Both the position numbers and the translations under genes were made by a program. Below, one piece after another: positions 1 to 59,634 of a stretch of DNA of 59,634 nucleotides. Positions within the stretch are counted from its first letter, which is position 1; each line of letters opens with the position of its first letter. The DNA lies in NCBI GenBank assembly GCA_009929445.1, contig SAAL01000008.1:1-59634 (forward strand). The letters run 5' to 3'. This DNA is from Bacteroidia bacterium. Lineage in GTDB: Bacteria > Bacteroidota > Bacteroidia > Bacteroidales > Paludibacteraceae. A model generated the notes under the pieces. The model was not told where the DNA came from. It worked only from the letters and a program-made list of their open reading frames with translations, and searched no databases.

Positions 1-324
1 TTAATGCAGAAATTATTCTCTGAAAATGAGACACTTACAAAATACTTAAATTTCAAAAACCTAACGCAAGCGGGTTAATAGAGCTTGCGAAAGTTGAATC
101 AAATTAACTGAAAATGGAGAGAAGTGTGAATAAGTTAGTGTCATTTTGACATTAAAACAATAACTGATGAAATGAAATTTTGAAGTAAATACAGCTAAAA
201 ATCTTTATGAGTTTACACAGGTAAAACTAAAGGTTTTTTGGTGAATTGTTTTTTTATCTCATATTTTTTTCGGACTTTTGTTTTTTGAAAAAAAATATAT
301 AAAGACATGTAATCCATCAATATT
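1..324. other. Non-coding stretch at window start
   Basis: AT-rich sequence with stops in all frames and no reading frame that looks like a gene. It must hold the upstream region of the lipoprotein gene starting at 325. I see no clear TAnnTTTG promoter element and no strong hairpin here. Confidence 0.5.
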
Positions 325-1374
325 ATGCGAAAATTCATTTACCTAATTGTTTTTACATTCGTTTTTGCAGCATGTGGCACCGGAAAAAAAGTTGAATCAA
401 CCAACTCAGGCGGAAATTTTCAGGTGGCAAGTGTGGCATTTTACAATCTCGAAAATCTTTTTGACACAATCAATCAGAGCAACATCGATGAGGAGTTTCT
501 CCCCGACGGAGCCATGAGATGGACCGGAATGAAATACAAGGCCAAACTGAAAAACATGTCCTACGTCATCTCGCAGCTTGGCAAAGACATTACCCCCGGC
601 GGTCCGTCTATCATCGGAGTATCCGAAATAGAGAACCGCGGAGTGCTCGAAGACCTGGTGAAACAACCCTCGATAGCCAGCCGTACCTACGAAATAGTGC
701 ATTACGACAGCCCCGACCGACGCGGAGTAGATGTAGGCCTGCTCTACAATCCAAGACATTTTATTGTTACTAACAGCAAATCTTGTGTATTGCAGACGAA
801 CGATACAGCCTTTCATACACGTGATCAGTTGGTGGTGAGCGGATACCTGATGAATGAAAAAGTTCACGTAATTGTTAATCACTGGCCTTCACGTACAGGA
901 GGTGAGGTTGCCTCTGCACCCCGCAGAAATGCTGCTGCCGGATTGACAAAACAGATTGCTGATTCGCTCTACGCACAAGATGCGAATGCAAAAATCATCA
1001 TCATGGGCGACCTGAACGATGATCCGTTCAACGAAAGCACCGCAAAAATTCTCAATGCAAAAAGAAACATGGAAGATGTACCACTCAAAGGACTCTACAA
1101 TCCGATGTGGCGAATTCTGGACAGTGGCGTAGGCTCGCTGGCTTACAACAATCAATGGAATCTTTTTGATCAGATCATCATTTCGCAGCCCTTACTAACC
1201 AAGGAAAAAACAAAATTATCTTTCTGGAAAGCCGAAGTATTCAACAAGAGTTTTCTCATTCAGCAGGAAGGAAGTTACAAGGGAACTCCCATGCGAACAC
1301 ACGCTGGCGGAGTATGGCTCAACGGTTATAGCGACCACTTTCCTACCCTCATCTACCTGGTGAAAGAAAAATAA
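325..1374 (+). CDS. Endonuclease/exonuclease/phosphatase-fold lipoprotein
   Basis: Predicted membrane-anchored lipoprotein of the DNase I-like, metal-dependent EEP superfamily. The N-terminus is a lipoprotein signal: basic MRKF, a hydrophobic core and lipobox FAAC with Cys17. The fold's motifs occur in order: FYNLENLF (39-46), EIEN (101-104, metal-binding Glu), NHWPSR (185-190), MGDLND (227-232) and SDHFP (336-340, catalytic His338). The 349 aa length suits a single-domain member. The substrate cannot be read from sequence; relatives cleave nucleic acids or phosphorylated small molecules, and a periplasmic or surface nuclease is plausible. The DUF4290 gene follows after 42 bp on the same strand, so the two are probably cotranscribed. 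Confidence 0.88.
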   Translation: MRKFIYLIVFTFVFAACGTGKKVESTNSGGNFQVASVAFYNLENLFDTINQSNIDEEFLPDGAMRWTGMKYKAKLKNMSYVISQLGKDITPGGPSIIGVSEIENRGVLEDLVKQPSIASRTYEIVHYDSPDRRGVDVGLLYNPRHFIVTNSKSCVLQTNDTAFHTRDQLVVSGYLMNEKVHVIVNHWPSRTGGEVASAPRRNAAAGLTKQIADSLYAQDANAKIIIMGDLNDDPFNESTAKILNAKRNMEDVPLKGLYNPMWRILDSGVGSLAYNNQWNLFDQIIISQPLLTKEKTKLSFWKAEVFNKSFLIQQEGSYKGTPMRTHAGGVWLNGYSDHFPTLIYLVKEK

Positions 1375-1416
1375 TAAAGTAAAGAAAACACCTGACCACA
1401 GACTAAAAAACCAATT

Positions 1417-2007
1417 ATGGAATACCCCACACTTCAGGGAAAATTAATCATGCCCGAATACGGTCGGAATGTGCAACAAATGATAGAATATGCACTGAAA
1501 ATTGAAGACCGCGAAGAACGAACCAAATGCGTAAATACCATAATAAATGTTATGGGTAGTCTTTTCCCCTACCTGCGCGATGTAAATGATTTCAAACACA
1601 AACTCTGGGATCATGTGGCTATCATGTCCGATTTCAAACTGGATATCGATTATCCGTATGAAATAGTAAAAAAAGAAGAGATGTACGAACGTCCGGAAAC
1701 CATTCCCTACAAAAACTCCCGGATAAGTTACATGCATTACGGAAGAAATCTGGAAGAAATGATAGAACGGATATCAGACTATCCGGATGACGACACAAAA
1801 AAAGAACTTATTCGCATGATTGCCAATCAGATGAAAAAATGTTTTCTGAGTTGGAACAAGGAAGTAGTGGACGACAGAAAAATTTTTGACGATCTGCGGG
1901 AACTCTCTAAGGGAAAAATAGATGTAGCCGAGGATATCTTCAAACTGATGGAAACCAAAGACGTGCTACATTCAAAAAAAGTACAGAACAAACCCAAAAA
2001 GAAATAA
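1417..2007 (+). CDS. DUF4290 family protein
   Basis: A 196 aa cytoplasmic protein without signal peptide or membrane segment, rich in charged residues and probably all-helical. Two blocks look alike, around residues 12-60 (EYGRNVQQMIEYALKIED) and 105-150 (HYGRNLEEMIERISDYPD), suggesting an internal duplication of a helical unit beginning with a Y-G-R-N-hydrophobic motif. This matches DUF4290, a family I know essentially only from Bacteroidetes and often next to murA, as here. Its biochemical role is unknown. The tail is lysine-rich. The assignment to the family is confident; no function is claimed. Confidence 0.88.
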   Translation: MEYPTLQGKLIMPEYGRNVQQMIEYALKIEDREERTKCVNTIINVMGSLFPYLRDVNDFKHKLWDHVAIMSDFKLDIDYPYEIVKKEEMYERPETIPYKNSRISYMHYGRNLEEMIERISDYPDDDTKKELIRMIANQMKKCFLSWNKEVVDDRKIFDDLRELSKGKIDVAEDIFKLMETKDVLHSKKVQNKPKKK

Positions 2008-2129
2008 AAAACAAGATAAGAAATGTGTGCGTGGAAAAAAATCTTTGTTAACACAAATCGGTCTCTTTTCTTACTTCTGATTTCAAACCTGCCGGAAACC
2101 CCGACATGTACGGATAAACCAGGCAAGCA

Positions 2130-2186
2130 TCTGACTTCTGACTTCTGACTTTTGACTTCGGACTTCTAATTTCTAACTTCTAACTT
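2130..2186 (+). repeat. Degenerate TTCTGAC heptamer array before murA
   Basis: About eight consecutive 7-nt units of the form TTCTGAC, drifting to TTCGGAC, TTCTAAT and TTCTAAC, end 6 bp before the murA start. A related array lies at 16085-16145. It is a tandem repeat, not a coding sequence. Confidence 0.8.
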
Positions 2187-2192
2187 AAAAAA

Positions 2193-3500
2193 ATGTCATC
2201 ATTCAAAATTGAGGGAGGACAAAAACTTGGTGGCTCCATCACTCCGCAAGGTGCAAAAAATGAAGCCTTACAGGTCATCTGTGCCACACTTCTAACTCCC
2301 GAAAAGATAATCATCCGAAATATTCCCGAAATTCTTGACGTGCTGAATCTGATTGATTTGCTGAAAGATTTTGGCGTGAAAGTGGAGAAAATTACGGCTG
2401 ACACCTATTCTTTTCAGGCAGACGAGATAGATCTGAATTACCTGGAATCAGACGATTTTTCCAAAAAAAGTGCCGCTCTCAGAGGTTCCGTTATGCTGGT
2501 AGGCCCACTGGTTGCCCGATTCGGTATAGCTGCCATCCCGAAACCGGGCGGAGATAAAATAGGCCGCAGAAGGTTAGATACTCACTTTCTGGGTATTCAG
2601 AAACTGGGTGCCGATTTTGAATACGATGCCGACCTGAAGATTTATAAAATCAGCGCGAAAGAACTGAAAGGCTGTTACATGCTGCTCGACGAGGCATCGG
2701 TAACCGGTACTGCCAATATCCTCATGACAGCTGTGCTGGCCGAAGGTGAAACGACCATTTACAACGCTGCGTGCGAACCCTACCTGCAGCAATTAAGTAA
2801 AATGCTCAACCGCATGGGTGCCAAAATAAGTGGCGTAGGATCCAATCTGCTTACCGTTCAGGGAGTGAAATCGCTCAAAGGATGTGATCATACGATCCTG
2901 CCCGACATGATTGAAGTTGGAAGTTTTATCGGCATGGCCGCCATGACCGGTTCTGAAATCACCATCAAAAACGTAGCGTTCAAGGAGCTGGGCATAATTC
3001 CGGATAGTTTCCGCCGTATGGGTATTAAAATCGAGCAACACGGCGACGATATTTTCATTCCACATCAGAGTTCCTACACCATCGAATCTTTTATCGACGG
3101 TTCAATTATGACCATTGCGGATGCTCCCTGGCCCGGACTGACTCCCGACTTGCTGAGTGTTTTTCTGGTTATTGCCACCAGGGCAAACGGCAGCGTACTC
3201 ATTCATCAGAAAATGTTTGAAAGCCGTCTGTTTTTCGTGGATAAACTGATTGACATGGGAGCTCAAATCATACTTTGCGATCCGCACAGGGCTACCGTCA
3301 TCGGACTTGGCAAACACCTCCATCTCAGGGCGGCCAAAATGAGTTCGCCTGATATCCGGGCAGGTATAGCTTTGCTCATTGCAGCGATGGCAGCCAATGG
3401 CACCAGTATCATTGAGAATATTGAGCAGATTGACCGCGGATATCAGGAAATCGACAAACGGCTGAATGCTATTGGCGCAAAAATCACACGAATTTCATAA
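2193..3500 (+). CDS. murA: UDP-N-acetylglucosamine 1-carboxyvinyltransferase
   Basis: First committed step of peptidoglycan synthesis: transfers enolpyruvate from PEP to UDP-GlcNAc in the cytoplasm. The 435 aa length fits the EPSP-synthase-like family. The N-terminal G-A-K-N-E motif (residues 20-24), LRGSVMLVGPLVARF (97-110) and DGSIMTIADAPWPGLTPD blocks are typical. In the mobile active-site loop the usual PGGCTIG is PGGDKIG, so Asp121 replaces the Cys that fosfomycin alkylates. That substitution is natural in several phyla, including, as far as I know, Bacteroidetes, and predicts intrinsic fosfomycin insensitivity. It follows DUF4290 and a heptamer repeat array and is 21 bp ahead of the thioredoxin-like gene. 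Confidence 0.97.
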   Translation: MSSFKIEGGQKLGGSITPQGAKNEALQVICATLLTPEKIIIRNIPEILDVLNLIDLLKDFGVKVEKITADTYSFQADEIDLNYLESDDFSKKSAALRGSVMLVGPLVARFGIAAIPKPGGDKIGRRRLDTHFLGIQKLGADFEYDADLKIYKISAKELKGCYMLLDEASVTGTANILMTAVLAEGETTIYNAACEPYLQQLSKMLNRMGAKISGVGSNLLTVQGVKSLKGCDHTILPDMIEVGSFIGMAAMTGSEITIKNVAFKELGIIPDSFRRMGIKIEQHGDDIFIPHQSSYTIESFIDGSIMTIADAPWPGLTPDLLSVFLVIATRANGSVLIHQKMFESRLFFVDKLIDMGAQIILCDPHRATVIGLGKHLHLRAAKMSSPDIRAGIALLIAAMAANGTSIIENIEQIDRGYQEIDKRLNAIGAKITRIS

Positions 3501-3521
3501 GATAGGTATAAATTATTGACT

Positions 3522-4049
3522 ATGAGAAAGATAATACTTCTTTTTGCAATTATTACAACATTTTCTGTCGCGGCACAAACACCGGTTGACACCACTTCTA
3601 CCTTTCAATATCCGGCTAAAGAAGTCATTCCAAAGCCTTACAACCCGAAGGAAGATGCTGCAAAAAAGATAAACGAGTTGTTGGAGCAAGCCAAAAAAGA
3701 ACAAAAAAACATTTTCATTCAGGCCGGTGGCAACTGGTGTGGCTGGTGTCTGCGCTTCAACTTTTTCGTTCAAAACACCCCTGAATTAAAGCAAATTATT
3801 GACCAAAACTACCTGTACTATCACCTGAACTATTCGCCTGAAAACAAAAACGAAAAAGTATTCAGAAAATACACCGATCCTGATAAAAGGTACGGATATC
3901 CGTTTTTCATCATTTTATCAAGCGACGGAAAAATATTGACCGTACAGGAAAGCGGCATTTTGGAAGCCGGAAAAGGATATAATGTGGAAAAAGTAAAGAA
4001 TTTTCTTGAGAGATGGGTGCCGAAATCCCCCAAAATTACTTCCAAATAA
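3522..4049 (+). CDS. Exported thioredoxin-like protein
   Basis: A 175 aa thioredoxin-fold protein with a cleavable signal peptide (MRKIILLFAIITTFSVAAQ) and a redox motif W-C-G-W-C at Cys73 and Cys76. The ATG at 3522 is preferred over an in-frame TTG two codons earlier. It probably acts in the periplasm as a disulfide reductase or in cofactor/heme protein maturation. The body after the motif (QNTPELKQIIDQNYLYYHLNYSPENK) resembles DUF255/thioredoxin_7-type proteins rather than classical TrxA. Its 3' end overlaps the next gene's annotated start by 37 bp in another frame. Confidence 0.85.
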   Translation: MRKIILLFAIITTFSVAAQTPVDTTSTFQYPAKEVIPKPYNPKEDAAKKINELLEQAKKEQKNIFIQAGGNWCGWCLRFNFFVQNTPELKQIIDQNYLYYHLNYSPENKNEKVFRKYTDPDKRYGYPFFIILSSDGKILTVQESGILEAGKGYNVEKVKNFLERWVPKSPKITSK

Positions 4050-4678
4050 TTATACAATCAATTCTTTCTATCATAAACTCTTTCATCACCATATCAGGCA
4101 TTTCCGAAGGAATTTACAAAGAAAAAGGGAGTAAATTCCTTTCTTTTGCTTTGCCTGTAACCACCGTGGAGGAGGTAAAAGTGATTCTGGATGAATACCG
4201 GAAAAAATTCTACGACGCCCGCCACGTGTGCTATGCCTATATGCTTGGTGCTGAGCGGGCAGACTTCAGAGCCAATGATGACGGAGAACCTTCCGGAACG
4301 GCCGGACGACCCATCCTGGGGCAGATTAATTCCTTCGAACTGACCGACGTGCTGGTTATCGTAGTGCGTTATTTCGGTGGCATCTTACTCGGAACCGGAG
4401 GACTGATTACGGCCTACAAAGAAGCAGCAAGAGATGCACTTTCTCAGGCTGAAATTGTGGAAAAAGTAATAACTCAACGTTTTGAAATTCGCTTTGGTTA
4501 CGAACTAATGAACGAAGTTTTAAGGGTATTCAAAGAATTTGAACCTGAAATTCTGAAATCTGAACTTCAGTACGATTGCCGCTACGTAGTGGATGTACCC
4601 AAAGCATCATCAGAGCAGTTTTTTCATAAGATGAATACAATTTACGGAGTAAAAATCGAACGGACAAATATGAAATAG
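4013..4678 (+). CDS. YigZ/IMPACT family protein
   Basis: The conserved IMPACT/YigZ core is clear: GIYKEKGSKFLSFALPV, DARHVCYAYMLGA, DDGEPSGTAGRPIL and VIVVRYFGGILLGTGGL. The C-terminal domain matches the DUF1949-like region. The family is found in all domains and is linked to translation or RNA-associated stress responses; the biochemical role in bacteria is not settled. The start is uncertain: the only ATG in frame (4013) lies inside the thioredoxin gene and gives about 26 extra residues not expected for the family, while the homologous start would fall near 4085-4095, where no ATG, GTG or TTG is obvious. A non-standard start or a sequence error is possible. Confidence 0.85.
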   Translation: MGAEIPQNYFQIIIQSILSIINSFITISGISEGIYKEKGSKFLSFALPVTTVEEVKVILDEYRKKFYDARHVCYAYMLGAERADFRANDDGEPSGTAGRPILGQINSFELTDVLVIVVRYFGGILLGTGGLITAYKEAARDALSQAEIVEKVITQRFEIRFGYELMNEVLRVFKEFEPEILKSELQYDCRYVVDVPKASSEQFFHKMNTIYGVKIERTNMK

Positions 4679-4747
4679 ATGCCATTGATAAAACTTTCAG
4701 GCGAGTTCGATTGTTTTTTTGAAACATTACTAAAAACAAACAAAATC

Positions 4748-5464
4748 ATGAAAGTAGAAATATGGAGCGATGTAGCATGTCCGTTTTGCTATATAGGAAA
4801 ACGTCATTTTGAAAAAGCATTATCGCAATTTACTGAGAAAGAACATATTGAGATAGAATGGAAATCGTATCTTCTTGATCCTGAGTATGTTTATGATCCA
4901 GAAAATCCGGTAACCGAGACAGAATACATAGCCGCGCGCAAAGGAATTTCGCAGGATGAAGCCCGCCAAATGTTCACAAGTATTACGCGCATGGCTTCTA
5001 TGGCCGGTTTGACATACGACTTCGATAAGGTCATTGTAGCCAATACGTTCGACGCACATAAAATTATTCAACTGGCTAAAGAAAAAAAACTGGGCGATGC
5101 GGCTGAAGAACGATTTTTCCAGGCATTTTTCATCAACGGAGAAAACCTGAATGAAAAGGAAACGCTTGTGAAAATAGCGTTTGAGACAGGCCTTACCGAA
5201 AGCGATGTGAATGAAGCGCTCACAAATGATAAGTATGCCTATGAGGTAAAAAACGATATTCAGGAAGCAAGCCAGATTGGCGTACGCGGCGTTCCATTCT
5301 TTGTTTTTGATCGTAAATACGGCGTATCGGGAGCGCAACCGGTGACAACATTCACCCAAACACTCGAAAAATCATTCGCAGAGTGGAAAGAAAAGAATCA
5401 ATTAAATCTACTTATCAATGTAGCAGAAGGCAGTGCCTGCGATATCGACGGCAACTGCGAATAA
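4748..5464 (+). CDS. DsbA family oxidoreductase (FrnE-like)
   Basis: A 238 aa thioredoxin-fold protein with an inserted helical domain. The active-site motif C-P-F-C (Cys11, Cys14) follows the typical start MKVEIWSDVACPFCY, which fixes the start at 4748 rather than the upstream in-frame ATG at 4679. GVRGVPFFVF (near 202-211) carries the cis-Pro loop of the DsbA/FrnE group. No signal peptide, so cytoplasmic; FrnE-like proteins act as thiol oxidoreductases or isomerases. The C-terminus ends in a short Cys-containing tail (SACDIDGNCE), a common feature of this subgroup. It is followed by an intrinsic terminator. Confidence 0.92.
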   Translation: MKVEIWSDVACPFCYIGKRHFEKALSQFTEKEHIEIEWKSYLLDPEYVYDPENPVTETEYIAARKGISQDEARQMFTSITRMASMAGLTYDFDKVIVANTFDAHKIIQLAKEKKLGDAAEERFFQAFFINGENLNEKETLVKIAFETGLTESDVNEALTNDKYAYEVKNDIQEASQIGVRGVPFFVFDRKYGVSGAQPVTTFTQTLEKSFAEWKEKNQLNLLINVAEGSACDIDGNCE

Positions 5465-5473
5465 AAAACATCC

Positions 5474-5504
5474 AAAACCGACCTTTCCGGCCGGTTTTTT
5501 TTAT
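5474..5504 (+). terminator. Terminator after the DsbA-family gene
   Basis: Hairpin AACCGACC-TTTCC-GGCCGGTT with one mismatch followed by eight T. It separates the upstream genes from the pyrB promoter. Confidence 0.8.
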
Positions 5505-5534
5505 TAAAATTCAACCAAGTTTTTCAGACAAAGG

Positions 5535-5567
5535 TTTGAATTTTACAGAAAAAAACAAGTATCTTTG
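5535..5567 (+). promoter_or_regulatory. pyrB promoter
   Basis: TTTG at 5535-5538 and TATCTTTG at 5560-5567 with 21 nt between them match the Bacteroidetes -33/-7 consensus. Transcription should begin near 5572-5575, giving a leader of about 185 nt before the pyrB ATG. Confidence 0.75.
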
Positions 5568-5578
5568 CGGTATTCAAT

Positions 5579-5707
5579 ATGATTAGCAGATATAATCAAT
5601 ATTCTATTTTCGTTGGCAACTTTCAACATTCAAGTTGTTCAGAAAATTTATCCTTAAAAAAATTGAAGCCAACTTATTCCCTGCGAATAATGTTGGTTTT
5701 TTTCTAA
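5579..5707 (+). CDS. Putative pyrB leader peptide (42 codons)
   Basis: An ATG at 5579 opens an uninterrupted 42-codon frame (begins MISRYNQYSIFVGNF, ends RIMLVFF) whose stop at 5705 lies directly after the T-run of the leader terminator. A ribosome translating it would cover the terminator hairpin. Enterobacterial pyrBI has a leader peptide of similar size spanning its attenuator and used for UTP-sensitive coupling; resemblance in layout is what I see, the mechanism is inference. The ATG would sit only a few nt after the predicted transcription start, and there is no Shine-Dalgarno sequence, so translation is unproven. Confidence 0.35.
   Translation: MISRYNQYSIFVGNFQHSSCSENLSLKKLKPTYSLRIMLVFF
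5669..5703 (+). terminator. Leader terminator (candidate attenuator) of pyrB
   Basis: CCAACTTATTC (5669-5679), loop CCTGC, GAATAATGTTGG (5685-5696) and seven T form a good intrinsic terminator lying between the pyrB promoter and the pyrB start. GTTGGC at 5612-5617 is complementary to GCCAAC at 5668-5673 and could form a competing structure. Placement inside the leader, not after a gene, suggests attenuation. Confidence 0.72.
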
Positions 5708-5731
5708 AAAAAAACAATAACCATTGAAAAA

Positions 5732-5759
5732 AATCCCCTTCCGGGGGATTAAGGGGCTT
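5732..5759 (+). repeat. REP-like palindrome abutting the pyrB start
   Basis: AATCCCC-TTCC-GGGGGATT followed by AAGGGGCTT ends at the base before the pyrB ATG. It belongs to the C-run/G-run palindromes also seen near 7773, 9780, 9845, 10802, 10898 and 44749. Confidence 0.65.
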
Positions 5760-6665
5760 ATGAAAAATCACAGTTTGGTATCAATCAGCGATTACAGCAA
5801 AGAGGAAATACTTGAAATTCTGCATTCAGCATCAGAATTCGAAGCAAATCCGAATCGCAAAACTTTGGATGGTAAAGTGATTGCCACACTTTTTTTCGAG
5901 CCGTCCACCCGAACCCGTTTGAGTTTCGAAACTGCCGTAAACCGGCTTGGAGGGCGCATTATTGGATTTTCGGACTCAACGACTACGAGTTCGGTGAAAG
6001 GAGAAACACTCCACGACACCATCCGAATGGTAAGCTGCTATGCCGATGCCATCGTCATGCGGCATCCGCTCGAAGGGGCAGCCCGTTATGCATCCGAAGT
6101 ATCACCCGTGCCGATAATCAATGCCGGCGACGGAGCCAATCAGCATCCGTCGCAAACGCTTCTTGATCTTTACTCCATCCTGAAAACGCAGGGCACGCTC
6201 GAGAACCTGAAAATCTGCCTCGTTGGCGATTTGAAATACGGACGCACGGTTCACTCGCTTATCATGGCCATGTCGCATTTCAATCCGTCGTTTCGGTTTA
6301 TTGCTCCCAACGAATTGAAAATGCCGGAAGAATACAAAATATTCTGCCGCAAATGTGGCATTCCCTACGAAGAAACAGCCGATTTAGCCGGAAATTTTGA
6401 TGATGCGGATATTCTGTATATCACTCGTGTACAGAAAGAACGTTTTCTCGATTTGATTGAATTCGAACGGGTGAAAAACGTTTACACCCTGAAAAACAGC
6501 ATGCTGGAAAACACCAAACCCAATCTGAAAATCATGCATCCGCTTCCGCGAGTGAATGAAATTGATCAGGATGTGGATGAGAACGACAAAGCTTACTATT
6601 TTCAGCAGGCACAAAACGGGCTATATGTGAGGCAGGCAATTATGAGTAAAGTTATTTTTCCGTAA
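5760..6665 (+). CDS. pyrB: Aspartate carbamoyltransferase catalytic subunit
   Basis: Condenses carbamoyl phosphate with aspartate, the committed step of pyrimidine synthesis. From the ATG at 5760 the protein is 301 aa, normal for the catalytic chain. Carbamoyl-phosphate site [18 protein letters not shown] and the aspartate-side HPLPRVNEI are all present. An in-frame TTG at 5724 would add residues encoded by a REP-like palindrome and is rejected. The regulatory subunit pyrI is 532 bp downstream, separated by a four-helix-bundle gene. The leader with its promoter, short reading frame and terminator suggests control by attenuation. Confidence 0.97.
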
Positions 6666-6735
6666 TATGCCAATTAATATAATGTGCCAATATGCCAATG
6701 CATGAATGTGGCAATATGCAAATTGAACACTTTAT
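6663..6735. repeat. Left flank repeat of the four-helix-bundle gene
   Basis: Several copies of ATATGCCAAT and ATGTGCCAAT. In reverse complement (TTGGCATATTGGCA) they match the block at 7150-7197, so the inserted gene is bracketed by imperfect inverted repeats. Confidence 0.7.
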
Positions 6736-6785
6736 CAATCGGAAAAAAGCTGTTTTATTACAGAATTGTTTAATTGAGTTTAGGT

Positions 6786-7142
6786 ATGAAAAATCTACTA
6801 GAAACGGGTAATCGAATAGTTGATTTAACTTTTGGATTTTCTTTAAAAACAATTGAATACGTTGAACTTCTGGAAGAAAAGCGTAAGTTTGTAATTGCCA
6901 ATCAGCTTTTGAAAAGTGGAACATCCATTGGTGCCAATATTCGAGAAGCACAATATTGTGAAAGCAAGGCAGATTTTATTCATAAGTTTAAAATGGCTGC
7001 AAAAGAGGCAGAAGAAATTGAATATTGGCTATTGTTATGTAAGTACTCAAATTCCTATCCTTTTGAAGAGAAACTACTTGAGGAAGTCAAAGAAATTCAA
7101 CGTATCATTAACAGCATTATTAATACAAGTAAAACCAAATAA
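6786..7142 (+). CDS. Four-helix bundle protein (23S rRNA IVP/S23 type)
   Basis: A 118 aa all-helical protein with the family hallmark S-G-T-S-I-G-A-N-I-R-E-A followed by SKADFIHKFKMAAKEAEEIEYWL. This family (TIGR02436) was first seen encoded by intervening sequences in 23S rRNA genes and is scattered in Bacteroidetes genomes, sometimes with reverse-transcriptase cassettes. Its role is not established; oligomeric nucleic-acid-binding bundles are known among relatives. The ATG at 6786 is preferred to a TTG four codons earlier. The gene splits pyrB from pyrI and is more AT-rich than both, with TGGCATATTGGCA-type repeats in opposite orientation on its two sides, which suggests arrival as a unit. 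Confidence 0.9.
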   Translation: MKNLLETGNRIVDLTFGFSLKTIEYVELLEEKRKFVIANQLLKSGTSIGANIREAQYCESKADFIHKFKMAAKEAEEIEYWLLLCKYSNSYPFEEKLLEEVKEIQRIINSIINTSKTK

Positions 7143-7149
7143 AGATTCA

Positions 7150-7197
7150 ATACGCAAATTGGCATATTGGCATATTATCAAATTGGCACATTAAATC
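7150..7197. repeat. Right flank repeat of the four-helix-bundle gene
   Basis: GCAAATTGGCATATTGGCAT and AATTGGCACATTAA, the inverted counterpart of the repeats at 6663-6735. It ends directly at the pyrI ATG (7198). Confidence 0.7.
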
Positions 7198-7650
7198 ATG
7201 AAACATCTACAAGTAGCAGCACTTCAAAACGGAACAGTGATAGATCACATTCCCGCCGATAAATTATTTAAAGTTTTTTCCATCTTGAATTTGGAAAGCT
7301 GCAGTGAAACTATCACAGTTGGGAATAATCTGAACAGTGATACGCTTGGTAAAAAGGGAATTATCAAAATCTCCGACCGTTTTTTTGAAGAAGATGAAAC
7401 CAATAAAATTGCGTTGATTGCTCCAAAAGCCAAAATCAACATTATCAAGGAGTACGAAGTGGTGGAAAAACGCCCGCTTGAATTACCCGAGGATGTTCGT
7501 GAAATCGTTCAGTGCCCGAATCCGGCTTGTATAACCAATCACCAACCCGTTAAAACGTATTTTCATGTGATTAATGAAGATGGTAAAAACATGCTGAAAT
7601 GCCATTATTGTGAGCGGGAGGTGAAACTGGAAGAGGTGAAGATAAGGTAA
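7198..7650 (+). CDS. pyrI: Aspartate carbamoyltransferase regulatory subunit
   Basis: Binds CTP/ATP allosterically and joins PyrB trimers into the dodecameric ATCase. The 150 aa length and order of domains are normal: N-terminal nucleotide-binding domain (G-T-V-I-D-H-I near 12-18) and C-terminal zinc domain with Cys106, Cys111, Cys135 and Cys138. It normally sits immediately after pyrB; here a four-helix-bundle gene and its flanking repeats intervene, and the repeat block runs up to the start codon. Whether pyrI still depends on the pyrB promoter cannot be told; no good promoter is visible in the gap. Confidence 0.96.
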   Translation: MKHLQVAALQNGTVIDHIPADKLFKVFSILNLESCSETITVGNNLNSDTLGKKGIIKISDRFFEEDETNKIALIAPKAKINIIKEYEVVEKRPLELPEDVREIVQCPNPACITNHQPVKTYFHVINEDGKNMLKCHYCEREVKLEEVKIR

Positions 7651-7709
7651 AAGCCCTACCTGGAGGAATAGTAAATATAATTAACAGATTAGAATTATTC
7701 AATATTTGT

Positions 7710-8363
7710 ATGCCTGTAAGTCCAAAAAAGAAAATCACCAAAGAGAACAACTTCAATTATAAAACAAATTTTCCCTCTCCTTTAGAGAGGGTTAGGGTGA
7801 GTTGGAAACCCGGCACCATGATTTACCCGCTTCCGGCGGTGATGATTTCGTGTGGCGAAACGGAAGAAGAATACAATATTATTACCATCAGTTGGGTGGG
7901 AACTATCTGTACAAATCCAGCCATGTGTTACATTTCGGTTCGTCCGGAACGGCATTCGTATGAAATAATAAAACGAACGGGTGAGTTTGTTATCAATCTG
8001 ACCAACGAAGAACTGGCTCGCGCTACCGATTGGTGCGGAGTACGGAGCGGAAAAGATTACAACAAATTCAGGGAAATGGAACTTACACCCGCCGCAGCTG
8101 AAAAAATTAAAGCACCGATAATAGCTGAAGCGCCCATTTGTATCGAATGTAAAGTCAGGGAAATCATTCCGTTGGGTTCGCATGATATGTTTATTACTGA
8201 AGTGGTAAATGTGCAGGCCGACGCCCGCTATATCGATAAAAAAACGGATAAATTTGATATGCAAAAAGCCAAACTTATCGCTTATTCGCACGGACATTAT
8301 TACAAGTTAGGAGAAGAAATCGGACGGTTTGGATGGACGGTGAGGAAGAAACCAGCCCCTTAA
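7710..8363 (+). CDS. Flavin reductase family protein
   Basis: FMN-binding split-barrel protein of the flavin reductase-like family (DIM6/NTAB type), predicted to bind FMN and reduce flavin or act in an NAD(P)H-dependent oxidoreductase pair. KPGTMIYPLPAVMISCG, TISWVGTICTNPAMCYISVRP and the family's EFVINLTNEE block are present. The ATG at 7710 gives 217 aa. Residues about 21-31 (PSPLERVRVS) are encoded by a REP-like palindrome at 7773-7800 that is read through in frame just before the conserved domain, so the N-terminal 30 residues are non-canonical. A start downstream of the palindrome would need a non-ATG codon. Confidence 0.9.
   Translation: MPVSPKKKITKENNFNYKTNFPSPLERVRVSWKPGTMIYPLPAVMISCGETEEEYNIITISWVGTICTNPAMCYISVRPERHSYEIIKRTGEFVINLTNEELARATDWCGVRSGKDYNKFREMELTPAAAEKIKAPIIAEAPICIECKVREIIPLGSHDMFITEVVNVQADARYIDKKTDKFDMQKAKLIAYSHGHYYKLGEEIGRFGWTVRKKPAP
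7773..7800 (+). repeat. REP-like palindrome inside a coding region
   Basis: CCCTCTCC-TTTA-GAGAGGG then TTAGGGTGAG. The reverse complement of 44742-44771 has the same layout, so this is a dispersed repeat, here translated within the flavin reductase gene. Confidence 0.75.
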
Positions 8364-8364
8364 A

Positions 8365-8404
8365 CCTGCCTGGTTTATCCCGTCCTGTCAGAGCGGCAGG
8401 CAGG
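8365..8404. repeat. Inverted repeat between flavin reductase gene and glyA
   Basis: ACCTGCCTG (8365-8373) and CAGGCAGGT (8396-8404) are exact inverted arms around a GC-rich spacer. It can act as a terminator-like hairpin and shares the GGCAGGCAGG motif with 44719-44738. No T-run follows. Confidence 0.55.
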
Positions 8405-8487
8405 TCACCCGAAAGGAGACTTTCTCTGACGAAAATATCCATTAAAAAACACAATTAATAGAAATTAAAAATATATACCAAAGAACA

Positions 8488-9768
8488 ATGACACGAGACA
8501 CACAAATTTTTGACATTATCAGACGTGAAAAAGAGCGTCAGATGAAAGGAATCGAACTTATTGCATCCGAAAACTTCGTTAGCAATCAGGTGCTGGAAGC
8601 GATGGGTTCAGTATTAACCAATAAATATGCCGAAGGTTATCCCGGTAAGCGCTATTACGGCGGATGCGAAGTGGTGGACGAGAGCGAACAACTTGCCATT
8701 GACCGTATTAAGGAAATTTTCGGAGCCGAATGGGCTAACGTACAGCCGCACTCCGGCGCACAAGCCAACATGGCTGTATTCCTTGCCTGCCTGAATCCGG
8801 GAGATAAATTTCTGGGATTAAACCTGGCACACGGTGGCCATCTTTCACACGGTTCGCCTGTGAACAGTTCGGGGATTTTGTATAAAGCGCTGGAATACAA
8901 CGTAAAAGAAGAAACAGGACGTGTGGATTACGACCAAATGGAAGAAGTGGCACTGCGAGAACGCCCGAAACTGATTATCGGCGGCGGATCAGCCTATTCC
9001 CGCGAATGGGATTACAAACGGATGCGTGAAATTGCAGATGAAATTGGCGCAATTTTTATGGTTGACATGGCTCATCCGGCCGGATTAATTGCTGCCGGAT
9101 TGCTTGAAAATCCGGTGAAACATGCGCATATCGTTACTTCCACTACTCACAAAACGCTTCGCGGACCACGTGGAGGGATTATTTTACTTGGAAAGGATTT
9201 TCCGAATCCATGGGGCAAAACCACTCCGAAAGGAGAAGTAAAAATGATGTCAGCCCTACTCGATTCAGCCGTTTTTCCGGGAATCCAGGGCGGTCCGCTG
9301 GAACACGTCATTGCTGCCAAAGCCGTTTCTTTCGGCGAATGTCTGCAGCCAGAGTACAGGGAATATCAGATTCAGGTGAAGAAAAATGCGGCTGCATTGG
9401 CTGAAGCATTGGTAAAACGCGGTTTCAAAATCATCTCCGGCGGAACAGACAATCACTCCATGCTGGTGGATTTGCGCTCCAAATATCCCGATCTGACCGG
9501 AAAAGTGGCTGAAAAAATACTGGTGGAAGCCGATATTACCTGCAACAAAAACATGGTTCCGTTCGACAGCCGTTCTGCATTCCAGACTTCGGGAATTCGC
9601 CTGGGAACACCTGCAATAACCACCCGGGGCGCCAAAGAGCCATTGATGGAAGAAATTGCAGAAATGATTGAAACCGTACTTTCAAATGTAGGTAATGAAG
9701 AAGTAATACAGTCGGTAAAAGAACGGGTAAACAAAACAATGAGCCAATATCCGTTGTTTTCCTATTAA
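8488..9768 (+). CDS. glyA: Serine hydroxymethyltransferase
   Basis: PLP enzyme that interconverts serine and glycine while loading tetrahydrofolate with a one-carbon unit. The 426 aa protein shows the family's start ([21 protein letters not shown]), the [14 protein letters not shown] block, and the PLP lysine in [13 protein letters not shown]. It supplies methylene-THF, later used by ThyA encoded at 48396. The stop codon overlaps a spurious upstream ATG for phoH (TAATG at 9766-9770). Confidence 0.98.
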
Positions 9769-9779
9769 TGCCCCACGAA

Positions 9780-9800
9780 CCTTTCCAAAGGGGAGGCTTA
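9780..9800. repeat. REP-like palindrome before phoH
   Basis: CCTTTCC-AAAGGGGAGGC, in inverted orientation to the related copy at 9845-9872. The two bracket the phoH ATG at 9807. The AGGGGAGG run accidentally resembles a strong Shine-Dalgarno sequence. Confidence 0.6.
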
Positions 9801-9806
9801 AGTTTT

Positions 9807-10823
9807 ATGAGCAAAAAAAACAATGACATAGAGAAAGTTGACGGCCCCTCCTTTGAAGGGGTTGAGGAGGCTTCGGTTTTCTCACTCTCCGAACATACGG
9901 ACACGACCACATTTTATGGAATAAACAACAGCAACATCTTACTGCTGAAAAACTTATTTCCAAATATCCGGATTATAGCACGCGGACATGTGATCAAAAT
10001 TCAGGGCAGTGATGCCGAAATGGAGATTTTCAAAAACGCACTCGGACGGCTTGAACTTTTCGTCCTGAATAATAATTCGTTGTCGCACGAAAATATTATT
10101 GAAATAGTTAAAGGACAGCAGCCTGCCGAAATAACTTTTGAGAACCTGATTCTGCATGGCGTAAATGGCAAATCTATCATGGCCCGCACCAAAAATCAGC
10201 AAAAGTTGGTTAACGATTTCGAAACCAACGATTTGCTTTTTGCTATCGGACCCGCCGGATCGGGTAAAACCTATACAGCCATTGCGCTGGCGGTGAGAGC
10301 TTTGAAAAATCGCGAAAAAAAGAAAATCATTCTGAGCCGTCCGGCGGTGGAGGCAGGTGAAAAACTGGGTTTTCTGCCCGGCGATATGAAGGAAAAAATT
10401 GATCCGTATCTGCAACCGCTTTACGATGCACTTCAGGACATGCTGCCTGCCGCCAAACTGAAAGATTACATGGAAAACGGCACCATTCAGATTGCACCGC
10501 TGGCATTTATGCGCGGACGAACACTGAGCGACGCTGTGGTAATTCTCGATGAGGCACAAAACTCCACAACCATGCAGATAAAAATGTTTCTGACACGCAT
10601 GGGGCTGAATACCAAAATGATAGTAACAGGCGACATTACACAAATCGACCTGCCGATGCAACAAAAATCAGGATTGATAGATGCACTGGAAGTGCTACGA
10701 AACGTCAAAGGAATTGCAAAAATTGAATTTGACAAAGGGGATATTGTCCGTCACAAGTTGGTTCAACGGATAGTAGAGGCGTATGAGAAAGCTGCCCCCC
10801 GTCCCCCTAAAGGGGGAGTTTAA
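9807..10823 (+). CDS. PhoH family ATPase
   Basis: RNA-associated P-loop ATPase of the PhoH/YbeZ family, 338 aa from the ATG at 9807. A KH-like N-terminal segment precedes Walker A G-P-A-G-S-G-K-T, the family block LSRPAVEAGEKLGFLPGD, Walker B VVILDEAQN and MIVTGDITQIDLP. YbeZ-type members work with the endoribonuclease YbeY in rRNA maturation; no ybeY is visible here. Oddly, both ends are encoded by REP-like palindromes: GPSFEGVEE near residues 14-22 and PRPPKGGV at the C-terminus. A longer start at 9768 overlaps glyA and would add another repeat-encoded stretch, so 9807 is preferred. Confidence 0.93.
   Translation: MSKKNNDIEKVDGPSFEGVEEASVFSLSEHTDTTTFYGINNSNILLLKNLFPNIRIIARGHVIKIQGSDAEMEIFKNALGRLELFVLNNNSLSHENIIEIVKGQQPAEITFENLILHGVNGKSIMARTKNQQKLVNDFETNDLLFAIGPAGSGKTYTAIALAVRALKNREKKKIILSRPAVEAGEKLGFLPGDMKEKIDPYLQPLYDALQDMLPAAKLKDYMENGTIQIAPLAFMRGRTLSDAVVILDEAQNSTTMQIKMFLTRMGLNTKMIVTGDITQIDLPMQQKSGLIDALEVLRNVKGIAKIEFDKGDIVRHKLVQRIVEAYEKAAPRPPKGGV
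9845..9872 (+). repeat. REP-like palindrome within phoH (5' end)
   Basis: CCCCTCC-TTTGAA-GGGG followed by TTGAGGAGGC, translated as residues of PhoH. Inverted partner at 9780-9800. Confidence 0.6.
10802..10817 (+). repeat. REP-like palindrome at the phoH 3' end
   Basis: TCCCCCTAAAGGGGGA forms the last codons of phoH, just before the stop. An inverted copy at 10898-10919 gives a REP pair about 80 bp apart, resembling a REPIN. Confidence 0.7.
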
Positions 10824-10897
10824 TCCCATATCAAATTGTTTTTTATACAAAATAGATATTCAAAAACAAAATCAATCTAATTTAATGCTTTCCAATT

Positions 10898-10919
10898 CCC
10901 CCTTTAGGGGGTAAGGGGG
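10898..10919 (-). repeat. REP-like palindrome before purC
   Basis: CCCCCTTTAGGGGG then TAAGGGGG. Its reverse complement closely matches the phoH-terminal copy (CCCCCTAAAGGGGGA preceded by a C-rich run). Confidence 0.7.
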
Positions 10920-10931
10920 CAAATACATATT

Positions 10932-11879
10932 ATGAACGCACTTACAAAAACAGACTTCCATTTAGATGGACAAACAAACGTGTATCACGGCAAAGTACGG
11001 GATGTGTACACCGTGAAAAATGATTTATTGGTGATGGTTGCTACCGACCGCATTTCGGCTTTTGACGTGGTGCTGCCCGAAGGTATTCCGTACAAAGGAC
11101 AGATGCTCAACCAGATAGCAGCTCAGTTTCTGGATGCTACCGCTGATATAGTACCCAACTGGAAACTTGCCACACCCGATCCGATGGTCACCGTGGGACT
11201 TCGCTGCGAAGGTTTTCCGGTGGAAATGATTGTACGCGGTTACCTCTGCGGAAGTGCCTGGAGAACCTACAAAAGCGGCGTACGTGAGATTTGCGGAGTA
11301 AAAATTCCGGATGGAATGCGCGAAAACGAGAAGTTCCCTACTCCAATCGTAACACCGACCACGAAGGCTCAGCAAGGACTTCATGATGAAGACATTTCAA
11401 AAGAAGAAATTCTGAAACAAGGTCTTGCAACACCCGAAGAATACGAACTGCTGGAAAAATATACGCTTGCCCTTTTCCAACGCGGTACGGAAATGGCAGC
11501 CAAACACGGGCTGATTTTGGTGGATACCAAGTATGAATTCGGAAAACGTGACGGCAAAATTTACCTGATGGACGAAATCCACACGCCCGACAGTTCGCGA
11601 TACTTCTATGCCGAAGGCTACGAAGAACGTTTTGCCAAAGGAGAACCGCAGAAGCAGCTTTCCAAAGAATTTGTACGTGAATGGCTAATGGAGAATGGTT
11701 TCCAGGGCAAACCCGGGCAGCAGGTGCCCGAAATGACTCCCGAAATAGTAAAAGGCATAAGCGAACGATACATCGAACTGTTCGAAAATATCACCGGAAA
11801 CCGCTTCGATAAGTCTGATACGACTCAGGTAGCACTGCGCATAGAAAAAAACATAACGGATTACCTGAATACAATCTAA
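10932..11879 (+). CDS. purC: Phosphoribosylaminoimidazole-succinocarboxamide synthase
   Basis: SAICAR synthase, ATP-dependent joining of aspartate to CAIR in purine synthesis. The 315 aa size is the longer form typical of Bacteroidetes and eukaryote-like SAICAR synthases. Motifs: [11 protein letters not shown] (phosphate-binding N-terminus), [30 protein letters not shown] and LVDTKYEFG. It stands alone between a REP palindrome and a strong terminator, so it is probably monocistronic or read through from phoH. Confidence 0.97.
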
Positions 11880-11905
11880 AAAAATCAGTTCAAAACTACA
11901 AATTA

Positions 11906-11948
11906 AACTGTCAGTGTCGTGTTTAACGAATTCTGACAGTTTTTTTTC
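11906..11948 (+). terminator. purC terminator
   Basis: AACTGTCAG (11906-11914) pairs perfectly with CTGACAGTT (11933-11941), followed by a T-run. The remaining 250 bp up to the next gene holds only the promoter at 12075-12105. Confidence 0.85.
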
Positions 11949-12074
11949 CACAATCCTTCCATCTACGGCTTTCTGGCAACAAAAAAAACACACGTAGTAA
12001 GTAAAGTTTTTATGTTAAACGGATGTTTTTCCGTCAATATGCCTATATACGCTGAAACATCCACTGAGAAAAGG

Positions 12075-12105
12075 TTTGAAGCAGGATACCATTAACATAA
12101 TTTTG
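12075..12105 (+). promoter_or_regulatory. Promoter of the outer-membrane receptor gene
   Basis: TTTG (12075-12078), 19 nt, then TAATTTTG (12098-12105): an essentially ideal Bacteroidetes housekeeping promoter, about 95 nt upstream of the ATG at 12201. Confidence 0.75.
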
Positions 12106-12200
12106 CATTATTAATTATGTTTAATTTCAAATAAAAACATTTTTTCAAAACCCATCTTTCTATGCATTTACACTACTTTTGTGATCAAATTAACATAATT

Positions 12201-14702
12201 ATGAAAAAAACTTCTATTACCCTGCTACTCGCAGTTGTATGTATTTTATCCTCATTGGCGCAGGCACAGAATCCTGCCCAAATTTTCACCATTAAAGGAA
12301 CCGTTGTTGATTCTCTTTCAAACGAAACGGTTCCCTTCGTCACCGTTTCTGCATCAAAATCTACCATGCCTGTCATGCCATTTAAGCGGGTAGCCGCCGA
12401 TGCTCAGGGAAAGTTTGAATTCACTGTCAGCACATCGGAAGCGCTTATTCTTAAATTCGATGCAGTAGGAATGAAAACGACAGCCATTTCCGTGTCCGAT
12501 TTTTCAAACAAAACGATAGAACTGGGCAAAATCAGGATAGCAGCCAACGACAAAATGCTCTCAGAAGTAACTGTAATAGCCGCAAAACCTCTGGTGAAAG
12601 TTGATTTGGATAAAATCACCTACGACATGAAATCGGATCCAGAGTCGCAAACGTCCAGTACGCTCGAAATGCTGCGAAAAGTGCCCATGGTAACCGTAGA
12701 TGGTGATGAAAACATCCAGGTGAAAGGACAGTCGAACTTCAAGATTTTCATGAACGGAAAAGAAACCACGATGATTTCGAGCAACCCCTCGCAGGTGCTC
12801 AAAAGCATCCCTGCCAACACGGTGAAAAGCATCGAAGTTATCACCGAACCGGGTGCAAAGTACGAAGCAGAAGGTCTAGCCGGAATCATTAATATCATCA
12901 CCGAAAGTTCACTGAAAGGCTATACAGGTACCGTGAGAGCCGGAGTAGATAACTACGGAGCAGTCAACGGCGGCCTTTATTTTTCGACCAAAGTAGGAAA
13001 ATGGGGTATCACTACCAATCTGAATCAGGGTTTGTTCCGGAATCCGGGCGTCTCTGTCGAAACGAAAAGAGAAAGCTTTTATTCACCCGATTTCATGTAT
13101 TTCAATCAAAAAAACGAAGGGAAAAATACCGGAAATTTTCGTTACGGAAGTCTGAGTGTGAGCTACGAGATGGATTCGCTTAACCTTTTCACGCTGAGCG
13201 GAAACGGATTCGGAGGTGGCTACAACAGTAAAACCACGGGAAGCACCAACCTTCTCTCTCAATCCATGGAAACGGTTCAGCAATACAACAATTTAGCAGA
13301 AATGAAAGGAATCTGGGGCGGATACGAAGGGAGCATCGACTACCAGCGCTCATTCAGTAAGAAAGGAAAACTGCTGACCACTTCGTATAAAATGAGTTAT
13401 TCACCCCGCGGAAGCGATAATAATGTTGAAGTTGAGAATGTGATGAATTATTTTGACAACAAGCAGCACATCAAAAGTAATTCATCGGGCGCCGAACACA
13501 CTTTCCAGCTTGACTATACTGAACCATTCAACAAAAAACATGTGATTGAAATAGGGGCAAAATACATTTACCGTCTCAATCAGAGTGAAAACGACTATCA
13601 GCAGTACAATTTCGCAAAAAGCGCTTGGGAGGCAATGCCGGGCATTGTTGACAAAAAGATGACCCACTCCAACGGGATTCTGGGTGCGTACGGAAGCTAC
13701 ACCTACAAACTTGATAAATTCAGTGCACGTGCCGGCGGACGACTCGAACGAACCAACGCATCCATTCAATACAACGGCGATGAAGCGTTCACCCAAAAAC
13801 CGTTCACCAATCTGGTACCTTCTATCACACTGAGCTATCAGACTACGCCGGGATCCAACCTGCAACTTAGTTATACGCAGCGTATCAGCCGCCCTGACAT
13901 TACGTATTTGAATCCGTTCAGAAATATCTCCGATCCGAAAAACATATCGCAGGGAAATCCGGACCTGATACCTGAAATCAATAACTCCTTCAACCTGAAT
14001 TACAATTTATTTACTCAGAAAATCAATTTTAATTCGAGCATATTCACCTCTTTCGGCAATAATTCCATCGAGCAGGTGAGCATGCTGAGGGATACGGTGG
14101 TTTACTCCACGTACGAAAACACCGGCCGCTCACGCAGTACAGGTATTTCTGCTTATGTAAGGTGGCAGGTCACCAAAGATTTCAACTGGTATTTCAACGG
14201 AAACACCCGATACTCATACTTTTCGTTCACACAAAACAATAAACTGACCGAAAACAAAGGATTCAACTACGGAGCATTTTTAGGTGCAAGCTATTCGCTG
14301 CCAAAAAACTTCAGAGTAAACACTAACGGCGGCTATATGTCGCCCTCGGTTTCGCTGCAGGGAAAATCCAACGGTTTTTACCACTACAGTTTATCGCTTA
14401 CCAAAAGCTTTTTGCAACGAAAACTCAACATCTCGGCCAACGCCAACGGTTTTCTCCAAAAATTTGTCAGTTACAAAGGCTCAACTGAAACCGACACTTT
14501 CAGAAGTGAAAACATTATCACACGGAAATCACCCCGGTTTGGTATCAACGTGAGCTATACTTTCGGGCAGATGAAGGAACAGATAAAAAAAGCAGCTCGT
14601 GGTATTACCAACGACGATGTGAAAACCGGCGGTGGCGAAAATGCCACTCAGGTCGGTACAGGCACTCAGACAGGCACTCAGACAGGTACTACCGGAAATT
14701 AA
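12201..14702 (+). CDS. TonB-dependent receptor-like outer membrane protein
   Basis: An 833 aa outer-membrane beta-barrel protein. Signal peptide MKKTSITLLLAVVCILSSLAQAQ supports the start at 12201 over an in-frame ATG 13 codons earlier. A CarboxypepD_reg-like domain (about 30-110) precedes a plug-like segment (LEMLRKVPMVTVDGDENIQVKG, then PGAKYEAEGLAGIINI), followed by a long barrel (OMP_b-brl_3 type) of alternating aromatic strands. No SusD partner is next to it, so the ligand is unknown. The C-terminus is unusual: after the last barrel strand (SYTFG) there is a charged helix and a G-T-Q-T repeat tail (GTQTGTQTGTTGN) encoded by a short direct repeat, where most barrels end in an aromatic residue. 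Confidence 0.88.
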   Translation: MKKTSITLLLAVVCILSSLAQAQNPAQIFTIKGTVVDSLSNETVPFVTVSASKSTMPVMPFKRVAADAQGKFEFTVSTSEALILKFDAVGMKTTAISVSDFSNKTIELGKIRIAANDKMLSEVTVIAAKPLVKVDLDKITYDMKSDPESQTSSTLEMLRKVPMVTVDGDENIQVKGQSNFKIFMNGKETTMISSNPSQVLKSIPANTVKSIEVITEPGAKYEAEGLAGIINIITESSLKGYTGTVRAGVDNYGAVNGGLYFSTKVGKWGITTNLNQGLFRNPGVSVETKRESFYSPDFMYFNQKNEGKNTGNFRYGSLSVSYEMDSLNLFTLSGNGFGGGYNSKTTGSTNLLSQSMETVQQYNNLAEMKGIWGGYEGSIDYQRSFSKKGKLLTTSYKMSYSPRGSDNNVEVENVMNYFDNKQHIKSNSSGAEHTFQLDYTEPFNKKHVIEIGAKYIYRLNQSENDYQQYNFAKSAWEAMPGIVDKKMTHSNGILGAYGSYTYKLDKFSARAGGRLERTNASIQYNGDEAFTQKPFTNLVPSITLSYQTTPGSNLQLSYTQRISRPDITYLNPFRNISDPKNISQGNPDLIPEINNSFNLNYNLFTQKINFNSSIFTSFGNNSIEQVSMLRDTVVYSTYENTGRSRSTGISAYVRWQVTKDFNWYFNGNTRYSYFSFTQNNKLTENKGFNYGAFLGASYSLPKNFRVNTNGGYMSPSVSLQGKSNGFYHYSLSLTKSFLQRKLNISANANGFLQKFVSYKGSTETDTFRSENIITRKSPRFGINVSYTFGQMKEQIKKAARGITNDDVKTGGGENATQVGTGTQTGTQTGTTGN

Positions 14703-14736
14703 CGGTACGGAGTTCATTACTTACTAACATGTAAAA

Positions 14737-14777
14737 AAGGTTCGGTGAATGCCTGAAAAGGCAAATCACCGAACCTT
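14737..14777. terminator. Bidirectional terminator between receptor gene and smpB
   Basis: AAGGTTCGGTGA (14737-14748) and TCACCGAACCTT (14766-14777) are a perfect 12-bp inverted repeat, with an inner GCCT/AGGC stem. It serves the converging genes on both strands. Confidence 0.85.
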
Positions 14778-14860
14778 AATTTTTGCTTTCCGAAGCTTTA
14801 TAATGATATGAATCAGGTAATTAAACTCACCGAACAAAAGAAATCTCCTGAAATGAATGA

Positions 14861-15316
14861 TTATTTTTTCATCATCCGGTCCATCTCGCGCTTATCGTCT
14901 TTTTCTTTCAGTGTCTGCCGCTTGTCATACATTTTTTTACCGCGTGCCAGACCTATTTCAAGTTTTGCAAGTCCTTTATCGGTTACAAACAATTTGATGG
15001 GAATAATCGTATTGCCCGTTTCTTTTGTTGCCCGGAGCAGTTTGTTGAGCTCTTTTTTGGTGAGCAGTAGTTTACGGTCGCGCCGGGGCTCGTGATTGTT
15101 GTATGTACCGAAAAAATAAGTGGATATATTCATGTTTTTCACCCACAGTTCGTTGTTGATAAAAGTGCAGTAAGTCTCTGTAAGAGAAGCTTTTCCGTCG
15201 CGTATCGACTTAATTTCAGTGCCGAATAACTGAATGCCTGCTACGTAACGGTCAAGGATTTCATAATCGAATGCAGCGCGTTTGTTTTTTATAACTATGG
15301 TTGATTTCTTAAACAT
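14861..15316 (-). CDS. smpB: SsrA-binding protein SmpB
   Basis: Binds tmRNA and delivers it to stalled ribosomes in trans-translation. The 151 aa protein starts at the ATG at 15316 ([20 protein letters not shown]); the longer frame upstream is intergenic and would run into the divergent gene. Family motifs: [32 protein letters not shown], and the basic C-terminal tail [21 protein letters not shown]. Divergent from the bifunctional nuclease gene. tmRNA itself is not in this window. Confidence 0.97.
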
Positions 15317-15339
15317 CCTGTTTATTTTACAATTTCCGG

Positions 15340-15347
15340 CAAATTTA
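15340..15347 (-). promoter_or_regulatory. Likely smpB promoter (-7 element)
   Basis: Reads TAAATTTG on the minus strand, 24 nt before the smpB ATG. No clear TTTG at -33, hence moderate confidence. Confidence 0.45.
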
Positions 15348-15480
15348 AGCATAAGTTGGAAATAATTGAAAAAAGAGATGAAAGTTGCTGCAATAAATAG
15401 GTTGGATGGACTATTTTTAATCCCAAAATGAACAGATTGTATAAAAAAATGCTTATTTTTGCTTAAATTTTTATCAGAAA

Positions 15481-16077
15481 ATGGCATCAGAAATCAGAAT
15501 ACATATTGCAGGAATGATCTACAACCAATCGCTGGGAGGTACCTATTCGTTGGTTTTGAGTGAAGACGGCGGGCAGAAAAGACGGTTTTCGGTTTTGATT
15601 GGCGAATCTGAAGCACAATCCATTGCCCTGAAACTGAACAATGCCAAGTCTCCGCGTCCGCTTTCGCACGATTTGATGAACTCGATCATCCGCGAGCTGC
15701 ATGCAAAAGTGGTCAAAGTGGTCATCTACGACCTGAACAACGATATTTTTTACTCTGAGATTTACCTCATACATGACAATAAGCCTGTAATCATCGACGC
15801 ACGCACTTCGGATGCTGTAGCGCTGGCTGTGCGCTGCGACGCACCCATTTACATTCATTCGGATATACTGGATATAGTAGGAACTGCCATCGACGAAGAA
15901 AAAACCGAAACCGATCAACCAATAGAGGAAGATCTGCTACGACCGGAAAACCTGAACGTAACTACATTGAAGAAAATCGGGACAGAAAAGCTGAAAGATC
16001 TGCTTGAGGTGGCTATCGAAGAAGAAAGATATGAAATAGCAGCCATGATCCGCGATGAAATTGAAAAACGAAAGTAG
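15481..16077 (+). CDS. Bifunctional nuclease family protein with UVR domain
   Basis: A 198 aa cytoplasmic protein. Residues about 20-135 are the bifunctional nuclease domain (DUF151), with [19 protein letters not shown] and [21 protein letters not shown] typical; family members in plants and Thermotoga degrade DNA and RNA. The C-terminal 35 residues ([27 protein letters not shown]) are a UVR motif as in UvrB/UvrC and ClpC adaptors. This two-domain form is common in Bacteroidetes. A TATTTTTG element (15454-15461) lies 19 bp before the ATG. Confidence 0.92.
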
Positions 16078-16084
16078 AGAAATA

Positions 16085-16145
16085 GTTCGGAGTTTTGAGT
16101 TCGGAGTTTTGAGTTCTGATTTCTGACTTCTGACTTCTGACTTCA
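16085..16145 (+). repeat. Heptamer repeat array after the bifunctional nuclease gene
   Basis: TTCGGAGTTTTGAG twice, then TTCTGAT and three TTCTGAC units. Same 7-nt family as 2130-2186. Confidence 0.75.
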
Positions 16146-16260
16146 GTGTTGGCTTTTTGGAAACTGCATGCCGACTGTATTTAATCGTTTTTCAAAAAAA
16201 AACAACTGGAAAGTAAAAATACAAAAATAAAATCAGATAAATTTACCAAAAAACACAAAC

Positions 16261-17532
16261 ATGAAGATTCGACTTATTATCATGAATTTTCTCCAGTTCT
16301 TCGTATGGGGAGCCTGGATGATGACCCTTGGGCATTATGGATTTGTAGAAAAACAATGGAACGGAGCTGAGTTTGGCTTAGTATTTTCCACCATGGGTTT
16401 TGCATCGCTCATTATGCCTACTCTGTTTGGCATCATAGCCGACAAATGGAAAGCAAACTACGTGTATTCAATACTGCATTTGCTGTTTGGAATTACTATG
16501 TGCTTTCTTCCGCTGATTGACGCACCCATTCCGTTTTTCTGGGTTCTCTTTGTTGCCATGTCTTTTTACATGCCTACCATCGGGTTGAACAACTCCATCG
16601 GTTTTGGATTATTAAAAAATGAAGGAAAGGATCCTACAACGTACTTTCCGCCCATCCGCGTGTGGGGAACTATTGGATTTATTGCAGCCATGTGGATCAC
16701 CAATGTATTCACCAAGGAATGGGGCTTCGGTATGAGCATTAAAGTATCGTTTATCATTTCTGCTATCTTTGCTTTCGTTCTATCGCTGTTTTCGTTCTTT
16801 TTTCTTCCTGTACTCGACGGTAAAAAGGAAAAATCAGCCCAAACTAAAAAAACATTTGCCCAAAAACTCGGACTGGAAGCATTTATTTTATTCAAACAGA
16901 AGAAAATGGCGCTTTTCTTTCTTTTCAGTCTATTTCTCGGGGGAGCATTGCAACTCACCAATGCCTACGGCGACAGTTTTCTGCAGGATGCTACCGTATT
17001 TCCAAAAGGTGAACTCATTAATAATTTCTCGACCATCATCCTGTCCATTTCGCAGATTTCCGAAACCTTGTTCATTCTGGCCATTCCATTTTTTATGAAA
17101 CGATTTGGTATCAAAAATGTAATGCTTTTCAGCATGATAGCGTGGGTACTTCGTTTCGGCTTGTTCGGAATTGCTCAGAATTCTATACCGGGATTTATAT
17201 TTATCATTGCATCGTGTATCATTTACGGAATGGCTTTCGATTTCTTCAACATTTCAGGAGCATTGTTTGTCGAAAAAAATACCGATTCAAAAATTCAGTC
17301 GTCGGCTCAGGGAGTATTCATGCTGATGACCAACGGTGTAGGAGCTGTGATAGGGAATATAGTTGCCGGACTGGTGATAGCCAAATGGTTTGAAGACCCG
17401 GTGACACATGTGAAAGACTGGCAGGGCATCTGGTTTACCTTTTCTGCCTATGCGCTTGTTATAGCCATTCTTTTCGTCATTTTCTTCAAATACAAGCATG
17501 TGAAAGAAGAAGTTGCCGATTTCAGGCATTGA
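16261..17532 (+). CDS. Nucleoside permease (NupG family MFS transporter)
   Basis: A 423 aa inner-membrane protein with about 12 hydrophobic segments. The start MKIRLIIMNFLQFFVWGAWMMTLG and the block FWGAW-type N-terminus with PTLFGIIADKW match the NupG/XapB nucleoside:H+ symporter family. It would import nucleosides for salvage. Monocistronic in appearance, with a heptamer repeat array upstream and a non-coding AT-rich stretch downstream. Confidence 0.9.
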   Translation: MKIRLIIMNFLQFFVWGAWMMTLGHYGFVEKQWNGAEFGLVFSTMGFASLIMPTLFGIIADKWKANYVYSILHLLFGITMCFLPLIDAPIPFFWVLFVAMSFYMPTIGLNNSIGFGLLKNEGKDPTTYFPPIRVWGTIGFIAAMWITNVFTKEWGFGMSIKVSFIISAIFAFVLSLFSFFFLPVLDGKKEKSAQTKKTFAQKLGLEAFILFKQKKMALFFLFSLFLGGALQLTNAYGDSFLQDATVFPKGELINNFSTIILSISQISETLFILAIPFFMKRFGIKNVMLFSMIAWVLRFGLFGIAQNSIPGFIFIIASCIIYGMAFDFFNISGALFVEKNTDSKIQSSAQGVFMLMTNGVGAVIGNIVAGLVIAKWFEDPVTHVKDWQGIWFTFSAYALVIAILFVIFFKYKHVKEEVADFRH

Positions 17533-17902
17533 ACATTCGCTTTATTTCACAACGTAAAGAACAGTATTCTGTAATTAATTAAACCCAAGTTTGCAAATAA
17601 ACAAAATGATTATCCGTAATTAACGCAGTTATTCCATGATTTTTTTGTACCTTTATAGAGTAATTATAATCCTAACCACGACCGCATTAGGTACTATAAG
17701 AATTTGTAATTCGGATTGAAAAATCCTTGTAATAGAAAAGCTGGGATTCATTAAATCTCAGCAACAAGTGCTAAGTTTTTAGCGATTAAAGAACATATCC
17801 GCAAGGACGGGAACTTATTTTTATTTTATATATTAAAATTATCACGTATCACTTACGTGCTGGCAAAAATAGTTTGCACATCACTAAAATATCAATTGAT
17901 AA
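17533..17902. other. AT-rich gap before the foreign cassette
   Basis: 370 bp with no convincing reading frame, no strong hairpin and no clear promoter. Composition matches the AT-rich genes that follow more than nupG, so it probably belongs to the same insertion. Confidence 0.4.
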
Positions 17903-18646
17903 ATGACAATAGTGAATGACAAAAAGAAACATCTGCCAAAAGTGGAATATTCTGACACAACACTTAAAAAATTGAAGGTAGGAATCACTAAAGAAAATGC
18001 AACCAAGAAAATTTTAAACGAATTTATGTATCCCATTAAGAAATTTTCAAAAGGGATTTTTGCGATTTTAATTTTAAATATAGTCGTCGTTTTTTGTATG
18101 ATTATTTTTGATGCCTGTAACAAGGACACAATTGAACTTGATAGGGCTAAGCAAGCTAATACAAAATTCATTAAGGCTTTAGAAATTAATAAAAAATCAA
18201 TATCTGCTATTACATTTACCAAAAAAAATACTATCAAAAGCGATGGTACTATACAAAGAATTATTTCCCCTGCATCTAATGAAGTAGCCGTTTACGTACA
18301 ATTTCCTGAAAAAGTAACAACCGAAGAGTATAGTTTATTTGAAAATACAAATACGTTACAAGATATCGTTGATTTAATGCATGAAACTAATGCTATTCTC
18401 CAATATGAAACTACACCTACTAATGAAGATTATCAAATAAATCTTCCAATAGAAACAATTACAAACAGTCTGAACCCACTCGTTTTAGAGTCCAAACAAT
18501 ATTTGTATACAAAAGGATTTAGCGAACAAGATATTCAACAAATGATTGCCGAAGAAAATGCTGAAGAAGTTGATTTAATTCCTTTTGTAATGGCATTAAC
18601 TCAAACTGAGTCAAACCAAACTGTTGCAGCTAATAGTTTTTCCTAA
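17903..18646 (+). CDS. Hypothetical membrane/lipoprotein, 5' part of a frameshifted gene
   Basis: Unrecognised protein of 247 aa. A single hydrophobic segment (FAILILNIVVVFCMIIF, about 52-68) is followed by D-A-C-N-K-D, the sort of Cys-Asn-Lys-Asp lipidation site common in Bacteroidetes lipoproteins. If the ATG at 18026 (MYPIKKFSKG) is the start, it is a 206 aa lipoprotein; from 17903 it carries 41 extra charged residues. The rest is polar and soluble-looking. The frame stops at 18644-18646 right after a T-run, and skipping one T continues it smoothly (ANSFPNFFVSSTYGE) into the frame ending at 18881, which has no ATG of its own. AT-rich codons differ from the neighbours, suggesting transfer. 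Confidence 0.6.
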   Translation: MTIVNDKKKHLPKVEYSDTTLKKLKVGITKENATKKILNEFMYPIKKFSKGIFAILILNIVVVFCMIIFDACNKDTIELDRAKQANTKFIKALEINKKSISAITFTKKNTIKSDGTIQRIISPASNEVAVYVQFPEKVTTEEYSLFENTNTLQDIVDLMHETNAILQYETTPTNEDYQINLPIETITNSLNPLVLESKQYLYTKGFSEQDIQQMIAEENAEEVDLIPFVMALTQTESNQTVAANSFS

Positions 18647-18881
18647 TTTCTTTGTTAGTTCTACCTATGGAGAAATCACATGGAATGAGGCAGCTGCATG
18701 TGCTATTTCAGCATTGGTTTTCGACTTTGCGGGATTCGGATTTGCGTCTAGTGCGACTACATGGTCAATGGTTGCAATGAAAAGAGCATTTAAGGCTGTT
18801 GCCAAAAAAGCACTAGGTCCCGTAGGAGTTATGATTGCTGTAGCTGAATTTGGATTTTGTCTTGCCAACAACGCTAGTTGA
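18624..18881 (+). CDS. Hydrophobic Ala/Gly-rich C-terminal part of the frameshifted gene
   Basis: The frame has no ATG near its 5' end (only a TTG), which supports reading it as the 3' part of the 17903 gene after a +1 shift around 18639-18646. The encoded segment has WNEAAACAISALVFDFAGFG, FASSATTWS and a C-terminal block KRAFKAVAKKALGPVGVMIA ending FGFCLANNAS: amphipathic/hydrophobic, Ala-Gly-rich, with two Cys. Such tails resemble membrane-active bacteriocin-type peptides released from a precursor, but no named family is recognised. The next gene is a small two-span membrane protein, as an immunity protein would be. Function is inference only. Confidence 0.5.
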   Translation: MQLIVFPNFFVSSTYGEITWNEAAACAISALVFDFAGFGFASSATTWSMVAMKRAFKAVAKKALGPVGVMIAVAEFGFCLANNAS

Positions 18882-18889
18882 TAAACATT

Positions 18890-19078
18890 ATGAATATTAT
18901 GATATATCTTTCATTAATGGTGCCTTTCTCTTATTCCCTTATTAGGAATACAAGGCAACTTATTTCTGCTATACAAGAAAAAAATAACGATCAAATAAAA
19001 ACAAGTCTATTCTTTATAGGATTAACTCTTTTAATTGGTGTATTTGTTTATTTCTTTTTTGAAAAAATAAGCCATTGA
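18890..19078 (+). CDS. Small two-span membrane protein (possible immunity protein)
   Basis: A 62 aa protein from the ATG at 18890, beginning 9 bp after the preceding gene's stop. Two hydrophobic helices (IMIYLSLMVPFSYSLI and SLFFIGLTLLIGVFVYFFF) are joined by a polar loop RQLISAIQEKNNDQIK. The size, topology and position directly after a hydrophobic-peptide gene fit a self-immunity protein, but I recognise no family. A hairpin with T-run follows at 19096. Confidence 0.55.
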   Translation: MNIMIYLSLMVPFSYSLIRNTRQLISAIQEKNNDQIKTSLFFIGLTLLIGVFVYFFFEKISH

Positions 19079-19094
19079 TCATTAACATTGCTGG

Positions 19095-19352
19095 AGGGTG
19101 TCCAAAAAGTTTTGGGCACTCTTTTTTTTATGTGATTTTTGTTGTGTAATTGAAGAATATTTTGTAAATTTAAAGTATTATTATATAGTAGTTTATGGCA
19201 AAAATTACCTTCAAAGAATATAATCAAGGACAAGGGGTTTTGTTTCCTTTGAGCATTGACAGTAAAATCCCCGATGATCATCCTGTTCGGTTAATAAACG
19301 AAGTAGTAGAACAGTTAGATTTGCGTGGTGTTGATTTTGGATATAAAGGATT
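19095..19352 (+). mobile_element. IS1182-type insertion sequence remnant
   Basis: The IS end reads GGGTGTCCAAAA-AG-TTTTGGGCACTC (19096-19121), itself a near-perfect hairpin. From 19195 a transposase N-terminus begins (MAKITFKEYNQGQGVLFPLS, then IPDDHPVRLINEVVEQLD), as in IS1182-family transposases, but after about 52 codons (YKG near 19350) it ends at the dnaB terminator palindrome. More than 85% of the element is missing, so it is inactive. It sits between the AT-rich cassette and dnaB. Confidence 0.75.
19195..19352 (+). pseudogene. Truncated IS1182-type transposase
   Basis: N-terminal fragment of about 52 residues of a transposase normally around 450-500 aa; the frame continues meaninglessly through the dnaB terminator. 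No DDE residues remain. Confidence 0.75.
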
Positions 19353-19382
19353 AAAGCATCAAACCGGCCGGTTTGATGCTTT
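19353..19382. terminator. dnaB terminator, 30-bp perfect palindrome
   Basis: AAAGCATCAAACCGG followed at once by its exact reverse complement CCGGTTTGATGCTTT. It lies 10 bp past the dnaB stop on the minus strand and marks the point where the IS remnant breaks off. Confidence 0.85.
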
Positions 19383-19392
19383 TTATTTATTA

Positions 19393-20937
19393 TCAGAAAG
19401 GAACATCGCCCGGAGAGGACGGTGTTTGAATATACTCAGGCAAAGGTGCTGTCTGCAAATATTCAGGTGGCGTTTCGCTTTCGAAATCAGTATTCATTTT
19501 TGAGGAAATAACGGCAAAATTACCATCACCAAACGGATTTTCATCGGTCAGATTGAGGAATTTGGCATACGTTTTCTTGAATTTAAGCTTTACATCTCCT
19601 ACCGCGCCGTTTCGGTGTTTCGAAATAATGATTTCGGCAATTCCCTCGTACGAATTTCCCTGAGAATCTGCAGGTATGCCATAATATTCGGGACGGTGAA
19701 TGAAGCAAACCATATCGGCATCCTGCTCGATGGCTCCCGACTCGCGCAAATCCGAAAGCTGTGGTCGTTTGCCATCAATTCCAGTACGTCCTTCTACACC
19801 ACGGTTCAACTGCGACAGGGCAATGATGGGCAGATCAAGCTCTTTGGCGAGTCCTTTGAGCGACCGGGATATGAGGCTCACTTCCTGCTCGCGGCTGCCG
19901 AAAGAGAGCCCGCTGGCATTCATAAGCTGCAGGTAATCAATGATAATGCATTGAATATTATGTTCTTTTACCAGGCGGCGGGCTTTACTTCGCAACTCGA
20001 AAACAGACAGACTCGGCGTGTCATCCACATAAATGGGTGCACCGTACAGGTTGTTTACATCCTTGTCAAATCGTTCCCATTCGGCGGGAGTGAGCTGACC
20101 GTTTTTAATTTTCTCACCTTCGAGGTTGCACACATTCATCAACAAACGGTTGACTAACTGCACATTGGACATTTCCAATGAAAATATAGCCACCGGAGAA
20201 TTGTGGTCAACGGCCATGTTTTTAGCCATGGAAAGTATGAATGCCGTTTTCCCCATTGCCGGACGGGCTGCAATGATTATTAAATCGGACTTTTGCCAGC
20301 CGGATGTAATCTTATCCAGCGCATCGAATCCTGACGGCAGACCGCTTGCTCCCTGCTTTTTAGCTGCATCTTTCATTCTTTCGCGGGCTTCTTCTATCAC
20401 AGGATTAATCTGCACGACGTCCCTTTTCAGATTTTGCTGCGTAATTTCAAAAAGTTTGCCTTCGGCTTCCTGCATCAGGTCGTCCACGTCCATTTTTTCG
20501 TCAAAAGCCTTGGTCTGAATTTCGCTTGAAAGCCGTATAAGCTCTCTGGCAAGGTATTTCTGAACAATAATCTGTGAGTGGTAAATAAGGTGGGCTGCCG
20601 ACGAAACGCGCGAAGTCAGCAGTGTGATGTAGTAAGGTCCTCCCACCTCGTCGAGCGTACCTTTTCGGCGCAGCATTTCGGTCACGGTGTGCATATCAAT
20701 CGGATTTTGCTGCAAAGCCAGGTCAATGATTGCTTCAAAAATTTTCTGATGAACGGTTTTATAGAAATATTCCGGTTTCAGAATATCCGATATCATGGTG
20801 TAAGCATCCTTCTCGAGCATGATGGCTCCGAGCACATCTTCTTCGAGCTCAGGTGCCTGTGGCGGTAATTTCCCGTATTCATTGGCCGGAATAGGCGATG
20901 GAGTTTCTCTTTTTTTGTAATTGCGTTTTTCTACCAT
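19393..20937 (-). CDS. dnaB: Replicative DNA helicase DnaB
   Basis: Hexameric helicase of the chromosomal replication fork, 514 aa. N-terminal DnaB domain (APELEEDVLGAIMLEKDAY), linker, then RecA-like domain with Walker A ARPAMGKTAFIL, FSLEMSNVQLVNRLL, IIIDYLQLM (Walker B) and ALSQLNRGVEGR. A Pro/Thr-rich C-terminal tail follows. No intein is present. The integrative element at 54374 carries a distant DnaB-domain relative. Confidence 0.98.
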   Translation of the reverse strand: MVEKRNYKKRETPSPIPANEYGKLPPQAPELEEDVLGAIMLEKDAYTMISDILKPEYFYKTVHQKIFEAIIDLALQQNPIDMHTVTEMLRRKGTLDEVGGPYYITLLTSRVSSAAHLIYHSQIIVQKYLARELIRLSSEIQTKAFDEKMDVDDLMQEAEGKLFEITQQNLKRDVVQINPVIEEARERMKDAAKKQGASGLPSGFDALDKITSGWQKSDLIIIAARPAMGKTAFILSMAKNMAVDHNSPVAIFSLEMSNVQLVNRLLMNVCNLEGEKIKNGQLTPAEWERFDKDVNNLYGAPIYVDDTPSLSVFELRSKARRLVKEHNIQCIIIDYLQLMNASGLSFGSREQEVSLISRSLKGLAKELDLPIIALSQLNRGVEGRTGIDGKRPQLSDLRESGAIEQDADMVCFIHRPEYYGIPADSQGNSYEGIAEIIISKHRNGAVGDVKLKFKKTYAKFLNLTDENPFGDGNFAVISSKMNTDFESETPPEYLQTAPLPEYIQTPSSPGDVPF

Positions 20938-20960
20938 TTTTAATTTTCTGTTTTGGGTCT

Positions 20961-20968
20961 CAAAGTTA
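20961..20968 (-). promoter_or_regulatory. Likely dnaB promoter (-7 element)
   Basis: Reads TAACTTTG on the minus strand, 24 nt upstream of the dnaB ATG; the -33 element is not obvious. Confidence 0.5.
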
Positions 20969-21060
20969 CAAAAAGTATGAGTGATGTGAAATGAAAAAAA
21001 ATAATTCTTTCAACAAGTAATCAACAGTTAACTACGGCTTTGAAATACAAAAAAAATAGG

Positions 21061-21068
21061 TAATTTTG
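21061..21068 (+). promoter_or_regulatory. Likely ispE promoter (-7 element)
   Basis: TAATTTTG. It overlaps an upstream in-frame TTG (21066), which therefore cannot be the translation start; supports ATG 21093. Confidence 0.5.
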
Positions 21069-21092
21069 GCAAAAAAAATAAACATACAGGGT

Positions 21093-21911
21093 ATGACAGT
21101 ATATCCCAACGCCAAAATAAATCTGGGTCTGAATGTAGTGGAACGACGTTCGGACGGTTATCACAACATCGAAACCATTTTTTACCCCATCGGCATACAG
21201 GATGTGCTTCAGGTAGAACCTTCGGGTATGTGCAGTGATTACAGTTTCTCGTCGTCGGGCATTCCGGTTGGTGGAGATCCAGAGAACAATCTGATTATCA
21301 GAGCATTTCGTTTGCTTCGTTCTCATTATCAGTTTCCGCCCGTTGATATCACACTCCATAAGCAAATTCCATTCGGAGCCGGGCTGGGAGGTGGTTCGTC
21401 GGACGCTGCCTTCATGCTGAAAGCTCTGAATGAACTGTTCGAACTGAAAATTCCGACCCGAAAACTGGAACAGCTCGCCGCCGGACTCGGAGCTGATTGT
21501 CCGTTTTTTATCCGGAATGAACCAGTTTATGCCACGGGTATCGGAAATGTATTTACACCGATTGATTTATCGCTCAGAGATTACTGGCTGCTGCTTGTAA
21601 AGCCGGATATTCATGTTTCCACAGCTGAAGCTTATGCAGGCATTACACCTACACAGTCTGAAATATCGCTGACTGAATTAATTAAACTTCCGGTTGAAAC
21701 CTGGAAAAACTGCATTAAAAACGATTTTGAAAAATCGGTTTTCGAAAAGCAGCCTGAAATCGGCAAACTGAAAAACCAAATCTATGACCTGGGTGCACTC
21801 TATGCATCCATGTCCGGTTCCGGCTCATCGGTCTATGGTATTTTTGATGAGAAACCGGACTTCACAGGTTTGTTCGATGGATTTTTTGTAGCCTGCGGTT
21901 TGATGGATTGA
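21093..21911 (+). CDS. ispE: 4-diphosphocytidyl-2-C-methyl-D-erythritol kinase
   Basis: GHMP-family kinase of the non-mevalonate (MEP) isoprenoid pathway, 272 aa from the ATG at 21093. PNAKINLGLNVVERRSDGYH at the N-terminus, the glycine-rich ATP loop PFGAGLGGGSSDAA, and the C-terminal MSGSGSSVYGIF block are diagnostic. Divergent from dnaB. Confidence 0.97.
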   Translation: MTVYPNAKINLGLNVVERRSDGYHNIETIFYPIGIQDVLQVEPSGMCSDYSFSSSGIPVGGDPENNLIIRAFRLLRSHYQFPPVDITLHKQIPFGAGLGGGSSDAAFMLKALNELFELKIPTRKLEQLAAGLGADCPFFIRNEPVYATGIGNVFTPIDLSLRDYWLLLVKPDIHVSTAEAYAGITPTQSEISLTELIKLPVETWKNCIKNDFEKSVFEKQPEIGKLKNQIYDLGALYASMSGSGSSVYGIFDEKPDFTGLFDGFFVACGLMD

Positions 21912-21985
21912 TTTTTACGGATAAAAACGATTCTGTTTTTTCTCTTTTCAAATTATGATTAAGAATCGATTATTTTGGCTGCAAT

Positions 21986-23506
21986 TTAAAATCCGGTGTT
22001 GCTCACAAATGCTATTTTGGTGCTGTCGGGCGACCAGGAAGGCACATTGATTGTACCCTGTCCTCCGTATAAATAAGCAATTACTTGAGGTTTTCCACCC
22101 GCTGTGGGCATCATACGGATGTAAACATGCTTGTAAAACGGATGATCATCCGGTTTAACATCGTTATTGAATGTAAGGAATACGATCCATTTTCCATCGG
22201 GTGACAGGTGTGGAAACCAGTTATTCAAATTGTCAGAAGTGACTTGTTCCTGTTCGCTCCCATCGGGCTTCATTCGCCAGATTTGCATTTTTCCACTGCG
22301 CGATGAGTTGAAATAGATGTATTTTCCGTCGGGTGAATACTCCGAACCATCATCCAGCCCTTCAGAATCTGTAAGTTGTATTTCTTTTCCTCCTTTTTTT
22401 GAAATTTTGTATATATCGTATTTGTCATTTCGACCACCGGTGTAAATCATGAATTTCCCGTCGGGCGACCATCCGTGAAGATACGAAGGGCTTTTTGAGG
22501 TGACTCTTTTCGGCTTTCCTCCATTTACGGGAAGGTAATAAATCACCGATTGCCCGTTGTCTTTTTTACTGTGATGACTTATTCCGATGAATTTTCCGTC
22601 GGAACTGAGCACGTGATCATTGTTATTGTTATCTGCAAATTTTGTATTTATTACCGAGGTGTTGCCGGATGCTAAATCAAAGGAATAAAGCAAGCCTTTA
22701 CTATTGTATATCAGGGTTTTATTATCAGGTGTCCAGTTCGGAGCCTGGATAGAATATGCTACCTGGTGTATAATCTGCCGCTTACCGGTTGCCACATCCA
22801 TTATTTCGAGATTGCTACCCAGATAATCTCTGTAAGGTACCAGCTCGTCGCCGGCAGGAATTTCAATTCTTACGTTTTCGAAAACAGCTTTTTCGGTTAC
22901 ATCCGGATTGTGGGAGCAAATAAATATGCCAATAAACACTTCATCGGACATGATGTCACCCATGATTTGTTCGGTTATAAGCGTATCTCCCCATTGAGCA
23001 GCTGACATAGTGTATTTATTTCCTTTTCTGATAAGCTGAATTACATCGGGAGCTGTAATTTCCAGTTTTTTTTCATCCATATCGGCACCTGCTGCTTTTC
23101 GGTATTGAAGGGATGTAAGTCCGTCGCCATGAAGTAAAGCACTGATATGAGGCGAATTTGAATCGAGCGACTGACGAATCATCCAGCCTGTTTTACGGTG
23201 AGGATCGGTGCCTTTGCCCGTGAAATGAACCTGAGCTGTAAGAATAAAATCTCCTTTTATTTTTTTGTACAGATAATGAAATTCATCACTCCCAAACCAA
23301 ATGTTTTTTCCGGCACCGGTAAGTGTATATTCCTGTTTTTCAGAATTATACATCGCATCACCTTTTATTTTCACTTCACCGATATCCTTGTGGTAACAGA
23401 AAACGCCTAAATCGTTGCTAAACGACTGAGCAGATAAAAATCCGGAAGAATTCATAACATAAATTGCTAATGATAAAACGTTAAACCAAATTCTGTAATT
23501 TTTCAT
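21986..23506 (-). CDS. Secreted TolB-like beta-propeller protein with N-terminal lectin-like domain
   Basis: A 506 aa exported protein. A hydrophobic signal (about residues 8-26, ending SAQS) precedes a DUF1349-like jelly-roll domain (about 30-215; FILTAQVHFTGKGTDPHRKTGWMIR), then a propeller of PD40/WD40-like repeats: PDGKYIYFNSSRSGKMQIW, SPDGKWIVFLTFN and similar. Relatives are annotated as TolB-like or biopolymer-transport proteins, usually without experimental role. It follows the PQQ-like propeller gene after 27 bp on the same strand, so the two are probably cotranscribed and may act in the same periplasmic or surface process. Confidence 0.85.
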   Translation of the reverse strand: MKNYRIWFNVLSLAIYVMNSSGFLSAQSFSNDLGVFCYHKDIGEVKIKGDAMYNSEKQEYTLTGAGKNIWFGSDEFHYLYKKIKGDFILTAQVHFTGKGTDPHRKTGWMIRQSLDSNSPHISALLHGDGLTSLQYRKAAGADMDEKKLEITAPDVIQLIRKGNKYTMSAAQWGDTLITEQIMGDIMSDEVFIGIFICSHNPDVTEKAVFENVRIEIPAGDELVPYRDYLGSNLEIMDVATGKRQIIHQVAYSIQAPNWTPDNKTLIYNSKGLLYSFDLASGNTSVINTKFADNNNNDHVLSSDGKFIGISHHSKKDNGQSVIYYLPVNGGKPKRVTSKSPSYLHGWSPDGKFMIYTGGRNDKYDIYKISKKGGKEIQLTDSEGLDDGSEYSPDGKYIYFNSSRSGKMQIWRMKPDGSEQEQVTSDNLNNWFPHLSPDGKWIVFLTFNNDVKPDDHPFYKHVYIRMMPTAGGKPQVIAYLYGGQGTINVPSWSPDSTKIAFVSNTGF

Positions 23507-23533
23507 AACAATTGATTTTTAAAAGATTCAGTT

Positions 23534-25078
23534 TCAGGGTATGATATCATCCAGTTCAATCTCTCTCAGCACTTTATCGACGGCCTCATAGAGTTTACTG
23601 CCTTTCAGTAAAACTTTGGGTGAAGTTTTTATTTCAGCCAGCCGTTTGCCATCGTGGCTCACCACAGCCAGACTTCCTTCTTTGTACAGCAATTTGCATG
23701 TTGGACTCTCGAATAGTTTTTTATGAAATTCTCCGGTGGTAAGTTTCTGTTCTGTTTCCATCTTATCGTTCAGAATCAGCACATTACCCGTGCTCGTTGT
23801 TATCAGGTATTTCGATCTGTTTTGGCGGGCAGGGACAAATGTGTCGTCTTGCTGAAAGAAAGTTTTATCGTTGGCAAAGCTGTAGAGGTATCCGGAGTTT
23901 TTCAAATCAAATGATTTCTCAGAAAGGACAGTGTCTGTTTTCAACGAGAGTTGCACTATCTTGTTATGAAACAGGAGATTAATGGTATCTCCCTGTACTT
24001 CAAAATCATTCAGGATGAGCTTTTTCTCGTCGAAACTTCTGAAATACACTTGTGCTCCATCCATTTCGTTAAATACAGCTACAAAAGGACGTCCGTATTC
24101 TCTCATATTTCCGTTTTCATAGGCTATACCTTTGTTAATCAGGTAAATATTTCCATTCTTACGATAAACTGCTGAAGCGCTGCAAAGGTCTTTCGGTAAT
24201 TGAGTGGTCCAGATTTCAGTACCATTAGAATTCAGACGGCCTATTTGCCCTGCAGAAGCCAGGTAAATGCCTGTACTGTCTGAGAGTGTATTTGATACTA
24301 TGCCGGTGATTACATCAACGTTTGGAATAACCGTCACGCCCGTGAGTACTCCCAGCATTACACTGCCCAACCCTCTTGCCACCGCTTCGCCGGTTTGTTT
24401 TTTTCCTGTATGAGCTTTGTAATCCCAGCCCAACCCGTTTTTCAGATTGATGGCATACAAACCGCCGGACGTTATCAGGATTAGGCTGTCGTTGATTTTT
24501 GTTATGTCGTTCCAGCCATAGGTGCGATCCAGGTTGCGTTTCCAGATTGTATTTCCGTTGTTCAAATCAATGCCTTCCAAATTATCTGAAGCAGGATTCA
24601 GGGAGTTAAATTTATACCCCACCCCTGTTCCGGTTTTTTTATCGGCGTAAAAGATTTGTGTCTTTCCTGTCCATTTTTCAGCACCGGTAGCTTCGTCGAG
24701 TGCTGTTACGCTGTAGGGTTTCAACAGAAATGGTCGTCCGCCTGTCAACGTTGCATTTTCTTCCGGAAAATTGATTTTTTTGGACCACCGTGGCATTTGC
24801 GTCTTCAAATCATAAAGTACAAAATCTCCTGATTTGTTCAGGCTCTTTCCGTTTTTACTCACTCCGCGAAGTTGTACAGCTGCAACTCCATCCATTTCAT
24901 CAATCTCAAACGCATCAATTCTCTCGGGAAACATGTATTCAGTTGCCTGAATATCAGCACTCTTCACATAGTCATAACCCTGAGTGACAGGCCTGATTAT
25001 CACAACAATGTCATTTTGTTGAGCTTGCATGACGGATGCAAAGAAGAGACAGATCAAAGTAAAGCGGAATTTATTCAT
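23534..25078 (-). CDS. Secreted PQQ-like beta-propeller protein
   Basis: A 514 aa exported protein with signal peptide MNKFRFTLICLFFASVMQAQ and a PQQ-like (quinoprotein-type) propeller built of repeats such as ALDEATGAEKWTGKT, GIDLNNGNTIWKRNLD and LNSNGTEIWTTQL. No PQQ-dependent dehydrogenase active-site pattern is evident, so it is a BamB-like or structural propeller rather than an enzyme. A Gly-rich hydrophobic insertion (GLGSVMLGVLTGVTVIPNVD, near 235-255) is unusual for a soluble propeller. First gene of a probable two-gene unit with 21986-23506. Confidence 0.8.
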   Translation of the reverse strand: MNKFRFTLICLFFASVMQAQQNDIVVIIRPVTQGYDYVKSADIQATEYMFPERIDAFEIDEMDGVAAVQLRGVSKNGKSLNKSGDFVLYDLKTQMPRWSKKINFPEENATLTGGRPFLLKPYSVTALDEATGAEKWTGKTQIFYADKKTGTGVGYKFNSLNPASDNLEGIDLNNGNTIWKRNLDRTYGWNDITKINDSLILITSGGLYAINLKNGLGWDYKAHTGKKQTGEAVARGLGSVMLGVLTGVTVIPNVDVITGIVSNTLSDSTGIYLASAGQIGRLNSNGTEIWTTQLPKDLCSASAVYRKNGNIYLINKGIAYENGNMREYGRPFVAVFNEMDGAQVYFRSFDEKKLILNDFEVQGDTINLLFHNKIVQLSLKTDTVLSEKSFDLKNSGYLYSFANDKTFFQQDDTFVPARQNRSKYLITTSTGNVLILNDKMETEQKLTTGEFHKKLFESPTCKLLYKEGSLAVVSHDGKRLAEIKTSPKVLLKGSKLYEAVDKVLREIELDDIIP

Positions 25079-25449
25079 GTTATTTTTGTAAAAATAAAAA
25101 TTAAGATTAATAAAAATGTTTTATAAAGCTGTATAAATTCAATTCAAGTTTATCAAATCAATAAGCATTGAATTTTATCTTCATAACGGTATTCAGAATG
25201 CTATTTGACACAACAAAATAAATCAAATAAATCCGAACAAACAACTTATTCCGAAAAAATTTCAATAAGCCTGAATCATTGTGCTGAAAAGGATTTCGAA
25301 GTATCAATCAGACCGGATAAAACTTAAACTCCGGATAAAAAAAAGATACCTGTACCGACAAAAAAAAGCTCGAAAAAATTTATCAACACCTCAATAATAT
25401 TTAGAATTCATTGACATAAATAGTCGGAAAATTTTGCTTACTTTGTAAT
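25079..25449. other. AT-rich intergenic region between divergent genes
   Basis: 371 bp separating the minus-strand propeller genes from the radical SAM gene. No reading frame, no hairpin of note; a weak TTACTTTG at 25438-25445 directly precedes the radical SAM ATG but is too close to be a convincing promoter. Confidence 0.4.
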
Positions 25450-26709
25450 ATGGTAAAAGAAAGTACACTCGAAAAGCTAAAAATCCTTGCTGATGCTGCC
25501 AAATACGATGTTTCGTGCGCATCAAGCGGAACTACGCGCGGCAATCCGAACAAAACGCTCGGAACAGCTGCCGGCTGGGGTATTTGCCACAGTTTTACGG
25601 CTGATGGCAGGTGCATTTCGCTTTTCAAAATCCTGATGACCAACCATTGCATATACGATTGTGCGTATTGCTCCAACAGGCGCAGCAATGACCTGAAACG
25701 TGTAGCCTTCAGCCCCGCCGAGCTGGCCGAACTAACCATTGAATTTTATCGCAGAAATTACATTGAAGGATTATTTCTGAGTTCGGGGGTCATACGGAAT
25801 CCCGATTACACGATGGAACAAATGATTTCTGTGGTGAAAAAACTGCGTGAAGAACATCGTTTCAACGGGTACATCCACATGAAAAGCATTCCGGGTGCCA
25901 GCCAAAAGCTTGTGAACATAGCCGGAATGTACGTGGACAGGCTGAGTGTAAACATCGAAATCCCCACGGAGGAGAGCCTGAAAAAACTGGCCCCTGAAAA
26001 AGACTACCTGAGTGTGTGGAAACCTATGAAATACATCAAACAAGGTATTCTTGAAAATACCGAAGACCGAAAGAAATTCCGTAAAACCCCCAGATTTGTT
26101 CCGGCCGGTCAAAGCACACAGATGATTGTGGGCGCCACACCCGAAACTGACAATCAGATACTTACACTCGCATCAAAGCTGTACAACATAGACAGTATGA
26201 AACGGGTGTATTACTCCGGTTATATTCACATCAATCAGAACGACGACAGGCTTCCTGCCCTGAAACAACCGCCACTGGTTCGCGAACACCGGCTCTATCA
26301 GGCAGACTGGCTGCTTCGTTTCTACAATTTTCAGGTAAATGAAATTGTAAACGATGCCAATCCTGAACTCGATCTGGAAGTGGATCCGAAAGTTTCGTGG
26401 GCGCTTCGTCACCCGGAGTTTTTTCCTATTGACGTCAATACAGCACCCTACGAAGCTATTTTACGAATTCCGGGAGTAGGAGTTTTATCGGCAAAAAAAA
26501 TAATTACGGCACGCCGATACGGCAGACTGACCAGCTATCAGCTTCAAAAAATCGGCGTGGTAATGAAGCGTGCCAAATATTTCATCGTTTGTCGTGAGTT
26601 GCCTGTCAGCACCGTGAATGAAGTGAGCCCGGAAACCATACGGAAACAACTGATTGATGAAAAAATCAAGGAAAAAGATCGTTTTCAGCTGAGTTTTACA
26701 TTCGATTGA
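25450..26709 (+). CDS. Radical SAM protein of the putative DNA modification/repair family (TIGR03916)
   Basis: A 419 aa radical SAM enzyme with the 4Fe-4S motif C-I-Y-D-C-A-Y-C (CxxxCxxC) near residues 69-76. A helix-hairpin-helix DNA-binding segment follows (ILRIPGVGVLSAKKIITARR, about 341-360). This combination matches the family named putative DNA modification/repair radical SAM protein; no reaction is established. The downstream gene (26753) is its usual partner, TIGR03915. The conserved pairing suggests a joint pathway acting on nucleic acid, possibly a base modification or lesion repair. Confidence 0.9.
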   Translation: MVKESTLEKLKILADAAKYDVSCASSGTTRGNPNKTLGTAAGWGICHSFTADGRCISLFKILMTNHCIYDCAYCSNRRSNDLKRVAFSPAELAELTIEFYRRNYIEGLFLSSGVIRNPDYTMEQMISVVKKLREEHRFNGYIHMKSIPGASQKLVNIAGMYVDRLSVNIEIPTEESLKKLAPEKDYLSVWKPMKYIKQGILENTEDRKKFRKTPRFVPAGQSTQMIVGATPETDNQILTLASKLYNIDSMKRVYYSGYIHINQNDDRLPALKQPPLVREHRLYQADWLLRFYNFQVNEIVNDANPELDLEVDPKVSWALRHPEFFPIDVNTAPYEAILRIPGVGVLSAKKIITARRYGRLTSYQLQKIGVVMKRAKYFIVCRELPVSTVNEVSPETIRKQLIDEKIKEKDRFQLSFTFD

Positions 26710-26752
26710 TTGCTCAATTCACTTTCTTTATTCAACCACTAACCCCGGAAAA

Positions 26753-27514
26753 ATGACCGCTTTTACATACGATAAATCGTTTGAAGGATTGCTGTGTTGT
26801 GTGTTTTATGCTTTCGAACAGCAGGTTACACCCGACATCCTGCTTCATTCTGATGATGTAAAACCGTTATTTCTGGAGAAATCATTCCCCATTGTGACCG
26901 AATCGGAGAAATCGGCCCGTGTATGGAGTGCGCTCGAAAAGAAAATTTCACCTTCCGCTTGTCACATGCTTATGCTGGTCTGGATTTCAGAACTGCCAGA
27001 AGTTGATTTGCTTCTTTTCAGATACATTTACAAGGCATTCAAATCGACAGAATCCATCGAACTCAACTTTGGCGATGCCGACGTGCTTGCCTGTGCCAAT
27101 ATTTACAAAAAAGTAAATCAAAGTTGCCACAAAGCCATTCAGTTTGTCAGATTTCAGAAAACATCCGATGGTGTATTTTTTGCACCCATCTCGCCCGATT
27201 ACAATGTTCTGTTGCTGGTGGCAAAACATTTCAGCAATCGTTATGCCGATCAGCCCTGGATCATTTATGACACCAAACGGAATTACGGATTGTATTATAA
27301 TTTACACAAAACAACAGAAATCACATTTTCAGAAAGTCCTGTGGATAATTCAGGTAAGTTGAAAGCGGAACAGTTGGACTCCGAAGAGCAACTTTACCAG
27401 CAGATGTGGAAAGATTACTTCAAAACAATGGCTATAAAAGAACGAATCAACCTGAAACTTCAGCGCCAGCACATGCCGGTAAGGTACTGGAAATACCTTA
27501 CAGAAATGCAGTAA
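26753..27514 (+). CDS. TIGR03915 family putative DNA metabolism protein
   Basis: A 253 aa protein starting TAFTYDKSFEGLLCCVFYAF, the typical N-terminus of TIGR03915 (with a DUF4130-type C-terminal region: FQKTSDGVFFAPISPDYNVL, HFSNRYADQPWIIYDTKRNYGLYY). The family occurs next to the TIGR03916 radical SAM gene, as here (44 bp gap). The DUF4130 part resembles a uracil-DNA-glycosylase-associated domain, hence the repair annotation, but no activity has been shown as far as I know. Converges with the POT transporter gene. Confidence 0.88.
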   Translation: MTAFTYDKSFEGLLCCVFYAFEQQVTPDILLHSDDVKPLFLEKSFPIVTESEKSARVWSALEKKISPSACHMLMLVWISELPEVDLLLFRYIYKAFKSTESIELNFGDADVLACANIYKKVNQSCHKAIQFVRFQKTSDGVFFAPISPDYNVLLLVAKHFSNRYADQPWIIYDTKRNYGLYYNLHKTTEITFSESPVDNSGKLKAEQLDSEEQLYQQMWKDYFKTMAIKERINLKLQRQHMPVRYWKYLTEMQ

Positions 27515-27540
27515 ATTTTTAAAGGGATATATCCCGGGTA

Positions 27541-28917
27541 CTATACTTTTTCCCGGGTAACTTTTCCGTAAATAAACAATGCAAGCGCCGAAATAAGCCC
27601 TACAACCACAAACACATACCAGATGTAGTGTGCATGCTCGGTGGCTGCGGCATAAGCTTCGGCCGAGCTGAAAAGCCTTGGATCCGGACAATACTTATCG
27701 AGCAGAAAACCGCCCATCAGAAACGCCAGCAAATAAGAAAAGAATGAATGCAGGTGGCTGAAACCGAGATACAAACCCTCCTCTCCCTTGGGCGACTGCA
27801 GTGAGAAATACTCCAGAAAACGGGGTGAAATAAAACACTCGGCAATTGCCTGCATGGCAATTCCCAGAATCATCATAAAAGCTACCGGATGCAACCCCAG
27901 AATAGACGGCGAATCAATCTGATTTCCGAATGACATTACCAGTGCCGACATAGGTATGATGAGCATCCCGATCATCATGGACGAAAGCGCTTTTTTCTTT
28001 TTCATGAGCGAAGTCACAAAGTTTACCATCACAAACACAATCAGCGGATTTACATTGGCGTACCAGCCGGGTGAAGCATCCTCTCCAATCAGGCGTATGA
28101 CGTATTTGGGCATGGTGGCGTACATCTGACTCTGAATAAGCCAGAAACCACTGATTATCAGTATCAGTATTAACAGCCTCCAGTTTGTCAGCACCCGAAT
28201 AAGCCCCTGTCCGATTTCGCGGAAACTCTTTCCCTGTCCTTCGGTTTTCACCGATTTATAAAAGAAGATAACAGCAATTAGTGCCAGCAAGGTCATAGAT
28301 GCTGAAAAGAAGTTCAGATACACCAGCCCCTGATCGCCCATGCTCTTACGAAGCGGATCAACCACCGTTTTTCCGGTAAAAGCACCGATATTTACCATCA
28401 TGTAAAAAATAGAATAACCGCGCGCACGGTTTTCGGAAGTAGTTTCGCGAGCTACGGTACCAGAAATCACCGACTTGATAAACGAACCGCCAAGTACAAT
28501 CAAAGCCATTACCGGAACAATAGTCCAACGCAGATAGCTCTCATTCAAACCATTGAAAGTGGTAGTCATGGAATAATCCACCAATCCGGCACTCTCAAGA
28601 AGAGTAGGAAGAATACCCAGTCCGGCATATCCCAGCGATAAAAGACTGAAAGCCAATATAATGGCCGAACGGAAACCAATTTTATCGGCATAAGCTCCCG
28701 AAAACAACGGAAGCAGATACAACGAAGCAGAAAAAACGCCCGAAATGGCACCTGCCTCAATATCCGAGAAACCCCAGACATTGGAGAGATAAAGTGTAAT
28801 GACGATAAAAACGGCATAATACGCCAGTCGCTCGAGCAGTTCAACTCCGTTGGCTACCCAAAAGGCATTGGAGAATTTTTGTTTGAGAGATTTCGGATTG
28901 GATGCGGCGTTTGTCAT
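27541..28917 (-). CDS. POT/PTR family MFS transporter
   Basis: An inner-membrane transporter of 458 aa from the ATG at 28917 (MTNAASNPKSLKQKFSNAFW); 22 upstream in-frame residues overlap the promoter and are dropped. About 12 hydrophobic segments. ELLERLAYYAVFIVITLYL and the POT signature-like FYMMVNIGAF support the proton-coupled oligopeptide transporter family. Long loops between helices 5 and 7 (KSVKTEGQGKSFREIGQGL) are typical. The substrate, probably di/tripeptides, is inferred from the family. Confidence 0.85.
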   Translation of the reverse strand: MTNAASNPKSLKQKFSNAFWVANGVELLERLAYYAVFIVITLYLSNVWGFSDIEAGAISGVFSASLYLLPLFSGAYADKIGFRSAIILAFSLLSLGYAGLGILPTLLESAGLVDYSMTTTFNGLNESYLRWTIVPVMALIVLGGSFIKSVISGTVARETTSENRARGYSIFYMMVNIGAFTGKTVVDPLRKSMGDQGLVYLNFFSASMTLLALIAVIFFYKSVKTEGQGKSFREIGQGLIRVLTNWRLLILILIISGFWLIQSQMYATMPKYVIRLIGEDASPGWYANVNPLIVFVMVNFVTSLMKKKKALSSMMIGMLIIPMSALVMSFGNQIDSPSILGLHPVAFMMILGIAMQAIAECFISPRFLEYFSLQSPKGEEGLYLGFSHLHSFFSYLLAFLMGGFLLDKYCPDPRLFSSAEAYAAATEHAHYIWYVFVVVGLISALALFIYGKVTREKV

Positions 28918-28947
28918 AGGTCTATTTTTATTTTTAAAAAACAGATG

Positions 28948-28955
28948 CAAAGTTA
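28948..28955 (-). promoter_or_regulatory. Likely POT transporter promoter (-7 element)
   Basis: TAACTTTG on the minus strand, 31 nt before the ATG at 28917. It also explains why the longer reading frame is not the true start. Confidence 0.55.
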
Positions 28956-29215
28956 CACAAAGTGAGTGGTTTAAAAAATGCAAAAATTTTATTTACGGAA
29001 TTTTAAGGGCTATTGGGAAATGTGTCAATAAAAAAATACCATAAAAAAGTATGAAAGCTGCTGTAAATCATTCAAGTTTCCGGTGTCACATTTTCCGTGT
29101 ATCGTTGCGCTCATATTAATCCGGACTGCACCCATCAGAAAGCCCGAAACATCACACAATAATTCGCTTAAAGCGTTTATTGATTTACCGGCATCAAAAA
29201 TTCCTATTTTTTTCG

Positions 29216-29223
29216 TAACTTTG
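29216..29223 (+). promoter_or_regulatory. Likely metG promoter (-7 element)
   Basis: TAACTTTG followed by C, matching the -7 consensus; leader of about 85 nt to the metG ATG. Confidence 0.55.
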
Positions 29224-29313
29224 CACTCCGTTTTTTAGTAAAATAGTTAAATAAGAAGTTGGTAAATTCAATGTAGCCAATCAAGCCATTTAACCAACTC
29301 AACCAATCAACCA

Positions 29314-31371
29314 ATGACAAATTTCAAACGTACTACCGTTACTTCGGCTCTCCCGTATGCCAACGGACCGGTTCATATCGGACATTTGGCCGGAGTATAT
29401 GTTCCCGCCGATATTTATGTCCGCTATCTGAGACTGAAAGGCGAAGAAGTCCTTTTTGTAGGAGGCTCTGATGAGCACGGAGTGCCTATTACCATCAAAG
29501 CCCGCAACGAAGGTGTTTCGCCGCAGGATATCGTGGACAGATACCACTCCTTTATCAAAAAATCATTCGAAGATTTTGGTATTTTATTCGATGTTTATTC
29601 CCGAACCACTTCCAAAACACACCGCGAACTGGCATCCGGATTTTTCAAAACATTGTATGAAAACGGAAAATTCATTGAGCAAACTTCCGAACAGTATTAC
29701 GATACCGAAGCCGGACAGTTTCTGGCTGACCGCTATATTACCGGAAAATGTCCGCATTGCGGCAACGAAAACGCTTACGGTGATCAATGTGAGCAGTGCG
29801 GAACATCGCTTAATGCCACCGATTTAATCAATCCAAAATCGGCAATAAGCGGCAGCGTGCCTGTAATGCGCGAAACCAAACACTGGTATCTTCCGCTCGA
29901 CCAACACGAAGCGTGGTTGCGCCATTGGATTCTGGAAGACCACAAAGAGTGGAAATCAAACGTGTACGGACAGTGCAAAAGCTGGCTCGACATGGGACTT
30001 CAACCGCGTGCCGTAAGCCGTGATTTGGATTGGGGAATTCCTGTGCCGGTGGAAGGCGCCGGAGGAAAAGTGCTTTACGTGTGGTTTGATGCTCCGATTG
30101 GCTATATTTCAAACACCAAAGAATTGTGTGATGCGCAACCCGAAAAATACGGAACGTGGGAAAAATGGTGGAAAGACCCCAAAACCCGTTTGTTGCATTT
30201 CATCGGAAAAGACAACATTGTGTTCCACTGCATTGTTTTCCCTGCCATGCTCAAAGCCGAAGGAAACTACATCCTGCCCGACAACGTACCTGCTAATGAA
30301 TTCCTCAACCTGGAAGGTGATAAAATTTCCACTTCGCGCAACTGGGCGGTTTGGCTCCACGAATATCTCGAAGATTTTCCTGGAAAACAAGACGTACTCC
30401 GCTACGTGCTCACAGCCAATGCACCCGAAACCAAAGACAACGACTTCACCTGGAAAGACTTTCAGGCCAGAAATAACAACGAGCTGGTTGCCATTTATGG
30501 AAATTTTGTGAACCGCGCACTCGTACTTACCCAGAAATATTTCGATTGTAAGGTTCCGCCTATTGGCTCACTGAACGATTACGACAAGCAAACTCTGGAC
30601 GATTTTGCCGGCGTAAAAACGCAGGTGGAAGCATTGCTCGATACTTTCCACTTCCGCGATGCACAGAAAGAAGCGATGAATCTGGCACGCATCGGGAACA
30701 AATACCTGGCAGAAACCGAGCCCTGGAAGCTGGCAAAGACCGACATGAACCGCGTAGCCACTATTCTGAACATCAGTCTGCAAATTGCAGCCAATCTTTC
30801 CATCGCATTCGAGCCTTTTCTGCCATTTACATCACAGAGACTGCGCGAAATGCTCAACCTGTCAACTTTTGACTGGAAGGAACTTGGAAAAATGAATTTA
30901 CTGGCAGAAGGTCATCAATTGAATACACCTGAACTTCTTTTTGAGAAAATTGAAGATGAACAGGTGGAAGCGCAAATTCGCAAACTGAATGACACAAAAA
31001 AACAAAACGAAGCAAATGCATTTACTCCTCAGGCTGTGAAAGAAAATGTGGCTTTCGAAGATTTCGGAAAGCTGGACATCCGTGTAGGCACGGTGCTGGA
31101 GTGTACCAAAGTACCCAAAGCCGACAAACTTCTTCAGTTCAGACTGGATGACGGAATGGGCGGACGTACCATTTTGTCGGGAATTGCCGCTTATTACCCA
31201 AAGCCGGAGGAACTGGTCGGCTCGCAGGTGCTCTTCATCGCTAACTTTGCCCCGCGCAAACTGCGCGGAATCGACAGCGAAGGCATGATACTATCAGCTG
31301 AAAATCCCGATGGAACACTCACACTTGTACGACCTAACGAAAAACTTACCAATGGCTCGGTAGTTGTTTAA
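29314..31371 (+). CDS. metG: Methionine--tRNA ligase
   Basis: Charges initiator and elongator tRNA-Met. The 685 aa protein has the HIGH-equivalent [13 protein letters not shown] near residues 16-28, a zinc knuckle with CPHC and CEQC (about 149-165), the KMSKS-equivalent K-I-S-T-S (near 338), the anticodon-binding helical domain, and a C-terminal EMAP/Trbp111-like tRNA-binding domain ([26 protein letters not shown] to the end). A tRNA-Met gene lies just downstream on the opposite strand. Confidence 0.98.
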
Positions 31372-31397
31372 AGTAAGCAATCATAACAATAAAAAGA

Positions 31398-31440
31398 AAG
31401 CAGTTACAAAAAAATAATTTTTTGTAACTGCTTTTTTTTT
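31398..31440. terminator. metG terminator
   Basis: AAGCAGTTACAAAAAA and TTTTTTGTAACTGCTT form a long perfect hairpin followed by a T-run; usable on both strands, so it also serves the converging tRNA-Met gene. Confidence 0.88.
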
Positions 31441-31443
31441 CTG

Positions 31444-31517
31444 TAGCGAGAGGGGGGCATGATCCCCCGACCTCATGATTATGAATCATGCGCTCTAACC
31501 AACTGAGCTATCTCGCC
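31444..31517 (-). tRNA. tRNA-Met (CAT) with aberrant T-loop
   Basis: 74 nt on the minus strand, folding as a tRNA: acceptor GGCGAGA/TCTCGCT (G-U at 1-72), D-arm GCTC-AGTTGGTTA-GAGC, anticodon arm CATGA-TTCATAA-TCATG with anticodon CAT, T-stem GGGGG/CCCCC. The T-loop is ATCATGC instead of the near-universal TTCRANY: the T54-A58 pair is lost. The altered six bases (CATGAT on the plus strand, 31458-31463) copy a stretch of the anticodon arm (31474-31479). CCA is not encoded. It may be a damaged elongator tRNA-Met, a functional variant, or a sequence error. Confidence 0.8.
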
Positions 31518-31542
31518 ATTATTTCAATCATATCTTAGCTGG

Positions 31543-31599
31543 TTTCCCGACCTTCCCGATTTTATATCGGGACGCTCTAACCAACTGAGCTATCTCGCC
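31543..31599 (-). pseudogene. tRNA-Met-like fragment with replaced anticodon arm
   Basis: From 31599 down it repeats the tRNA-Met 5' half exactly (GGCGAGATAGC through GGTTAGAGCG), including the preceding ATTGAAAT. Then the anticodon arm is replaced by a palindrome TCCCGATATAAAATCGGGA, after which AGGTCGGG again matches the tRNA before it diverges. There is no T-arm or acceptor 3' strand. It precedes the tRNA-Met in the same transcription direction. Confidence 0.75.
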
Positions 31600-31654
31600 A
31601 TCATTTCAATAAAATCTTTTAAGGTTTTCAATCCTTTCTGATTTTTTGTGGGTG

Positions 31655-31685
31655 CAAAGGTAGTTAATTCCAAATTTATAACAAA
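31655..31685 (-). promoter_or_regulatory. Promoter of the tRNA-Met locus
   Basis: On the minus strand TTTG (31685-31682), 19 nt, then TACCTTTG (31662-31655), an ideal match. Transcription would run through the tRNA-like fragment and then the tRNA-Met. Confidence 0.75.
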
Positions 31686-31760
31686 ATAAATCTGAAACTT
31701 TTTTCATTTTGGAGATTCATTTAGAAGGAACAATATGGATTATTGTACATTATTCAAACG

Positions 31761-31790
31761 AAATAGTCTCTTTTTAAAAAGAGACTATTT
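31761..31790. terminator. Terminator of the giant-protein operon
   Basis: AAATAGTCTCTTTTT followed directly by its exact reverse complement AAAAAGAGACTATTT, 60 bp past the stop of the 1496 aa gene. Confidence 0.82.
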
Positions 31791-31849
31791 CTTTAGAATC
31801 AGACCTGTTTTCTATGAATTGCCTGAATGAATTGATAGTTGAATTCAGT

Positions 31850-34800
31850 TTATCTCTTCACATCAAAAACATCCGCATACACTACCCTGTTGGTTTCTTC
31901 GGGGTGTTCAAGTCTTTCTTTATAGGCATCAGGAATGTTATTCAGACTTTGCGGCCCCAGTTCGATTTCTTCAACCACTACCTGAAATGAACCGGTTCGG
32001 TAGGCTTCCGGGAGTGTGATGTTATCATTGATTTCAAAGTAGTTGTCGCCCTTCATGTTTCGTCCAACTTCGAATGTCCACATATCGGGATTTTGCTGGC
32101 CGGTTTTAGAACTATCAATCAGAATGCCCTGCTCGCTGCCGGTTGAATCCGTTTGCATGACAGTGACTTTTATCACTTCACGAATTCCAAATTTGGACGA
32201 TTTATGACTGTAAGTCGGGCCGCTGAGCCTGAAATTCATTACCGTGTTTTTCCCTGCTTGCGACAGGCCGATGGAAGCTTTTCGCTCCGGCACCATTTGA
32301 ATCATGCCTCCCATGACCACATTCGACAGGCAAACATCTGTATTATTTTCGCGAAGCGAATGGGCCTGATAGCGGGCTAAAGCCAGTTTTATAAACGGAA
32401 AATACATGTTGGCGGTATTCAGCGCAATATCGGCATACCACAACTGCTTTTCCCTGTCGAACGTAACGGGATAAGCCACAGCAGTAGCTTTCACGTCCTC
32501 TTTTCCGGGATATACTAATCCTTTTTCCACCACAGGATTGTACCTGAAATCGGCAGGGAGCGGACTTGATTTTCCGGGAAGCTCCGAAACAAACAACGGA
32601 TCGGCGCCCCAGTGTGTGTAAATATCGGTATAAACAGGACTTTGAACCATCGTGGTGACCAAACTGGCAGTTCCGGAAGAATCGGGAAGTACGACAGCCA
32701 GTTTTTCTTCTTCGCCGCTTGAGAACCACGGACGTTTGAGGTACACCCGAAGCACTCCGCCTTTACGAATATGAGTCATAACGCCTCCCTGATTGGTTTT
32801 TTGCCATTCAAAAGCAGGAATTACATAATCTATTTCGGGTTTATCGGGCCGGGCAGTGCTCAGAATGTTCACTTTACCAACGTTGGATTCTCTGACAAAT
32901 GAAATCTCCGGTTTTTTCTTCTGGATATTGGTAAAATACGCGCTGTAACGCGACGATGCCACGATGGAGTAATTTACCCAGCGGTGACGCGTATTGCCGA
33001 AAGCATGTTCAAGCGGATAATGGCGCAAATCAAGCATTTTGACCAGATTCAGCCGGGATTCTTCCAGGTCAAATCGCAGCGTATTCACCACATTTCGCGA
33101 AGGTTCGGCTGCTTTTTGCTGCTGAACGTTGGCCAGTCTTTCGGCCTGGAACTTGTAGATATTGTTTATTTTGAGCGAACCGGGTTGCACGTCAAATTGC
33201 CGGATAGAAGCCGGTTCGGTTTTCCAGCGCGGTTCTCTCAGTTGCAGTCTGTCCGGTTTCAGGCCGGGTTTGGGGTCATTTATTGTTCCAACGGTCACCG
33301 TTTTGTCGTGGTAATAAATATCAATTTCGGGAATTGAATCGTTGAAACTTTTTTCTTTTATTTCCACAGAAATGCCATCGTCGAGCGGTTCGGTCCAGCT
33401 GGCTTTCAGTTCGGCGGAGTCGGTACTTTCTCCGTGAACATTAAACCGCACGTTCAGAAAAGCGGAAGTATCATCGTAATCGCGTTCGGGTACAACCTGC
33501 AGTAAAGCAGGCGCTTCAACCGGTTGCTGCACAGCATGTACAAGTTCAAACGTGCGCGAAGGAGTAATCATCCAGTGCTGACCGCTTTTAGCAATTTTCT
33601 CGATTTCAGCCAGTTTTGCGCCGGCATCACTTTTCACCAGCTGCCAAACGGCCGAAAGCTTTTTCATGTCTTCCTCACGCCAGAAAGAGCTTATTTTCAG
33701 CTTCATACGTTGTCCTTTGGGCAATTTGACGGTAAAGGTGCGCTTCGTTCCGTCCCAATTACCTGCCAGGGCACCTTCTTCCAGCTTTATCCGGATGGCT
33801 TGCGTATCGTACCAGTCTTCGGGAATGTTAACGCTGTTCGTATTATCGGGAGTGAGTTCTTCTTTGGTGAAAAAACTGAACATACGCGGCGAAAAATCTT
33901 CGGTATGCGTATTTTCACTCTCTGTATCGGCAAATATGGCTATTCCGGCAGCCATCGGATCGGGCAGATAAATAATCCGGGCCTGATCGTCGGAATAAAT
34001 TTTTTCGGTATTATCCTCGTTGCGCTCGTACAAGCCTTCGTGTGAGATGATTATCTGATAAATGGCTTTTGCTTTTTGCGGGTCGCCAAAGGCTTTTTCG
34101 AACTTGCCGTGAGTTTCGGCCATCAGCTGGCTGTTTTTCGGAGGCAACAGATAGCGCAGTGAGCGTCCTTTGGAGTCCTGCCCGTCGGCCCGGTTTTCAT
34201 TTTCATATTTCTCCACATCAACATCAAAATTGCTTCTGACAACCATTTGTTCGAGGTATTCACCGTCGCGCAACTGATTGCCTACCAATACGATAGGACT
34301 TGCCAACGGTTCGTAACGCAGATAAACAATGTTGCTGCAAGAAGTTTCCGCCTGAGATTCGGATTCAAATTCGAGCGGAAGGCTGTTGCCTGCCATATCC
34401 ACTGTCCGGACTCTGATACGGTATGATTTCCCGAAACGAAGTTTGGGCAATGTTCCGGGCACCAGTTCCGATTGTGCATTCAGTTTGAAATCGAGTGTGG
34501 GATCAAAAACGTATTTCTTCATTTCAACCTGGCGCGAGCTGCTCAGAAAATCGTGTCTGTCCCGCGGATTTTTGGCTGTATGCTCTTCCGAATCATTGAT
34601 AGCCAGGCCCGGTTTTTCCACCGAAAGGCTCCATCCTTCCCAGCGGGCAAGTGTTTCGGGCACATAAATATTTTCCTTGTCGTTTTCTTTTTCTATAATG
34701 GCCATTTCCACATATCCTTCGTCAGGACTGATGTTTTCTATCGGATGTTCCACCCCGGCTTCATCGAACCAGGAATAGCTCATTTTCCGTTTGTGGAGCG

Positions 34801-36340
34801 AATACCATTTTCCGGGATTGTCTTCGTAAGCAATATCCATGCGGTAGGCCATCACCAGATCATCAGAATACAATATTTCTTCCGGCAGCAACAGGTTTTT
34901 GATTTTCAAATCCACTTTGGCATTGTCTATCAGCATTTTCTGGAAACTGGAATTTCGTTGTAATTTCACAGCCACATGTCCGCTCATTCCGTTTCTGATC
35001 AGCGCAATTCCGGCCGAACGCATGGCATGCAAACCTTCGCGGGGCGGCACTTCCAGCAGTTTCATTTTTTCTACGGGTTTCATTTTTTGAAAAGTGAAAA
35101 CCGGTTTGAATGTAGTTTCAGACTGAGCTATGTTTTGCACCCGCGCGGTACTGTTAGCAGTTTTAACGTTGCTCACCCCTGCATCGGCTCTGGCTGCTGT
35201 TGCCAGCTGAGGTTTCAACTTGAGGTTTTGAAGAGCCGTTTCTGCGCGGAGAGTAGCTGCAGACCGCATTTGGAAATAATCGGCTACCTGAATTATTTTT
35301 TCGTTCACGGTTTGTGCCGTTTTGAGAGCCATACCGTCGGTGTCCATTTGCACCACCGAGAAATCAGACGTATTTATTTTCACAAAACCCCTGCTGAGCA
35401 CGCTCCCCGATGTGTCGGCTGCATAAAATCCTTTGGCAGTAAGGCTGTAGGCTGTTTTTGGTGCCGAAATCTTCGTGCCGGCTTCGCTGAACGCAATTTC
35501 ACCGGGCACTACCTGAATGGTGCCTGAAGCCGGAATAGCTGAATCATAAGGGATTACGAAATCGAGAATGAAGCCAAGCCGTCGCATGAGAGCCGGATAG
35601 CTGTTCATGACCGAAAGTATGTTGTGAAACTCAAACTTCGGTTTTCGGATCACTAATTTATCCACTATTTTTTTATTCTGAAAGTGAAAATCTTTCAATT
35701 GCACGAAGTCTGCAGCGGGTTCTGCCTGCTTTTTGAAAGGGATAAACCGATTGTTTTTCAACAAGGTACGCATATTATTCACCTGCATTTCATTTTTCAG
35801 GATAAAAGGTTTTTGCGTCGCCGTTTTGCTGCGCGTTTGTGCTTTTTGTGCATTTTCAGTGTTCAGCACGTTAGCATCTATCTGAATATCAGCTATTATG
35901 CCCATTCTGTCCGGATCGATAAAATGAGATGCCGGCACAAGCTGCACGGGACTTTCGATGGCTATTTTTTTCACCTGATCGAGCAAAAAATCGCGAATAT
36001 GCGACACCGGAAAAGACCGGATGGGTTTCAGCTGCAGGTTTTCCATTTCATATTTTTCAATCTGAATGTTTGAATGGAAAATGCTCCTGTAGAGGTCCTT
36101 GTCGATGACCGATTTGTTGAAAATGGCCGGTATATCCGATTTCAAGCCGCTTATCCGGAATGTGAATTCTGTGTTTTGTATTTTTTCTGCCCAGTTGTAC
36201 ATGTCGGGAGCGTCACCCAGTTTCATGGTTGCAGCGCTTTTCAAATGCGGCGACACATATACCGAAACTTTCAGGTATTGCTCTCTGTCTTGTTCTATAC
36301 GCTGAACGGGCAACGTTGTAAAAACCAGTTCTTGTATCAT
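31850..36340 (-). CDS. Giant hypothetical protein (1496 aa), partner of the 1673 aa protein
   Basis: Unrecognised. No signal peptide or membrane helix is visible; it begins MIQELVFTTLPVQRIEQDRE and ends VVYADVFDVKR. Composition suggests many beta-sandwich-like segments with helical spacers. Motif-like blocks that look conserved are KSYRIRVRTVDMAGN (near 645), HRWVNYSIVASSRY (near 1120) and LRVYLKRPWFSSGEEEKLAV (near 1205). An Ala/Gln/Thr-rich disordered stretch lies around 360-430. Second gene of a two-gene unit, 77 bp after the Tat-signal giant, followed by a strong terminator. Base and codon use look like the host's. I have an impression of similar paired giants in other phyla, but could not check. 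No function is claimed. Confidence 0.72.
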   Translation of the reverse strand: MIQELVFTTLPVQRIEQDREQYLKVSVYVSPHLKSAATMKLGDAPDMYNWAEKIQNTEFTFRISGLKSDIPAIFNKSVIDKDLYRSIFHSNIQIEKYEMENLQLKPIRSFPVSHIRDFLLDQVKKIAIESPVQLVPASHFIDPDRMGIIADIQIDANVLNTENAQKAQTRSKTATQKPFILKNEMQVNNMRTLLKNNRFIPFKKQAEPAADFVQLKDFHFQNKKIVDKLVIRKPKFEFHNILSVMNSYPALMRRLGFILDFVIPYDSAIPASGTIQVVPGEIAFSEAGTKISAPKTAYSLTAKGFYAADTSGSVLSRGFVKINTSDFSVVQMDTDGMALKTAQTVNEKIIQVADYFQMRSAATLRAETALQNLKLKPQLATAARADAGVSNVKTANSTARVQNIAQSETTFKPVFTFQKMKPVEKMKLLEVPPREGLHAMRSAGIALIRNGMSGHVAVKLQRNSSFQKMLIDNAKVDLKIKNLLLPEEILYSDDLVMAYRMDIAYEDNPGKWYSLHKRKMSYSWFDEAGVEHPIENISPDEGYVEMAIIEKENDKENIYVPETLARWEGWSLSVEKPGLAINDSEEHTAKNPRDRHDFLSSSRQVEMKKYVFDPTLDFKLNAQSELVPGTLPKLRFGKSYRIRVRTVDMAGNSLPLEFESESQAETSCSNIVYLRYEPLASPIVLVGNQLRDGEYLEQMVVRSNFDVDVEKYENENRADGQDSKGRSLRYLLPPKNSQLMAETHGKFEKAFGDPQKAKAIYQIIISHEGLYERNEDNTEKIYSDDQARIIYLPDPMAAGIAIFADTESENTHTEDFSPRMFSFFTKEELTPDNTNSVNIPEDWYDTQAIRIKLEEGALAGNWDGTKRTFTVKLPKGQRMKLKISSFWREEDMKKLSAVWQLVKSDAGAKLAEIEKIAKSGQHWMITPSRTFELVHAVQQPVEAPALLQVVPERDYDDTSAFLNVRFNVHGESTDSAELKASWTEPLDDGISVEIKEKSFNDSIPEIDIYYHDKTVTVGTINDPKPGLKPDRLQLREPRWKTEPASIRQFDVQPGSLKINNIYKFQAERLANVQQQKAAEPSRNVVNTLRFDLEESRLNLVKMLDLRHYPLEHAFGNTRHRWVNYSIVASSRYSAYFTNIQKKKPEISFVRESNVGKVNILSTARPDKPEIDYVIPAFEWQKTNQGGVMTHIRKGGVLRVYLKRPWFSSGEEEKLAVVLPDSSGTASLVTTMVQSPVYTDIYTHWGADPLFVSELPGKSSPLPADFRYNPVVEKGLVYPGKEDVKATAVAYPVTFDREKQLWYADIALNTANMYFPFIKLALARYQAHSLRENNTDVCLSNVVMGGMIQMVPERKASIGLSQAGKNTVMNFRLSGPTYSHKSSKFGIREVIKVTVMQTDSTGSEQGILIDSSKTGQQNPDMWTFEVGRNMKGDNYFEINDNITLPEAYRTGSFQVVVEEIELGPQSLNNIPDAYKERLEHPEETNRVVYADVFDVKR

Positions 36341-36417
36341 AATATATTTATTTTCAATAGGTTAATAACAATTTATAAGTTCAATTTCCTACGGGTTATA
36401 AATCCCTGTTTCATTCA

Positions 36418-39400
36418 TTATTCGCTGAATGCCAGGCAGTATTGTTCCCAGTCTTCTTCAAAAATCATTTCTTGAAATTTCGGATCGCCGCCGCTGCCGG
36501 CCAGCGTACGCCTAACAGTGACAGAAACAGTCTTGCTGAAAAACAGCACGGACACCTTTACTTTGAGCGTGGCTGAGCCTTCGAGTTTCTGAACTTTTCC
36601 GCCAGCAATGACTGCATGAAGTTCCAGGTAAAACTCAAGCGAAACATGGATAAGCCCGAGAATGGAAAGTTTGCCATTGATACGCAGGTAGGCGGAGAGA
36701 TCAGCCTGGTTTTGCGTGATGACTCTGCTGTCAGGCAGGGTTATTTGTACGTTTTTTGATTTGTAATAAATGCCTCCCATTACCGATACACTGCCTGAAG
36801 CCACTCCCACGTTGAGCGAAATGGCTGCTCCGAACTCAAAGGCCGCTTCGATGGATTCAAGTCCGTCGAGTCGGGTTACGAGTTTGATAAATCCGCCTCC
36901 GCCGAAACAGGAAATGGTGAGCATAAACGGATTTTCGCGGGTGCAGAAATAGAAACCAATGGTGAGCGGGTCGCCGGTGAAGGGTAGATTGATGTACGCA
37001 CCCAGCGATATGTTGGCAATCATGCACATGCCCATTTCAAAATTAGGCAGAGCGAGGGTGTAACCGGCTTTGATGCCCGAAGCTGTGAGTTCAAGGTACG
37101 GCCCGTTGCCATCGTCGGAAAATCCGCTGGACGGAATGATGCTGTTCAGACTGTTGATGAAATCGAGTGCACCGGTAAATTCCATGGGTACGTCGCCCAT
37201 ATCTACTTTCACACCGCTTTTGCCTGATGTGCCGGTTTCGAACCGTAACGATTTGAAAATAACGGCAATACAATCGGCCACTTCTATTCTGAAATTATCA
37301 AACCGCGCTACGGAAGTGAGCTTGGGTGCTGCGCTGAGTTCAAACGGTTTTTCGAAATGTGTGTCGATTTGTAATGCTTTCTTCGGATCGGTAATTTTGA
37401 CAGTAAGAATATCCGGGAAAATTTCTTTCTCACTTTTTCCCAAATCCGGCTGCCATTTGTATTGCACATGAAATGCATCGTCGGTCATATAGGTTTTCAG
37501 ATTCGGGATGCGCGGAACGGAACTATTCATCAGATTCCGTAGTTTGGTCACTTCGCCGAGAATATTATTTTTGACAGTGGCAAGCTCCGCTTCCAGATCC
37601 TGTCGAATTTTGTTTATTTCATTTTGAAGCTGACTTTGAGTGTAGTTGATGTTGTTTACAGCCGCCTTTTCCAACTCCAGTGCTTTGGCTTCAGCCAGTT
37701 TTATAGCATTTCTGAATTGTTCTATTTTCTGCTGAATGGCTTTTATCTGATTGATAAAATCGTCCATGGAGCCTGCAAGATTAGATGAATCCAGATCAAA
37801 CAGCGAGAAAATATCAATCACGCCAAAGATTTTGGCCGACATGATTTTATCCAGCGTTTCAAAAACTTTAGCTGCATTGAAAGCCATGTTCATAGCATCG
37901 TCAATGGCGCCTCCTACTGTACCGTGCAAGCGGCTCAATCCGGTTATTGCCATGTTTGGAGTCAGAAATCCGCCCGCCTTGTCGCTGCCGCCTGAGAAAT
38001 CAAGCGCGGCATTTTCTACCGAAGCAAAGACATGACCGGGATTCGAATCGTCCACCAGGGAAATTTTCACCGCTTCGTCGTTTCCGGTGAGTTGATTGAC
38101 AGCTTCCAGTTTCACCAGCGCATGCTGAATGGTAGGGCGGAAGCAGATTTCGCCAACACCGGGAGATGGAAATGAAACCGCACCGAACTTTATTTCGCGG
38201 GTTTCGTACACAGTGTCGCCTTCAATCAGGCTTTCGGCATACGAAATGTTATCGCCGCTGAAAATCAGGTTGTTGTAAATTGTTTTAGCCAAATAATCTT
38301 GCACCACTGGCATGATTTTGTTTGTATCTCTTGCTACAATATTACCTACAAACGCCAGCGGAATTTTTTTCCGGTGCTCGGCTCCTTCTTTATCGGTAAA
38401 AATCACATCAAACTGAAATGGTTTGCCCAATGAGTGTATGTAGAAGTTATAACCTCCCAAACCTGCATCGATAGTGGTAGTTTGAGGATTATCTATATCG
38501 GGTGTATTGGAGTTGATTATTTCTACTGCCTGAAACGGGAATTTCAGGAAATCGCCCTGCGGAATGGTGCGATCATACACCACTTCCTTTTGCAGCACCA
38601 CAATGTACATACGCTGCCGGTTTACAGCCGAACGGTTTTCTTTCATAAACTTTCGCTCGGTGATTTTCACCAGTGCCGCCCGATGCCCGAAGGGGAAAAG
38701 ATACCCTTCTTTCACTATTTTCACATAATGATCGCGGCCTAACGTGGCGAAATGCTCCCACTCAATAATATCCAGGGCCGATGTCGGCACATCAAAGAAA
38801 GCGTGCCAGTCCAGATAGGCTCCCAGCGGTGTGAGCATAAGCTTATTGACGGGCACTGTAGCCGGCTGATAACCGGGAATATCAGTATAGTTGGAGGTAG
38901 TGTGAACCAATATATGCCGGTCGCTGGCATCAAGCGAAGCTCTGAACGGCAATGGATTGTTCACGTCGGGAACTGATTTGTAATTTAAATTGGCATCGAA
39001 AGCCCAAAGTGCTCTTATTGTACGCAAATACGGCATTGCATCCGTAATTTTTCCGTCTTTAAGTCTTACACCCAGCTTTGTATGCCACAATTCGTAGATT
39101 TCGCCGGAATTTTGCTCCTGCAACCTCTGAAGAACGATGCGATGCTCAAATCCACCTGTTTGGTTGGGTGAAATGTACATCAGCGCAGGTGCTTCGATGC
39201 AGGTGCTGTCTTCGGGAACCGGTCCGGGTTTGAGCATAGCTTTTTGTGCCTGCTGCAATGAATTACTCAGCAACGAATCGGAAACAGATGCAGAAAAAAC
39301 GTTGTTTACAGTAGCAGCATCATATTGCTTTATTCTGTCGGCCCGCATTACGTTGGTCTGATTGAGTTTCAGACCGTAAGCGAGGTCTTGTTTTTGGTTT

Positions 39401-41439
39401 ACAGCTACGGTTTTATTTTTACCTACTACCGAAACCCGCGAATATTTCGGATTTTTGATAATGCTTTCGCGATCCAGCTTGAGCGGAACACGCACCCAGG
39501 CGCGCGGATCCACGCGCAGTTCGAATTTAGACCAATCGAGCAATTCATTGATATTCAGCGCGAATGATTCGCTTCCGGCCGGATATTCGAACACCAGCCG
39601 GCTTCGGTAAGCCCTGAGATGTCTGACAGGTAAACTGACAACATCGGGAGCTTTTTTATCCGGATCGGGAATTTTATTTTCTTCAAAAAAAGCTTCCTCA
39701 AGCGTATGCTGAGTTTGTATTCGTATGATTACCAGACCTTTTGTCCCTTTTTTCTGAAGCGAAAGCGTATTTTTATTGCCTACAGTAGCGAGAATGAAAT
39801 TTCGGAATTCAAACTCCAGTAAAAGCAAATCTTCCGGTCGCAATATCCTGAATTTTAACTCATTAAGCGTAAGCTGAATATCTTTCCCCACCGTAGAAAT
39901 TTCGGGCGGCTTTGCATTTACTGCTTTTCTTTTGTTGGTAACGACGGGATCCTGCTTTTCGGGCTGAGTGGTTCTGCTACCGTCCGGCGTCTGAACTTTT
40001 GGTTGTTCGGTTTGCTCTTTTTTCTTATCGTCCGGCTGAATGACTTTCAGAATTCCGGTTCGTCTTTCGGGAGTAGTTGTTTTTTTTATTACCGGCTGAC
40101 TCTGAGTACTTTTTTGGGTTTGTGTCTGCGTGGACGGATTGGCTGTAGTTTTATTTATTCTCAGCAGGTTGGTTCGTCTCACAGCCGTATCCTGAGCATT
40201 TGTGGTGATGGCATTCACCTCTTCGGGCAATGGCATGCTTTCGTCGTTGCAGCGGGCAAGTACAATGTTCACCGGTTTTTCGAGCACATCGGGCAGTGTC
40301 AGTGCATTGATTATCAATGGTTTGAAAGCAGTGAGCCGGGGTGCATAGCGATATGAACGAATATCGGAAGCATAACCTACTGCTTCAAAATCGGGTAAGT
40401 TGTTGTCAGACCCGATTTGGAAAGAGCCTATTTTGTTGTTGATCCACTGTCCGGGTGCCGACAAAGCTGCCAGATACACTTCGGGTTGTAGATTTTCGTT
40501 GTTTTCAGAGAAAAAAAACAGCTTATTGAATTTAAAATCGTGGCCTTTTTGAAATTTATGCCTGAAAGATAAAGTTTCACCCGTATGATTCACCCAAAGC
40601 GACTGATGGTGAATTCCGGTTTTATCATTCCACATCAGAAAATTCAAATCAGGGTTGGCTCCGGAATAATTCATGGAATAATCACCCGCAAAACGCAAAT
40701 CAGACAAAAAGCGGCTCCAGGCAGTGAAACCGGGCAGTTTTACATTCAGCGAGCCTGCCGGAGCGGTTATGAATGATTTGAAGGTTTGACCTCTGCCGGT
40801 GAGCACCAGAGCAGAAGTATGGTAGGTTTTACCCGAATATCGGAGTGTAACAGCCTCATCTCCTTCAAAATACATATTCCAGCGTGTATCCATCATGAAA
40901 TTCACTTCGCCCTCAATCCTGATATTACTTTGTGAACTTAGACTGCCAAATGTCAAATTTGCACTTATTTTTTGTTCTACAAGCAGCTGATTGTCAAGCC
41001 AGTCCGTAAAATTTACCTGAAGATTGACTCCAAACTGCGGAATTTCCATTTTCATGCGCCAGCCGAAAAGACTTTCATAAATGCTGGCTGTAACATCAAA
41101 AGATTGAAATGAGCCATTCAGCGTCAGGTTGTTCATTTTGATAAAATAAACATCCCTGATTTTCTCCACGCTCACTTTGGCACCGCGTGTAAAATGTGAA
41201 ACAGGAAATTGCCAGGCAATGCGGGCATTTCTTTTTACGATAAAGCCATCGGCAGAGGAAATAATGTGGAAGGGCTCTCCTACCACCTTATCGATGGACT
41301 TCACCACAGGATTGATAGCCAAGGCGCTCAATCCGATATTTTTCAGAAACCTGCGTCTGTCGAGCGTTCTGTGCTGCTTCTCAGGTTGTGTGAATACGTT
41401 GAAACGTGATTCCCTGAGATTGAAATGTTTGAAATTCAT
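36418..41439 (-). CDS. Giant hypothetical protein (1673 aa) with twin-arginine signal
   Basis: Unrecognised. The N-terminus has D-R-R-R-F-L-K-N-I-G (residues 27-36) followed by GLSALAINPVV, a good twin-arginine translocation signal, so it may be exported folded. Then a beta-rich region (about 55-410), a Thr/Gln/Pro/Lys-rich linker (about 420-515), a beta region with ELWHTKLGVRL (near 783) and LGRDHYVKIVKEGYLFPFGH (near 900), a coiled coil (about 1222-1305; QIKAIQQKIEQFRNAIKLAE), and a Gly-rich C-terminal beta domain (about 1400-1650; EAAFEFGAAISLNVGVASGS). No type IX secretion tail is evident. First gene of the unit with the 1496 aa protein. Role unknown; a folded export substrate of structural type is one guess. 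Confidence 0.72.
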   Translation of the reverse strand: MNFKHFNLRESRFNVFTQPEKQHRTLDRRRFLKNIGLSALAINPVVKSIDKVVGEPFHIISSADGFIVKRNARIAWQFPVSHFTRGAKVSVEKIRDVYFIKMNNLTLNGSFQSFDVTASIYESLFGWRMKMEIPQFGVNLQVNFTDWLDNQLLVEQKISANLTFGSLSSQSNIRIEGEVNFMMDTRWNMYFEGDEAVTLRYSGKTYHTSALVLTGRGQTFKSFITAPAGSLNVKLPGFTAWSRFLSDLRFAGDYSMNYSGANPDLNFLMWNDKTGIHHQSLWVNHTGETLSFRHKFQKGHDFKFNKLFFFSENNENLQPEVYLAALSAPGQWINNKIGSFQIGSDNNLPDFEAVGYASDIRSYRYAPRLTAFKPLIINALTLPDVLEKPVNIVLARCNDESMPLPEEVNAITTNAQDTAVRRTNLLRINKTTANPSTQTQTQKSTQSQPVIKKTTTPERRTGILKVIQPDDKKKEQTEQPKVQTPDGSRTTQPEKQDPVVTNKRKAVNAKPPEISTVGKDIQLTLNELKFRILRPEDLLLLEFEFRNFILATVGNKNTLSLQKKGTKGLVIIRIQTQHTLEEAFFEENKIPDPDKKAPDVVSLPVRHLRAYRSRLVFEYPAGSESFALNINELLDWSKFELRVDPRAWVRVPLKLDRESIIKNPKYSRVSVVGKNKTVAVNQKQDLAYGLKLNQTNVMRADRIKQYDAATVNNVFSASVSDSLLSNSLQQAQKAMLKPGPVPEDSTCIEAPALMYISPNQTGGFEHRIVLQRLQEQNSGEIYELWHTKLGVRLKDGKITDAMPYLRTIRALWAFDANLNYKSVPDVNNPLPFRASLDASDRHILVHTTSNYTDIPGYQPATVPVNKLMLTPLGAYLDWHAFFDVPTSALDIIEWEHFATLGRDHYVKIVKEGYLFPFGHRAALVKITERKFMKENRSAVNRQRMYIVVLQKEVVYDRTIPQGDFLKFPFQAVEIINSNTPDIDNPQTTTIDAGLGGYNFYIHSLGKPFQFDVIFTDKEGAEHRKKIPLAFVGNIVARDTNKIMPVVQDYLAKTIYNNLIFSGDNISYAESLIEGDTVYETREIKFGAVSFPSPGVGEICFRPTIQHALVKLEAVNQLTGNDEAVKISLVDDSNPGHVFASVENAALDFSGGSDKAGGFLTPNMAITGLSRLHGTVGGAIDDAMNMAFNAAKVFETLDKIMSAKIFGVIDIFSLFDLDSSNLAGSMDDFINQIKAIQQKIEQFRNAIKLAEAKALELEKAAVNNINYTQSQLQNEINKIRQDLEAELATVKNNILGEVTKLRNLMNSSVPRIPNLKTYMTDDAFHVQYKWQPDLGKSEKEIFPDILTVKITDPKKALQIDTHFEKPFELSAAPKLTSVARFDNFRIEVADCIAVIFKSLRFETGTSGKSGVKVDMGDVPMEFTGALDFINSLNSIIPSSGFSDDGNGPYLELTASGIKAGYTLALPNFEMGMCMIANISLGAYINLPFTGDPLTIGFYFCTRENPFMLTISCFGGGGFIKLVTRLDGLESIEAAFEFGAAISLNVGVASGSVSVMGGIYYKSKNVQITLPDSRVITQNQADLSAYLRINGKLSILGLIHVSLEFYLELHAVIAGGKVQKLEGSATLKVKVSVLFFSKTVSVTVRRTLAGSGGDPKFQEMIFEEDWEQYCLAFSE

Positions 41440-42170
41440 AGGTTTTGGGATTTTAGGATAGTCGATTCATGAAGGGTAATTTTATGAAGTAAAATGTTGC
41501 AGGGAAACGGCTATTTTTTTCACAGCTTGAAAAAAAAGATTTCTTGAAGTTCTTATCTGATAATGAATTACTTAATAATCATTATCCTTCATGTAGATAA
41601 ACAATAATCCGGATAGAATTATTGCCGGTATACAGCACTTACAGTCGGGCTTGATCAGCCCCGAAATCGGTTTCGCAACAGGCGCAACTTACCTGATTTT
41701 TTCACTGCTAACTCGCTATCGGACCGATAACGGGCTGCAGAAAAAACTCTACGGTAAGTAGCTCCATCTGGAAAATTTTCTTTGTCGGAATGACATTCAG
41801 AGGTAAAAGGGATAACAGGCAAGGTAACAGCCTGATTATAAATAGATTGACATAACCTTACTGGCATTGTCGAAATCTGATATTCAGGAAGAAAGCAATA
41901 TTTAGAAAACATGTTGTTCATAAATATATACCCGGTTAACTTCCAGCAAATTTTTCGGAAATAATAATTCCCAAAAATAAGACTTTTCTTTTGAATATTT
42001 GTTTTTTTTGAACATAATATTTCAAAATTCATTTTATAACATAGATAAATAATCATTTTTCATTTTTTGCAGCCTGTAAATGCATTATTTTCGGAATAAA
42101 TACACATTATTCCAAAACTTTTATTTTTATTTTTAAAGTAATTCCAACAAACCAATAAAAAATCAATCTC
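41440..42170. other. 731-bp intergenic region upstream of the giant-protein unit
   Basis: Must hold the promoters for the divergent giant-protein unit and the beta-barrel gene. GATAATGA (41559-41566) and TCATTATC (41579-41586) form an exact 8-bp inverted repeat, a possible operator, about 120 bp upstream of the giant gene. A 133-codon minus-strand frame (41655-42056) lacks any protein-like features and is not called. No TAnnTTTG promoter stands out. Confidence 0.45.
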
Positions 42171-42974
42171 ATGAGACGAATCATTTTAATTTCTTTGGTT
42201 TTAACTTGTGTGATTATCTCCGGATTTTCACAGGAAAATGATACTACACCGAAGACCTGGCATCCCTCACAAGGAGCCATACTCGATGGACGGACTATTC
42301 TGAAAGTTGATCTTCCGGGACTGGCTTTGGGATTCTACGGTTTTTCAGCCGAACGGGTTATCGGCAAACATTTCAGCCTTGTTGGCAATGTGGGTTATTT
42401 TCCATCCGGCAATATTCCTTATGCTTCCAAACTCAGCGAACTGGTGAAAGATGATGAAGGATTTCTGGAAATGGCTCAGATAAATTCACTGACTTCATCT
42501 CTCGAAATGCGCTTCTATACCGGCAGAAAAGGCTATGGGAGAGGATTTTACATTTCGCCCTACTATAAATATGGCAAATCGGGCTTTGATAATATTAAAA
42601 CCCAATATATCAACGATGAAGATGAAGAATATGACATTTCACTCAACGGCAACCTGAAAACCCACAGTGGTGGAATTCTTCTGGGATGTCAGTGGCTTGC
42701 CGGTAAGCGAAAAAATATTGTCATCGATTGGTCTTTACTTGGAGTACATGTAGGATACCTGGATGGAAATGTACTTGGTGACATATCTCCGGACATTAAT
42801 TCCCAGGATCAGCAGGATGTAAAAGAAAACATAGAAGATATACTGGATGAAAATCTGGGAAAAATAAACTTGTACAAATACACCGTAAATGTATCATCCA
42901 ACAATGCTGATATAAATATCAAAGGTCCCTGGGCATTCCTCAGAATGAGCTTGTCGGTAGGTATCAGGCTCTAA
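42171..42974 (+). CDS. Putative outer membrane beta-barrel protein
   Basis: A 267 aa exported protein: signal peptide MRRIILISLVLTCVIISGFS, then alternating aromatic/glycine strands (GFYGFSAERVIGKHFSLVGN, YISPYYKYGKSG, WAFLRMSLSVGIRL at the C-terminus, ending Arg-Leu). The layout resembles DUF3575-type small barrels. An acidic loop (NDEDEEYDIS and the 205-225 DQQDVKENIEDILDE region) probably lies outside the barrel. No partner gene is obvious; it is divergent from the giant-protein unit. Role unknown. Confidence 0.7.
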   Translation: MRRIILISLVLTCVIISGFSQENDTTPKTWHPSQGAILDGRTILKVDLPGLALGFYGFSAERVIGKHFSLVGNVGYFPSGNIPYASKLSELVKDDEGFLEMAQINSLTSSLEMRFYTGRKGYGRGFYISPYYKYGKSGFDNIKTQYINDEDEEYDISLNGNLKTHSGGILLGCQWLAGKRKNIVIDWSLLGVHVGYLDGNVLGDISPDINSQDQQDVKENIEDILDENLGKINLYKYTVNVSSNNADINIKGPWAFLRMSLSVGIRL

Positions 42975-43030
42975 AAAACATAAGTTAATCAATTTCCGAC
43001 TTACAATTAACTTCCTCATAATTAACAATA

Positions 43031-43069
43031 AAAAAGTGGAATTCCGTCTATACCGGATTCCACTTTTTT
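43031..43069. terminator. Terminator after the beta-barrel gene
   Basis: AAAAAGTGGAATTCCG and CGGATTCCACTTTTTT form a stem with one bulge; T-run on either strand, serving also the converging sdaA gene. Confidence 0.82.
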
Positions 43070-43178
43070 CGATTTATTTTCCCTTTCATCAGACTAAATC
43101 AACCAGGAAACACCTTATTTCTAAGTCCGCATTTCGGAGCTTGCCCGCCAAAATGGGAGATTTTAGGGTGCTTAGTGT

Positions 43179-44378
43179 CTAATCAACCAACCACTCCTTT
43201 GCCAGCCCGCCTTCGGCCGTTTCTTTGTAGAGATGAGGCAGGTCATGACCGGTTTTCTTCATTACTTCCACCACTTTGTCAAAACTGATGAGGTGTTTCC
43301 CATCGGAGAGCATCGATTTCAGGTTGGCATCCAGTGCACGAAGCGAAGCGAATGCATTCCGCTCAATACAAGGCACCTGCACCAATCCGCACACAGGGTC
43401 GCACGTCATGCCGAGGTGATGCTCAAGGCCCATTTCGGCAGCATATTCTATCTGCTGCGGACTTCCGCCGAAAAGCTGACAGGAAGCAGCCGAAGCCATG
43501 GAGCAGGCAGAACCTACTTCGCCCTGACAACCTACCTCCGCTCCCGAAATGGAAGCATTTGTTTTGATTACATTGCCGAATAAACCTGCAGTAGCGAGGG
43601 CCTGAAGAATGTGCTTATCCGACATTTCGTGATACGTTTTCAGGTGATACAGAATGCCCGGTATCACCCCCGAAGAACCGCACGTGGGTGCCGTCACCAC
43701 TAGTCCGCCGCTGGCATTCTGCTCGGACACAGCCATAGCGTAAGACATTATCAGACAGCGGTTTTGCAAACTGACTTTATAACCTTTCGCTTTTATCCAG
43801 TATGATGCAGCTTTGCGTCGCAGATACAATTCACCGGGCAGCACTCCGTCGGCTTCGAGTCCGTCTCTCACCGATTGTTGCATGGCTTTCCAGATTTCGT
43901 TCAGAAAATCCCAGATGTCTTTTCCTTCCCTATCCTGCACGTACTCCCAGTAAGTTTGTCCCCGTTTTTCGATCCAGGGCATTATTTCAGCTATAGTTGA
44001 ATGTTCGTAGATTCGGTTTTCTTCATTTACAATCGTTTCATCCACTATTTTTCCTCCGCCAACGCTATATACCACCCAGTCTTTTTGTACAAGCCCATCA
44101 GCATCTAGTGCTTCGAATTTCATCCCGTTGGTGTGAAACGGTAATACAATTTCGGGCAGCCAGATGAATTCCACTGCTTTGGGTTGTAAGGTTTCGGCTA
44201 TGGTTGCGTCGGTGAGATGGCCTCTGCCGGTAGCAGCCAGGCTGCCATACAGGCTCACGCGGTACGAAACAGCTTCGGGTGTCTGAGCCACAAATCGTTC
44301 GGCTGCAAATCGCGGTCCCATCGTATGACTGCTCGAAGGCCCGTGACCTATGCGGTATAATTCTCTGATTGATTCCAT
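43179..44378 (-). CDS. sdaA: L-serine ammonia-lyase (single-chain)
   Basis: Iron-sulfur L-serine dehydratase converting serine to pyruvate and ammonia. The 399 aa protein joins the beta domain (start ESIRELYRIGHGPSSSHTMG) and alpha domain in one chain. Cysteines of the 4Fe-4S site lie in TAPTCGSSGV, CQGEVGSACSMAS and CDPVCGLVQVPC. Together with GlyA it defines serine use in this genome. Gene stands alone between a terminator and a repeat-bearing gap. Confidence 0.95.
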   Translation of the reverse strand: MESIRELYRIGHGPSSSHTMGPRFAAERFVAQTPEAVSYRVSLYGSLAATGRGHLTDATIAETLQPKAVEFIWLPEIVLPFHTNGMKFEALDADGLVQKDWVVYSVGGGKIVDETIVNEENRIYEHSTIAEIMPWIEKRGQTYWEYVQDREGKDIWDFLNEIWKAMQQSVRDGLEADGVLPGELYLRRKAASYWIKAKGYKVSLQNRCLIMSYAMAVSEQNASGGLVVTAPTCGSSGVIPGILYHLKTYHEMSDKHILQALATAGLFGNVIKTNASISGAEVGCQGEVGSACSMASAASCQLFGGSPQQIEYAAEMGLEHHLGMTCDPVCGLVQVPCIERNAFASLRALDANLKSMLSDGKHLISFDKVVEVMKKTGHDLPHLYKETAEGGLAKEWLVD

Positions 44379-44910
44379 TTTAATTCAGGATTGTTTTGAT
44401 TGATGAATGTAGAGTATTATTTTTTAGCCTTAACTTTCAGGTAGGCTTTTCTCTATTCAACTACAAAATTAGGAATAAAATCAATACCAAAACTTCACTT
44501 TCAGTATTTATAACTAAAATGACAATTTAGCTGTCCTTCAGGGATGAACATGTTAATATTTTTCTTAATTTTGTCAAACTTTTGGAATTTATTTATTCTA
44601 AAAAATTAAACTTTCGCAAGTATATAAATGCTTGAAATACTGATTAATATAAAATCGCATATATTGACTATCAGATGTTTATACAAAAATGATCTTTCAA
44701 ATATTCTTATCATTCGACCCTGCCTGCGGCAGGCAGGCTCACCCCTAACCCCTCTCCCCAAGGAGAGGGGGACAGGTCAACGCAAGTAGAAAATTGTAAG
44801 CATATTTGTAAATGCTTTAATTACAACTACTTACATTTGCGAAAGTTAATTAAAAAATAAGTCATAATAATGCTATTACAAACTATTTTACAATAAACTA
44901 CAAACTATTT
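44379..44910. other. AT-rich intergenic region with repeats
   Basis: 532 bp without genes. Apart from the GC-rich palindromes at 44719-44771 the sequence is very AT-rich, with several TTTCGCAAGT/ACTTACATTTGCGAAAGT-like short inverted words (44610-44620 and 44829-44846). TACATTTG at 44832-44839 may be a distant promoter element for the DUF1015 gene. Confidence 0.4.
44719..44771. repeat. Composite palindromic repeat
   Basis: CCTGCCTG-CGG-CAGGCAGG (44720-44738) is followed by CTCACCCCTAA and CCCCTCTCC-CCAA-GGAGAGGGG (44749-44770). The second half, reversed, matches the repeat inside the flavin reductase gene (7773-7800); the first shares its core with 8396-8404. Confidence 0.7.
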
Positions 44911-46158
44911 ATGGCAACAATTAAACCGTTCAAAGGCATTCGTCCTCCTAAAAATCTGGTTGAAAAAGTGGCTTCACGCCCCTACGATGTGTTAAATTCT
45001 GACGAAGCACGGGCAGAAGCTGCAGGCAATCCGTATTCACTTTATCACATCATCAAGCCGGAAATAGATTTTCCGGTAGGCACTGACGAACACGAAGACA
45101 AAGTTTACACGAAAGCGGCCGAAAATTTTGCCAAATTCCGCTCAAATGGCTGGCTTGTGCAGGATGAGAACGAAAAATATTACGTTTACGCTCAAACAAT
45201 GAACGGGCGCACTCAGTACGGATTGGTAGTATGCGCTTATGTGGACGATTACATGACCGGAAAAATCAAAAAACACGAACTTACCCGCCGCGATAAGGAA
45301 GAAGACCGCATGAAACACGTTCGGGTGAATAATGCCAACATCGAACCGGTATTTTTTGCTTATCCTCACCACGAAGAACTGGATAATATTGTAAAAGATA
45401 TTTCAAAAAACACTCCGGAATACGATTTCGTAGCCGAATTTGACGGTTTCGGTCACACTTTCTGGAAAATTGACGATGAAAAAACAATAGCACAAATTAC
45501 CGGAATTTTTGCGGAGATTCCATCACTTTATATTGCCGACGGACACCACCGGAGCGCCGCCGCAGCACTGGTTGGGAATGAAAAACGCCTGCAAAACCCG
45601 AACCACATAGGTAAGGAGGAGTACAACTATTTTATGGCTGTGTGCTTCCCCGATAATCAGCTTACCATCATTGACTACAACCGCCTGGTGAAAGATTTGA
45701 ACGGATTGACTGATGAAGAATTTCTTAATAAGCTGAAAGAAAATTTTCAAGTGGAAGAAAAAGGTACTGACATTTTCAAACCGGAAAGCCTGCACCATTT
45801 CTCACTCTATCTGTCAGGAAAATGGTATTCACTCATTGCCAAAGAAGGTACCTACAACGACAACGATCCGATTGGAGTGCTGGATGTAACCATTTCGTCC
45901 AACCTGATTCTGGATGAAATTCTCGGCATCAAAGACCTGCGTAGCGACAAGCGGATTGATTTTGTGGGTGGCATACGTGGACTGGGCGAACTGAAACGCC
46001 GCGTGGACAGCGGTGAGATGAAAGCAGCACTGGCGCTATATCCCGTTTCGATGAAGCAGCTGATCGACATTGCAGATTCGGGCAACATCATGCCTCCTAA
46101 AACCACCTGGTTTGAGCCCAAACTACGTTCGGGACTTGTAATTCACGATTTAGAATAA
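44911..46158 (+). CDS. DUF1015 family protein
   Basis: A 415 aa cytoplasmic protein starting TIKPFKGIRPPKNLVEKVAS, with RPYDVLNSDEARAEAAGNPYS and IADGHHRSAAAALV, the typical DUF1015 (SpoOJ/ParA-ParB-like repressor in older annotations) blocks. In many Bacteroidetes it follows serC-serA; those are absent here, though sdaA is divergent upstream. No enzymatic role is established. Followed by a terminator. Confidence 0.9.
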   Translation: MATIKPFKGIRPPKNLVEKVASRPYDVLNSDEARAEAAGNPYSLYHIIKPEIDFPVGTDEHEDKVYTKAAENFAKFRSNGWLVQDENEKYYVYAQTMNGRTQYGLVVCAYVDDYMTGKIKKHELTRRDKEEDRMKHVRVNNANIEPVFFAYPHHEELDNIVKDISKNTPEYDFVAEFDGFGHTFWKIDDEKTIAQITGIFAEIPSLYIADGHHRSAAAALVGNEKRLQNPNHIGKEEYNYFMAVCFPDNQLTIIDYNRLVKDLNGLTDEEFLNKLKENFQVEEKGTDIFKPESLHHFSLYLSGKWYSLIAKEGTYNDNDPIGVLDVTISSNLILDEILGIKDLRSDKRIDFVGGIRGLGELKRRVDSGEMKAALALYPVSMKQLIDIADSGNIMPPKTTWFEPKLRSGLVIHDLE

Positions 46159-46201
46159 TCTCTCAGTTATTTGGCATTTTTACCACACTAAAGAAACAAT
46201 A

Positions 46202-46253
46202 AAAACCCTTTTAATTAGTTTATTTTAAGTAATCAGCTAATAAAGGGGTTTTA
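46202..46253 (+). terminator. Terminator after the DUF1015 gene
   Basis: AAAACCCTTTTAATTAG and CTAATAAAGGGGTTTT form a hairpin with minor mismatches and a T-rich end, 7 bp before the next gene's ATG. Confidence 0.65.
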
Positions 46254-46260
46254 TTTATAT

Positions 46261-48267
46261 ATGTACCGACTTGCCGCTTCATACCTTACCGTTTTCATAC
46301 TCGTGCTTCTCACGGCTTGTGGTGGCACAAAATCCACATTGCGAAAAGCAGATCAGAGCTTTATGAAAGGAGAATATGCCCTGGCTGGTGATTTATACAA
46401 CAAAGCCTATTCCCGCATTTCGTCCAAAGATAAGCCACTGCGCGCCGAAACGGCTTTCAGGCAGGGAGAATGCTACCGGATGACCGGATATTCACGTGCC
46501 GAACAGGTTTACATAAATGCGATACGGAATCAGTATGCCGATTCGACCGTTTTCCTGCGGCTGGCTCAAATGCAGCAAAAAAACGGTAAAATACGTGAAG
46601 CAGCCTCCAATTATGCCATCTGCCTGCTCTCACAGCCCGACAACGAGCTGGCTTTAAACGGATTGAAGGCTACCAAAATCATCGACAGCCTTAAAAATAA
46701 TCCATCCAGATACATTATCAGTCGGGAGAAAAATTTCAATGCCGCCCGAAGTTCGTCGTTCAGTCCTTCATTTTCGGGTTCGGAGGCTGATGTACTTATT
46801 TTTACATCAAACCGTAAAGTGAGCAAAAAAGATAATTCGCTAAAAAAGAACACCGTAAGCGGACAGGCAAACAATCATCTTTTTTCTGTAAAAAAAAACA
46901 GTCAGGGAAAATGGGAAAAACCCGAAGTGCTCGAGGGTGAGGTGACCACTAAAAACGACGAAGGAATAGCCTCTTTCACGTCAGACGGAAGCACCATGTA
47001 TTTCACCCGTTCGCTTACCGAAGACAACCGGGGTGAAGGAGTAATGATATTTATTTCGTCGCGCAGCGGTGGCTCGTGGGGCGCGCCCCAGAGCATCTCA
47101 CTTTTCAACGACACCAGCATTTCAGTAGCTCATCCGGCCATTTCACCCGATGGAAATATGCTCTACTTCGCTACAGATGCGCCGGGCGGATACGGTGGAA
47201 AAGACCTGTGGCGCGCCAGGCTGAAAGCCGGAAAAGCTGAATATGTGGAGAATCTCGGGCCTGAGATAAATACTTCGGGCGATGAAATGTTTCCCACATT
47301 CAGACCCGACGGCACATTGTATTATTCATCCAACGGGAAACCCGGTGTAGGCGGTCTCGATATTTTCAAAGCCGTTCAGACTCAAAAGCCCGACAGTACG
47401 AAGGGTTGGCAGGTAACACACATGGGAATTCCGCTTAATTCGGGTGCCGATGACTTCGGGATGGCATTTGAAGGCGATAAGGAAAAAGGATATTTTTCGA
47501 GCAACAGGAACGAAACACGCGGTTATGATGCGCTGTGGAGTTTTGTTTTACCCGAACTGGAATATGTGCTCGAAGGCAAAATTACCGCCCGCAACGGCAG
47601 TGCAGTGCCCGACGCAAGAATTAACATTGTAGGCAACGACGGTGAAAGCGCCCGAATTAATGCCAAAGGCGACGGAAGCTACCGTTTCAGGCTGAAAAAA
47701 GATGTCAGTTACCAGCTTCAGGCGTCGGCACGTGATTTTCTGAATCAAAGAGACAGCCTTTCGACCTACAGCATCAATCCCAGGGAAAGCCAGACATTTA
47801 CACGAAACTTCAGTCTGATACCCACATTTCAGTCGGTAAAAATTGACAATATTTATTACGATTTTGACAAAGCCACTCTTCGACCAGAATCAAAAGCCGG
47901 TCTTGATGCATTGATAGCCATGATGAACGAAAATCCGAATATCACCATAGAAATGAGCGCTCACACCGATTATAAAGGAAAAGACGAATACAACCGCGAT
48001 TTATCAGCCCGGCGTGCACAATCGGTCATCGACTACCTGATTGCAGCCGGCATTGATGCTGCCAGACTCACCGCAGTGGGCTACGGCGAAGTAAAGCCAT
48101 TCGTGGTGGATGCAATAACCGCTCAACAGTTTACATTCTTACCAACCGGCACCCGGCTTACACAGGAATATATCCTCACATTAACTCCCGACGAACAGGA
48201 AATCTGCAACCAGATAAACCGACGGACAGAGTTTATCATACTTTCCACCACATTTAATATGTATTAA
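46261..48267 (+). CDS. porE: PorE-like OmpA-family lipoprotein (type IX secretion)
   Basis: A 668 aa outer-membrane lipoprotein with lipobox L-T-A-C (Cys20). Domain order: TPR-like helices (about 28-130), PD40 beta-propeller (about 150-420; SPDGNMLYFATDAPGG, RPDGTLYYSSNGKPG), a carboxypeptidase-regulatory-like fold (about 435-505; EGKITARNGSAVPDARINI), and a C-terminal OmpA peptidoglycan-binding domain (about 535-668; YYDFDKATLRPESK, MSAHTDYKGKDEYNRDLSAR). This order and length match PorE of Porphyromonas, which tethers the type IX secretion machine to peptidoglycan. The gene predicts that this organism has T9SS; other por genes lie outside the window. A generic PD40/OmpA lipoprotein is the alternative. 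Confidence 0.75.
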   Translation: MYRLAASYLTVFILVLLTACGGTKSTLRKADQSFMKGEYALAGDLYNKAYSRISSKDKPLRAETAFRQGECYRMTGYSRAEQVYINAIRNQYADSTVFLRLAQMQQKNGKIREAASNYAICLLSQPDNELALNGLKATKIIDSLKNNPSRYIISREKNFNAARSSSFSPSFSGSEADVLIFTSNRKVSKKDNSLKKNTVSGQANNHLFSVKKNSQGKWEKPEVLEGEVTTKNDEGIASFTSDGSTMYFTRSLTEDNRGEGVMIFISSRSGGSWGAPQSISLFNDTSISVAHPAISPDGNMLYFATDAPGGYGGKDLWRARLKAGKAEYVENLGPEINTSGDEMFPTFRPDGTLYYSSNGKPGVGGLDIFKAVQTQKPDSTKGWQVTHMGIPLNSGADDFGMAFEGDKEKGYFSSNRNETRGYDALWSFVLPELEYVLEGKITARNGSAVPDARINIVGNDGESARINAKGDGSYRFRLKKDVSYQLQASARDFLNQRDSLSTYSINPRESQTFTRNFSLIPTFQSVKIDNIYYDFDKATLRPESKAGLDALIAMMNENPNITIEMSAHTDYKGKDEYNRDLSARRAQSVIDYLIAAGIDAARLTAVGYGEVKPFVVDAITAQQFTFLPTGTRLTQEYILTLTPDEQEICNQINRRTEFIILSTTFNMY

Positions 48268-48345
48268 CCTGTTTTTTTTCATTACTCTAAAACCTTTTTT
48301 ACACCAGTTTCACAAAATTCGGCTACGGAATTCAGGTTGCAACGT

Positions 48346-48377
48346 TTTGCCCATTCCTGATTTTTTACCTACATTTG
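48346..48377 (+). promoter_or_regulatory. thyA promoter
   Basis: TTTG (48346-48349), 20 nt, TACATTTG (48370-48377) followed by C. It overlaps an upstream in-frame TTG, confirming ATG 48396 as the start. Confidence 0.75.
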
Positions 48378-48395
48378 CACCTCATCATTTCTCCT

Positions 48396-49190
48396 ATGAA
48401 ACAATACTTAGACTTGCTCCGGCGGATACTCGACGAGGGAGTACGGAAAGAAGACCGCACAGGTACGGGTACCATCAGTATTTTCGGGCACCAGATGCGT
48501 TTTAATCTGGAAGAAGGTTTCCCGTGTCTGACCACCAAAAAACTCCATCTGAAATCCATCATCCATGAGTTGCTCTGGTTTTTGAGCGGCGACACAAACG
48601 CAAAATACCTTCAGGACAACGGAGTGAGAATCTGGAACGAATGGGCAGATGAAAACGGCAACCTCGGACACATCTACGGATATCAATGGCGCACGTGGCC
48701 CGATTACAACGGAGGCTATGTGGATCAAATCAGCCAGGCTGTTGATGCCATCCGCAATAATCCTGATTCCCGAAGAATCATTGTGAGCGCCTGGAATGTA
48801 GCCGATTTGCCAAACATGAATCTGCCGCCCTGTCATGCCTTTTTTCAGTTTTACGTAGCTGATGGCAGGCTAAGTCTGCAGTTGTATCAGCGCAGCGCCG
48901 ATGCATTTCTGGGAATACCCTTTAATATTGCCTCCTACGCACTCCTGCTTCAGATGATGGCACAGGTCACCGGATTGAGAGCAGGTGACTTTATCCATAC
49001 GCTGGGCGATGCACACATTTATCTGAATCATTTGGAACAAGTGAATTTACAACTCACCAGAGAACCCCGGCACCTCCCCAGGATGTTAATAAATCCAAAT
49101 ATTTACGATATTTTCGGATTCAGATTTGAGGATTTCGAGCTGACAGGCTACGACCCACACCCGCATATCAAAGGTGTTGTAGCTGTTTAA
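48396..49190 (+). CDS. thyA: Thymidylate synthase
   Basis: Makes dTMP from dUMP with methylene-THF. The 264 aa protein has the exact length of the Escherichia coli enzyme; the catalytic cysteine is Cys146 in [12 protein letters not shown], with [16 protein letters not shown] (Arg21 region) and [19 protein letters not shown]. It oxidises folate to DHF, recycled by the adjacent folA product; the pair is a classic functional neighbourhood. folA has its own promoter. Confidence 0.98.
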
Positions 49191-49250
49191 TAAGGCAATT
49201 CTGACAAAAAATATCAAATCGGGATTTACTTTTCTGAAAAGATAAAACGG

Positions 49251-49282
49251 TTGGTTTTTCCACATTTTTTTCTGTACCTTTG
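49251..49282 (+). promoter_or_regulatory. folA promoter
   Basis: TTGG (49251-49254), 20 nt, TACCTTTG (49275-49282); about 50 nt leader to the ATG. Confidence 0.65.
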
Positions 49283-49339
49283 TGTGTTTTTTTGCAGAGA
49301 AAAAAATTCTGACAGCTAATTACTCAAATTCAAATAATT

Positions 49340-49843
49340 ATGTCAAAAATTTCGATTATTGCTGCCGTTGCCGACAATTATGCTATCGGCAAAAACAACA
49401 AGCTGCCCTGGCATTTACCTGCCGACCTGAAACGATTCAGGCAAATAACCACCGGACATGCAGTAGTGATGGGAAAACGCACTTTCGAAAGTTTACCCAA
49501 CGGGCCACTCCCGAACCGTAAAAACATTGTTCTGACTTCCATTCCCGAAGGAAATTATACCAAATACTACGAAGCCACTTCACTGCGCGATGCCATTGAC
49601 CTTTGCGACAAAGAAGAAGAAGTGTACATCATCGGAGGAGCATCTCTCTTTAAGCAGGCACTCACATTTCCACTTGTAAATTACATGTACATCACCTGGG
49701 TGCATGAAAAATTTGATGCCGATGTTTTTTTCCCGAAATTCAACGAGCGGGAGTGGAAACTACTCCAATGTGAGAAACATGAAGCTGACGAAAAGCACCC
49801 TTACCCCTACTCATTTTGTGAATACGAACGGATAAAAAAATAA
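49340..49843 (+). CDS. folA: Dihydrofolate reductase
   Basis: Reduces DHF to THF with NADPH, completing the cycle begun by ThyA. The 167 aa protein has SIIAAVADNYAIGKNNKLPWHLPADLKRF with the catalytic acidic residue after WHLPA, then GHAVVMGKRTFESLP and the IIGGASLFKQAL block. A normal chromosomal DHFR. Followed by a strong terminator. Confidence 0.96.
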   Translation: MSKISIIAAVADNYAIGKNNKLPWHLPADLKRFRQITTGHAVVMGKRTFESLPNGPLPNRKNIVLTSIPEGNYTKYYEATSLRDAIDLCDKEEEVYIIGGASLFKQALTFPLVNYMYITWVHEKFDADVFFPKFNEREWKLLQCEKHEADEKHPYPYSFCEYERIKK

Positions 49844-49871
49844 AATCAGTAATAAATATTTACACAAGGAT

Positions 49872-49910
49872 AAAACAGTTCAACAAAAATGAACTGTTTT
49901 TCTTTTTTTT
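49872..49910 (+). terminator. folA terminator
   Basis: AAAACAGTTCA, loop ACAAAAA, TGAACTGTTTT, then a long T-run. Confidence 0.88.
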
Positions 49911-49947
49911 AGATAAATGTAATTAAATAATGCATTTTTATATTCAT

Positions 49948-49982
49948 TTTGTTTTTATATTAAAATAATAGTTGTATTTTTG
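49948..49982 (+). promoter_or_regulatory. asnA promoter
   Basis: TTTG (49948-49951) and TATTTTTG (49975-49982) with a slightly long 23-nt spacer; leader of about 30 nt. Confidence 0.55.
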
Positions 49983-50017
49983 CAATCTATTTCACACATT
50001 ATCAAACAAAATCACAC

Positions 50018-51055
50018 ATGAGTTATTTTATCAAACCCAACGAGTACACTCCCCTGCTCGACCCTCAGCAGACAGAACTGGGAATACAAAAAATAAAAGA
50101 TTTCTTCCAGGCCAATTTATCGGCCGAATTGCGCTTACGCCGCGTCACGGCACCACTTTTCGTTTTGCGGGGCACCGGGCTCAACGACGACCTGAACGGC
50201 ATAGAGCGACCCGTGAATTTTGCCATCAAAGATATGAATGACGAACGGGCCGAAGTGGTTCATTCGCTCGCCAAATGGAAACGAGTGACTTTGGCCGATT
50301 ACCAGATAAGCGATGGATTCGGCATTTACACAGACATGAACGCTATTCGTGCCGACGAGGAGCTTGGCAACATCCATTCGCTCTACGTGGATCAGTGGGA
50401 CTGGGAACAGGTCATTACCGAACAGGACCGGAATATTGAGTTTCTTAAAAAAATAGTTCGAAGAATTTACGCCGCATTTCTGCGGACAGAATACCTTGTA
50501 AGTGAAAGTTTTCCGGAAATAAAGCCGATTTTACCCGAAGAAATCACATTTATCCATGCAGAAGAACTCTGCCAGCTTTATCCCTCACTCACTCCCAAAG
50601 AACGGGAATACGAAATCACCAGGAAGCACAAAGCAGTTTTCATTATCGGAATCGGCGGCGAACTGAGCGACGGCCAAAAGCATGACGGACGCGCACCCGA
50701 CTACGACGACTGGACTACGCCCGGCGAAGACGGACTGCCGGGACTGAACGGCGACATTCTGCTATGGAACAGCGTGCTGGAAATCCCGTTCGAAGTGTCA
50801 TCCATGGGTATCCGGGTAGATAAAAAAGCGTTGCAGCATCAGCTTCGGATTACGGGCAAAGAGGATCGGCTGGAACTCTATTTCCACAAACGACTGATGG
50901 AGGATACACTCCCACTTTCCATTGGCGGAGGCATTGGTCAATCGCGTCTTTGTATGTTTTTCCTGCGGAAGGCACATATCGGCGAAATTCAGGCAAGCAT
51001 CTGGCCATCGGAAATGAAAGACGAATGCAAAAAAGATAATATTCATTTGATTTAA
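50018..51055 (+). CDS. asnA: Aspartate--ammonia ligase
   Basis: Ammonia-dependent asparagine synthetase, class II aminoacyl-tRNA-synthetase-like fold. The 345 aa protein has LRRVTAPLFVLRGTGLNDDLNG near the N-terminus, AVVHSLAKWKR-like EVVHSLAKWKR, DQWDWEQVI, and motif-3-like GGGIGQSRLCMFFL. Monocistronic between two terminators. Confidence 0.97.
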   Translation: MSYFIKPNEYTPLLDPQQTELGIQKIKDFFQANLSAELRLRRVTAPLFVLRGTGLNDDLNGIERPVNFAIKDMNDERAEVVHSLAKWKRVTLADYQISDGFGIYTDMNAIRADEELGNIHSLYVDQWDWEQVITEQDRNIEFLKKIVRRIYAAFLRTEYLVSESFPEIKPILPEEITFIHAEELCQLYPSLTPKEREYEITRKHKAVFIIGIGGELSDGQKHDGRAPDYDDWTTPGEDGLPGLNGDILLWNSVLEIPFEVSSMGIRVDKKALQHQLRITGKEDRLELYFHKRLMEDTLPLSIGGGIGQSRLCMFFLRKAHIGEIQASIWPSEMKDECKKDNIHLI

Positions 51056-51094
51056 CAGATAATAAATCCTGAAAAATCCGGACATGAAATAAAT

Positions 51095-51129
51095 ACCCTG
51101 AAAGAGACCACCTCCATTCAGGGTTTTTT
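51095..51129 (+). terminator. asnA terminator
   Basis: ACCCTGAA (51095-51102) and TTCAGGGT (51117-51124) with a T-run. Confidence 0.85.
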
Positions 51130-51212
51130 GTTTTTTAATACTTAATAATTGTCCGGTTGGACGATTTTTAGTACTTTCGCCATTTATTAACGAAGAAAAA
51201 AAAGACTGCAAG

Positions 51213-51806
51213 ATGACGTTGGATTTTCAAAAATCAGGCGGATTGATACCTGCCATCATTCAGGACAGCAATACCAATAAAGTGTTGATGCTCGGATACA
51301 TGAGCCCTGAATCATTGAGCAAGACTGAAAAAACCGGAAAAGTCACATTTTTCAGCCGAAGTAAAAACAGGCTCTGGACCAAAGGCGAAGAAAGTGGCAA
51401 TTTTCTGCACGTAGTGTCCATTTCGGCCGACTGCGACAACGATACACTTCTGATAAAGGTTCATCCAGAAGGACCGGTTTGCCACACCGGAGCCGACACC
51501 TGCTGGAACGAGGAAAATAAAACAGACATTTCGTTTCTGGCATACCTGCAGGAATTCATCCAAAAGCGCTACGATGAGATGCCCGAAGGCTCCTATACAA
51601 CCTCGCTTTTCAGAAAAGGGATCAACCGGATGGCACAAAAAGTTGGCGAAGAGGCAGTTGAAACCGTGATCGAAGCTACAAACGGAACCGATGAAGGATT
51701 CATTTACGAAGCGTCAGACCTGGTGTATCATCTTATCGTACTGCTCACCTCCAAAGGCTATTCGCTTGCCGATTTGGCCAAAGAACTTGAAAAAAGACAT
51801 TCATAA
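51213..51806 (+). CDS. hisIE: Bifunctional phosphoribosyl-AMP cyclohydrolase / phosphoribosyl-ATP pyrophosphatase
   Basis: Steps 2 and 3 of histidine synthesis. The 197 aa protein has the HisI domain (to about 110; FFSRSKNRLWTKGEESGN, SADCDNDTLLIKVHPEGPVC with metal-binding Cys/Asp residues, HTGADTCW) fused to the HisE domain (about 111-197; RMAQKVGEEAVETVIEA). Other his genes are not in the window, so the histidine genes are dispersed or hisIE has separated from its operon. 75 bp before the FtsE-like gene. Confidence 0.97.
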   Translation: MTLDFQKSGGLIPAIIQDSNTNKVLMLGYMSPESLSKTEKTGKVTFFSRSKNRLWTKGEESGNFLHVVSISADCDNDTLLIKVHPEGPVCHTGADTCWNEENKTDISFLAYLQEFIQKRYDEMPEGSYTTSLFRKGINRMAQKVGEEAVETVIEATNGTDEGFIYEASDLVYHLIVLLTSKGYSLADLAKELEKRHS

Positions 51807-51881
51807 AACGATAAAAAACTGGAATCAAAAAACATATAAAACATGTCTGATTTCCTGTATCCAATATTAAAAATCTGAAAA

Positions 51882-52592
51882 ATGGCAGACAGAACACTTA
51901 TAAAATACGAAAATGTAGAGCTTTGTCAGCAAGAACACATCGTGCTGAAGGATGTTAATATTGAAATTATGAGCGGCGAATTCATATTTCTGTTGGGAAA
52001 AGTGGGAAGCGGAAAAAGCACGTTTATGAAATCGCTTTACGCCGAAATTCCCGTCTTAGACGGCCAAGCCAATGTGCTCGATTACAACCTGTTGAAACTA
52101 AAACGGAAAGAAGTTCCCAATCTGAGACGAAAAATAGGCATTGTATTTCAGGATTTTCAGCTGCTGATAGACCGCAGCATCAATGCCAATCTGGAATTTG
52201 TGCTCAAAGCCACCGGCTGGAAAGACAAAAACGCCATTGCAGAACAAATACATCACGTACTGAAACAGGTAGGTATGCAAACAAAAGGCTACAAAATGCC
52301 CCATCAGCTATCAGGGGGCGAGCAGCAACGTATTGTGATTGCCCGGTCGCTGCTCAATTCACCCGAGATAATCCTGGCAGACGAACCCACCGGAAATCTC
52401 GACGAAAAAACAGGAAAAGACATCATGGATTTACTCTACTCTATCCGAAAATCGGGCACAACCGTGGTTGTAGCAACCCATAATCTGAGCTGGATAGACA
52501 TGTATCCCGGCAGGGTATTAGTGTGCGAAGAGGAAAAACTGGTGGATATCACAGCAGAAACCATCTCCCAAAACATAAATCAAATGGCATAA
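51882..52592 (+). CDS. ftsE: Cell division ABC transporter ATP-binding protein FtsE
   Basis: A 236 aa ABC ATPase: Walker [11 protein letters not shown]-loop [10 protein letters not shown], signature LSGGEQQR, Walker [14 protein letters not shown]-loop THNL. The FtsE type is indicated by the short length, the [16 protein letters not shown] block and the [15 protein letters not shown] ending. With FtsX it activates cell-wall hydrolysis at division; ftsX is not adjacent, as is common in Bacteroidetes. The Walker A reads GKVGSG, normal. Confidence 0.85.
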
Positions 52593-52769
52593 AACTACCA
52601 TTGAAAAGAATTCTCCAAGGCCGGGCAGCAGTTTTGCTTTCCGGTTTTTTTTATTATGGTGTCATCTGCTGTACGTATATGTCATTCTAAGTTCTGATTT
52701 TCTATCCCTTTTCCCAAAAAACAAGGTACAAGTATTTATTTACTTTTTGTCAAATATTGAGTGAGATAT

Positions 52770-52799
52770 TTTGATATTTGAAAAAATGCAGTATCTTTG
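52770..52799 (+). promoter_or_regulatory. tRNA-Ser promoter
   Basis: TTTG (52770-52773), 18 nt, TATCTTTG (52792-52799) followed by C. Confidence 0.75.
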
Positions 52800-52825
52800 C
52801 AGTCGCTTTTGAGAAATGAAACCAT

Positions 52826-52913
<88 letters not shown>

Positions 52914-52940
52914 TTCGCACTGATTATCAATCAGTTAAAA

Positions 52941-52988
52941 ACAAAAGGGACTAAAAACGGGACTAATACCGGTTAGTCCCTTGTTTTT
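52941..52988. promoter_or_regulatory. Left-end GGGACTA sites, also a terminator hairpin
   Basis: GGGACTA at 52947-52953 and 52959-52965, TAGTCCC at 52974-52980. The outer copies form a stem (AACAAAAGGGACTA / TAGTCCCTTGTTTTTT) ending in T-run, so the element gives tRNA-Ser a replacement terminator. Same words recur at the right end (58818-58857), as expected for recombinase arm sites. Confidence 0.6.
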
Positions 52989-53007
52989 TACCTGCTTTTC
53001 AGGCATA

Positions 53008-53043
53008 AAAAAACCGCTTCGAAACTAATCGAAAACGGCTTTA
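53008..53043 (-). terminator. Terminator of the element's operon
   Basis: On the minus strand AAAGCCGTTTTCGA and TCGAAGCGGTTTTTTT form a stem with minor mismatches and a T-run, about 90 nt past the last small gene. Confidence 0.65.
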
Positions 53044-53132
53044 CTATTTTTAAAGATTGAAAAAAATTGAAATCCAAATACCGGCTTGAAAAAACTTGAA
53101 ATTCAAATATAAGTAATTGCACCGGCAAAAGT

Positions 53133-53303
53133 CTAAAGTCTATCAATCGCCTGCTGTATCTGCTCGGGTGTAAGAATAATTTCAAAGGGATGTGTAATTT
53201 GTTGGGCTTGATCCCTTGTCATAATCCCAGATTTTAGTACCTCAATCAAAAGAATTTTTATTTCTTTAGTAAGAATAATTTCATTTTTCATCTTAGGCTT
53301 CAT
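53133..53303 (-). CDS. Microprotein B of the element (56 aa)
   Basis: A 56 aa protein starting MKPKMKNEIIL; its ATG (53303) overlaps the previous stop by 11 nt, a translational-coupling arrangement. The middle (KEIKILLIEVLKSGIMTRDQ) aligns with the preceding 62 aa protein (REMKVLFLQIMKEGNLTKSD), so the two are paralogues. Its C-terminus LTPEQIQQAIDRL resembles LSDEQLDQVINHL at the end of the 101 aa gene product upstream. Probably helical. Function unknown. Confidence 0.6.
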   Translation of the reverse strand: MKPKMKNEIILTKEIKILLIEVLKSGIMTRDQAQQITHPFEIILTPEQIQQAIDRL

Positions 53304-53481
53304 TATCGAAATTCTTAAATACTATTTCGGTCGGGGATCGTATCAATCCATTTTCAACAAAGATTTTTACAAGTGCTTCGGCATCCGATTTTGTCAGATT
53401 GCCCTCTTTCATTATTTGCAGGAATAATACCTTCATTTCCCTGCTTACTGTCATACTGTCATTGGTTGCTGTCATTGTCAT
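53293..53481 (-). CDS. Microprotein A of the element (62 aa)
   Basis: Up to 62 aa; starts possible at 53481, 53475 or 53454, the last (MTVSREMKVLF) lying just past the preceding stop. Helical, with REMKVLFLQIMKEGNLTKSD shared with microprotein B (53133-53303). Overlaps both neighbours, so all three are likely translated from one message. No named family recognised. Confidence 0.6.
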   Translation of the reverse strand: MTMTATNDSMTVSREMKVLFLQIMKEGNLTKSDAEALVKIFVENGLIRSPTEIVFKNFDNEA

Positions 53482-53764
53482 TTATTTTTAAGTGGTTAAT
53501 AACTTGATCCAACTGTTCATCCGATAAGGTGTTCAAATCAATATCAAAACTTTGTGCCTGTAGCTTCGGCACGCAATAGGATAGTAATTTTTCTACTATC
53601 TGAAGACGTTGCATCGGCTCAAGTGATTGCAGGTCCTGTTCAATGCTATCAATCTGCTTATCTACAATAGCATTGATTTTTAGTCTTAAATCTGCAGTGA
53701 TTTTATTCGGACTGCCTGCCGGTCTGCCGTTCCGGTTCCCTGTTTGTCCTTTTCGTTGTGCCAT
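53459..53764 (-). CDS. Terminase-small-subunit-like / DUF5681-type protein
   Basis: A 101 aa protein from the ATG at 53764 (MAQRKGQTGNRNGRPAGSPN). The Gly/Asn/Arg/Pro-rich opening KGQTGNRNGRPAGSPNKIT is the hallmark of DUF5681-like proteins and of many small proteins encoded before phage large terminase genes. Here no large terminase follows. The remainder is helical and ends DLNTLSDEQLDQVINHLKIN. It may be a DNA-binding packaging specificity factor, as phage satellites carry, or a general DNA-binding protein; the first is speculative. Its 3' end overlaps microprotein A. Confidence 0.65.
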   Translation of the reverse strand: MAQRKGQTGNRNGRPAGSPNKITADLRLKINAIVDKQIDSIEQDLQSLEPMQRLQIVEKLLSYCVPKLQAQSFDIDLNTLSDEQLDQVINHLKINDNDSNQ

Positions 53765-53848
53765 AACTAAATGTATTTGAATGTTATTTTCATATTCTAT
53801 AACTCTCACAAATTTATAAATTAAATTGATATTATTGTAATCTGATTT

Positions 53849-54178
53849 TTAACGCCAATTTTTTTTATAGTAATTTTTCCGATAATCAATTTTTTGATTT
53901 TTCTCGACAACTTTGAATTTGTAGTAAAAATTTAATCCTTCTTTATCTGCCGGCTTGCTCTCATACCTTCTTTGTGCTGCGATTATAAAAGCATCGTTTG
54001 AAACGTATGTGCCTAACCCGAAGTGCCGTTCAACTAAATGTTTGAAATGATACGAAGTACTGATAGTCCATTTGTTGCTGACTTCGGTACAAAGGTCTAA
54101 CCATTGGTTGCATAGTTCAATCTCGTTTTTGAGTTCAACCTCGAGCGGTATCTCTTTTTTATGAATATAATGTGTCAT
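53849..54178 (-). CDS. Hypothetical protein of the element (109 aa)
   Basis: Unrecognised 109 aa protein, basic at the C-terminus (KNQKIDYRKNYYKKNWR) and acidic in the first third (PLEVELKNEIELCNQWLDLC). The part HFKHLVERHFGLGTYVSNDAFIIAAQRR looks like a small helical DNA-binding unit. Lies between a large hairpin (54261-54354) and the terminase-like gene, with the same orientation as the rest of the element. Confidence 0.6.
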   Translation of the reverse strand: MTHYIHKKEIPLEVELKNEIELCNQWLDLCTEVSNKWTISTSYHFKHLVERHFGLGTYVSNDAFIIAAQRRYESKPADKEGLNFYYKFKVVEKNQKIDYRKNYYKKNWR

Positions 54179-54250
54179 ATATTTAATGTTTTTATTTTTT
54201 TTACTTTTCTTACTTGGTATAATTTTTAGTATAATTTTTGGTTTACTTTT

Positions 54251-54354
54251 CAGGTTAATATGGGTTAATTGGTATTAAGGTCACAGGTCACCCCCCCCTA
54301 TATATTAGGGGGGTGACTGACCTAACCTAATACCCTAACCAAATAACTAACCAT
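54251..54354. other. Large imperfect inverted repeat, candidate origin of the element
   Basis: Core GTCACCCCCC (54287 onward) and GGGGGGTGAC (to 54317) around TATATATTA. Outside it are GGTTAAT words and a tandem AGGTCAC AGGTCAC on the left and CCTAACC words on the right, which pair roughly with each other. It sits directly downstream of the helicase gene. The repeats could be iterons of a replication origin or a terminator/transfer structure; there is no T-run. Confidence 0.5.
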
Positions 54355-54373
54355 TTTCATAAAAACTGAATTT

Positions 54374-55897
54374 TTAAAAAGGAAAATTATCTTCGGTGTC
54401 CCGCCTAACCTCTGCCCCTAAATCCATTTTCGCCTGCTCTTCTTCTTTCTGCAGAACGTAATACTGTCCAACGGTATTTTTATGTACAAATCCCGCTTCT
54501 AAAGCGTTTTTAATATGCTTTTTAGCCATACTAACTTTTATATTGCATTTCTTTTCCACCTTATCAACTAAACCGGTATGCGAAATAGTCTTGCCTGCCT
54601 CGATTATTCCGCTGAATATCCCCTCGAGTTTTTGGCTTGCCGTTGTTTGCTCTTTTATTACTGTCAGTTCCGGCAGTATCGTTTCGGGATTAATCATAAA
54701 TGCAAACTCTTGCGGTGGTGCATTCCTGATCTTGCTGTAAGATACTTCGGTAATCTGTTCAACTACTTTCAGCGTTAACGCCAAACTTGCTTTCTCATAC
54801 AACATACTGCCTAAATGTCCACGAGCTTTTGCACTTCCAACGTTTTGGTGAATAACGCAACAGATGGCACAATTATTCCGGCTTGCCAATTGCATCAGAA
54901 TAGTAACCGCTTTCATACTTTCCTCAATGTTATTAAAGTCGTTAACCAAATCTTTCACATTGTCGATAAACACTACATCGGGTTGATACTTGCCGATACT
55001 TTTTATAGCAACTGCCATACGTTCTGCAGGTGTACACTCCCGCAACCCCAAAACAGTAAAGTTCGGAATGTCCGCTCTTTCATCTACTCCTGCCATTCTG
55101 TGCACCCTGCGTGCTACACGTTGAACGTTACCTGTACTTTGCTCTGTGTCGATAAACAATACTTTCACATCGAGGTTGATCGTATTGAAATGCAGACTTT
55201 TTTCTAAATCGTCACCGATCAATCCGGCTGTCATTGCCGAAACAAGAAACGTTTTTTTACTTCCCGATTGACCTTCGATAATCTGTAAATCCTTCCGGTG
55301 TAAAATCTCATCTTCATCACGATACAAAATCGCTTCGGGTTTGTCAAAGTCTAACCCTCTCGATATGATATATTTTTCAAAGGAATAGTCAGAATAAAAC
55401 GAATTCTCAATCGAAGTAAATCTATCTTTTCCGAAGGTCAAACTATCAAGTGGATCAAGCGTATCAATGTCGGTAATTATTTGCATTGCTGACAATACCA
55501 TTTCCCGCTTTGCCGAAACATCTTTCAGGTGAAATGCGGTATTCTGCAAATCAACTGTACTTCCAACGCTCCCCGAAATTGCTGTTAAATATATCACCGG
55601 CATTTCGGTAAATACTTCCTTTTCCTCTGCTGTCAGTTCACGATTGACCGACATACTGCTAATTATATCACCTTTGGATTGCAACCGCTTACAAGCTCTG
55701 AAAATCGCTTTGTTTGCTTCGTTGTAAAACACATCGGGGGTTATCGTTTCAATCCTTTCTATTGCATTGCTTTCTGTCAACAGACAGCCCAATAAATACT
55801 CTTCAGCGTTCGTGTCGCTTGGTGGTTGCTTGCCATCAATAGTAAATTGAGTGACCGGATCGTTATTCCATTTTTTATATTTCTTTTCCATCACCAC
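54374..55897 (-). CDS. DnaB/RepA-like helicase of the element
   Basis: A 507 aa ATPase. N-terminal DnaB-like domain (NAEEYLLGCLLTESNAIERI, about 27-135), then a RecA-like AAA_25 core with FIDTEQSTGNVQRVARRV and Walker B DVVFIDNVKDLV (near 304). The P-loop is degenerate: G-Q-S-G-S-K-K-T (near 208-215) has Lys where the second Gly of GxxxxGKT should be. A winged-helix-like C-terminal part (ISHTGLVDKVEKKCNIKVSM) follows. It probably drives replication of the excised element. Start at 55897 overlaps the previous gene's end by 7 bp. Confidence 0.82.
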   Translation of the reverse strand: MVMEKKYKKWNNDPVTQFTIDGKQPPSDTNAEEYLLGCLLTESNAIERIETITPDVFYNEANKAIFRACKRLQSKGDIISSMSVNRELTAEEKEVFTEMPVIYLTAISGSVGSTVDLQNTAFHLKDVSAKREMVLSAMQIITDIDTLDPLDSLTFGKDRFTSIENSFYSDYSFEKYIISRGLDFDKPEAILYRDEDEILHRKDLQIIEGQSGSKKTFLVSAMTAGLIGDDLEKSLHFNTINLDVKVLFIDTEQSTGNVQRVARRVHRMAGVDERADIPNFTVLGLRECTPAERMAVAIKSIGKYQPDVVFIDNVKDLVNDFNNIEESMKAVTILMQLASRNNCAICCVIHQNVGSAKARGHLGSMLYEKASLALTLKVVEQITEVSYSKIRNAPPQEFAFMINPETILPELTVIKEQTTASQKLEGIFSGIIEAGKTISHTGLVDKVEKKCNIKVSMAKKHIKNALEAGFVHKNTVGQYYVLQKEEEQAKMDLGAEVRRDTEDNFPF

Positions 55898-56127
55898 TGC
55901 AGTATTAAATGAATGATTAATACTGTCAATCCAACGGCAGTCACAACATCGAAAAGTGATAGTTTTTTTACGCTTTTCACTTTGAATGTCTCGAGCTCTG
56001 CTATTTTACGTTCTAACTCATCGATAAGTTGGTTATTATCAAAATAATAACTATCTTTGTTTGTCCTTTCGTCCGTACTAAACTTTGGAATGGGTAATCC
56101 TTCGGGGTTGCTCATTTCTTTTTTCAT
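55891..56127 (-). CDS. Small C-terminally anchored membrane protein of the element
   Basis: A 78 aa protein: polar N-terminus, a short coiled coil (NNQLIDELERKIAELETFKV), and a C-terminal membrane helix (LFDVVTAVGLTVLIIHLILQ). It starts 2 bp after the DUF3853 gene and overlaps the helicase gene, so these are cotranscribed. Tail-anchored topology suggests a membrane tether or holin-like role; unknown. Confidence 0.65.
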   Translation of the reverse strand: MKKEMSNPEGLPIPKFSTDERTNKDSYYFDNNQLIDELERKIAELETFKVKSVKKLSLFDVVTAVGLTVLIIHLILQW

Positions 56128-56129
56128 AG

Positions 56130-56417
56130 CTATTTCCCCCCTGATTTTTGGTTAAATAACTCCATTGCTTTTTCAGCATCAACTACGATTTTTCGGCCAT
56201 TTTGAGAAACGGCATCTTTGATAATCGTTTCTTTGTACCTATAAGCCGTTGCGTGTGATACGTTGAATAATTTCCGAATACCTGCCAATCCATACACCAA
56301 CCGTTTTTCGTTCGATTTAACAACCACATTCGGCTGTCTGTCCACATTGAGTAACTCCTTCAGCTGTCCAACTGTCAGTAATGCAATCGGGGTGCTGTCA
56401 TTAATAATTGCTGTCAT
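56130..56417 (-). CDS. DUF3853 family protein (DNA-binding, excisionase-like)
   Basis: A 95 aa protein matching DUF3853: PIALLTVGQLKELL near the start, then LVYGLAGIRKLFNVSHATAYRYK, a helix-turn-helix of MerR/excisionase type, and ends GRKIVVDAEKAMEL. The family is found on Bacteroidetes mobile elements near the replication helicase. It likely controls excision or transcription of the element. First gene of the DUF3853-membrane protein-helicase group. Confidence 0.85.
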   Translation of the reverse strand: MTAIINDSTPIALLTVGQLKELLNVDRQPNVVVKSNEKRLVYGLAGIRKLFNVSHATAYRYKETIIKDAVSQNGRKIVVDAEKAMELFNQKSGGK

Positions 56418-56667
56418 TTTTCTTTTGTATTAAAAATTTCGAAAAAGCATCAACCGCCACAAATCGGCTGTACTGAAATAGTTTGTGGTCTTTTCAGTCG
56501 CTTTTCCGATACAAAGATAAACACAATTGACAAAATTATACTATCAAAATACTGATATTCAATTACTTACATTCATTTTCAGGGGTCGCAATGGGTCGCA
56601 TATAAACACGAAAAAACCGACAAATCAACTGTTTATCGGTTTCGCTTCGGGGTCGCAAAAGTACGTA
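56418..56667. promoter_or_regulatory. Element regulatory region with GGGTCGCA repeats
   Basis: GGGTCGCA occurs at 56583-56590, 56593-56600 and 56650-56657. On the minus strand TATCTTTG (near 56510-56517) may serve the DUF3853 operon. AAACCGATA/TGTCGGTTTTTT (56611-56643) is a terminator for the integrase-254 aa unit. The repeats may bind the DUF3853 protein or integrase. Confidence 0.5.
56611..56643 (-). terminator. Terminator after the integrase/254 aa unit
   Basis: Minus strand: AAACCGATA, loop, TGTCGGTTTTTT. Separates the integrase unit from the DUF3853 operon. Confidence 0.65.
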
Positions 56668-57432
56668 TTATTTAAACCTACATTTTTCTAATCTTTGAAA
56701 TAGAGCATCGTTTAATCCGGTTTCTCTGTCATTGCTATCAACTTCAATTTTGAAAGCAGTGTTTGTCTGCTTTGGTTTCCAACCTCCGCAAAGTAATAAT
56801 AAAAAACTTCGTAATTGCGTCTTATTACCATTGTCATAATTCCAACTCATTTTTTTATCACAAATAAAACCATCTACGAACCACGTCTTGAACGTTCCAT
56901 AAGTACATTTGAATTCCTTCTTGAATTCCTTATGTACTTTTGTCGGGTCGTAATCTTTATAAATCTTATTTGCCGTAAATAGTGGTGGTGGTGGTGTCAT
57001 TCCTTTGCTTTCGGGTTGTAATCTGTCTTTATACTCCCGTTCAATCATATCAGTAAATTTCAGATATTGTTCAATTTCGTAACTGAAGATACTTTCATCG
57101 GCATAATAATTCAGTTTTTTATTCTCAATATCATTCAAAACTAAATCTACTTTCTGTCGGGGTGTACACGTATCAGGATTAATTTTGTTAGTCTTCAAAT
57201 AACCTACTACGGTAGTCGGTCGGTCTTGTTGTTCAACTGATACGTCTTCATGCAAAGTTTCATTTATCAATGTAAATTTGATATTGTCAGTAAATTTATT
57301 CAGGTCTTTTCTTAAATACTCCAAACTTTTTATATCAAAATTATTGGTATATTCCTGAATAAAATTATTCATTTCGCTTTCCGAAATGGTCTTACTATTG
57401 CATTCGCTTAAAAATTCAGTTAAATTTTTCAT
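56668..57432 (-). CDS. Hypothetical protein of the element (254 aa)
   Basis: Unrecognised soluble, charged, largely helical protein beginning 11 bp after the integrase stop, so cotranscribed with it. A PPPP run (residues about 152-155) divides it. The C-terminal half has KTWFVDGFICDKKMSWNYDN and LRSFLLLLCGGWKPKQ, which look like a conserved domain. It was considered as an RteC-like regulator, but the typical RteC features are not evident. Possibly a recombination or regulatory partner of the integrase. Confidence 0.6.
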   Translation of the reverse strand: MKNLTEFLSECNSKTISESEMNNFIQEYTNNFDIKSLEYLRKDLNKFTDNIKFTLINETLHEDVSVEQQDRPTTVVGYLKTNKINPDTCTPRQKVDLVLNDIENKKLNYYADESIFSYEIEQYLKFTDMIEREYKDRLQPESKGMTPPPPLFTANKIYKDYDPTKVHKEFKKEFKCTYGTFKTWFVDGFICDKKMSWNYDNGNKTQLRSFLLLLCGGWKPKQTNTAFKIEVDSNDRETGLNDALFQRLEKCRFK

Positions 57433-57443
57433 ATGTCAGTTTT

Positions 57444-58805
57444 TTATCGGTTAAACAATGTCATTGCTTTTTTCTTTTCGGCATCTGCTACATCGATATA
57501 AGGTTGCATACTTTTGTAATCACTGTGGCCGGTCCACTTCATCACTGTGTTTGGTGCAATACCTAACATCAACGCATTACAGATAAACGTCCTACGCCCG
57601 CAATGTGTGGTTAGCAGAGCATATTTCGGATAAACTTCATCAAATCGTTTGGCACCCTTATAGTAAGTGATTGTAATCGGGGTGATAAGTCCGCAAAGTT
57701 CACCAACTTGCTTTAAGTGATCATTCATCTTTTGGTTGCTTATCACCGGCAGAGCTTTATTATCGGGGTAAACTTCACCTGCATACTTCGCCAAAATTGC
57801 ACCTGAATAGTCATTCAGTTCGATTGTAAGCGTGTCATCTGTCTTAATGGTAGTGATGTTCATTTCACCGTTTTTAATGTCGCTACGCTTCAGATTTTCA
57901 ACGTCCGAATATCTCAATGAAGTGAAACAACAAAAACAAAATACATCACGTACTCGTTCCAACGCTTTCGCATTTTCAGCATCGATATTTTCAACGGTGG
58001 TGAAGTCAAATTTATAGACAGTCATTAATTCCTGCCAATCTAAAAAAATAACCTTCTTTTCTGCTTTCGGCATCTTTGGTGAAAAAGTCATATAAGCATC
58101 GGTATTGTTGTAACCTTCACCTTTCGCCCATTTTAAGAACCATTTCAGGAATGATATTTGTTTCTGAATGGTGGTATTACGCATTTCCTTAATATCACGC
58201 AAATAAGTAACATAAGCATTTAACCCATCTTTGGTGAACGTGTCAAAATTGAAGTTAGATTGTGTTTTTCCAAATCCGGTTAAGTGATTTTTTATACCTG
58301 CGAATTTTTCAACGGTGGTATCCTTCCAATTGTTGGCCGTGCTTTCCTTCGATACGAATTCATCAAAATAATCGAATATCGTTTTTATTCTTTCGGGGGT
58401 GTCGGGGGTGTCGGGGGTGTTATTATACCGGTGCCGGAATTGCTCAATGGTAGGAATAATATTTTTATCTGCAAAGTCATTGAATATACCTTCGATACGT
58501 GCCGTTGCGGTGTCAATCCGTGCGTTAACCTCCTTTGCAGTACGTTTTTTCTTGCCGTGCGAAGTGCCGTTAATACATCTTTGTGTGTCGGTTGACCATT
58601 TAGCAAGTTCCACACGTTCACCCAAATTGAAATTTAATACTCCTACACTCCATCTGATACGAATTCGCAATTTAGCATCGTAATTGTAGTATTTTTGTAC
58701 TCCTGCATTGTCGGTTTCGATAAAAGTATTATCGGCCGTTGCATCTGCTTTCTCCTTATCAGGGAAAAACAATACATTGTAATTTGATTTTTCTTGCTTT
58801 TTCAT
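57444..58805 (-). CDS. Tyrosine recombinase (integrase)
   Basis: A 453 aa phage-type integrase. Arm-binding N-terminal region, core-binding SAM-like domain (about 140-235), catalytic domain with Arg298 (TSLRYSDVENL), His401-x-x-Arg404 (HCGRRTF), His427 (GHSDYKSM) and nucleophile Tyr436 (PYIDVADA). It would integrate the element into tRNA-Ser. Codons 129-136 carry a tandem PDTPDTP encoded by a GGGGTGTCG-type 9-bp repeat (58400-58421), possibly variable in length. Own promoter at 58843-58874, adjacent to the right attachment site. Confidence 0.95.
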   Translation of the reverse strand: MKKQEKSNYNVLFFPDKEKADATADNTFIETDNAGVQKYYNYDAKLRIRIRWSVGVLNFNLGERVELAKWSTDTQRCINGTSHGKKKRTAKEVNARIDTATARIEGIFNDFADKNIIPTIEQFRHRYNNTPDTPDTPERIKTIFDYFDEFVSKESTANNWKDTTVEKFAGIKNHLTGFGKTQSNFNFDTFTKDGLNAYVTYLRDIKEMRNTTIQKQISFLKWFLKWAKGEGYNNTDAYMTFSPKMPKAEKKVIFLDWQELMTVYKFDFTTVENIDAENAKALERVRDVFCFCCFTSLRYSDVENLKRSDIKNGEMNITTIKTDDTLTIELNDYSGAILAKYAGEVYPDNKALPVISNQKMNDHLKQVGELCGLITPITITYYKGAKRFDEVYPKYALLTTHCGRRTFICNALMLGIAPNTVMKWTGHSDYKSMQPYIDVADAEKKKAMTLFNR

Positions 58806-58817
58806 ATCGAATTGATT

Positions 58818-58857
58818 TAGTCCCCCTTGTTTCTTATAGGGACAAATATAGGGACTA
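58818..58857. repeat. Right-end GGGACTA sites
   Basis: TAGTCCC (58818-58824), GGGACAA (58839-58845) and GGGACTA (58851-58857), overlapping the integrase promoter. Counterparts at the left end (52947-52980). Integrase binding here would also repress its own promoter. Confidence 0.6.
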
Positions 58858-58874
58858 TTTTCGATATACGCAAA
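58843..58874 (-). promoter_or_regulatory. Integrase promoter
   Basis: Minus strand: TTTG (58874-58871), 20 nt, TATATTTG (58850-58843). The -7 element lies between two GGGAC words. Confidence 0.7.
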
Positions 58875-58974
58875 TATATAACTATATATTTTGCTAGATA
58901 TATGATTTATTTTAAGTAGCTGTATTTATGATTATTAATACCTTATATGATTTTGATAAATTCTATCGGTAGAG

Positions 58975-58989
58975 CCTCTCTCTCCGCAA
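58975..58989 (+). repeat. Attachment-site repeat (right)
   Basis: CCTCTCTCTCCGCAA, identical to the tRNA-Ser 3' end at 52899-52913. Confidence 0.88.
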
Positions 58990-58998
58990 AATGTATGT

Positions 58999-59031
58999 AA
59001 AACGCTGTATATCAATAATATACAGCGTTTT
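58999..59031 (+). terminator. Displaced original terminator of tRNA-Ser
   Basis: AAAACGCTGTATAT, loop CAATA, ATATACAGCGTTTT then T-run, 10 bp past the right attachment site. Before integration it would have followed the tRNA-Ser directly. Confidence 0.75.
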
Positions 59032-59095
59032 TTGTTTTTTACTGCGGCAGTAATGCGGCGAAATCAAAAAGGCTGTAATAACAAATTAGTTCAGC

Positions 59096-59524
59096 TCACG
59101 GAGTGACGCCTTTTTTCAGGATTATATTGCCGTATTTGGCTGTTTCGCCTGTTACAACCACGGCAAAAGCTGATTTCGCTCTTTCGTAGAAATCAAACCG
59201 TTCAATCCTTTCGGGCTTCATGATAAGTGGATAGAATTGATTGATCTCATCCATGTAAGATTTCTCGACCGTCATGTTCAGTTCATCCCCTTTCACAGCG
59301 GCCATCATCACAACCGGATTCGGCACATAACTATCCAGCTCAAACAGTGGCAGGATGGCAGCCAGCAAATCGGGAATGCGAAGCCCGTCGGCGCGGATTA
59401 CCAGCGGATTAACAGCATAAGCCGGAAAATGTGCGTCGGCCAACACAATTTCATCGCCGTGACCCATCCTACAGAGCACAGCTAATAAATCTGGACTTAA
59501 CAGAGGTGATATTCCTTTAAGCAT
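59096..59524 (-). CDS. fucU: RbsD/FucU family mutarotase
   Basis: A 142 aa sugar mutarotase of the RbsD/FucU family, probably L-fucose mutarotase. [22 protein letters not shown] carries the family's catalytic His/Asp residues, and the C-terminal [20 protein letters not shown] is typical of FucU. It speeds alpha/beta interconversion before fucose isomerase. Its neighbours beyond the window are unseen, so the pathway context is open. Confidence 0.9.
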
Positions 59525-59634
59525 ATTCCTGTTTTATTTTTTTGGTTCTACTGGATTTCCTGTGAAATCATGTTTAAGTTACCATGAAAAAACAGGATTG
59601 CAATTCTAAAGTTTTCTGTTTTTCTATATCCTCT

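Follow-up and report, generated by a model that had tools for sequence, protein, structure and literature searches.

A patchily distributed pair of giant bacterial genes outside known families, with a Tat-type signal on one partner

Two adjacent giant genes, here named A and B, form an obligate, co-evolving pair. The pair has no counterpart in the libraries searched. The genes lie in the window, i.e., the whole 59,634-nucleotide stretch of DNA analyzed here, and their parts are collected in Table 1. An earlier, sequence-only reading of this DNA had described two giant ORFs in one unit with a 77-bp gap, preceded by a 731-bp upstream region. The coordinates proved exact, both frames are uninterrupted, and the upstream region was confirmed (positions 41440-42170); it holds one ORF of 133 residues, for which no family was found.

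Table 1. Features of the A-B gene pair (positions in the window)
Feature	Coordinates	Strand	Description
Gene A	36418..41439	-	1673 aa; first gene of the pair; ORF exact, uninterrupted
Gene B	31850..36340	-	1496 aa; second gene of the pair; ORF exact, uninterrupted; no recognizable export signal
Intergenic gap A/B	36341..36417	-	77 bp
A, Tat-type N-terminus	41281..41367	-	Residues 25-53, TLDRRRFLKNIGLSALAINPV...
A, N-terminal extra domain	40255..41283	-	About residues 53-395
A, conserved core	38008..39927	-	About residues 505-1144; beta-rich; contains the conserved GRDHYV..PFGHRA..TERKF region
A, helical hairpin	37522..37779	-	About residues 1221-1306; helices 717-758 and 764-802 in model numbering
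A, C-terminal amphipathic long-stranded beta domain	36493..37509	-	About residues 1311-1649; geometry partly like outer-membrane barrels
B, conserved N-terminal domain	35951..36340	-	Residues 1-130
B, core	32117..35707	-	Residues 212-1408; several predicted fibronectin-III/Ig-like sandwiches and helical inserts
Hairpin 3' of B, possible terminator	31760..31791	-	Perfect 14-bp stem

Neither product had been placed in a family by the earlier reading, and the library searches agree, distant members included. For A and B, searches of Pfam, NCBIfam, PHROGs, PADLOC and PDB sequences gave no match beyond chance; profiles made from 50 relatives matched no solved structure, and distant members such as a 3052-residue Sinorhizobium A belonged to no Pfam or NCBIfam family. 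All annotated relatives that we saw were labeled "hypothetical protein". Weak library matches, including 3HCDH_N, fibrinogen, Mu Gam and Cas12c, were far below the cut-off and were discarded; those of A fell mostly in its helical region. A known anti-phage defense system was also rejected, the PADLOC matches being weak only and situated in the same helical region. The two proteins are not detectably paralogous (hhalign probability 0.5%). Searches of the openly licensed literature yielded no description of the pair, and one may exist elsewhere; such a paper, or a match by fold in another library, could lower the novelty of the pair.

To assess how widely the pair occurs, we scanned one genome per species (84,980 species in all) with B as the query, since the complete A alignment was too divergent to scan this collection. 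In all, 300 B relatives were confirmed, from about a dozen phyla. The best 80 of these included members of Bacteroidota, Pseudomonadota, Actinomycetota, Aminicenantota, Chloroflexota, Balneolota, Bacillota, Cyanobacteriota, Armatimonadota, Chlorobiota, Thermodesulfobacteriota and candidate division WS1. The expectation that the two genes co-occur across phyla was borne out: A was directly upstream of B on the same strand at 87 of 94 loci with B, and the same order and orientation held at all 20 further loci from evenly drawn genomes. Among the seven exceptions, five B genes were at contig ends, one locus (L013) was a truncated remnant in a disturbed region, and one Chlorobiota genome (G543, locus L088) had B alone with two copies of A on other contigs, the only intact separation seen. 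A short remnant of A among transposases on a Paraburkholderia sabiae plasmid (L149, 14001-14210), with no annotated giant gene adjoining, is a decayed copy of A.

Pairwise distances of A and B were strongly correlated (r = 0.955, and 0.68 for pairs more than 60% divergent, vs 0.12 for the best of 1000 permutations), a correlation that is inflated by shared ancestry. The two genes have travelled together; for a putative A-B complex formed before export, their co-divergence is at most indirect evidence. An all-against-all comparison of neighbors together with Pfam tallies revealed no third gene recurring across lineages, only lineage synteny and common families, so the unit consists of two genes. 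The suggestion that this is an undescribed two-protein system has therefore held up: homology to a described system was not found, the genes are adjacent and in the same order almost everywhere, and their divergence matches.

Distribution of the pair was patchy. Relatives were detected in 18 of 395 evenly drawn genomes of Bacteroidota, 7 of 296 of Actinomycetota, 5 of 398 of Pseudomonadota and 1 of 398 of Bacillota, each count including the genome used as the center; without it the numbers are 17/394, 6/295, 4/397 and 0/397, respectively. Protein searches also placed the pair on plasmid records of Streptomyces, Rhizobium, Cupriavidus, Diaphorobacter, Sinorhizobium, Agrobacterium and Ruegeria. 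We infer that this patchiness may be due to horizontal transfer. The closest relative found (66% in B) came from a metagenome-assembled Paludibacter genome. Bacteroidota formed one group in the B tree, so a recent jump between phyla is not required for the copy in the window.

Gene A occurs in forms of different length. The N-terminal extra domain is common to A of Bacteroidota, Desulforhopalus, Bradyrhizobium, Zipacnadia, WS1, Balneolota and some Comamonadaceae, and is missing from the short forms. A giant variant of the pair was found on alphaproteobacterial plasmids (Sinorhizobium, Agrobacterium, Ruegeria and Rhizobium; L010, L011, L012 and L014), with A of about 3043-3311 residues, in all four cases with a Tat-type N-terminus; B had 1766-1899 residues in three of them and was split into two ORFs in L011. 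In the copy of Agrobacterium vitis, dpdE/dpdF were located a few genes away.

The sequence-only reading had regarded the frames as intact, host-like in codon use and maintained, and codon comparison agrees. Between B and its Paludibacter relative, 841 codon changes were at third positions vs 255 at second positions, and synonymous sites were saturated (pS 0.77, pN 0.21), which indicates that the frame is maintained; gene A had the same pattern when compared with two other relatives. Both genes are under purifying selection. GC3 was 0.50 for B and 0.48 for A, within the range of neighboring genes (about 0.29-0.55). The terminator assigned to the unit was upheld in part: a real hairpin is present at the site (-20.6 kcal/mol; z = -6.1 vs shuffles), but its U-tract is poor and a consensus terminator scan does not list it. 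A further 20-pair AT-rich stem, terminator-like on both strands, lies between metG and tRNA-Met (31394-31437), and an Rfam scan of the window detected two tRNAs and nothing else.

The pair had also been placed in core surroundings. This is true of its neighbors but not of the pair itself, which was missing from every one of the 149 other genomes sampled outwards from the genus, seven of them congeneric. In same-genus relatives metG and the serine dehydratase gene are not neighbors, and the pair is located at a synteny break; an empty site is therefore not demonstrable there. The serine dehydratase gene and the next gene (43179-46158) are together in two of these relatives (L109 and L111), with metG not nearby.

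Predicted structures were examined for A residues 505-1673 and B residues 212-1408 (AlphaFold, mean pLDDT 82). For these models, whose examination the earlier reading had proposed, neither Foldseek nor VIA-align returned a whole-protein relative; their lists barely cover the middle of A and parts of B, where the lack of a match does not argue for a new fold. In the model of A, a helical hairpin is followed by a C-terminal region of long, strongly amphipathic strands. This region is similar in geometry to CymA, FhaC, porins and LptD (about 160-270 residues, Z 10-12.7), a partial resemblance with many high rmsd values. The best of these alignments covered 196 residues within about positions 1435-1649 (Z 12.7, rmsd 7.5 A). 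Although A thus shares amphipathic strands and part of its geometry with outer-membrane beta-barrels such as LptD, it differs from them in having a Tat-type signal or none instead of a Sec signal, a helical C-terminus and homologs in monoderms, and the match is only partial. The missing Sec signal and the lack of a terminal barrel strand with a final aromatic residue argue against an outer-membrane beta-barrel protein. The C-terminal domain of A is well conserved in monoderms, e.g., Paenibacillus and Lentzea, and the last element of the model is a helix, which together make an ordinary outer-membrane barrel unlikely.

The model of B aligns to tandem fibronectin type III (FN3) domains, and its stretch YRIRVRTVDMAGNS resembles that of FN3/Ig-like domains. 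However, B differs from multidomain proteins of this kind in having helical inserts, large unmatched parts and no Pfam FN3 match. The best match, over 354 residues (rmsd 15 A), had a Z of 7.0, a value also reached by common arrangements, and the similarity to fibronectin/Ig-like folds may be one of common arrangement only.

Evidence on cellular location came from the N-terminus of A, which in the window has the Tat-type signal LDRRRFLKNIGLSALAINPV (residues 26-45), a twin-arginine motif followed by a hydrophobic stretch. A strict pattern detected a Tat motif in 40 of 78 full-length A homologs; lineages with it are Bacteroidota, Aminicenantota, Balneolota, Lentzea, Armatimonadota/WS1, a Dehalococcoidia genome and the giant alphaproteobacterial forms. 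No signal was seen at the N-termini of B in the loci inspected. The genome of the window has genes for TatC (E = 8.1e-62) and TatA (E = 2.8e-16) side by side on contig C139. In addition, TatA-type genes were found directly beside the pair at four loci of three distant lineages. In two Lentzea species the gene follows B by 10 and 12 bp, in Sinorhizobium it follows B by 49 bp, and in Zipacnadia it precedes A by 296 bp. All four were above the Pfam cut-off, and A had a Tat motif in each case. Given a few tatA genes per genome, chance alone should put about 0.03 of them within 300 bp of some 85 loci, vs three independent placements observed. The two Lentzea genomes have three TatA/B-type genes each, indicating that the linked tatA is additional. 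A pattern scan of the fetched flanks revealed no other convincing tatA; this pattern missed the annotated Sinorhizobium gene and possibly others. Directly abutting co-directional genes with Sec-type signals were present at L011, L012 and L072 (and, by eye, at L008), which fits a function outside the inner membrane.

On balance we slightly favor, from these sequence features and for the copy in the window, export of A and B as a folded complex through Tat, with B hitchhiking on the signal of A. The two proteins would be obligate subunits of a giant complex of about 350 kDa (one of each, by length), which would fold in the cytoplasm and cross on the twin-arginine signal of A, with signal-less B as the hitchhiker. 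Outside the inner membrane, the amphipathic beta domain of A would most likely contact or insert into a membrane or bind lipid, and the fibronectin/Ig-like sandwiches of B could serve as a scaffold or binding surface. We also favor a role of the complex on or near a membrane, or as a scaffold in the envelope, though with clearly less confidence than for its formation and export. Tat hitchhiking of signal-less partners has been established for hydrogenases and formate dehydrogenases (PMC10924467). A-B is like these heterodimers (Ni-Fe hydrogenases, formate dehydrogenases) in that only one partner has a twin-arginine signal and the genes are adjacent and obligate. It differs from them in that no cofactor domain was found, no sequence relation exists and the proteins are much larger; co-export here is a proposal.

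The pair could instead form an exported or cell-associated structural assembly, e.g., a surface layer, matrix, cell-wall or spore component, in which the sheets of A stack and do not insert into a membrane. We consider this unlikely, if a serious contender. The large size and beta-rich folds are consistent with it, as are the invariant residues of both proteins, which are mostly Gly, Pro, Trp and Arg and form no catalytic-looking signature. Presence of the pair in the monoderms Paenibacillus and Lentzea, in which a role at an outer membrane is impossible, also argues for such an assembly, whereas the patchy distribution at low frequency is unlike that of a main structural layer. The "structural, surface or matrix" role offered by the earlier reading remains a guess.

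At some loci hydrolase genes adjoin the pair, raising the question of a toxin-like or pore-forming binary factor directed against other cells, in which the sheet of A would insert, B would recognize the target and the hydrolases would be effectors. They are of different families: Tle1-like phospholipases (by Pfam at L068:13912-16284 and by motif at L084:197-1258), a subtilase (L049:5578-6879), a trypsin-like gene below the cut-off (L086:5866-6921), an astacin (L008:18579-19595), a patatin (L005:19590-22109), and a Zn-phospholipase C together with an M35 peptidase (L012). These adjacent proteases and phospholipases would fit a membrane-active or processed system and are possible processing or effector genes. 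The long amphipathic strands and barrel-like geometry of A, the FN3/Ig-like B and the sporadic spread, often on large plasmids, would also suit a membrane-active factor. However, no toxin, PADLOC or PHROG family was detected, no immunity-like or other third gene recurs, and the C-terminus of A, rather than being variable, is among its best conserved parts. Such a factor appears improbable.

The N-terminus of A might also be a mere anchor, or no Tat signal at all, with the pair having a cytoplasmic or cytoplasm-facing role like that expected of its signal-less relatives. About half of the A homologs have no recognizable signal, including most Pseudomonadota, Paenibacillus, Cyanobacteriota and several Actinomycetota; those pairs either act in the cytoplasm or exit by another route. 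The Tat reading does not account for the many signal-less versions in Pseudomonadota and Paenibacillus, and they count against it. In many signal-less proteins of Pseudomonadota (L064, L070, L079, L081, L085, L090 and L093), a K/A/P-rich low-complexity N-terminus replaces the signal. In the window, no clear AxA cleavage site was seen by eye after the hydrophobic stretch of A, and this protein may stay anchored and uncleaved. A cytoplasmic role is nevertheless doubtful for the pair, since twin arginines are retained in nearly all Bacteroidota A proteins and in several other phyla, and TatA-type genes are directly beside the pair in three lineages. Finally, a part in a phage, prophage or contractile injection structure, which large beta-sandwich proteins and weak structural similarity of B to phage FN3 proteins might suggest, is very improbable: there was no PHROG family, viral contigs contained no relative of B and phage records none of A, and no phage genes recurred among the neighbors.

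Tat-dependent export of the folded pair remains the reading we slightly favor. Genes of the Tat machinery linked to a substrate are represented by phoD-tatAd-tatCd of Bacillus subtilis. As in that case, a TatA-type gene is located beside a presumed substrate; in A-B loci, however, it is tatA only, with no tatC seen beside it, in some lineages only and at varied positions. To our knowledge, a folded complex of about 350 kDa would approach or exceed the size of any Tat cargo described, which counts against this reading. The complete scheme, a giant binary system in which such a complex of roughly 350 kDa passes folded through Tat, with its own TatA in some lineages and a beta domain acting on membranes, is tentative and, taken as a whole, rather unlikely.

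A two-gene unit of roughly 2,200-5,200 residues that is present in about a dozen phyla and belongs to no curated family in the libraries searched represents a sizeable blind spot of annotation. If passage of the folded pair through the membrane is real, it would probe how large a Tat cargo can be and explain why a second TatA is kept next to a single substrate. Given the operon context of the pair, both questions can be tested directly in culturable bacteria.
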